Source: an uncultured Nitrosospira sp. (GTDB taxonomy: Bacteria; Nitrospirota; Nitrospiria; Nitrospirales; Nitrospiraceae). From it: a stretch of 37,487 nucleotides of DNA. The stretch covers positions 1 through 37,487 of the forward strand of contig CAADGJ010000222.1 in the NCBI GenBank assembly GCA_900696505.1, written 5' to 3'. A program made the translations under genes and the position numbers. The number at the start of each line of letters is the position of its first letter. Positions within the stretch are counted from its first letter, which is position 1. A model generated the notes under the pieces. The model saw only the letters and a list, made by a program, of their open reading frames with translations, was not told the origin of the DNA and made no database searches. Below are positions 1 to 37,487 of the stretch, in pieces.

Positions 1-410
1 CGATCCTTCAACGGAGAAGCCGGGGTGAAGTGATGGAGGCCCAGGCGCAAGCCGATCGCCTGGTGCTGGTGCAGAAATACCGGGAACAGCAAGTGGTCGT
101 GGATGTCGACAATGCCGTGTCGGCCATCGAACGGGCGAAGGAACGGGTCGCAGCGGCGGCGGAATCGCTTCGCATGGCCAAGACCTTGGAAGAAGGCGAA
201 CGTTTCCGGTTCAGCCTGGGCGCGACGAGCGTGCTGTTTGTGAACCTGCGGGAGCGGAATTCCGTCGATTCGGAGATGCAACTCGTCCGGGCCAAGGCGG
301 ATTACCAGAAGGCTCTCGCCCTCTATCAATGGGCGACGGGATCGTGGGCCAGGAGCCAGCCCTCGGCCGTTCCGGTCAATTACCGGGTCGGTGCGAGCTT
401 GTCCAAATAG
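1..410 (+). CDS. TolC-family outer membrane efflux protein, C-terminal part (5' end outside window)
   Basis: Frame is open to the window start (ILQRRSRGEVMEAQAQADRLVL...); TolC-like coiled-coil C-terminus ...LVRAKADYQKALALYQWATG. Confidence 0.8.
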   Translation, partial: ILQRRSRGEVMEAQAQADRLVLVQKYREQQVVVDVDNAVSAIERAKERVAAAAESLRMAKTLEEGERFRFSLGATSVLFVNLRERNSVDSEMQLVRAKADYQKALALYQWATGSWARSQPSAVPVNYRVGASLSK

Positions 411-542
411 TAGTATTTTACGGTGCGCTCTGATAGGTTTTAGCTGGTGTAGGCCTGCGCGGACAGGCCGCCGCAACAATCATCATCCGGCCATCCCCGC
501 AACGCGGCCGATGGGGTGATGAGGCGCGGCAGGGGTAGCAGG

Positions 543-2210
543 ATGTCCCAGGATCATTCCGACAACCAGAGCAATTTGTTTCAAGCGGTCGTCGGCCATC
601 TGGGCCTTCTGTTTCGTCTCGAACGGCGCATCCTCGGTCTCATCGTTTCCTATTCCATCGCCATCGGGCTTTTCTCGCTGATCGTTCCTCTCACGGTTCA
701 GGAACTCGTCAACACGTTCGCCTTCGCGCTCCAGCCCATCACCATTGTCACACTGGCCGCGGTCATGGTGGCGGGCCTGCTCTTCGTCGGCGCCTTCCGG
801 GCCCTCCAATATTATGCGGTGGAAGTCCTGGAGCGGCGCATCTTCGCCCGGGTGGCCATTGCCATGGCGCAACAATTGCCGCATTTGCGCTATCAGGGCT
901 TCAAGCCTCGATTCGCCAATTACTTCGTCGAAACCATTCTCATGCAGCGGGCCGTATCGGTGCTGCTGGTCGACTTGATCAACGTCATCGTCGGCGGGGC
1001 GGTCGGTATGACCATCCTCGTGTTCTACCACCCGTACTTCCTGTTGTTTAACGCCATCTTGCTGGTCGGGTTCAACGTGGTGTTCTTTCTCATGAGCCAT
1101 GGCGGGTTGAAGGCCGACATGGACATGTCCCACGCCAAATACGACACCCTGCACTGGTTTCAGGAAATTGCGTACAACCTGCTCCATTTCAAGTCCACCG
1201 ATAGCCAGGCGCTGCTGATCAAGAAGACGGATCAACTCCTGGACACCTATGTCGGGGTGCGTAGAACCCGCTTCGGCATTCTCATCCGGCAATATCTGGG
1301 ATCACTCGGATGGCAGGCCATCGTCCATAGCGGTCTCATCGCAACGGCTGGTTGGCTCCTCGGAATCGGCCAACTGACGCTCGGACAATTCGTCGCCGCG
1401 GAAGTCGTGGTCAGCGGCATCCTCTCAAGCTTCGACGGCGTCGTGAAGCGGATGGGGCATATCTATTATTTTCTCACCGCCTTGACCGAATTGAGCTTCC
1501 TCTTCTCGTTGCCCAAGGATCAGGACGCCGCCACGCTGTCCATTCCCTTGCCCGACCCGACGGTGCACGGCATTCGAGTCACGTGCAAAGACCTCACGTT
1601 TGCGCCAGCCGGCGGCCCGCCCGTATTTGAGCACTTCAACCTGGAAGTGACGCCCGGTGAAAAAATCGGGATCTATGCCGATACGACGATGGCCAAAACC
1701 GCGCTCGCCCGGGTGCTCGGCGGCCTCGAATCACCGACGGCCGGCGTCATCCGCTACAACGGCGTCGATCTGCGCCATCTCAACCTGGATTCCGTCAATC
1801 GCTTCAGGGGATTCATCCTGGATTCGCAACTGTCGTTGTTTGAGGGGACACTGGAAGAAAACATTCTGCTCGGGCGGGACTACATTCCCTATAGCGACGT
1901 GCGGTGGGCCCTCCGCTTCACCGAACTGGAAGAAGAAGTCGACGCCCTCCCCCATGGCTTGAAAACGCATGTGCGGTCTGCGGGTAAAATCTTCGCCCCT
2001 ACGCACATCGTGCGCATCCTGGTGGCGCGAGCGATTCTAGGACGCCCGCAGCTCCTCATTTTCGAAGGCATTCTTCACAACATGCATCCCGCAATGCGCG
2101 AGACGATTCTCCGCCGCCTATGTAGCAAAGAAGAACCCTGGTCGGTGATTTTCGTCTCGAACGATCCGAATCTCACCCCGCATGTCGACCGCCGGATCAT
2201 GCTGAACTAA
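543..2210 (+). CDS. ABC transporter, fused TMD-NBD with degenerate NBD motifs (copy 1)
   Basis: Type I exporter-like TMD then NBD (GEKIGIYADTTMAKTALARVLGGLESPTAGVIRYNGVDLR...GTLEENILLGR); start ATG at 543 inside ORF 516..2210. Confidence 0.85.
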   Translation: MSQDHSDNQSNLFQAVVGHLGLLFRLERRILGLIVSYSIAIGLFSLIVPLTVQELVNTFAFALQPITIVTLAAVMVAGLLFVGAFRALQYYAVEVLERRIFARVAIAMAQQLPHLRYQGFKPRFANYFVETILMQRAVSVLLVDLINVIVGGAVGMTILVFYHPYFLLFNAILLVGFNVVFFLMSHGGLKADMDMSHAKYDTLHWFQEIAYNLLHFKSTDSQALLIKKTDQLLDTYVGVRRTRFGILIRQYLGSLGWQAIVHSGLIATAGWLLGIGQLTLGQFVAAEVVVSGILSSFDGVVKRMGHIYYFLTALTELSFLFSLPKDQDAATLSIPLPDPTVHGIRVTCKDLTFAPAGGPPVFEHFNLEVTPGEKIGIYADTTMAKTALARVLGGLESPTAGVIRYNGVDLRHLNLDSVNRFRGFILDSQLSLFEGTLEENILLGRDYIPYSDVRWALRFTELEEEVDALPHGLKTHVRSAGKIFAPTHIVRILVARAILGRPQLLIFEGILHNMHPAMRETILRRLCSKEEPWSVIFVSNDPNLTPHVDRRIMLN

Positions 2211-2352
2211 CGGCTTGCCACACCGTCACCTAGGCTGCCGGCCTCGGGCGCTCGCTTCCTCCCCACTCGCCGACCACCTTGTTTCCCGTTCTTGACAGAG
2301 ATGCGGCATTCGCCCACACTGCGCCCCACCATCGGTCGACACGAGCCATCGC

Positions 2353-4029
2353 GTGAACCACATCGCTACCGAATCAACGATCACCACACCTTCAGCCTGG
2401 ACGATTCTTTCGCGCCTCAACCTCCTGGTCGGACTCGAGCGGCGCATTCTGGCCATCATTGCCTCTTATGCAGTCGTGATCGGTCTGTTTGCGCTGATCG
2501 TGCCGCTCACCGTGCAAGAGCTCGTGAACACCTTCGCCTTCGCCATTCAACCGATCATGATTGTGACGCTGGTCGCCATCATGTTAGGCGCGTTGTTGTT
2601 GATGGGGGCATTCCGGGTCTTGCAGGGACGCGCGGTGGAAATCCTGGTGCAGCGGATCTATACCAGGCTGGCTGTCGCCTTTACCGAAGCCCTGCCCCGG
2701 TTCCGGGAGAACGTCTTCCTTCCGCAACATACCAACACCTTCATCGAAGCAGAGCTGTTGCCCCGCGCGCTGGTCGCCATGCTGGTCGACATCATCAACG
2801 TGTTCGTGTCCGGCATGATCGGCATGACGATTCTGATCATGTACCATCCCTACTTCCTCGGCTATAACATCTTCCTGATCACCGGCTTTGCTTTTCTTCT
2901 GACCTTTTTTGGCCGCGGAGGACTCCGGATTACTCAACAAGTCTCCAACCTTCACTACCAGACGTTTCACTGGTTGCAGGACATCGGCATCAACCGGCTC
3001 CATTTCAAATCTACCGACAGCCTGCCGCTTCTGCTCAAGAAGACCGATGCGCTCGTGCAGGCCTATGTCATGGCGAGGAAGACCCGATCGGATATTCTGA
3101 CCGGGGCGCAATACAAGAGTACGGTCATCTTTCAGGCCATCGCCCATAGCAGCATGATCGGCCTCGGCGGATGGCTACTCTCCCTCGCGGACATTACCCT
3201 CGGCCAATTCGTTGCGGCGGAGGTCATTGTCGGCACCCTGCTGCTCAATCTCGACATCGTCGCCCGGCGCATGTACGCCGCCATCTATGTCGCCACATCC
3301 ATGCAGGAGCTCTCCAGGCTGTTCGAAATGCCGAAAGAGGAGGTCTCCGGTCCCATCGCAGCCGGGCTGCCGAATCCCACTCTGCAGGGAGTACGACTGA
3401 CGTGCAAAGACGTGTCCTTTGCCAGTCCTGAGGGACCGATGCTGTTCGATCATTTCAATCTGGAAGTGCTGCCGGGCGAAAAGATCAGTGTGCTCACGGG
3501 CACGAGCAAAAGCAAAACGTCCCTCGCGCTTCTCCTGGCCGGGCTCTATCATCCCACCAGCGGCGTCATCCGTTATAACGACATCGACCTGCGAGACGCG
3601 TCACTCAATTATGTGAATCGCTGCCGGGGCCTGATGCTTGATTCTCATCCTACCCTCTTCGACGGAACCCTGGAGGAAAACGTGACCCTCCAGCGTCCAT
3701 CGATTCAATTTGCCGATTTGAGCTGGGCGCTGCGATTCGTGGAACTGGAGGAGGAGATCGACGCGCTGCCCCTGGGGCTGGAAACAGTCGTGCATGGGAA
3801 CGGGGCGAACTTGAGCCGCAGCCAGGTGCTTCGCATTCTTCTCGCCAGGATGATCGTGACCCGGCCGGAATTGCTGATTTTTAACGGCAGCCTCCACAAT
3901 ATCGACCCGACCGTGCGACTGACACTCCTGCGAAGGCTCTGCGCCAAAGAGGAGCCCTGGTCCATTGTGTTCGTGTCCAATGACCCCGAAGTCGGGCAAT
4001 TGGTCGAGCGGCGCGTCATCCTCGATTGA
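2353..4029 (+). CDS. ABC transporter, fused TMD-NBD with degenerate NBD motifs (copy 2, paralogue of copy 1)
   Basis: Strong similarity along its length to 543..2210 (IVPLTVQELVNTFAFA, LHFKSTDS, TLGQFVAAEV, LLRRLCxKEEPWSxxFVSNDP). Confidence 0.85.
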   Translation: MNHIATESTITTPSAWTILSRLNLLVGLERRILAIIASYAVVIGLFALIVPLTVQELVNTFAFAIQPIMIVTLVAIMLGALLLMGAFRVLQGRAVEILVQRIYTRLAVAFTEALPRFRENVFLPQHTNTFIEAELLPRALVAMLVDIINVFVSGMIGMTILIMYHPYFLGYNIFLITGFAFLLTFFGRGGLRITQQVSNLHYQTFHWLQDIGINRLHFKSTDSLPLLLKKTDALVQAYVMARKTRSDILTGAQYKSTVIFQAIAHSSMIGLGGWLLSLADITLGQFVAAEVIVGTLLLNLDIVARRMYAAIYVATSMQELSRLFEMPKEEVSGPIAAGLPNPTLQGVRLTCKDVSFASPEGPMLFDHFNLEVLPGEKISVLTGTSKSKTSLALLLAGLYHPTSGVIRYNDIDLRDASLNYVNRCRGLMLDSHPTLFDGTLEENVTLQRPSIQFADLSWALRFVELEEEIDALPLGLETVVHGNGANLSRSQVLRILLARMIVTRPELLIFNGSLHNIDPTVRLTLLRRLCAKEEPWSIVFVSNDPEVGQLVERRVILD

Positions 4030-4108
4030 TGGGCCTGGTCGCAAAACCGGCCTCGATTTCTTTCTTGATGCGCGATCTGCTAGACTGAATGCCTGAACCT
4101 CCCGGGCC

Positions 4109-4921
4109 ATGCACATCGTTTCCGGCCCGACGAAAGGGACGTCCGTGTCGTTTGCCTCGCGTTTCAAATTGTCCTTTCCCAGTCCGAATCAATTGATCAT
4201 CAGCCTCCTGATCGCGGGACTGGGATGGATCAGCGGCCAGGCTCTGAGCCGCATCGATCAAGACCTGCGCATCATGTATACGGAATACACGTTGGGAGCC
4301 GCCGACCTCGCCCACATCTCCGCCGACGTCATCCGCTATCGCAACACCATCATCCGCTCACTGGAAGCGGAAAATCAGGCGGTCTTCGAGCGCATTACCG
4401 AATCACTTCCGGCGCAACGCGCCCGCATTCAACATGCGGTGGATCGGTATGCGGCAGCAGGCTTGCGCGTCTCCCGCAGCGGACGCAGCGAAGAAAAAGA
4501 CATTCAGGCCGTACGTGAAAGCCTGGACCAATACTTCCATGTCGCCAGTAAAACGGTCGATCTCTTGTCGCAGGAATGGAAGGCGGGAACGCCCGGCGAG
4601 GCGACAGAGCTCAGGCGCAAAGCGGAAATCCATGCCGCCGACAATGGCGGACCGAAAGTCATGCAGGTGAGTCTGGCCTTGGACCGCCTGCTGGAAACCG
4701 TCGCGGAAGTCGCCAAAGACATGCGCGACGAAGGCACGAAAACCATCCGCTCCACAAGTTATTGGATTGTGGGAGGGAGTTTTTTCATCGCGTTGCTGAA
4801 TCTGTTCCTCAGTCGAACGACCAGAGCGCCACTCTCCGCATCCAGATCTGAAGAATCCGTCCGTCCCGACTCATTGGACCTGCCTGGAGGCGGATCCAAT
4901 ACGGCACTCCGCGCGGAGTAG
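4109..4921 (+). CDS. Two-TM membrane protein with a 4-helix-bundle MCP-like sensor domain, no recognisable output domain
   Basis: N-terminal TM (LIISLLIAGLGWISGQAL), ~170 aa helical region, C-terminal TM (YWIVGGSFFIALLNLFL). Confidence 0.6.
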   Translation: MHIVSGPTKGTSVSFASRFKLSFPSPNQLIISLLIAGLGWISGQALSRIDQDLRIMYTEYTLGAADLAHISADVIRYRNTIIRSLEAENQAVFERITESLPAQRARIQHAVDRYAAAGLRVSRSGRSEEKDIQAVRESLDQYFHVASKTVDLLSQEWKAGTPGEATELRRKAEIHAADNGGPKVMQVSLALDRLLETVAEVAKDMRDEGTKTIRSTSYWIVGGSFFIALLNLFLSRTTRAPLSASRSEESVRPDSLDLPGGGSNTALRAE

Positions 4922-4934
4922 AGCCGCTTGCCTC

Positions 4935-5645
4935 TCACAACGACGATTCCGGCGGCCGGCCTAGAGCCTGGAACAGCCGGCGACGTTCCTCCTCGCTCAA
5001 GTCCATCCACTGTCCCGCATGAAGCCCTTCGACGGTGATGTGCATAATCCGCACGCGATGCAATGAAACCACCCGATAGCCGAGTGCCTGGCACATGCGG
5101 CGGATCTGCCGATTGCGCCCCTCGGTTAGAATGATCCTGAATCGACGCGGCCCTAATCGCGCCATGAGGCATGGGCGCGTTCGCTCTCCTAATATGACGA
5201 CACCCTCTGCCATGCGCGAGAGGAAGGCGTCGTCGAACTCGCGATCCACTTCTACGCGGTACTCCCGCTCGTGCCCGTGCTCAACCCGCAAGATCTCGTT
5301 GACGATATCGCCGTCATTGGTCAGGAGCATGAGACCCGATGAATCCTTGTCGAGCCGCCCGATGGGAAAGATCCGCTCGCGATGATTGATTTCCGAAATG
5401 ATGTTCCGCGTGACGTGCAGTTCGGTCGTCGTCGTCACCCCGACCGGCTTATGATATTTGAGATAGACCGCACGGTTGCCCCGCTGCAGGATCGTTCCGT
5501 CTCGCGCGACAACATCCTGTGACGAAACCTGATCACCGAGCTTGGCCACCACACCATTAATCGTGACCCGGCCTTCGGCCACCAGCCGGTCTGCTTCACG
5601 CCGTGAACACAAGCCCTGTTCAGTAAAGAATTTATTGATGCGCAT
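4935..5645 (-). CDS. rluF: 23S rRNA pseudouridine synthase, RsuA/RluF family
   Basis: S4 domain INKFFTEQGLCSRREADRLV; catalytic IGRLDKDSSGLMLLTNDGD; GRNRQIRRMCQALGY; resembles RluF throughout. Confidence 0.8.
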   Translation of the reverse strand: MRINKFFTEQGLCSRREADRLVAEGRVTINGVVAKLGDQVSSQDVVARDGTILQRGNRAVYLKYHKPVGVTTTTELHVTRNIISEINHRERIFPIGRLDKDSSGLMLLTNDGDIVNEILRVEHGHEREYRVEVDREFDDAFLSRMAEGVVILGERTRPCLMARLGPRRFRIILTEGRNRQIRRMCQALGYRVVSLHRVRIMHITVEGLHAGQWMDLSEEERRRLFQALGRPPESSL

Positions 5646-5741
5646 GGCGGCCGCGCGAATGAAGAGGGAGGATGCTACGAACTGTACGTCTGACGTCTCA
5701 GCACTGTGAGATGAGAGCCGGGAGAGCGATTCACCATCCGC

Positions 5742-6674
5742 CTAATGAACCCGGCGGCCCGCCCGAACCCGCCCCAGCATACGATAAATCAAGCGAGCAA
5801 TGCTGAACTGAGGCGCGACGAAGCCTTCAATGGGTGCAATCTCACTGATGTCCATCCCGACGATGCCAGGTCCGTTGGCCAGCGCCGTCACCAGCGCGAG
5901 GGTGTCGTACCAACCTAACCCTCCCGGTTCCGGCGTGCCCAAGGCGGGAACAAGTGACGCATCCAGCCCATCACAATCGAAGGTGAGATAGACAGGCCCG
6001 GTGCAGGAAGCCAACACCTCAGGAATCCAACGTGCCGCCCGCCCCTCGTAGGGACCGGACGGATCCAAAATCGAGGCGGCGAAAAAGGTCTTGATCCGAG
6101 GTGTCTTCTCGATGAGCTCGATTTCCTCGGGGCTGATCGACCGGATGCCGACCTGCACCAGCGGCAATCCATCCTGCACCACGCGGGCCATGACACTGGC
6201 GTGACTGTAAGGATTGTCCTGGTACGCTTGCCGGAGATCGCCATGGGCATCGATTTGCACGACGCACATGCCAGAATAGTGTTGAGCATGGGCACGGATA
6301 GCACCTAACGCGCCGGTGTGCTCTCCCGTGAGGGTCACCAGGAACTTCCCGCGCCCCACGTGCGGTTGCACAAAATCCTGAATGGCCTGCACGGCTTGAC
6401 CATCGACACGCCCGTTCAGGTTCAGCGTGTTGGCCGTAGCGACACCACCCCACTCGCGATACGGCTCGTACCGCAACGTCTCATCGTACAACTCAACCTG
6501 TTGGGAAGCTTCGATGATGGCAGATGGACCCCGGTCTGACCCGAGGATGTAACTCGACGTGTGTTCGTAGGGAGCCGGCAGGACATACACGCCGGCCTGA
6601 TCGGGATGGCACCAGGGCTCGTCGATCCCAAGAAAATTATCGGCTTGCCCAAGCCACCCGGACGGAAGCGCCAT
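5742..6674 (-). CDS. speB: Agmatinase / ureohydrolase family protein
   Basis: Metal motifs TGEHTG, IDAHGDL, TFDCDGLDASLVPALGTPEPGG; ATG at 6674 inside ORF 5742..6848. Confidence 0.85.
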   Translation of the reverse strand: MALPSGWLGQADNFLGIDEPWCHPDQAGVYVLPAPYEHTSSYILGSDRGPSAIIEASQQVELYDETLRYEPYREWGGVATANTLNLNGRVDGQAVQAIQDFVQPHVGRGKFLVTLTGEHTGALGAIRAHAQHYSGMCVVQIDAHGDLRQAYQDNPYSHASVMARVVQDGLPLVQVGIRSISPEEIELIEKTPRIKTFFAASILDPSGPYEGRAARWIPEVLASCTGPVYLTFDCDGLDASLVPALGTPEPGGLGWYDTLALVTALANGPGIVGMDISEIAPIEGFVAPQFSIARLIYRMLGRVRAGRRVH

Positions 6675-6682
6675 CGCCGCCG

Positions 6683-7258
6683 CTAGGCCTTGTTCCGAAG
6701 ACTCTTGGGAATGTTTTCCGTGGGGATAAACACCGCCAAGGCAATCACGCAGGTCCAACGGTTTGGCCGTCCCACTGCGGATTGTGTGATGTTGAGCGTC
6801 CGGACGATTTTTCCGCCCATCTTGAAGACCTGCTCGCGCTCTTTCCACGCCACATCCGGATCGAACTCGATACCCTGGGTGGTGGCGAGCATCTGAGCCG
6901 CCAGGTCTTCGGTGTATTCACCGGACTCTTCGTCCGTTTCACCATAGGCATGGTGCTCGGAAAGATAGCCGTACGTATCACGATCGGTTGGAATCGCTAA
7001 GCCAATCGACGCGGAGATGAGCCGGTTACGTTCGTTGGTCTCTGACCGGGCCATGACGCAAAAGGTGATCTCGCCGGGGTTCAACAATTTTTCGCCGCGT
7101 TTGCGGGGAAGGATTTTGCAGTTGGGAGGAAGAATGGACGAGACACTGACGAGGTTACAATAGGCCACGCCGGCACTACGCAAGGCCTGCTCGAACGCAG
7201 CCAGCTTTTCCTTGTGCACTCCGACGCCTCTCGTCAAAAACATGTGTGTTGGTACCAT
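6683..7258 (-). CDS. Pyruvoyl-dependent arginine decarboxylase
   Basis: PvlArgDC pattern [23 protein letters not shown]...[15 protein letters not shown] with Ser self-cleavage motif. Confidence 0.9.
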
Positions 7259-7433
7259 GTCGGTCTCCCTCTTCATCCCGCGTCGAACGCACTCCAGGTG
7301 AGTGCTCGATGAATTGTCACAAGCCCTTGGTCGCGCGCGTGATCATGCGGCGATTCGCGCGAAAGTTGTATCAAGTTTGTTCCGCATCCGCAATACGGGG
7401 GGAGGGGTTTTTTTGCCCTGCCTGCGCTTTCCT

Positions 7434-8888
7434 TTACGGGTGCCGGAGATTGATGACCAGCAACTTCGGCTCGGTCATATCCTCGATCGCATAGCGCAGA
7501 CCTTCACGCCCGATCCCGGAATCTTTGATGCCGCCGTAGGGCATGTGGTCCGCACGAAAGGTGGGAATCTCGTTCGCCAGAACTCCGCCGACCTCCAACT
7601 GCTCGAAGGCCTGAAAAATGCGCCCGATGTTGGTGGTGAAGATTCCCGCTTGCAGCCCGTAGTCCGACTCGTTGACGGCGCGCAACGCCGCCTCAAACTC
7701 ACGATAGGGCGTAATCGTCACCAGGGGGCCGAACACTTCGCGGCAGGAGACGTTCATCCCGGCAGTCACCTGGGATAAGACGGTGGGGCGTACGACCGAT
7801 CCTTCGCGCGACCCACCGGACAGCAGACGCGCGCCCTGGGTAATCGCTTCGTCAATCCAGCCCTCAATGCGTTGCGCGGCACCGGCGTCGATCAACGGAC
7901 CAACCACCGTGCGTTCGTCGCCAGGATCACCGGTTGCCAACGCTCGCACACGAGCCACGAGCTGTTCGGTAAACGACTCGGCAATGGATTCATGCACAAA
8001 GATGCGCTGAACGGAAATACAGGTCTGGCCCGCATAGGTAAAGCCGCCGGTGACGCAGCGCTGAGCGGCATACTCCAGATCCGCGTCCGGTTCGATGATC
8101 ACCGCGGCATTTCCGCCCAGTTCGAGCACGACCTTTTTCTTGCCGCACTTGGCTTTCAGCATCCATCCCACGGGTGCGCTCCCCGTAAAACTCAGGAGCT
8201 TGAATCGGGGATCGACGACTAACTGCTCCGCGAGCGTGTTGTCGCACGGCAGGATATTGAGCCCCCCCGGCGGCACACCGGCCTTCAGGAGCAGATCGCC
8301 CAGCAACAGCGCCGTCAGCGGAGTTTGGGGAGCCGGCTTGATCAAAATCGAGTTGCCCGCCGCCAACGCCGGCGCTACTTTGTGTACGACGAGATTGAGG
8401 GGAAAGTTGAATGGAGTAATCCCGAGGATCGGTCCGATGGGAAACCGTCGCGTCACGCCCCAATAGGACTCCATGCCCGGCGACCAATCCAGCGGCACCA
8501 CCTCGCCGCCGATTCGTTTGGCTTCTTCACCGGCAATCGAGAGAGTCTGGATGGCGCGACCGACTTCACGACGGGCATCCGTCAGCGGTTTGCCGGCCTC
8601 CGCCGTCATCGTACGCGCAAATTCTTCCTGCCGCGCCTGGAGTGCCTGGGCGGCGTTGGCCAGCAGCGTCGACCGCGCATAGCCGGACAAGCGACGCATG
8701 GCTGCCGCACCATCGACCGAAGACTGTATCGCCGATTCCACATCCGCCGGACTGGCCTGGCAGACATGGGCAATCGTCTCGCCTGTGTAGGGATTTCGTA
8801 CTGGGGCACCCGTCGTGGATTGAGACCAGCGGCCGCCGATTAGAAATGGACGTCCATTTTCCAACGGACCAACTCCCGGAGAGGACAC
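7434..8888 (-). CDS. NAD(P)-dependent aldehyde dehydrogenase
   Basis: ALDH motifs ITPFNFPLNLVVHKVAPALAAGN, LELGGNAAVII, GQTCISVQRI (catalytic Cys), EVFGPLV. Confidence 0.9.
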   Translation of the reverse strand: MSSPGVGPLENGRPFLIGGRWSQSTTGAPVRNPYTGETIAHVCQASPADVESAIQSSVDGAAAMRRLSGYARSTLLANAAQALQARQEEFARTMTAEAGKPLTDARREVGRAIQTLSIAGEEAKRIGGEVVPLDWSPGMESYWGVTRRFPIGPILGITPFNFPLNLVVHKVAPALAAGNSILIKPAPQTPLTALLLGDLLLKAGVPPGGLNILPCDNTLAEQLVVDPRFKLLSFTGSAPVGWMLKAKCGKKKVVLELGGNAAVIIEPDADLEYAAQRCVTGGFTYAGQTCISVQRIFVHESIAESFTEQLVARVRALATGDPGDERTVVGPLIDAGAAQRIEGWIDEAITQGARLLSGGSREGSVVRPTVLSQVTAGMNVSCREVFGPLVTITPYREFEAALRAVNESDYGLQAGIFTTNIGRIFQAFEQLEVGGVLANEIPTFRADHMPYGGIKDSGIGREGLRYAIEDMTEPKLLVINLRHP

Positions 8889-8891
8889 TCG

Positions 8892-9170
8892 CTACTGCAC
8901 GGACTCCACAGGAGGAGCCGCAGAGGCCGCCGCGCTGAGGGCCGCCTCTTCCTGCTGAGCAGCTACGGCTTTGGCGATCAACTCTTCAGTCCCCCAATCC
9001 TGCACCGCTGCCAAGGTAAACGCTTCATACGTCGAGACCCCGTGACAGGTGGGACAGGCGGGCATGGGTACCTTGCGGCAAAATGCCTCGCTCAAACAGG
9101 ACATGCACACCCACAGATCCGGCTCTCCATCCTTTGCAGGCACAGTCCAAAAAGCTTGTTTAGACCCCAT
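8892..9170 (-). CDS. Small zinc-ribbon-like protein
   Basis: CMSC...CPTC spacing; sits directly upstream of the ALDH gene on the same strand. Confidence 0.55.
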   Translation of the reverse strand: MGSKQAFWTVPAKDGEPDLWVCMSCLSEAFCRKVPMPACPTCHGVSTYEAFTLAAVQDWGTEELIAKAVAAQQEEAALSAAASAAPPVESVQ

Positions 9171-9249
9171 ATGCAGTTTCCTCTTTCGTGGCTAGACGAT
9201 GATGCTCGTCACGATATTCACCTACTGTCGTTCACGCCCATGAGCGGCG

Positions 9250-9903
9250 TTACTTCGCCTTCTCTCCCGAGGCCGCGAGCAGTTTCTCGATCTCTTCTTC
9301 AAATGCGGCAAAGGGAAAGGCTCCGGGAATCGCGAGCGCCGGATTCTGGGCCGTCGGCTGTTGCGTCGTCCGCATCAAGATGAAGCCGGGCGTGCCGTGG
9401 AATCCCCAGGCATTGGCCTCGTCCCGATCTTGGAAAATCGCCTTCATATGCGGAGCATCGCGCAGGCACTCCCGAAACTTCGATTGGTCGAGGCCGATGG
9501 CTTTGGCGTGCTGGAAATAACTATCCACATCCAACCGGCCATCAGCGGCGAAGAGACGATCATGCATCGGCCAGTAGGTGCCCTGATCTCCCGCGCAACG
9601 GGCGGCCAGAGCGGCCGTGACGCCGGGGCCCTGGTCGGCACGAGGATAATCTTTGTAGAGAAACCGCACCTTACCCGTTTCGACGTAGCGCGCGTGAATC
9701 TTCGGCCAGGTTTCCTTGAAAAATTTTAGACAGTACCCGCAGGTGAAGTCCGAATATTCGATCAGGGTGATCGGCGCATCCGCCTTCCCTCGCATCCGAT
9801 TATCGACCGCCGGCGAGCTCGCCGCCAAGGCCGAGGCCGTCGTGAGCACAAGCAGCAGCAATGGCGCGCCGAATCTGATTATCCAGCCAGTCGCGGGGCT
9901 CAT
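9250..9903 (-). CDS. DsbA-family thioredoxin-like protein
   Basis: Signal peptide; APITLIEYSDFTCGYCLKFFKETWPKI; GTPGFILMR cis-Pro region. Confidence 0.85.
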   Translation of the reverse strand: MSPATGWIIRFGAPLLLLVLTTASALAASSPAVDNRMRGKADAPITLIEYSDFTCGYCLKFFKETWPKIHARYVETGKVRFLYKDYPRADQGPGVTAALAARCAGDQGTYWPMHDRLFAADGRLDVDSYFQHAKAIGLDQSKFRECLRDAPHMKAIFQDRDEANAWGFHGTPGFILMRTTQQPTAQNPALAIPGAFPFAAFEEEIEKLLAASGEKAK

Positions 9904-11003
9904 GCGGAGACACTCTTCGCGGCGAAGCGTTCCAACAATCCCACCATGAGTAAGGGCCAGACCAGCGTCGCGTCACTGAGGACTTCCGCAAAACGGCCGC
10001 CTTCGGCCGGCGGGACGAACTTGCCCCAGGAGATACCTTCCTGATAGGTGCATCCGCTTAACCCGCCCCAATAGTCCGGTTCAGGACAGATTCGCACGCC
10101 ATAGTGGAACCGCGGAGGCTCCACGTTGAGCCCGAGACGCGTATTGCTGATTTCAATATAGGGAGCCACTTGCTGTGCCCAGTTGCGAGGCACGCCGCCG
10201 CCGATCGTGAAAATCCCGAGCCGCGTGGAACCCAGGACTTCTTCTGCATAATGATTCAGGTCGAGATAGGGATTAAACACCGGACAGGTCTGATGCAGCG
10301 CACGTAATACCGCCACATCTCCGCCCTCTTTGATCTGGCTGCGGGTGAAATCGATCTGCTTACCCATGGCCCACGTGGCGACATCCAAGCCCATTTCAGA
10401 ATCGGTAAAGGCGGGAATGTAGACCGGCACGTTCTTGAGATAGGCGCTCTTGAGAATGCCGGGGCCTTCAAACTCTTCGGCCAGCGTCTTGCCCAATTCG
10501 CGGGTCAAAAAGTTCGACGACAGCGGCTGGTCGACATTGATGCGCTTCATGGTCTGCGACACCACATGCTCGACATAGTTGAGATTCGACTCCATCTCGA
10601 GCGTGTCGTAGACGCGGTTGTAGCCCTTTTGAAACAGCTCTTCGTCGGTATGGGAGGGTTCATGGCGGTAGTGCAGTTTCCCCACCGATTCACTCAACCC
10701 GTGCGCCACCAAGGCGCCGGTCGAGACAATCGCTTGCACCATGCCGCGGTCAATCATCGTGCTAATGATCTTCCCCATCTTGGCAATCGTCATGGCCCCC
10801 GAGAGGGTCAAGACGACTTTGCAGTCAGGGTCCTCGATCATCGCGGCGAGCGTTTCATAGGCCTCGCCGAGTCGACGGCCGCCGAACGCGGTCTTCCGCA
10901 TGGCTTCCAACAATTCCGTAAAAGCATGAATCTTCTCGGGATCTAGAGGCTCTAGTGCCTCCAAGCCATCCTTGGCTCCGTCGTGAAACTCCCGTCCCGC
11001 CAT
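9900..11003 (-). CDS. Deoxyhypusine synthase-like protein
   Basis: DHS fold motifs LTLSGAMTIAKMG, STGALVAHGLSES, IGGGVPRNW, and EGISWGKFV with the conserved active-site Lys; overlaps the DsbA-like start by 4 nt. Confidence 0.85.
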   Translation of the reverse strand: MAGREFHDGAKDGLEALEPLDPEKIHAFTELLEAMRKTAFGGRRLGEAYETLAAMIEDPDCKVVLTLSGAMTIAKMGKIISTMIDRGMVQAIVSTGALVAHGLSESVGKLHYRHEPSHTDEELFQKGYNRVYDTLEMESNLNYVEHVVSQTMKRINVDQPLSSNFLTRELGKTLAEEFEGPGILKSAYLKNVPVYIPAFTDSEMGLDVATWAMGKQIDFTRSQIKEGGDVAVLRALHQTCPVFNPYLDLNHYAEEVLGSTRLGIFTIGGGVPRNWAQQVAPYIEISNTRLGLNVEPPRFHYGVRICPEPDYWGGLSGCTYQEGISWGKFVPPAEGGRFAEVLSDATLVWPLLMVGLLERFAAKSVSA

Positions 11004-11218
11004 GATGAACGCCTCCCGAAAAAATCCGCTCTTTCATCGAGCAGACCATTTTATACACAACCGACTGTCGCGGGGTCAATTGAAGCGCCGACCAGTGGCC
11101 CCGTTGCGACTCACCTATTGTCGCGTGACACGCAGTGAGGGCGCAAGAAGTCGAACCATCCGGATACGTGTAGGAAGAAAGAGGAGGCAGGATGAGCCAC
11201 ACTGTCGGATACCACCCG

Positions 11219-11971
11219 TCAGCTGCGTACGCCGCTGACCAGCGTCAATATCATGGCTGTCAGATACATGATCGCGATGCCGGTAAAAATGCCTGCCGAC
11301 ACTTGTACCCGACGCGTCGCCGTGTACGACATCACCGTGAGCGAGAGCACCACATAGAGCAGCGACCCTGCGGCGAGCGCATAGAAGCAGATCGAGAAGT
11401 AGGACGACACGCCCTGCCCGCTCAGGAACGTCCCCACGCATGTGGGCAACCCGGCAATCAGGCCGAGCAACGCCACATCGCGCCAGGAGATCGGCGTTTT
11501 TCCGGCGGCTCCGACGATGCCGAATCCCTCGGTTCCGTTGTGCAGGCCGAACCCCGCCACCAGCAAAGCGCTCAGCGTATACTCACCACCGGCGTAACTG
11601 GCGCCGATCGCGAGCCCTTCTCCGAGATTGTGCAAGCCCATGCCCACCGCAATCATGTAAGGCAACGACAGGATCCGGTTGCCGGAACGGGCGCCGAACA
11701 CCTGGCTGGATTCTAGAGCCACTAAGCCGACGAAACTCACGCCAAGGCTGCCCAGAAACACCAGCCATGAGATGGGATCACGCGCGCCCGTCTGCTCGGT
11801 CGCTTCATGCATGAGGTCGAAGAAGAGATAGACCAGCACCCCGTTCGCGACCCCGATCAGCCCACCCTCCCAGGTTCGTGGCAACACCTTTCCCAGATAA
11901 AGGGCAGCGAAAATCCCGAGATAAACGGGAATGAGGCCCGCGACCGCACCGAGACCAATGACATCAAGCAT
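11219..11971 (-). CDS. ZIP-family metal permease
   Basis: Multi-TM; AVGMGLHNLGEGLAIGASY and FGLHNGTEGFGI ZIP signature helices. Confidence 0.85.
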   Translation of the reverse strand: MLDVIGLGAVAGLIPVYLGIFAALYLGKVLPRTWEGGLIGVANGVLVYLFFDLMHEATEQTGARDPISWLVFLGSLGVSFVGLVALESSQVFGARSGNRILSLPYMIAVGMGLHNLGEGLAIGASYAGGEYTLSALLVAGFGLHNGTEGFGIVGAAGKTPISWRDVALLGLIAGLPTCVGTFLSGQGVSSYFSICFYALAAGSLLYVVLSLTVMSYTATRRVQVSAGIFTGIAIMYLTAMILTLVSGVRS

Positions 11972-12147
11972 GGCACGCTTCTATCAGAATCAGGGCTCCG
12001 GATGAAAGGTCGAAGGTGAGAACCTCGCTTCTCGGTGACTCCCCGAAACGCTGGCGTTAATCGTTCGCGACTCACTTATCCTCGGTGGTACAGTGACTCC
12101 TGCCGGTTGGGAAAACGCGGTCGTTTGTGCTCCCTGGGGCGATCTCT

Positions 12148-13119
12148 ATGACTTACCAACAACTCATGAGCCTGGCGAACGGATACGCCAAATCCAAAAC
12201 ACTCCTCGTTGCCAATGAACTTGGCGTGTTCACGGCCATCGGCACGGGCGGACGGAGCGCTGAGGAGCTTGCCATATCGTGCGGAACGGTGCGTGAGGGC
12301 ATGAGGCTATTACTGCGATCACTGACAGGGCTAGGCCTGCTCCGCTTGAAAGCCGGGCGCTACTGGAATACACCGCTGGGTCGGACGTTTTTAGATGGCG
12401 GGAGTTCCCTCGCGATCACCAACCTGCTGTGGCTCCTCAATCACCATTGGGTGGATTGGAGCGGCATGACCAAGGCAATCCGACGTGGCCCGCCTGGATG
12501 GGCGCCCATCACCAAGACCGCTAATTTCCGGCGCCGTTTTGCCCTCGCGATGCAGGAGCGTAGCCACATACTGCTCCAGCCGACCATCGACTCATTTCGA
12601 CTGCCTCGACAGGCCGAAAGATTTCTGGATCTGGGGGGCGGAGCAGGATCCTATGCGATCGCACTAGCCCGGCGGTATCCCACACTTCAGGGTCTCGTCA
12701 TAGACCAGTCCGTCACCGTCGCCAAACGCCTGATCCGTCGAGAGCGACTGGCGAACCGCATTCAGGTTCAGGAAGGCGATCTTCGGACCCTGCCGCTTCC
12801 CACTGACCTTGACGTAGTCCTGCTCTCCAACGTGCTCCACGACTTTAATAAGACGGAGAACCGGCAATTGCTTCGCCGCACCCGAAAGGCGCTGCGACCT
12901 GGCGGCAAGGTGTTCATTGTGGAGTATTTTCTCACGAGAGAGAAGACCCGCCCTGCTGAGGCGGCCGTCTTTTCACTTCTCATGTTTGCATTTACTGAAA
13001 CAGGCCGGTGCTATAGCTGGAATGAGGTCGAAGCGTGGTTGAGGGAGGCAGGTTTCGGTCGTTGCCGCCGCCATAAAGTGACCGATAGTATCGGCACCTT
13101 GGAAGCAACCAAACTATAG
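12148..13119 (+). CDS. SAM-dependent O-methyltransferase with winged-helix dimerisation domain
   Basis: N-terminal wHTH; RFLDLGGGAGSYAIALARRYP SAM motif I; DVVLLSNVLHDF; LRPGGKVFIVEYF. Confidence 0.85.
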   Translation: MTYQQLMSLANGYAKSKTLLVANELGVFTAIGTGGRSAEELAISCGTVREGMRLLLRSLTGLGLLRLKAGRYWNTPLGRTFLDGGSSLAITNLLWLLNHHWVDWSGMTKAIRRGPPGWAPITKTANFRRRFALAMQERSHILLQPTIDSFRLPRQAERFLDLGGGAGSYAIALARRYPTLQGLVIDQSVTVAKRLIRRERLANRIQVQEGDLRTLPLPTDLDVVLLSNVLHDFNKTENRQLLRRTRKALRPGGKVFIVEYFLTREKTRPAEAAVFSLLMFAFTETGRCYSWNEVEAWLREAGFGRCRRHKVTDSIGTLEATKL

Positions 13120-13138
13120 CCAGTCTGTTGAATTGGAC

Positions 13139-14329
13139 TCAGGCCGTTCCGCCGACATGATTGTGGTAGCGGTTCAGGTGCCTCCGCACGGGGATGAGTA
13201 ATCGTGGCGGAATCTGAGGACAGACCTCGCGATCGAACGAGACCATGCGCTGGTAGCGCTTGACGCCAAGAGCCGCCTCAACCAGCGCCCAATAGAGATT
13301 CTCTACCCAACGCAATTTCACGACCTGGCTCAGATAACCGTATAACACCTGTCTGGCGCGGATGGCTCCGCGAAACGCGTCCTTCATCTCGTGAAGAAGT
13401 CGGTCCTCCGCAGCGGTCCGTTGATACACGCCCTCGACCATATGGTTGAGCGATATAAAGTCCTGAAGATCGAAGCGAGCATCCACATCCTTCGTCTGTT
13501 CCCGATAGAGCTCCCAATCCGTGGTGAACTGTAGGCGCTCGAGGAGAAGAAGAAAATCTTGCAACGCGATCTCCTCGACCGCCTCGCAATCTCGCGAGAC
13601 CCGCACTTTGACGAACGTTCGGCGTTCGTAGCTATGCGTGGGCAGATAATGTGTGGCAGAGACTTCCCGCAGGCGTACGGAGGCATCATGCTTGGCATGG
13701 TGATACTGCCAGAGAGGGGGAAAGTTCACGCCGGCCTGCTGTAATTCGGCATGATACCGTGGAAGCAGATGCTGGAACAGCGGCCCACCCTGTTCATGAA
13801 ACGGCGTGGACGGCAGCCCACCCACAGCTAAAGTGAGTCGCGCAAAGGGCATCCGTGTGTAACCGTCCGGTTCAAGCACGAAATTGAATCCGCCCCAGGG
13901 CCCTACGTCGAGCAACGTGTCATACCCCTGACTTGCGAGCCATTCTTCTGTCTCCAAGGCAAGCCGTCGCCACAGCCGGATCAGCGACCCGATGTGCACG
14001 TGCCGATTGCGAAAGAGAGGTACTGGAACGACCGGATTGCCATAGGCACTGCTTTCCAACCGTGTTTGGAGCTTCAGTATTTCCCATTCGAGCGCATGCG
14101 CCAACGTGCCCTTCCCGTGACGGATGCCGGAGTATTCCCGCTCGCATTCAACACGAATGCCATCCCAGAGATCGGTTCCCCGACCGGAGGTTCCCGCGAC
14201 ACACACGATCTGATCGATGACCCGAAGCAATCCTGGCGGGAGCCCCGTCGGCATGATGCGATGTACACCGATCCGAAACTGGCGAAGAGCCCGCAAAGTT
14301 CGCCGTTCATATGCCAGCTCTGGGCCCAC
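13139..14329 (-). CDS. Hypothetical protein, ~396 aa, no recognised family
   Basis: Long open frame with plausible protein composition, intergenic to neighbours; no motif recognised. Confidence 0.6.
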   Translation of the reverse strand: MGPELAYERRTLRALRQFRIGVHRIMPTGLPPGLLRVIDQIVCVAGTSGRGTDLWDGIRVECEREYSGIRHGKGTLAHALEWEILKLQTRLESSAYGNPVVPVPLFRNRHVHIGSLIRLWRRLALETEEWLASQGYDTLLDVGPWGGFNFVLEPDGYTRMPFARLTLAVGGLPSTPFHEQGGPLFQHLLPRYHAELQQAGVNFPPLWQYHHAKHDASVRLREVSATHYLPTHSYERRTFVKVRVSRDCEAVEEIALQDFLLLLERLQFTTDWELYREQTKDVDARFDLQDFISLNHMVEGVYQRTAAEDRLLHEMKDAFRGAIRARQVLYGYLSQVVKLRWVENLYWALVEAALGVKRYQRMVSFDREVCPQIPPRLLIPVRRHLNRYHNHVGGTA

Positions 14330-14371
14330 ATTCTCTATTGCCGTCTGAGCGAGACTTCCGTCGAACAGGAT

Positions 14372-14596
14372 TTAGCTCCTTTGCTGCTCTTGGCAGGACA
14401 CACAAACGGTATCAAACCACCACAGGTCTTCAGGCCTCACACGCCAGGCTTCCATGGCCACCGCTTCCTCCTGCCACATGTCGGGAAAAGACTCCTCCGT
14501 TCCTCCAGCCATCACCCGATGGCATTGCTTGCAGTGGAACCAGACAGGGCGCCCGAATAATGCCACCAGAAAATCGTTCCGGTTCATGGCCACCAT
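14372..14596 (-). CDS. Small zinc-ribbon-like protein
   Basis: MNRNDFLVALFGRPVWFHCKQCHRVM...DTVCVSCQEQQ: two CxxC knuckles. Confidence 0.5.
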   Translation of the reverse strand: MVAMNRNDFLVALFGRPVWFHCKQCHRVMAGGTEESFPDMWQEEAVAMEAWRVRPEDLWWFDTVCVSCQEQQRS

Positions 14597-14941
14597 TCCT
14601 GCCAATAGACATGTCTGGCCATCTTCGGATGGCGTGCCACGCCCAGACACGAGTTGTACGGCACCCTGCTGGAAGGCGGAACTCGTAAAGCCCGATAGTT
14701 TGTATGAGAAGATTACGAGGTACGAACAGTTACAGATGCTGCGTCTGATTGACTGAAGGCGTGAGGCTCGTCCACGGCCTGGAGAGAAGAGCGTTCAATA
14801 CTGGACATCGGGTGACAAGAGCCGAAGCGCGGAGCAGCTGTTCGTCATTGACGGAGGAACTGCCCGGCGCCACAGGCAACATGCCCATGACGCCATTCTG
14901 CGGCTCACCATGAGTTGTCGGCTTGGACATACCCCCGTACG

Positions 14942-15586
14942 TCAGACGGTAGTCTGCACGTCATAAAGAGAATAGGCCGGTCTCACTGCATGAGTAGGCC
15001 GGATCGCTCTCTCGACGATGCTTTCATAGACGGCCGTATAGGCTGTCGCCGTTTCGACCAGTGAGTCCATTGTTTCCGCAGGGACTTCGCTACGCTGACA
15101 GGGGACGGGAACGGGAATAAGGGCTAGCCAATTGAGCTCCGGACACTGTCGAATTTGCTCGGCGGAGGTCGCCACCAAGGGCAATTCACGAAACGCTCTG
15201 AACAATTGCAAAATTTCAGGAGCATCCAGCGAGCCGTAGACCGTCGCCACGCTGGGAAGAGGACTGCGGCGCATCATCGGAAAGGCGACAAAGCCCGCAT
15301 GGACGTGGAGAAGGTCAAAGGAAGACTCCATGGAAAACGCCTTTTCGATAGCCAGAAAGGTCAATCCTTCGGAGAGATGCCGCTTGGGCGACGGATAGTG
15401 CCGAATCGCTTGAGGCGACACCGGTATTAATCTACCTGATACTCGACTGTCGCCACTGGCGAAGACCGTCACGTCGTGGCCAAACCGCATGAGGCTCCTC
15501 GTCACGAACTCCACGCCCCTGACCTCTGGTCTCTCACTCTCGTTCGACACTTCCTCGAAACACTGACTGATCTGAGCAATGCGCAT
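14942..15586 (-). pseudogene. Glycosyltransferase (GT-B) N-terminal domain joined to a short C-terminal tail; donor domain missing
   Basis: MRIAQISQCFEEV...VEFVTRSLMRFGHDVTVFASGDSR...FDLLHVHAGF matches GT4-type N-domain; ends after ~214 aa. Confidence 0.6.
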
Positions 15587-15829
15587 AACTGTTCCCTTTC
15601 TCGGTCGCCAAACCGGTTGAACCCAAATCGATCCGTGCGATGCGTGCACAGCGCAAGCTGCCCGAATAGGCATTCCCGGAAACCGACGCTTCTGGCGAGA
15701 GACGGGATGGTACGGCCCAAAGATGAAGGCCGACTGAAGACAGCATGAAATTTTGATGAGAAAACCAGGGGCACGTGATGCGAGGTCAGCTTCGGCGCAC
15801 AATGCGGAGAGACACAGGTAGCAGTTACA

Positions 15830-16474
15830 TCAGGAAGGAGCCAGCAAACCGTGGGTCAACGCATATTTGATCAATTCGGCTGTGGTCCGCAGATTCAGCT
15901 GCTCCATAACTTGGGCTTTGTGAAACTCGACCGTGCGCGTGGAAATCTTGAGGCGGAGCGCGATGTCTTTCACCGTTCGCCCTTCCGCCAATAACTGGAG
16001 CACCTCACGCTGGCGAAAGGTGAGCGTTTTTTTCTGTGGCGTCTGTCCCGGACCTGCGGTGAGCAACACATCGAGGAGATCTTTCGCAATCAACGGCGTG
16101 ATGTAGCTATGTCCGGCCCACACAGCCCGAATGGCCTGCTCCAATTCATCGACCGCCGACCGCTTCAGGAGATACCCCGACGCCCCCGCCTCAAAGGCGG
16201 ATCGAACATAGTCGGCGTCCGAATGCATCGTGACAAAAATCACCTTCATCGACGGATGCGTTTTCTTTAGCTGCGTGGCCGCGTCGATGCCGTTTAAGAG
16301 GGGCATGGACACATCGAGAATGACAATGTCGGGCTCGAGCCGAGCCGCCGCCTCAAGCAGTGCGCGGCCGTCCTCGACCATCCCGACCAGTTCACACTGG
16401 TCGGCGAGAATGCGGCGAAATCCTTCGAGTACCAGCGAATGATCATCGGCGAGCAAGACGCGCGGTTTAGACAT
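15830..16474 (-). CDS. NarL/FixJ-type response regulator
   Basis: Receiver LLADDHSLVLEGF, VILDVSMPLLNGID; LuxR HTH LTFRQREVLQLLAEGRTVKDIALRLKISTRTVEFHK. Confidence 0.92.
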   Translation of the reverse strand: MSKPRVLLADDHSLVLEGFRRILADQCELVGMVEDGRALLEAAARLEPDIVILDVSMPLLNGIDAATQLKKTHPSMKVIFVTMHSDADYVRSAFEAGASGYLLKRSAVDELEQAIRAVWAGHSYITPLIAKDLLDVLLTAGPGQTPQKKTLTFRQREVLQLLAEGRTVKDIALRLKISTRTVEFHKAQVMEQLNLRTTAELIKYALTHGLLAPS

Positions 16475-17633
16475 GCTGACTCCCTGACAGCGGCACGCCA
16501 ACTTCAATATGCGTCCCGCCCCCCGGCGACGACGAGACATTCAAGGTTCCTCGCACGAGCCGCACGCGCTCCTTCATGCTCAACAATCCCAGGCGCCCCC
16601 GTCCCTGCGACGCATGCACGGCATCAAACCCGACTCCGTTGTCCCGGACCGAAAGAGTAATCATCCCCTCGTCACAAATCAATTCCACTTCGACCTCGGT
16701 CGCCTTAGCATGTCGGGCCACATTGTTCAGGCTCTCCTGAGCAATCCGATACACGCACGTGGCCAGATCGGTTGGCACGGGACTCAAACAATCCTGGTAG
16801 ACATACACCGCTTCGATTCCCGTGCTGGCAGAAAAATCATCGACCAATCGCCGAACCGCTTTCATAAGGCCCAGATCGTCTAAAATGGAGGGATGAAACC
16901 GGTAAGCCATCTGCCGAACATCATCCGACACGGCAGTCAACCGACCGCTGATGGATTTTACCATCCCACCGATATTCGAAAGATCCCCCGCTTCACCCTT
17001 TTCGATCCGCCTGAGATCCATCGCTAACATGGCCAGGCGCTGGTTGACATCATCATGCAAGTCACGCGCAATGCGGCGCCGTTCGACCTCTTGCGCCGTC
17101 AGCAATTGCCCCGCCAACGCCCGCAGTTCTTCACGGCTTTGTCGCAGCTCCTCCTGACTCACCTTTAAGGAAGATTCGCTGGCACGAAGAGACCGCTCTG
17201 TTTCCATTCGCTCCTCGATTTCCCCCACGAGCGCTTGATTGACCAGTGCCAGCTCCCGCGTACGCGCTTCCACTCGTATTTCAAGTTCATTGTGCGCGTT
17301 GCGGAGCGCCTCTTCACTCTTTCGCCGTTGAAAGGCATAGACGACCGGAAACCAGATCGCCGTGAGGCTGAACATGCGATTACTCAGTCCCATCCAGAGC
17401 GGCACGTTGGGAAGCGTGACACCTAGAAACACATCCGACAGGGCGAAGACCGAACAGGTGCCGGCCACCAGTAGCGGAATCTTGCGATCGGGAATTGCCA
17501 GCGACATGACCACAAGGCCGCCATAAAGCACCCCGTTTCCGATTCCCAACGGGAGATAGAGATCAAGGGTATAGAGACCAATCCCCAGGATGATAATCGT
17601 GAGCAGAAGCAGTCGGTGGGAAGGCTGAGTCAT
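16467..17633 (-). CDS. Sensor histidine kinase, HisKA_3 type, with N-terminal TM region
   Basis: VERRRIARDLHDDVNQRLAMLA phospho-acceptor; N/G boxes; overlaps the regulator start by 8 nt. Confidence 0.9.
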   Translation of the reverse strand: MTQPSHRLLLLTIIILGIGLYTLDLYLPLGIGNGVLYGGLVVMSLAIPDRKIPLLVAGTCSVFALSDVFLGVTLPNVPLWMGLSNRMFSLTAIWFPVVYAFQRRKSEEALRNAHNELEIRVEARTRELALVNQALVGEIEERMETERSLRASESSLKVSQEELRQSREELRALAGQLLTAQEVERRRIARDLHDDVNQRLAMLAMDLRRIEKGEAGDLSNIGGMVKSISGRLTAVSDDVRQMAYRFHPSILDDLGLMKAVRRLVDDFSASTGIEAVYVYQDCLSPVPTDLATCVYRIAQESLNNVARHAKATEVEVELICDEGMITLSVRDNGVGFDAVHASQGRGRLGLLSMKERVRLVRGTLNVSSSPGGGTHIEVGVPLSGSQHV

Positions 17634-17832
17634 GGATGAGCGATTATCCTCCCCTCAGCCGGAAGGCTTCAAGCAAAGACACAATCAGATGGAGGGAATT
17701 CGCTCTCGCTCAGGGGCAGCTCAACGGCGATAGATGAGTACCGTAGGGCAGAACGACCGGCGAGGGCGGCACAGAAAGTCACCGCCCCCGACCGTTCACT
17801 ACCGTTTCCGAAAAGCGGAAGGAGCGAACCGA

Positions 17833-18345
17833 TTAACGTGTGCCGGCGAGCTGGGCCAGGGTCGGATGTCCGGTCATCGCCTCCTGCAACGCCTTCACAA
17901 CCGCCACTGAAGACACCTCTCCAGCCTCGGTCAGCGCGAGATACTGCTGCTGCGTCAATTGAAAAAAGGCCGGCTGCTGTTCGACCGGCACGTTCATCAA
18001 GGTTGCGAGTGCGGTCAGGTGTTCTCCACCACCCCTCGCCATGTCGGTCGACAGCGTGTCGAAGGTGCTGGCGACAAAGACATTCGTCTCCTGCGATGCC
18101 ATCACTTTTCCGTCATTGGTGCAACCCGAGGTGCCAAAACTGATGCCGAACGTTTGGCTGCCGAACGTCCCGTTGGTCGTCGCCATCATGACTTGAGGCG
18201 CAATATTTTTCGGCGTCTTGTAATCAGACCAAGCCAACTTCCCCAATCCGCATCCAGGCCCGTTGTCTGGATTCACCGCGAAGGCTGTGCCGGATTGAAG
18301 ACCAATCAACAGACCTGCAAGCACGAGGATTCCTTGTTTCTTCAT
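17833..18345 (-). CDS. DUF3015-type secreted protein
   Basis: Signal peptide MKKQGILVLAGLLIGLQSGTAFA; GPGCGLGKLAW...NGTFGSQTFGISFGTSGCT. Confidence 0.8.
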   Translation of the reverse strand: MKKQGILVLAGLLIGLQSGTAFAVNPDNGPGCGLGKLAWSDYKTPKNIAPQVMMATTNGTFGSQTFGISFGTSGCTNDGKVMASQETNVFVASTFDTLSTDMARGGGEHLTALATLMNVPVEQQPAFFQLTQQQYLALTEAGEVSSVAVVKALQEAMTGHPTLAQLAGTR

Positions 18346-18776
18346 GAGCTCCCCCTTCTGTTCTCCGATGTCTCTGCTACCGGCAAAAACGGTTAGCCGC
18401 TTTCTCTGCGCGATTTCTACCTTAGCTGTCTTTTTCACCCTGTCAAATGAAGCGCTGATTTTTTCGTGCAGGAAGAAGAAACCGACGGGGGTGCTGATCG
18501 CTCAAGTATCTGCGTGAGACTTTCACTGACAAGGAAGGCGAACAACGAGTTTCGTACTGTGCGGCTGGTGCGGAATCGCTCAGTGCGGACCAGACTCGTT
18601 GTTCCGTTGAATTGGAGCTGAGCTGCTTCTGTAAGGCGCTTGCTAGAGCGACACTTCATGGATGGCGGGATTTCACCGTTTCTGTCGGTGCATCGTGCGT
18701 GCGACAGGAATACTCACGGACAGGTGTTTGTCTTGCATCGAATACGGGGCAGAAATATCGTTCCGACTATCGCTTC

Positions 18777-19853
18777 ATGCCAAGCACTGCACCGATCCCG
18801 CCACATGCCCGGCCTCCTCGCATCGCCAGCATCGAAAGCTACCGCGTTGTGGCGATCCTCCTTATCGTATCTCTCCATACAAACCTGATTGCACGTCTGC
18901 ATCTCATCGGGGGCGGGGTTGGCTTCCTCGTGGACATGCCGCTCTATCTACTGTTCTGGATCTCCGTCCCCTATTTCTTTTTGACGGCAGGATACTTTTA
19001 CGGGCGCACCGTGGATGCCGGGGCAGCCCCCTTTTCCCTACTACGGCGCTCGTGTCTCTCGCTGACGCTCCTCTTTGTCATATGGGTCGCTGTGTACTCG
19101 ATCATCGGACCGAACTGGATCAGCAACGTCTACACACACGGGCTCTGGTCCACCATTTCAACGGAGGCCTCCCATACCCTGGGCAGGCTCATGCAGGAGC
19201 ATGTCACGCTGCTTTTTGTGCCGAGACCTCCGATCTTTCACCTCTGGTTCTTGCCCGCGCTGATCGCTGGGTTGAGTACGGTCGCAATGGTCATGACCAG
19301 CCGTCTCAAAACATGGGTAGGGGCTCTGCTTGTCTCGACCTATATCCTGCTCGTCGTGAGTGCAGTCGTTCCGCTCCCACAGTATTCACCGAACCTGCTG
19401 CTACTGGGCGTCTTCTTCACCCTTCTCGGGTGGTGGATCTCTCAACAGGCGACCTTCGCCGGATCCTTCGCGCTGGCGCTCATAGCGGGCGGGAGTGTCT
19501 TGGCTGTACTGGAAGGAGTGGGGTTGAAACGAGTGTTCCATGCCTCCCCGCATCAAGTGATGGATTATCCTTATGCCGGTGCGGTGCTTCTGATCGTAGG
19601 GATCTTCTTATTGACGCTCGCGTACCCGACCATCGGGCAGAACACCGTTCTTCCTTTCTTGGCACGCTTCACCCTCGGAGTGTATGTATCCCATATATTC
19701 GTTGGATACACGCTGACCCCGATCCAAGATCAGTTGCCGTCCCTGCCGATCATCTGGCATGTCCTATACACGTTGGTGGTGTATGGGTTATCTGTGCTCC
19801 TCACGTGGGGACTGTCGAAAATTCCATGGGTACGCCTCTCGGTGACCCGATGA
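18777..19853 (+). CDS. Acyltransferase 3 family integral membrane protein
   Basis: RIASIESYRVVAILLIVSLHTNL, ~10 TM segments; ATG at 18777 inside ORF 18612..19853. Confidence 0.8.
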   Translation: MPSTAPIPPHARPPRIASIESYRVVAILLIVSLHTNLIARLHLIGGGVGFLVDMPLYLLFWISVPYFFLTAGYFYGRTVDAGAAPFSLLRRSCLSLTLLFVIWVAVYSIIGPNWISNVYTHGLWSTISTEASHTLGRLMQEHVTLLFVPRPPIFHLWFLPALIAGLSTVAMVMTSRLKTWVGALLVSTYILLVVSAVVPLPQYSPNLLLLGVFFTLLGWWISQQATFAGSFALALIAGGSVLAVLEGVGLKRVFHASPHQVMDYPYAGAVLLIVGIFLLTLAYPTIGQNTVLPFLARFTLGVYVSHIFVGYTLTPIQDQLPSLPIIWHVLYTLVVYGLSVLLTWGLSKIPWVRLSVTR

Positions 19854-19923
19854 GCGGGGCCGCCTGACTGAGGGTGACCGGCAGAAACCATACCGGTTTC
19901 ATTGCGTCACGAAGGAGCACCTC

Positions 19924-20154
19924 ATGACGAAACTTCGCGTCCACTGCTTCTCCATTTCCATTGATGGCTACGGCGCCAGCCCCAACCAGAGTCTGGAACA
20001 GCCACTCGGGTTAGGTGGCCTGTCATTGCACGAGTGGATCTTTCCAACACGTACATTTCACGAGATGCAGGGAGAAGAGGGCGGCACGACCGACCGCAGT
20101 GACGATTTTGCAGCACGCGGGTTCAAGAACATCGGAGCGTGGATCCTGGGTCGC
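19924..20154 (+). pseudogene. Dihydrofolate reductase/RibD-C family protein, N-terminal remnant
   Basis: MTKLRVHCFSISIDGYGASPNQSLEQPLGLGGLSLHEWIF...FKNIGAWILGR, then family-like sequence stops. Confidence 0.65.
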
Positions 20155-20648
20155 AAGCCGCCTCCCCCTCCACTTCCTCGTCGAGGCGATTCATCTGAAG
20201 GCGTGCTCACGGGTCGCAGCAACTCCAACTGCTGCGCCTTGGCGACCACTCTGATTTCAACGATCGCATCAGCCACGGGCAAGCGTTGGACTTGGACCAG
20301 AGTCGTCGCGACGGCGGGATGTTCGCCGTAGACCTCCCGGCGTACTTTAGGCCCAGCCGTAAGGATCGCCTGCATATCGGTGACATAGATGGTTTCTTCC
20401 AACACATCGCTCATCGTGAGGGTAAATTGCTGAAGGACCTTACCGATGTTCGCATAGGTTTGATGCAGCTGGGCCTCCATATCTCCCTTCCCTGTGAGAG
20501 CACCTTTCTCATCCAGACTACTCTGCCCTGATAGAAACACCATCCCCGCGGCCCTCGTCGCTTGCACCAGTCCGAACTGATTTTCCCAGGGCAATCCCAG
20601 GGACTTGGTATCTTTGAGAATGACGGCCGCCATGGGACCCTCACGCAT
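20058..20648 (-). CDS. RidA/YjgF family protein with an unusual C-terminal extension
   Basis: FLSGQSSLDEKGALTGKGDMEAQLHQTYANIGKVLQQFTLTMSDVLEETIYVTD...PVADAIVEIRVVA; tail ~20058..20215 reads antisense through the DHFR remnant. Confidence 0.75.
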   Translation of the reverse strand: MREGPMAAVILKDTKSLGLPWENQFGLVQATRAAGMVFLSGQSSLDEKGALTGKGDMEAQLHQTYANIGKVLQQFTLTMSDVLEETIYVTDMQAILTAGPKVRREVYGEHPAVATTLVQVQRLPVADAIVEIRVVAKAQQLELLRPVSTPSDESPRRGSGGGGGLRPRIHAPMFLNPRAAKSSLRSVVPPSSPCIS

Positions 20649-20937
20649 GGGATGGGAGGCGGGATTGATCTGCACAGCCTCCCGTCACAATAGCGATGCA
20701 TAGAAGGCCTAGCCATCGAAGCAGCATTTCGTCTTTCATCGTCATACAGCTCCTCTGTCGAGAATGTTTGCTCGGTCATCCGGCCGGATTCTAAAGAACG
20801 GGAAGTCGCAGACGATCGAGGCCATCATGCACCTAGAAACGACGTGCACGAAGCCAGTTGTGTCGTATGAGGAGGCTTCCTTCACCAAGCCAGATCTGAG
20901 GAAGGTCGCCAACTCATCGGAAGATCAGGGGAAAGGT

Positions 20938-20981
20938 TGGTGGTCCCAACGGGATTTGAACCCGTGTCTGAGCCTTGAGAG
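20938..20981 (-). tRNA. Partial tRNA-Glu-like gene: 3' half only (anticodon loop CTCTCAA to CCA)
   Basis: Reverse complement CTCTCAAGGCTCAGACACGGGTTCAAATCCCGTTGGGACCACCA: loop with CTC anticodon, T-arm ACGGG-TTCAAAT-CCCGT, acceptor TGGGACC, A73, CCA. Adjacent 5' sequence does not pair and no GGTCCCA 5' acceptor strand is present. Confidence 0.8.
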
Positions 20982-21202
20982 TCGATTCGGAGCAGAATTC
21001 ACAGTGGCTTGATTTTGCGAAGGCTTCCCCGTTTTCTCTTTTGAATTCAGCGGTTAGCGGCATTCTATGGATTCTACTAGTTCGAACCAATATTGAGCGT
21101 TCTGACATTTTCTAGCACAAATCTAGCACACGTGAGTGGGGTGAACCCCTTCACTGAGACAGTTTGGCATTAGCACACTTTGGGTTGATTGCCGTCCTTC
21201 CT

Positions 21203-22074
21203 CTAGGAGACTTCTCCCGGGTTTGATTCCTGTGCAGGCCTGAAAAACTGCATGCGTGCGGCACCCGACGGCGGCCCGGACGCGAGCCCGCGCTCAAACT
21301 CATTCGGGGGCTGGTAGCCGAGTGCCGAATGGAGCCGGGTGCCATTGTAGTACTGATCGATGAAGGCGGCGAGGTTCGACCGCAGGTGGTCCAGATCGCG
21401 ATACGCGGTCGCATAGATCTCCTCCCGCTTCAAGGTTTTCATAACACTCTCACAACTGGCGTTGTCATAGGGATTCGCCGGCCGACTCATGCTGGGGATC
21501 ATCTGCTGCTGCCGGAGCACCTGCACATACGCCCCCGAGGCATATTGAATCCCTCGATCAGAATGATGCACGACGCCTGGCGGGGGCTGGCGCGTCGAAT
21601 TGGCCTGATGCAAGGCCGCCAGTGGCAAGCGCGTCGCCAAGGTCTTCTCCAAGGCCCAGCCCACCACCTTGCGGGAGAAGCCATCGAGCATCACGGCCAG
21701 ATAGACCAACTCCGTGCGTAGGCGAATGTAGGTGATGTCTGCCACCCACAGATGATTGAGACCGGTCAACGTAAGCCGACTGGCCAAGTTCAGATAAACG
21801 TCCAAGCGGTGGTCGGACTCGGTCGTGACGATGAAGGCTCTCGGCTGCACCGCCAACAGGTTGTCCTCTCGCATGAGCCGGGCGACGCGCTCATGATTCA
21901 CCAAGAGGCCGCGCCGCCGGCAATGCGCCAGGGCGATGTGTTGGATCGCGTCTCGCACCGTCATCTCCTCCTCTATCGGGTGCCACTCCTGCAGCGACCG
22001 ATAGTAGTCCAGCCCGGCTGACCGGAGCCAGCTGACACATGCGCTCGATACTGAGACTGCCTTGCTGAGACATC
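21203..22074 (-). pseudogene. IS3 orfB (rve integrase-core transposase), frameshifted near 22005
   Basis: LNHLWVADITYIRLRTELVYLAVMLDGFSRKVVGW...SDRGIQYAS...NPYDNASCESVMKTLKREEIY...YNGTRLHSALGYQPPNEFE. Confidence 0.85.
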
Positions 22075-22123
22075 ACGCCTCGGATGTGGGCGTAGATGCC
22101 GTCCCGCCAGAGTCGCCGCTCCG

Positions 22124-22418
22124 CTAACGTCGAGCCTGTACTTCTCGCAAGGCAGCGATAGAAAAATCCGCCTCCAGCATCTTGTCCGCTACCGCCCGTT
22201 TCAGTCGGCTGACCTCCTTGCGAAGCGTCGCTTCGCGGGAATTCGGCGGGGGGCCTTCACCCTCTTCGGCCGGTTCCAGTTGATCGCGCCACGTATACAC
22301 CAGCCGCCGATGAACACCTAACTCCTTCGACAGCGCCACGAATTGTCGCACTGCCTCAACCGCACGACCGCGTACTGCCGAAACGCCTTCGGAAATTTGC
22401 CCACACGCTTCTTGGCCA
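22124..22418 (-). pseudogene. IS3 orfA (HTH transposase), frameshifted near 22343
   Basis: GTG start after AAGGAGG: VAKKRVGKFPKAFRQYAVVRLRQCDN, then another frame continues VALSKELGVHRRLVYTWRDQLEP...LRKEVSRLKRAVADK. Confidence 0.75.
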
Positions 22419-22891
22419 CTCTTGCCTCCTTCCTGGTGCAAGTGTGCCAATGTGCACTGTCTCAATCTAGGGGTGCAGTCCAGTGATTACCTGTATGACT
22501 GGCTGCGCGCCCCTGTGGGTGTGCGAGTAATGGGGTAGAGGCGTGAGAAGTATAGTGGGATGAGGCAGGCGTGCTTGATTGAGGAGACGACTTTAAGCGC
22601 GGGGATACGAATATGTGCTTGTCTGGGCCATGTGGGGATCCCCGTTGGAGATGGAGCACGAAGCGCAGCGGTCCGTAGCCCACGCCCCAGCGGGCTGCGA
22701 TCAACGCATGCATGCTCCTTCAGCGGGCAACCGCAAAGAGTCGCATCAGCCTTTGGGACAATTAAAGAGAATAGATATGTCAGCTCGCCAACACATAGCG
22801 TCCTTCTTTGATCTGCAGAGTCCCTAGGTTCATGCTCCGACTGTAGGAAAGACAGGGCTCAAGAGATCGGATGGCAAATACGCACCACTTA

Positions 22892-23188
22892 TTAAAATTG
22901 GGGCGGCTCCTGATTCGTCTTCCTGATCACGTCCTCGCCGTGGCAGGTACGTTCGGCCAGCATGCGCTGTCCGGCAGTGGACTTGGCTGGAATTCTCGCG
23001 AGACAAGCCTTCAGCGTGTCCTCTACCGCGCCCGATGCTACTTCACTCAATTTGTCTGCCGGAGCGAAAATCATAGCGCCGGTCACTTGCCCTTCTTCCG
23101 CATGAACGAAAAACGGGGACAGCCATGAGCCGAGCAGCAACACTGAGGCATAGAAGACCGACCGTTGTAAGAGTCCATACGTTTTCAT
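22892..23188 (-). CDS. Small secreted protein (signal peptide)
   Basis: MKTYGLLQRSVFYASVLLLGSWLSPFFVHAEEGQVTGAM...; in-frame ATG at 23188. Confidence 0.6.
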   Translation of the reverse strand: MKTYGLLQRSVFYASVLLLGSWLSPFFVHAEEGQVTGAMIFAPADKLSEVASGAVEDTLKACLARIPAKSTAGQRMLAERTCHGEDVIRKTNQEPPQF

Positions 23189-23276
23189 ACTGCACCTCAA
23201 TTCTTGGCCGCGGGTGGGGCGTTTCATGGCGGGCCATTCCATGAACGAAGAGACCTATGTGAGGCCAGGTTAAGCC

Positions 23277-23480
23277 CTAGCCCCTGGGGCTGACGACGAT
23301 GGATCCTCGACTGTCCATGATCATCCATACCCGATGACTAAGACGCAGGCGATTCACTTCGCCTAAAAGCTGATTCCAGGCTACGTCCGGAAAAAAGGCC
23401 ATCAGATCGTTCATCCGGCATCCCGGAGACTTCGCGATGAAGTTGAGGATCTGGTCACTGATGTCGGCATTGCGGATCAT
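23277..23480 (-). CDS. Small protein, possible winged-helix fold
   Basis: MIRNADISDQILNFIAKSPGCRMNDLMAFFPDVAWNQLLGEVNRLRLSHRVWMIMDSRGSIVV; lies downstream of dyad site 1. Confidence 0.6.
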   Translation of the reverse strand: MIRNADISDQILNFIAKSPGCRMNDLMAFFPDVAWNQLLGEVNRLRLSHRVWMIMDSRGSIVVSPRG

Positions 23481-23608
23481 GGCGTCTCTCTCAGTCTATC
23501 CCGACCTTGCTACGTGCAGGACTAGAGCGATTGGCATTGGCCCAGGTTTCTCTTGCTAGGACGTAGCGTCTCAGTTTCGGGAGAACTGGCAACCAATGAT
23601 CTTCGTCC

Positions 23609-23651
23609 ATCCTAGGTCAACGGTCGCATGAATACTGGTCAATATTGCTCA
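23609..23651 (-). promoter_or_regulatory. Dyad site 1: TGAGCAATATTGACCA-N21-TAGGAT
   Basis: Dyad 23636..23651; -10-like hexamer 23609..23614 on minus strand. Confidence 0.6.
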
Positions 23652-24236
23652 GCTTCGCAATTCTGTGCGGTGCATCATGTGAGGGAATATGCCGATCTGT
23701 TTGATGTGCTTTCTCAATAGGCGCACCAGGTTGGTTCAACCGCGGCCCGTTTACGCCTCCCCCGATCGCACGTAAATGGTTCGCCGGGCATTTGTACAGA
23801 CAAGGGGCGAGCACGGTTACGCATTTAATGCCGTGAGGCAGTCTATATCCCAATCAGGGCCATCTATCGGGAGATGGGTGCCTCCGATCTGCCAGGTCGC
23901 GCTACAAACGAAAGGCACACTCCATGTGGTTTCGAATTGGCAAATGGATCGAATTGGGAGTGCATTTCGGATCGCCGAACAAGTCTGGAGAGGCGCCAGG
24001 CCGGTATTTGATTCACGCCAGGGTGCGATGGCGCGAGAGTGAGTGGCATCACGGACCGGTTCGCATTCACGAGACGGTTCACCGCGATGCAACGTTAGGC
24101 ACTATCCCTCAACGCCCTGTGTACTTTCGTGCCACGCTTGAGCCAGTGGCCTCGCCGCACTTATGGCGTTAGCCTGTTCTGGAACGAGAGCAGTGCTGAC
24201 AGATATCGGAGAGCCCCTCGCGGTAACAAGCAGGTG

Positions 24237-24812
24237 ATGAGTGAGGAGATGCAAATGAATATTTATGGGTTCCAGTGGCCGATCGAGATCAGTATCGATA
24301 CCAGGGCACAACTGAGGGTGGCAGGACACACGATGGCCAGTCTCATGTTGGGGATGCTCATCATCGGCGGAATGGAAGCTTGCGTTTCGGCGAAGGGCGG
24401 CTCGTCAGCCTCCTTGCCGAGCAGCGCATTCTTTCTCAGCGGGAGCGCTGAGGCAAGTGAGCTCCACGCCATTGCGTTGACGCAGGAGACGCGTATGAAA
24501 GCGTGCCATAAAGGTCCGGCCTGTGAGGATGCCTACTATATCCGAGGGCTGGTTGCATTGTTCGAGAATCGGGCCGATGCGATTACAGTCTTCCAGCAAT
24601 TGCACACGGCCATGCCGACCAGTCGCTACGATCTTGCCACACAAGGATGGCTAAACCTCTTACAGGACTCCACTTTATCGTCCGTCTCGAGTCAGGCTCT
24701 GCGTGCTCAGTTGAGGCAGGAAGTATTACACACGCTCTTTGGGCAGGGTGATTTGACCACCGTGCGAAGCCTGCAAGCTCACGAGGCGCGAGTAGTCGAG
24801 CTAGGCCGATAG
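24237..24812 (+). CDS. Putative membrane-anchored/secreted hypothetical protein
   Basis: MSEEMQMNIYGFQWPIEIS...; hydrophobic segment ASLMLGMLIIGGMEACVSA then helical region; ATG at 24237. Confidence 0.6.
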   Translation: MSEEMQMNIYGFQWPIEISIDTRAQLRVAGHTMASLMLGMLIIGGMEACVSAKGGSSASLPSSAFFLSGSAEASELHAIALTQETRMKACHKGPACEDAYYIRGLVALFENRADAITVFQQLHTAMPTSRYDLATQGWLNLLQDSTLSSVSSQALRAQLRQEVLHTLFGQGDLTTVRSLQAHEARVVELGR

Positions 24813-25001
24813 TTCGGCGATTTCCCTCTTGATGCGCACTTCTTTGCCCCGCAGTTTCACCTGGTACTCACAGACAATGAGTGGAAACACTGCCGTTGAT
24901 ATGGGGACGTACGAGCCTCGTTCGACCTAAGCGGAGCGAGCAGTTACAGCAACGTATCGGACTGCACGGCGTAAACGCTTCCGCAAAGTTGGTAGACCAT
25001 G

Positions 25002-26378
25002 ATGACCGTAATAAGCATTCAGCAATTTCTCGCGCAAGACCTATGGCGGATCGACGCCTCGGCTCTCTCCTTACCCCGACGCATCGGCCTGCATGCACTC
25101 AGGTTGGCGACTGCAGTCGTCATGGAATTCCGCCATCGCTTGCTCGATGCCCGGGCTGCCGGTCTGGTCTACACAACCCTCCTCTCACTGGTACCTTTTC
25201 TTGCCGTGATGGTATCCGTCTTGAAGGCGTTTGGTGTCCACCAAGAGATCGAGCCGGTTCTTGCCCAAGCGCTCGAACCTCTCGGCTCGAAGGGGCAGGA
25301 AATCACGGCCACCATCATTGGCTTTGTCGACAATTTGAAAATCGGGGTCTTGGGAACGGTCGGGGTCGCAGGCCTTTTTTACACCACCTATTCCCTGATC
25401 GATAAGATAGAACAGGCGTTGAATGCCATTTGGCTCGTCCGACAAGGACGTCCGTGGAATCGCAAATTCGCCGACTACCTGAGCGCCGTCTTGGTCGGAC
25501 CATTGCTGGTGATGATGGCCTTCGGACTGTTGGCCTCAGCGCACAGCAACATCCTGGTGCAGCGCGTCCTGGAGGTTCAGCCGTTCGGTGTGCTGATGCT
25601 CTGGGCCGGTCAATTGCTCCCGTTCATTATCCTCGGCGCCGTATTCACATTTCTCTTCAAGTTTATTCCTCACACGCATGTCCGTTTCGATTCCGCCCTA
25701 GTCGGAGGGATCACCGCGTCCATCCTGTGGGTCATCGCGGGGGAAGCCTTTGCCACATTCGTGGCCGAGTCTGCCAACTACAGCGCGATTTATTCCGGCT
25801 TTGCCGTCTTAATTCTGTTTCTCCTATGGCTCTATGCGGGGTGGCTGATTGTGCTCGTGGGGGCCCAGCTGTCATTTTTTTATCAACACCCTACTGCGTA
25901 CCTCTCCCGTATTCTATGGCAACAAGGGACGCAAGCCTTCCGGGAGCGGTTGGTCTTGAGCGTGCTTCTTCTCTTGGCGCGTCGGTATGCGAAGGGGCAA
26001 GGGCCGTGGGAAATGAATGAACTGGCTGTTGAACTGCGCTTGCCCGTCTCCCTCATCGAGGAGCAAATCCAGCATCTCATCGAGGCCGGGCTGCTCGGCC
26101 TGATGGCTCGCCCAGAAGGCGTCAGTCTGACCAAGCCTCTCGAACTCATCTCTATTATGGAAGTGCTGAATACTGTTCATAAAGGGCAAATAGTCAGTGC
26201 GACAGTATTATCAGATGGCGACGATGCCATCCGCGATGTGCTTTACCGTCGAGATGAAGCGGTCGCAGCCGCTCTGGCGGGACACTCCTTGCGATCGCTC
26301 CTCGAGAGTTCCACAACTGGGAGATTACAGCAAGATGTTCCAGACGAGCGGATCACACCCTTCGTTTCCCAACGGTAA
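25002..26378 (+). CDS. YihY/BrkB-family (ribonuclease BN-like) inner membrane protein
   Basis: RAAGLVYTTLLSLVPFLAVMVSVLKAFG...FVDNLKIGVLGTVGVAGLFYTTYSLIDKIEQALNAIW; multi-TM. Confidence 0.85.
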   Translation: MTVISIQQFLAQDLWRIDASALSLPRRIGLHALRLATAVVMEFRHRLLDARAAGLVYTTLLSLVPFLAVMVSVLKAFGVHQEIEPVLAQALEPLGSKGQEITATIIGFVDNLKIGVLGTVGVAGLFYTTYSLIDKIEQALNAIWLVRQGRPWNRKFADYLSAVLVGPLLVMMAFGLLASAHSNILVQRVLEVQPFGVLMLWAGQLLPFIILGAVFTFLFKFIPHTHVRFDSALVGGITASILWVIAGEAFATFVAESANYSAIYSGFAVLILFLLWLYAGWLIVLVGAQLSFFYQHPTAYLSRILWQQGTQAFRERLVLSVLLLLARRYAKGQGPWEMNELAVELRLPVSLIEEQIQHLIEAGLLGLMARPEGVSLTKPLELISIMEVLNTVHKGQIVSATVLSDGDDAIRDVLYRRDEAVAAALAGHSLRSLLESSTTGRLQQDVPDERITPFVSQR

Positions 26379-26484
26379 GGAATTTACATATAGGAGCGGG
26401 CCGTCACCTGGAGAACCGAGACTACAGTGCTACCGCCGCCGAGGTAACGTCCATTACTGGTCGCATGGACGTTGAAGCGATGAA

Positions 26485-26814
26485 TCAACGGTTCGGCATT
26501 CCACACACGGTCGATGGTATTGCACGCTGAGTCAGGGGGCCACTAGAAGACACGATAGATGGTGCCTCCTCAGCTCCGTAACGAACCGCCTTCACCGATG
26601 TGATAGGGCAGGCAATCATCCGGCCTCCTGCCTGTTCTTTAAATGATAGGGCTGTGCTCGAGACGCCAGGAATGGAACCAGCCCTGACAAGAATGCTGGA
26701 TTCGTCAGCCAACTCATACTTGATAACCGTCATGCTTCCCTGGCGTACCTCGTGCCAGTCGCCATCCTCCAGTAAGACTGCAACGATGTTTTTTATCTGC
26801 ACTGCCAGACTCAT
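26485..26814 (-). CDS. Hypothetical small protein
   Basis: MSLAVQIKNIVAVLLEDGDWHEVRQGSMTVIKYELADESSILVRAGSIPG...; internal ATG 26814. Confidence 0.5.
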   Translation of the reverse strand: MSLAVQIKNIVAVLLEDGDWHEVRQGSMTVIKYELADESSILVRAGSIPGVSSTALSFKEQAGGRMIACPITSVKAVRYGAEEAPSIVSSSGPLTQRAIPSTVCGMPNR

Positions 26815-27005
26815 GAATTGTTCTCCCCTATTATGCACTTCTCACAAACATGGTTAAGTCTCCAGAGGAGCCAATGAGGCCGGCATTCCGCTTGGCCTCT
26901 CCTCACGTTTAAACATTATCTTTCCACCATTGACCTTCTGCAGGACACTGATGCAGTGAGACCCACCCGGTCGACGCGGCTTTGGGATAGTTCTCGAACA
27001 GCAGT

Positions 27006-27050
27006 AAAAAAAACCGCGCGCGAGGATCGAAGAACCGATCCCTATGCTCT
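27006..27050 (-). terminator. Possible intrinsic terminator downstream of the 32-aa microprotein
   Basis: Minus strand GGATCGGTTCTTCGATCC hairpin followed by CGCGCGCGG and TTTTTTTT. Confidence 0.35.
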
Positions 27051-27086
27051 CCGAAATGCATAACAAGGCCGACGGACAACCCCTCT

Positions 27087-27185
27087 TCACCAATGGGTGA
27101 GCATAAACCCCGCTATTACGGCAACCCAAGCGAGTAAGAACAATAGCACCGATATCTCGGGCCACATATCATGCCAGAGCGTCAC
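27087..27185 (-). CDS. 32-aa single-TM microprotein (below ORF-track cutoff)
   Basis: GTG start: MTLWHDMWPEISVLLFLLAWVAVIAGFMLTHW*; AAGGAGG 5 nt upstream. Confidence 0.6.
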   Translation of the reverse strand: MTLWHDMWPEISVLLFLLAWVAVIAGFMLTHW

Positions 27186-27270
27186 GTTGGCCTCCTTCTG
27201 AAGCGTGTGATGAGTATTTTTTGTCATCCGTATCCCAAGACAGGCCTTTCACGCTCAACCCTGAGTACTA

Positions 27271-27492
27271 TCAAGACCTGCCGTAGAGTTTTCCTTTTCC
27301 GTGCGATGCCATCGATCCCGGTAATCGGGGACGACCCTGCTCCAACAGAGGGCGCTTCCTGCGATTCGCTTCGATTACAGGATCGGTCGCCTCGCCACAC
27401 AGGAGACAGCGCCATCCTTTGACGGTATCGGCGCACGTCACATCCCCTATCCACATTGGCACCATCAGGCCTTCACAACGCGAACAATGCAT
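27271..27492 (-). CDS. Small zinc-ribbon-like protein
   Basis: MHCSRCEGLMVPMWIGDVTCADTVKGWRCLLCGEATDPVIEANRR; start 27492 preceded by AGGAGG. Confidence 0.65.
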   Translation of the reverse strand: MHCSRCEGLMVPMWIGDVTCADTVKGWRCLLCGEATDPVIEANRRKRPLLEQGRPRLPGSMASHGKGKLYGRS

Positions 27493-27587
27493 CTGGCCTC
27501 CTGAAACTCGTCCGTCATCCATGGCTGTCTCGTATACACGAAGAAAAACCATTTGCCCTTATCTGCATGGATACTGCTTTCCGTTGG

Positions 27588-27758
27588 TCAGCAGGCATTG
27601 GAGGCACGACGTGTGCTGGCTATGTGCATCAGCAGCATACAGATCCCGCCAATGGTAAGAGCCCAAAACACCTCCATGGGGATGTCGAGCACTCCGGTCC
27701 AAGTCACGCTCCAGATAACCAGACCGAGCGCGAGTAAAATCGTGGACGCCTGTAGCAT
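27588..27758 (-). CDS. 56-aa membrane protein, two TM segments
   Basis: MLQASTILLALGLVIWSVTWTGVLDIPMEVFWALTIGGICMLLMHIASTRRASNAC; AAGAGG upstream of ATG 27758. Confidence 0.6.
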   Translation of the reverse strand: MLQASTILLALGLVIWSVTWTGVLDIPMEVFWALTIGGICMLLMHIASTRRASNAC

Positions 27759-28049
27759 GGTAGACCTCTTAGGACTTTCTCGTGTTCGCAGCACGAGCAT
27801 AGAAAAGGAATCGATAGGGGGAAGTTCTCACCAAGTGTTCTCGAGGGACAATCCGCGGCCATCCAAGATGGTGTTGTACACGAGGAGAGTCGGTACTCAG
27901 TAGACAGCTTAGCTTCGGCGAAGGACGCTTTGGGCTGCCATCGTAACCTCGTTCCGTGAGCATCCCGGCGGTCCCTGCCGGCCAGAATGAAACGGGCGGT
28001 CGTATTCTCGATGCGAGACTTGATCGAAATGCCCGCACTTCCAATGCTG

Positions 28050-28093
28050 ATGATATCGGGAAGTGCCCACTCGAAACTGTTCAATAGTGCTCA
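28050..28093 (-). promoter_or_regulatory. Dyad site 2: TGAGCACTATTGAACA-N22-TATCAT
   Basis: Dyad 28078..28093; -10-like 28050..28055. Confidence 0.5.
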
Positions 28094-28182
28094 GTGGCAG
28101 CCCATGAGCGAAGAGGGGGATTTCCGCGCGGTCGGCTTGTGAGCTTTCGCACTGTCCGTTCCGGTCAGACACGTCGCGTTAT

Positions 28183-28725
28183 TCATGCAGCAGGGGTCAG
28201 AAGCGCTCGCCGTGCTAGATATACCGCTATGACCAGGGCGACGATGACTAAGACGTTTCCCCCTAAGTCGAGCAGGTATCGATTAAATATCTGGTCGGTC
28301 ACATCTTCCATATAGGCAATTTGAGCACCGGTCGTCAGGATGCGCCGTGTGGAGGCGATGACGCAGATATACAGAAACGGCTCCAAGGTAATCACTTTGG
28401 TTTTAAGGAAATTGATGATGGTACGAAATAATTCCAGGAGAATGATGACAAGGAGAAGATCATGCACTAAGGCCAATACAGCGGGAATCGCGTTGACACC
28501 CACCGTCACCATGAATGCGTACCAGGCATGAAGGAACACGATCATTCCGATGAGGAGGAAACTAAACCCTGTGGAGATGTACCCCCACCCGTCAAGCCTC
28601 TCCATGAGGCCGATGGTCGGTCCGCTCAAGGCACGATCGAAGATGAGCCAGCGGCTCGCTGACCCACGCCCTCTATCTTCCATCAACCCCTGTTCTTGGG
28701 CTCCACTCATGCTTGTCCCATCCAT
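28183..28725 (-). CDS. PsiE-like (phosphate-starvation-inducible E family) membrane protein
   Basis: Four TM helices; LVIILLELFRTIINFLKTKVITLEPFLYICVIASTRRILT; start 28725 lies just downstream of dyad site 3. Confidence 0.75.
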   Translation of the reverse strand: MDGTSMSGAQEQGLMEDRGRGSASRWLIFDRALSGPTIGLMERLDGWGYISTGFSFLLIGMIVFLHAWYAFMVTVGVNAIPAVLALVHDLLLVIILLELFRTIINFLKTKVITLEPFLYICVIASTRRILTTGAQIAYMEDVTDQIFNRYLLDLGGNVLVIVALVIAVYLARRALLTPAA

Positions 28726-28775
28726 TTTCCACACGTCCTCACACGACGCAGCGTAGAACGCTATCAAAGAGCCCA

Positions 28776-28818
28776 ATGCTACGCCTTTAGCCGGCCTATC
28801 GCCGATCAAAATTGCTCA
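28776..28818 (-). promoter_or_regulatory. Dyad site 3: TGAGCAATTTTGATCG-N21-TAGCAT
   Basis: Dyad 28803..28818; -10-like 28776..28781. Confidence 0.6.
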
Positions 28819-28876
28819 CTTTGTACTGACTATTACGCTAAATAAGGCTTTATCATACTTGCAGACCATCCAACTC

Positions 28877-30007
28877 TCATTTCGAGGCATATATCACGGG
28901 CGCGGGCCTTCGCCGATCTTTGCCAAATTCTTGTGTAATAATCATGACGCACGCCGTAACCGGAATGGCAAGCAGCAAGCCAAGGATTCCTCCGAGCGCC
29001 CCTCCAATGAGAACTACCAACAGCACGGTCAGCGCACTCAACTCCATGGTCCGGCTCTGTATCCACGGAGTTAGGACCCATCCTTCCACAAACGCGACCA
29101 TGACAAATATGGCGCTAGGCCAGAGAACAACGTCCCACCACAGCGGCGTCGATCCGGACGATACGACATCGACGTACTTCGCCAGCAAGGCTATCGGCCA
29201 TCCGACGATAGCCATGTAGGGAACGATGGTTAATAGCCCGGTTAAGATACCGAGCAGCAAGGCATATGGCACTTCCGCCCAACTCCATCCAGCGACAAAA
29301 GCAATGGCCGCGATGATAGCGATCAGCACCCGGCTGATCAAAAATCCGTTGACTGCTTGGTCCATTCGTTGAAGCATCCGTCGGACTCGCGTACGCCTTC
29401 CATCAGAGAGCCGCGCCTCAATATCTCGACGAATGTGATCGAAATGCCACGTGAACAAAAAGAAAAAGATCGGTAGCAGGACCGCCGACAGCAGAATCTC
29501 CATCGTCCCGGCAAGGATCACGCCGAGAATACCCATGGCTTGGCTCGTTCCAGTAAAGAGCGGCGAAAGGGTTTCGACCGGGGATTCTTTCATGCCCTTG
29601 GCAAAAGTCGTCAGATGCTCATTCAGATTCCCTATTTCGATTCCGTAGCGCTTCTCGAGGGTTACGCTGTACTGCGGAATTTTTGATGCTAGGGTCTCGA
29701 CTTGTTGCGACAATAAAGGACCCACCCACGTAATGATGAGTCCGACCCCAGTGACGAGGAGGACGGTACAGGCGAGAGCGAGGATCCATCGCGGCATACG
29801 AAGTTTACTGTTGGCAGCATTGAGTAAGGGATCGCACAGGTAGGCGAGGACAATTGCTATGAGAACGGGCGCCAACAAACGGCGGAAATCATACAGCAGC
29901 CACAAAGCGCCCCCTATCGCCAGGAGTCCAGCCAAATCCCGAAGCGGCTGAATCTGCCACAGGCGGCGATCACTGACTCGGTTCGGAATGCGGTCGTTGA
30001 ATCTCAA
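28877..30007 (-). CDS. AI-2E (PerM/TqsA) family transporter
   Basis: LLAPVLIAIVLAYLCDPLLNA...NGFLISRVLIAIIAAIAFVAGWSWAEVPYALLLGILTGLLTIVPYMAIVGWPIAL; TTG start likely. Confidence 0.85.
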   Translation of the reverse strand: MRFNDRIPNRVSDRRLWQIQPLRDLAGLLAIGGALWLLYDFRRLLAPVLIAIVLAYLCDPLLNAANSKLRMPRWILALACTVLLVTGVGLIITWVGPLLSQQVETLASKIPQYSVTLEKRYGIEIGNLNEHLTTFAKGMKESPVETLSPLFTGTSQAMGILGVILAGTMEILLSAVLLPIFFFLFTWHFDHIRRDIEARLSDGRRTRVRRMLQRMDQAVNGFLISRVLIAIIAAIAFVAGWSWAEVPYALLLGILTGLLTIVPYMAIVGWPIALLAKYVDVVSSGSTPLWWDVVLWPSAIFVMVAFVEGWVLTPWIQSRTMELSALTVLLVVLIGGALGGILGLLLAIPVTACVMIITQEFGKDRRRPAPVIYASK

Positions 30008-30081
30008 GCTGTCACGCTTTTCTCTTCGAACCTGTCCTCGAATATGGTGTCCTGGATCCTCATGTTGTCCATTCTTCGATC

Positions 30082-30124
30082 ATTATGCGACAGCAGCCGA
30101 GCGAAAACTGTTCACTATTGCTCA
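30082..30124 (-). promoter_or_regulatory. Dyad site 4: TGAGCAATAGTGAACA-N21-CATAAT
   Basis: Dyad 30109..30124; -10-like 30082..30087. Confidence 0.6.
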
Positions 30125-30330
30125 GCGCGAACATCCCGTGCGGTGCATCATGGTTACGGCCGCGGTCATGGATCCATGATCAATATTCACCGCCAGTGAT
30201 TTCTTGGCTCCTCACTAGGCGGGCGCATTTGCGTCGCTTCCTGTCACACCCTGTGTATTACTGAGCGGGAACGGCAGGCCTGTAGGCAGACAGACGAGGC
30301 GCAGGGGCATGAGTCAGATACGAGGGACAT

Positions 30331-30765
30331 ATGCATAATACAGGTAACAATGCGCTCAAGCGCATGGCGGTTTTTCTTGTCCTATCAATTTCTACATTGA
30401 GTCTCCCTATTTCCGGATCGGCAGAAGTTGCGAGGAAGCGGCCCTACATCGAAGTAGCCAAGGGAACCAGGCTCTGCTCGGATGCTGCGCTTGATCAATC
30501 CCGGGCAGCTCGCGATGCCGGAAAGGTCTTTTGGAAAGTCATCAGTCGTCCTCGTGCCAACGGCACTCAGACTGTGGCTGCATTCGTCCTCGAAACCATT
30601 TACGACCGCCAAAGCGGCGATACCATCATTCGAGAGAGTCGATATGATGAAGATTATGCTGCCTTCTTTATGCGGGATCCGGAACAACAGGGTAGGTGGC
30701 TGATGATCAGTCCGGAGGACGGAAGAGTGGAAGCGACCGTAAAGATCTGCTCAAAGAAACAATGA
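30331..30765 (+). CDS. Secreted hypothetical protein
   Basis: Signal peptide KRMAVFLVLSISTLSLPISGSAEV then compact domain ending VEATVKICSKKQ. Confidence 0.65.
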   Translation: MHNTGNNALKRMAVFLVLSISTLSLPISGSAEVARKRPYIEVAKGTRLCSDAALDQSRAARDAGKVFWKVISRPRANGTQTVAAFVLETIYDRQSGDTIIRESRYDEDYAAFFMRDPEQQGRWLMISPEDGRVEATVKICSKKQ

Positions 30766-30852
30766 ACCTGATTGCCTCCCACCTGCGATGTCCACCCTTT
30801 AGTTGGCAAGGCATGCGCTGGGCGGCACCGACAGCAAATCCAGGCCCCGAAC

Positions 30853-31536
30853 TTATGATCCATGTGTCTCAAATAGTTTCACGAGGAGCGTTTTCTCTTG
30901 AAGTTTTTCCATCAACTGGGCCAATGACCCGTCGCGAATAATACTTGCTAACTGAGCACGATAACTCCCGATGAGACTTGTGCCGTCTAGGATGGCGTCG
31001 TATACCAACCACCGCCCGCCTATGCGTGTGAGTCGAAAGTCGAGAGCAGTGTCGAGCTTATTGCCTACGAGTCGGGTTTGTACCTCCGCACATGCCGCCT
31101 CACGCCGCTCCGCAACATACATGATTCGTTCGCCGGAGTATTGGATCATTCGATTTGCGAGGGCATCTCGAAGGAGATGTACAAAGAGACCCACATATAC
31201 CGTGCGTGCGCCGTCATCCATCTGCGCCCATGAGACTCCCAGAGACCGCTTCGCCATATCTTCGTAATGGACGTCGCGCCGAATCACCCGCTCGATCGCA
31301 AGGCGTCGCGCTTGCGATCGAGCGGGGTCTTGGAACTCTTTCAATACGGAAAAGAGTTCGGTGACGGTGCCTTTGATGACCTACGTTGGGTCCACTTCGG
31401 CCCCCGCCGCATCGCCCGGCTTGAGGCTCACTAAACAAGCGATACACATAACCGCAACGACTGCCAGGAAACTTCGATGACAGACTTCGCGTAATTGCTC
31501 TCGGAGATCTCTGTCCTGTGTGAGGTGCATGATCAT
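30853..31536 (-). pseudogene. MlaC/Ttg2D-like periplasmic protein with in-frame TAG
   Basis: Signal-peptide part ...SFLAVVAVMCIACLVSLKPGDAAGAEVDPT, TAG at 31381..31383, then same frame VIKGTVTELFSVLKEFQDPARSQARRLAIERVIRRDVHYEDMAKRSLG.... Confidence 0.75.
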
Positions 31537-31668
31537 GGTAGTGCCTTTCGATGCAATGGGCATCGAGCCCGCCACCGGGTGAACTGGAGACTGCTCCCGC
31601 ACGCATATGCTATGCAGAAGGCGATAGACCTGCCGAGAGCCTCTGGAATCAGCAAGACGATTCGTCCA

Positions 31669-32475
31669 TCAATGAGTCGAAGGGCTCCCTTTTTCCGATT
31701 GATTGAAGGAGACATCCGCCACTTGCTCTTCGTCATCGATGAGCAAGATAGCCGATTGGCCTCGGGATACCTTGGCGAGTCGTTCCAGAATGGGCGGTCG
31801 AGACTTGAAGGAATGCTCTTTGCCGTCCTCTGTCCGGATCGCAATGGTCTTGTCTTGCAAGGACTTCGTGATCACTCCAGATACCTGCCGTAGATTCCCT
31901 TTGATCAGTGACTTGTTTTGTCCCGGTGCGGCCGCTTGACCAGCCTTGTCAGTTGCGCCGAGTGAGACATCCACAATTTTGTCTATTTCATCTAGGAGAA
32001 AGGTAACCTCCGCCCCCACGGGCAATGAGGCCACTTTGCTTCTGGCGACAGGCCGAATACCATGCGACTGTTCCTTCCCCTCCGCCGTCCGAATGACCGC
32101 CGTCTCGTGGCCCGTGCCCAAGGGCACAGCGAGCTGTCCTCGAACAATCCGATGATGGCTGACCTCTCCGACCTTATGCACGTCCACCAGGAGATTCTGA
32201 TCATTGACCGTAATCTCAACCTGATCGCCTATATCGAGGGCTGGTAAACCCTTATCTTTGCGCACGTTCATGGGGACGAAACGCGGCTGCCCCTCTCCAA
32301 TATTCACCCGGGCTTGGTCACTGCGGACCTCGTCGACAGTCCCTAGAAATGTTCGATTCCCGGCAAGATGCTCGTGCTCTGTAGTGCCTCCCTCAGGAGC
32401 CGCGTGGCCCCACGCTCCCGGGAACACACAGGTCAAGGCAACAATGGCAAGCGGCTTGAAAAGAGGTGACGTCAT
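31669..32475 (-). CDS. Periplasmic protein with three similar beta-type modules
   Basis: Signal peptide; three units with similar ends: ...GDQVEITVNDQNLLVDVHKVG, ...GAEVTFLLDEIDKIVDVSLG, ...GQSAILLIDDEEQVADVSF. Confidence 0.65.
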   Translation of the reverse strand: MTSPLFKPLAIVALTCVFPGAWGHAAPEGGTTEHEHLAGNRTFLGTVDEVRSDQARVNIGEGQPRFVPMNVRKDKGLPALDIGDQVEITVNDQNLLVDVHKVGEVSHHRIVRGQLAVPLGTGHETAVIRTAEGKEQSHGIRPVARSKVASLPVGAEVTFLLDEIDKIVDVSLGATDKAGQAAAPGQNKSLIKGNLRQVSGVITKSLQDKTIAIRTEDGKEHSFKSRPPILERLAKVSRGQSAILLIDDEEQVADVSFNQSEKGSPSTH

Positions 32476-32545
32476 AAATCTCTCCGTTTCTGGTCAGTTG
32501 TCATATTGGTCATGACGATTTCTCTCTCATGGTCTCGCCCACCGG

Positions 32546-32629
32546 TTACGACTCATCGGGAGCAGTCGCCCATATCGCAGTACCCCACATGAATGCCAAT
32601 AATGCTATGAGGGTCCAAATCTGATACAT
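32546..32629 (-). CDS. 27-aa single-TM microprotein (below ORF-track cutoff)
   Basis: MYQIWTLIALLAFMWGTAIWATAPDES*; AGGAGG 6 nt upstream of ATG. Confidence 0.6.
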   Translation of the reverse strand: MYQIWTLIALLAFMWGTAIWATAPDES

Positions 32630-32697
32630 CAAGCGCCTCCTGGCTGTACGCGGTTGCAAGCATTAATAGGTAAGCGAACCGTGGTCACACTTCAGCA

Positions 32698-32919
32698 TCA
32701 CCGTCCACGGTTTAAGGAGCAGGATGCTTCGGATGCGGGAGGCTCCAGGGAGTGTCTCAGGTGGTCCATATGTTGTTGCATTTCCGCCAGGACATGGCTG
32801 ATGTGTCCGGCCGAACAGTGGCGGAGCTGGTGGACGCTCCTGCCTGTCCAGACCCGAAGAGCGCTGCGCGATGTGGTAGGCACCGTCAGTACATAGGTCT
32901 GCGTTGTTGTCGTCTTCAT
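32698..32919 (-). CDS. Small hypothetical protein
   Basis: MKTTTTQTYVLTVPTTSRSALRVWTGRSVHQLRHCSAGHISHVLAEMQQHMDHLRHSLEP; GGAGG 5 nt upstream of ATG 32919. Confidence 0.5.
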   Translation of the reverse strand: MKTTTTQTYVLTVPTTSRSALRVWTGRSVHQLRHCSAGHISHVLAEMQQHMDHLRHSLEPPASEASCSLNRGR

Positions 32920-33021
32920 ATATTCCTCCATGAAATGGTTCGGAGTCAGTCCTCGAGAAACATTCGCTAGCAGCCGTCGCGGCTGTTTGCTGGCTGTGTT
33001 CTGATCAGTTCACGCTGCCAC

Positions 33022-33216
33022 TCATGGTTCGATGGGCGCTCCCACCCTGCTCAGTCCGTGATACACGGAACCCTTTGGACTGAGATCTTCAACGCCTGAA
33101 TGGCCTCCGCGACAACTTCCTCCGTCGAGCGCGACCCATCGCCATAAGGTTAAGGCGTGATGCATGGCTTTCGTCATGCACAGGGTTTGCTCTTCAATGT
33201 CATGTTGTCCCTTCAT
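33022..33216 (-). CDS. Possible small protein downstream of dyad site 5
   Basis: MKGQHDIEEQTLCMTKAMHHALTLWRWVALDGG...; weak RBS. Confidence 0.3.
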   Translation of the reverse strand: MKGQHDIEEQTLCMTKAMHHALTLWRWVALDGGSCRGGHSGVEDLSPKGSVYHGLSRVGAPIEP

Positions 33217-33333
33217 AATTCCGTCGAAAGGAATCGCTGTCTCGAGGTTGGCCTGGACGGATCGAAAGTGTGTGAGAGATGCCTACAAGATCGGCATCAA
33301 GAGTTCGTCACACAAAATACTTCGACAGGTTGT

Positions 33334-33376
33334 ATTGTAGAGAGGGACGGGAAAATGGTCTGGTCAAGATTGCTCA
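33334..33376 (-). promoter_or_regulatory. Dyad site 5: TGAGCAATCTTGACCA-N21-TACAAT
   Basis: Dyad 33361..33376; -10-like 33334..33339. Confidence 0.6.
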
Positions 33377-33777
33377 CTTTCCCTGCGATACTGGTGTTAG
33401 CGGAGAGGCAGCCGTCCGTTTGCAGCGCCGCTCTAACCAAGCCATGCTCGCGCATGTTCCATTGGGGGAATCATCGAAGCGCAATCGGACTGTGTATGGG
33501 GTGAGGGGCTCTCAGCGGTCAGTTACGATAGTTGAAGAATGACAACTGCCGGATGCGAAACGGGAATTTACATGGGGACCCCGACATGCCTTTTGAGGCC
33601 ATCACAGCGGGGGTTCAGCTGCCGGATAAGCATCTGACGCACGCGCAACATGTTTAGGGCGAGCACTGACTATGGGAGGCTCACATTTACTGTCCCCGCG
33701 TCTAATCAACATCTGCCGTCGGCAAGCCCCGCTCCATTCTATCGCAGAGGACATCCACCCATTGCATCCGGTGAATG

Positions 33778-34431
33778 CTAATCGTGTAGAACGATATTCA
33801 GCAGAGAGCTATGGACATGCATCCCGCCATTGTACTCAATAAAGCCAAGCTTCCTGAACTTGTTCATAAAAAAACTAATGCGTGACCGCGTGGTACCAAC
33901 CATTTCCGCCAATGTTTCCTGGCTGATTTTAGCGATGACCGGTTCCGGCTTACCCTCTTTTCCAAAATGGGCCAGCAGGAGTAATACTCTCGCCAATCGC
34001 TTTTCGCTGGAATTAAACAGTTGATCTACTAAATCAGCTTCAATACGTGCATTGCGAGAGAGCAGATATGCCATAAACAGCTCCGAAAACGTGGGTTCTT
34101 CATGGAGCACGCGAATCATGGCTGTTTTGTCAATGCGGACAATGGTGGAAGGATCCAGAGCAGTGGCTGCGGCCATGCGGAGAGGTTGCCCCGCGAGACA
34201 GCCTTCCCCAAAGAATCCGGCACGTTCCAAAATGCCCACTACGGCTTCCTTGCCTTTTGCTGAGACAACGGTGAGTTTGACTCGGCCCTCTTGGATATAG
34301 AAAACGGCGTCTGCCGCATCGCCTTGCGAGAAGAGAACGTCTTTCTCTTTATACTTAATAATGGTTTTGCCGCCGCCCATCTTAGAGAGAAACGTTTTCG
34401 CATTGAAACTGGTGAGCCGTTTGTTCGTCAT
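33778..34431 (-). CDS. Crp/Fnr-family transcriptional regulator
   Basis: cNMP-binding beta-roll (DVLFSQGDAADAVFYIQEGRVKLTVVSAKGKEAVVGILERAGFFGEGCL) and HTH (ISQETLAEMVGTTRSRISFFMNKFRKLGFIEY). Confidence 0.92.
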   Translation of the reverse strand: MTNKRLTSFNAKTFLSKMGGGKTIIKYKEKDVLFSQGDAADAVFYIQEGRVKLTVVSAKGKEAVVGILERAGFFGEGCLAGQPLRMAAATALDPSTIVRIDKTAMIRVLHEEPTFSELFMAYLLSRNARIEADLVDQLFNSSEKRLARVLLLLAHFGKEGKPEPVIAKISQETLAEMVGTTRSRISFFMNKFRKLGFIEYNGGMHVHSSLLNIVLHD

Positions 34432-34700
34432 AATACTCCTGGACCAGCGGTGGTCGGCCGATGAATCGGTCCGTTAACACGCACTTGGCCTATCCGAGAA
34501 ATGCCTAGGACACCTTTCGGCGATCATGGACCTTAGGTGGCTAGGCGGCATGGCTGACGAAGCAGTCTCGATTGCACGTGAGACAGGATACCGTGAGCCT
34601 CGCGCAGTATCAATATATGCACGCTCCACCGTTTGCATAGCGTTAGCAACAATCAGCATGATCTCTGGGCATTAGAAATGCAGGAACGTATAAGCCTCAG

Positions 34701-34832
34701 ATCTCGCAACCCACCGTTAAATCTGCCCGACGGACATTCGAGTACGTACGATAAGAAGGTGCTAGGGCACCACACTCTGCGCTTTCCCAATACATATAAG
34801 ACGACCATCTAGAGAGTTCTGGGTTGCGAGAT
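34701..34832. repeat. 13-bp perfect inverted repeat pair ATCTCGCAACCCA ... TGGGTTGCGAGAT
   Basis: Arms at 34701..34713 and 34820..34832. Confidence 0.7.
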
Positions 34833-35241
34833 GGGGCGAGTGGCGACCCCAACCGGCTTTGCACGAAGGGCAAAAATACATTTTAGTTGCCCTGTCTGAA
34901 TAGATCCTCTCTCGCCATAACGCTGGGCTGCACTATGAAAGCACACTTATACAACCATCAGCTGAGTAAAGCGCGCATAAGCATCCATATGCGTACTTCC
35001 TTTCTTAACTCTTCTTTTAGATAATTCGTCCTCCACTGTCCCCTGCTGGCCATTGCTGGCCTCTTGTGGGCACTTTACTTAGTCCACCGTTCAGCATAGC
35101 GTCGGATCATGGGAAGGGAACGGTTCAGAGAGCAAGATGACAGCGCCATTGAGCCCTGTTCAGAGCAACACCGTTGTCCGTGGCTGGGAGGCGAAGCCGG
35201 TCCGCGCCGCATGCCGGGAGGCTGCGGGGCGGAGCGGAATG

Positions 35242-35266
35242 GCCCCCGTCTTGGTAACACGGGGGC
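35242..35266 (+). other. Putative oriT / double-strand-origin hairpin
   Basis: GCCCCCGT-CTTGGTAAC-ACGGGGGC, perfect 8-bp stem, about 40 bp upstream of the Rep_trans start. Confidence 0.45.
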
Positions 35267-35305
35267 GCTACCTACAGCGCTCGTTACAGGAGGTCGATAG
35301 GTTCC

Positions 35306-36303
35306 ATGGATTCTGCATTCACTCTCTCCATTGATTGGTTGGCCTTCACGGTCCTGGCCAGCAATCCTCAAGAGACCATGAAGGCCCTCGGTGGAGATTG
35401 GAATCGGGCCAAAGGCGGCTTTCGAGGCTATCCCCTCTCATGGGTCAAGACAGATGGACTGCGAGGGGTCGGAAAATTGGGCACGAACGCGCCTCGTCGT
35501 CCGAATGAAATCCATGTCGATCTCTCTGGCGGTTTGGTCGCTGCGCTCACACTCGATCAGATTCGAGTGCTTCTGAAGTGGGTCCATGCACAGCAAGGGC
35601 ACGTCACCCGAATTGACTGTGCGCTCGATGATCGAGCCGCCGCTGTCTCAGTCTCGACGGTTCGAGACGCCGTTTCGGCTGGACAGTGTGTCACTCGTGC
35701 GGCGCAAGTTCGGCATATTGTCTCCAACCTGACGCATGGGGACGGAGCGACGACGGGCGAGACCATGTATTTCGGCAGTCCGCAGAGCCAGACCCTCTTG
35801 CGCACCGTCTCGAACTCAAGAGTAAGGAACAGGCGAATTGGGAGGAGTATGGCACCCGGTGGGAATTGGAACTCAAGAAGGATCGGGCCGAACAGTGTGC
35901 CCGCGCATTGGCCACCTTAGACGAAGCCGACTGGAAGGAGTTGGTGATCGGCTTACTTCGATCGTATGTGGATTTCCGGCAGATCCCGAAAGATGCCGAG
36001 GATGAAGAACGGTACCGGGCTCCAGTGCTGGAGTGGTACGCCCTTCTGACGGAGGGATTTCAAAAGGGGCGGTTAGCCCAGGAGACGCAGGTGCAGACCC
36101 TGCAAGATGTGAAACGATGGGTGAGCGACACCCTGACGCCAATGCTGGCGGTCATTTGTGCCACCCCTGGAGGGGAAGAATGGCTACTGAACGAAATTGT
36201 CAGGGGCATTGCTCGGTGGAACGACCGACACCGCAACTTGCTCAAGCAACCACCCACTCGGTTTCACCGGTCTGCCGGCGGTCACGCGGGCAGCCCATGT
36301 TAG
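35306..36303 (+). pseudogene. Replication initiation factor (Rep_trans-like), frameshifted near 35800
   Basis: IDWLAFTVLASNPQE...GFRGYPLSW...RIDCALDDR...GETMYFGSPQSQTLLR, then another frame continues RLELKSKEQANWEEYGTRWELELKKDRAEQCA. Confidence 0.75.
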
Positions 36304-36345
36304 GGGGACTGGGGGTGTCGGGAGACTCCCCCGGTGATCTGTACC

Positions 36346-36660
36346 ATGCTTACCGTCAAAGAGCTCTCGGTTTGGCTCAATATCAAGCCGTCCACACTCT
36401 ATCTTTGGGTCTCACAGAACAAGATTCCCTGCCGCCGCATTCATGGCCTCGTCAGATTTGAGCCAGAAGACATTCGGAAGTGGCTCAATGCCTTTGAATC
36501 GGCCACAGCAAGCCGCTTACCCGCCCTCAGACGCGACGATACCCGCGACCTAGACCATCTCATTGAAGCGGCGAAATGTGAGGTCTATACTCCCCGGCAC
36601 GGGGAAACTAGACCGAAATCAGGCCTCATCCAGAAGGAGGATGCAGATGGGGCTGTTTAA
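36346..36660 (+). CDS. Excisionase/MerR-like HTH_17 DNA-binding protein
   Basis: MLTVKELSVWLNIKPSTLYLWVSQNKIPCRRIHGLVRFEPEDIRKWL. Confidence 0.8.
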   Translation: MLTVKELSVWLNIKPSTLYLWVSQNKIPCRRIHGLVRFEPEDIRKWLNAFESATASRLPALRRDDTRDLDHLIEAAKCEVYTPRHGETRPKSGLIQKEDADGAV

Positions 36661-37487
36661 GCGCAACAAAGTGTGGTGGATGACGTTCGTGTATCAGGGG
36701 TGGCAAATCCGGCGGAGCACCGAATGTACGGACCGCCGACTCGCCGAAGCGGTGCTTGGAAAGATCAAGGTCAAGTTGGTCGAAGGTCGCTATTTCGATC
36801 GCCTCGAAGAACAAGAACGGACCTTTGAAGAAATGGTCGAGCGTTACGTGGCTGAGCGAGTGGTGGGAGCTAGTCGTCATGGCGAGCGACGGGCGCGAGC
36901 CGTCCTGGCTCACCTTCTACCGGTGTTTGGCAAAAAGACCTTAGTTCAGGTCACGCCGAAGGAGATTGCCGCGTACAAGTGGAAACGGCAACAAGCAGGA
37001 GCAGCCCCGGCGACCATCGTGAAGGAATTGGCCTTGATGAAGACTGCTTTCAATATCGCCATTCGAGAGTGGGAATGGTGCCGTGACAATCCGGTGTGCC
37101 GAGTGTCGATGGGCAAGGTGAATAATGCTCGCGTCCGGTACTGCGATGACGAGACCTTGGCGAGGATTTACCAAGCCTGCCCGACGTGGCTGCAACCAAT
37201 CGTCATGCTGGCACGCTATACCGGCCTGCGCCGGGAAAACGTGGTGTGTTTGCAGTGGGAGCAAGTCGATATGGCCCGGGGATTGATCCTATTGGATCAC
37301 ACGAAGAACGGGGATCGTTTAGGCATTCCTCTGTGTGATCCTGCGATGAGGACTCTAGAATCCGTGAGACCATCACGACCACTCGCAAGTGGCCCTGTGT
37401 TCCTGCAACACACTGCGGACAGGGAGCCGGTGACACCGGATATGGTCACGACGGCCTTTCGGCGCGCCTGCGAATCGGTAGGCGTGA
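36647..37487 (+). CDS. Tyrosine recombinase / integrase, truncated by window end
   Basis: AAGGAGG then ATG: MGLFKRNKVWWMTFVYQGWQIRRSTECTDRRLAEAVLGKIK...; box I LARYTGLRRENVVCLQWEQVD. Confidence 0.9.
   Translation, partial: MGLFKRNKVWWMTFVYQGWQIRRSTECTDRRLAEAVLGKIKVKLVEGRYFDRLEEQERTFEEMVERYVAERVVGASRHGERRARAVLAHLLPVFGKKTLVQVTPKEIAAYKWKRQQAGAAPATIVKELALMKTAFNIAIREWEWCRDNPVCRVSMGKVNNARVRYCDDETLARIYQACPTWLQPIVMLARYTGLRRENVVCLQWEQVDMARGLILLDHTKNGDRLGIPLCDPAMRTLESVRPSRPLASGPVFLQHTADREPVTPDMVTTAFRRACESVGV

Follow-up and report, generated by a model that had tools for sequence, protein, structure and literature searches.

The window, i.e. the whole 37,487-nucleotide stretch analysed here (contig CAADGJ010000222.1, Nitrospiraceae), begins with four genes on the plus strand: a truncated TolC-family gene, two ABC-exporter genes with degenerate nucleotide-binding domains (NBDs), designated pABC1 and pABC2 (pseudo-ABC), and a membrane-protein gene. 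Their coordinates and main features are as follows.

3-410, plus strand: C-terminal part of a TolC-family outer-membrane channel, cut by the contig start (Pfam OEP, E=4.5e-9)
543-2210, plus strand: pABC1, ABC-exporter membrane domain and degenerate NBD, 555 aa; alternative GTG start at 516
1131-1208, plus strand: pABC1 intracellular loop 2 with the coupling helix, residues 197-222; constraint is lost there in relatives devoid of an NBD
1401-1403, plus strand: pABC1 Glu287 in TM6, a family-specific acidic residue
1677-1700, plus strand: pABC1 degenerate Walker A, ADTTMAKT
2052-2069, plus strand: pABC1 degenerate Walker B Glu508 and catalytic-Glu position Gly509, LLIFEG
2160-2162, plus strand: pABC1 H-loop position, Asn540 instead of His
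2353-4029, plus strand: pABC2, tandem paralogue with a degenerate NBD, 558 aa; present in only some lineages
3496-3519, plus strand: pABC2 degenerate Walker A, TGTSKSKT
3871-3888, plus strand: pABC2 degenerate Walker B Asn511 and catalytic-Glu position Gly512, LLIFNG
3979-3981, plus strand: pABC2 H-loop position, Asn543 instead of His
4109-4921, plus strand: membrane protein with a four-helix-bundle sensor-like domain (Pfam 4HB_MCP_1, E=3.1e-9)

An earlier note, made from the sequence of the window, had described two tandem paralogous ABC-exporter genes behind a TolC-family gene. Both parts of this description were recovered, the former as open reading frames whose products are 53% identical, the latter as the partial gene at the contig start.

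Degenerate ATP sites in both paralogues

The motif readings of that note also held. Both Walker A sequences were found in the translations, the LSGGQ signature region reads IFAPTH in pABC1 and NLSRSQ in pABC2, the catalytic Glu that follows Walker B is replaced by Gly in both proteins, and the H-loop (FVSNDP in both) carries Asn in place of His. The Q-loop Gln is missing as well, its column holding Asp in both copies (LDSQ in pABC1, LDSHP in pABC2). Beyond these earlier readings, the Mg-binding Walker B Asp is also changed (Glu508 in pABC1, Asn511 in pABC2) and the A-loop aromatic residue is gone (Pro355 in pABC1), the Walker A Lys and Thr being the sole ATP-site residues left in the two proteins. 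Both NBDs still score above the 25-bit cut-off of the Pfam ABC_tran model (29.6 and 38.6 bits). Eight ABC exporters, four of them from the genome of the window, were included as controls in the same alignment: Walker A, the Q-loop Gln, the Walker B Asp and the catalytic Glu were intact in 8/8, and the H-loop His in 7/8, the remaining one having Gln. An alignment artefact behind the missing motifs was rejected, because these control proteins keep them in the same alignment.

Family-wide loss and purifying selection

Profile searches detected the family in 111 of 396 Nitrospirota genomes, comprising 100 genomes from the window's own family, for which 110 are listed, and 11 from a sister family. 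The same kinds of NBD substitution were found at 28 loci in other Nitrospira genomes, with Asn at the H-loop position of every pABC1 and pABC2 orthologue. We extended the motif census to 120 full-length Nitrospirota proteins, namely the window's two and 118 distinct relatives (112 proteins of the Nitrospiraceae type, i.e. the window's family, and 8 of the sister family). Gly occupies the catalytic-Glu position in 118 of them and Ser in the other 2. Not one of the 120 has the catalytic Glu, the Q-loop Gln, the H-loop His or the first Gly of Walker A. For the most part, the family is also without the three glycines of the P-loop and the aromatic residue of the A-loop. The Walker A Lys is kept in 101/112 proteins of the window's family (Arg in the other 11) and in 0/8 of the sister family, while the Walker A Thr is kept in 92/112 and the Walker B Asp in 72/112 of the Nitrospiraceae-type proteins. 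Some copies have a more complete P-loop (KNSTGKTT at L074, GYSNSGKN in Persicobacter). The retention of Lys and Thr in Nitrospiraceae suggests a residual ligand or nucleotide role.

The altered NBD is under strong purifying selection: its pairwise dN/dS ranges from 0.02 to 0.11, near the level of the membrane domain, these values being approximate since several dS exceed 1. The altered NBD is therefore maintained. One pABC1 orthologue (L021:2464-4128) contains a single in-frame stop in a draft genome, reflecting either a real loss or an assembly error.

Outside Nitrospirota, where plasmid-borne copies were sampled, pseudo-ABC relatives in an ABC-HlyD-TolC gene order were found on plasmids of Persicobacter, Aureibacter, Riemerella and many Sphingomonadales, an example being SARO_RS19820, SARO_RS19815 and SARO_RS19810 on pNL2 of Novosphingobium aromaticivorans DSM 12444. 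Every NBD read among these Bacteroidota and Sphingomonadales plasmid relatives is degenerate, each in a different way; the Riemerella copy, for instance, retains a Walker A (GxxxxGKS) and the Glu, while its Walker B Asp and its His are gone. An intact ancestor may exist in Bacteroidota chromosomes, and some Bacteroidota relatives presumably keep a fuller P-loop. In a tree built from membrane-domain columns only, the 43 family rows form one clade against the eight control exporters (support 100/100), with long branches and an unsure deep order within the family.

Homologues with canonical motifs, which according to the earlier note would have pointed to local decay, were thus absent among the family members examined. 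Its proposal of a low-ATPase or pseudo-ABC protein is strongly supported as a sequence inference, and we consider it very probable that the pseudo-ABC proteins do not hydrolyse ATP.

Relatives devoid of a nucleotide-binding domain

Three sister-family genomes (G199, G357 and G187; loci L090-L092, seen more widely as L111-L113) encode the membrane domain only. These proteins of 339-348 aa end just past the membrane domain, and their genes lie directly behind those of the adaptor and TolC, with another gene close downstream. They form a single clade nested among full-length sister-family proteins in the membrane-domain tree, and a sequencing error is unlikely because the same truncation occurs in three genomes.

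In exporters of this fold, intracellular loop 2 carries the coupling helix that docks on the NBD. Identity in this loop is 0.39 for the NBD-less proteins versus 0.71 between full-length sisters, other segments being similar, and when 273 sliding windows of 20 residues are ranked (NBD-less proteins versus sisters), the 15 with the deepest drop all start at residues 199-214. Judged by these identities, loss of the NBD is accompanied by a loss of constraint specific to the NBD-docking loop. The NBD-less membrane domains are under weaker purifying selection (omega 0.23-0.29), given which these proteins could be on their way to loss. A structural model of one of them (mean pLDDT 70) shows long helices and matches TmrAB with a TM-score of 0.82. 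In our reading of the sequences, these genomes make the best case that the NBD is dispensable to the apparatus. Since the motor is defective in all copies examined and a few species have no motor left at all, the apparatus probably works without consuming ATP.

Operon organization and genomic context

In relatives, the operon comprises genes for an HlyD-like adaptor, TolC, one or two pseudo-ABC proteins and a four-helix-bundle membrane protein, in this order; two Nitrospirota families conserve the operon with its adaptor and TolC genes. At L019 and L034, a full-length TolC orthologue lies directly upstream of pABC1. The HlyD-like adaptor, which the earlier note advised to look for upstream, was found directly upstream of TolC in relatives, and in the window's own assembly on contig C311, where it reaches the contig edge and shares 81% identity with its L034 counterpart. 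An adaptor gene at this edge and a window that starts inside TolC are what is expected for an operon cut by the assembly. An ABC exporter, an HlyD-family adaptor and a TolC-family channel, i.e. the gene set of a type I secretion system (T1SS), are hence encoded together. No intact ABC gene was found in any mapped operon, and no gene for a secreted substrate (RTX or C-terminal signal type) was recognised in the flanking ORFs read by eye.

The idea of a pair, put forward in the earlier note, is right only in part, as many lineages are single-copy (those resembling N. lenta among them) and the window's genome carries a third paralogue at a separate locus. An obligatory pABC1/pABC2 heterodimer was rejected, many operons having one copy; a homodimer must therefore be able to work. 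In Nitrospiraceae, the operon ends with the four-helix-bundle gene, whose position there is conserved (L019, L034, L116, L118, L120, L121, L122, L124 and L126); this gene was not seen in the sister family, and no signalling domain was recognised in the window's copy.

The neighbourhood of some operons includes DabA (PF10070). In the three NBD-less genomes, the operon runs on into a NuoL-like gene, a second gene without Pfam match and DabA, while DabA lies immediately upstream of the pseudo-ABC gene on the Sphingobium plasmid pHAL16 (L133), and upstream of the operon, on the same strand, in another genome (G206:C58). The other sphingomonad loci examined have no DabA next to the pseudo-ABC gene, and DabA is present somewhere in the genome in 23/23 Nitrospirota genomes checked. 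We regard a functional link between the pseudo-ABC operon and the DAB inorganic-carbon system as a lead, not as a result.

Membrane domain and fold

Among the conserved polar or charged residues of the membrane domain (Glu287, Gln250 and Gln53), Glu287 of TM6 is found in 41 of the 43 family rows (Gln in the other two), including the NBD-less proteins, and none of the eight controls has an acidic residue there. This residue is a candidate for ion coupling, selectivity or substrate contact. The full-length pABC1 model, of moderate confidence (mean pLDDT 72), matches PCAT1, TmrAB, HlyB and PrtD in Foldseek with TM-scores on the query of about 0.72-0.77. These exporter-fold matches, together with ABC_tran scores above the cut-off, place the proteins in the ABC exporter superfamily; NCBIfam type I secretion and NHLM exporter models are among the best matches, far below their cut-offs.

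Comparison with known systems

The locus resembles T1SS (HlyB-HlyD-TolC; PrtD-type) by its three-part set of an ABC membrane domain, an HlyD-like adaptor and TolC. Unlike in T1SS, however, no family member examined has a functional ATP site and three have no NBD, pABC1 is without a C39-type N-terminal domain, and the locus has no recognised substrate gene beside it. The binding and hydrolysis of ATP expected of a T1SS ABC subunit are thus not indicated by the motifs across three phyla. ABC heterodimers with one degenerate site are well known, but their other site stays canonical (PMC7756269). The pseudo-ABC proteins share with TM287/288, TmrAB, BmrCD and TAP the exporter fold and substitutions at the Walker B Glu and the H-loop, whereas here every subunit is degenerate, including the homodimer candidates of single-copy lineages, leaving no canonical ATP site in either the tandem copies or their single-copy relatives. 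CFTR (ABCC7) is ATP-gated and retains one hydrolytic site. The likeness to this channel is conceptual only, that of an ABC protein which may conduct instead of pumping, without close kinship.

Type I-like parts without an ordinary ABC ATPase have also been described at SecA_DEAD/HlyD loci, which have no ABC protein, are thought to use a second SecA and include one reported Nitrospirae member (Kamneva et al. 2015, PMC4452313). Identity with that system was rejected since the composition differs: an ABC membrane domain is retained here, and the ORFs read beside it at the mapped loci included no recognisable SecA. Tripartite systems have been reviewed in general (PMC8277102), and searches of an open-access library turned up no earlier description of the present family.

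Putative mechanism and alternative explanations

A regulated channel or tethering unit, as suggested in the earlier note, is conceivable; the data favour a function of the membrane domain that is independent of the NBD, within a tripartite envelope assembly. We see the locus as a probable, although by no means secure, ATPase-less relative of T1SS, which is its best explanation given the motifs and gene content. The specific mechanism, a conduit or anchor, has an even chance of being correct. A pseudo-ABC dimer would form the inner-membrane platform, perhaps a gated pore, of an adaptor-TolC conduit; it would be a homodimer in single-copy lineages and possibly a pABC1/pABC2 heterodimer here. The pseudo-NBDs of Nitrospiraceae would act as a cytosolic gate or assembly scaffold and might still bind nucleotide or phosphate via the retained Lys and Thr. 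Passage along this route would be passive or powered by an ion gradient, and the TM6 Glu could be the residue that confers coupling or selectivity. The four-helix-bundle protein might serve as an accessory subunit or as a sensor. A broader and more tentative proposal, on which we would place somewhat less than even confidence, is that of a widespread class of envelope-spanning, ATP-free exporters derived from ABC membrane domains, combining an ion-gradient-coupled transporter or gated channel with HlyD and TolC. Their NBD would first have turned into a pseudo-domain, which one lineage later discarded, and in some lineages these exporters may work with the DAB system.

ABC exporters are defined by ATP-driven work. 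A conserved family, spread over at least three phyla, that retains the membrane machine with its adaptor and channel partners but not the motor would imply that selection can act on the exporter membrane domain for a role of its own, which the natural NBD-less proteins would allow to be tested directly. Several members are automatically annotated as "ABC transporter ATP-binding protein", affecting counts of active transporters in Nitrospira and sphingomonads.

The main rival to an ATPase-less conduit is a non-hydrolysing nucleotide-binding gate, in which the Nitrospiraceae proteins bind ATP without hydrolysis and binding opens or closes an exporter or channel, as in channel-like ABC proteins, the loss in the sister family being secondary. 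The frequent retention of Lys, Thr and the Walker B Asp in Nitrospiraceae-type proteins, the selection acting on the NBD and the fuller P-loops of L074 and Persicobacter all speak for such a switch. We nevertheless find it rather unlikely, as the P-loop glycines and A-loop aromatic are mostly lost, the window's copies are also without the Walker B Asp, and the sister family has no Lys or no NBD at all. A slightly lower probability is given to a purely structural tether, i.e. a pseudo-ABC protein that only anchors the adaptor and TolC in the inner membrane, perhaps to hold a TolC complex together or to link it to another transporter such as the DAB system, with nothing crossing its membrane domains. 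Such a role would fit the three NBD-less genomes, whose membrane-domain gene stays with those of the adaptor and TolC next to DabA, as well as the adjoining DabA of pHAL16, but Glu287, Gln250 and Gln53 are conserved beyond the presumable needs of an anchor and most loci outside the NBD-less lineage are not next to DabA.

The known heterodimers with one degenerate site (PMC7756269) make it conceivable that the proteins are half-transporters pairing with an intact ABC subunit encoded elsewhere, and thus parts of an ordinary exporter. This is improbable: the mapped operons are without an intact ABC gene, neither tandem copy has a normal ATP site, those ABC exporters that are intact in the window's genome are distant (22-29% identity), and the NBD-less forms would leave a complex with one NBD. 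Local decay, i.e. pseudogenes being lost, could be read from the missing motifs, the in-frame stop of L021 and the split copy of L122 described below; it is already contradicted by identical losses with open frames across a whole bacterial family, by the low omega of the NBD and by the upkeep of the family in 111 of 396 Nitrospirota genomes, and we give it almost no weight.

Paralogues and variants of the locus

The third pseudo-ABC paralogue (L108:4634-6559, on G000:C31; also seen at L123 and L127) lies between a TauE-like permease gene and a family 2 glycosyltransferase gene with an LpxB-N-like gene, an order kept in other Nitrospira; neither adaptor nor TolC was recognised beside it on C31. 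At L122 (G143, about 6983-9478), one pseudo-ABC copy is split into membrane-domain and NBD frames, by a frameshift or a true split. A divergent gene for a LysR-family regulator stands ahead of the adaptor gene in several genomes of the sister family (L109, L111, L112, L113 and L115), the assignment being Pfam-tested for L111 only. In another genus of the window's family (G204, L125, 2355-10517), three tandem TolC genes are followed by the pseudo-ABC gene and then by the adaptor gene.
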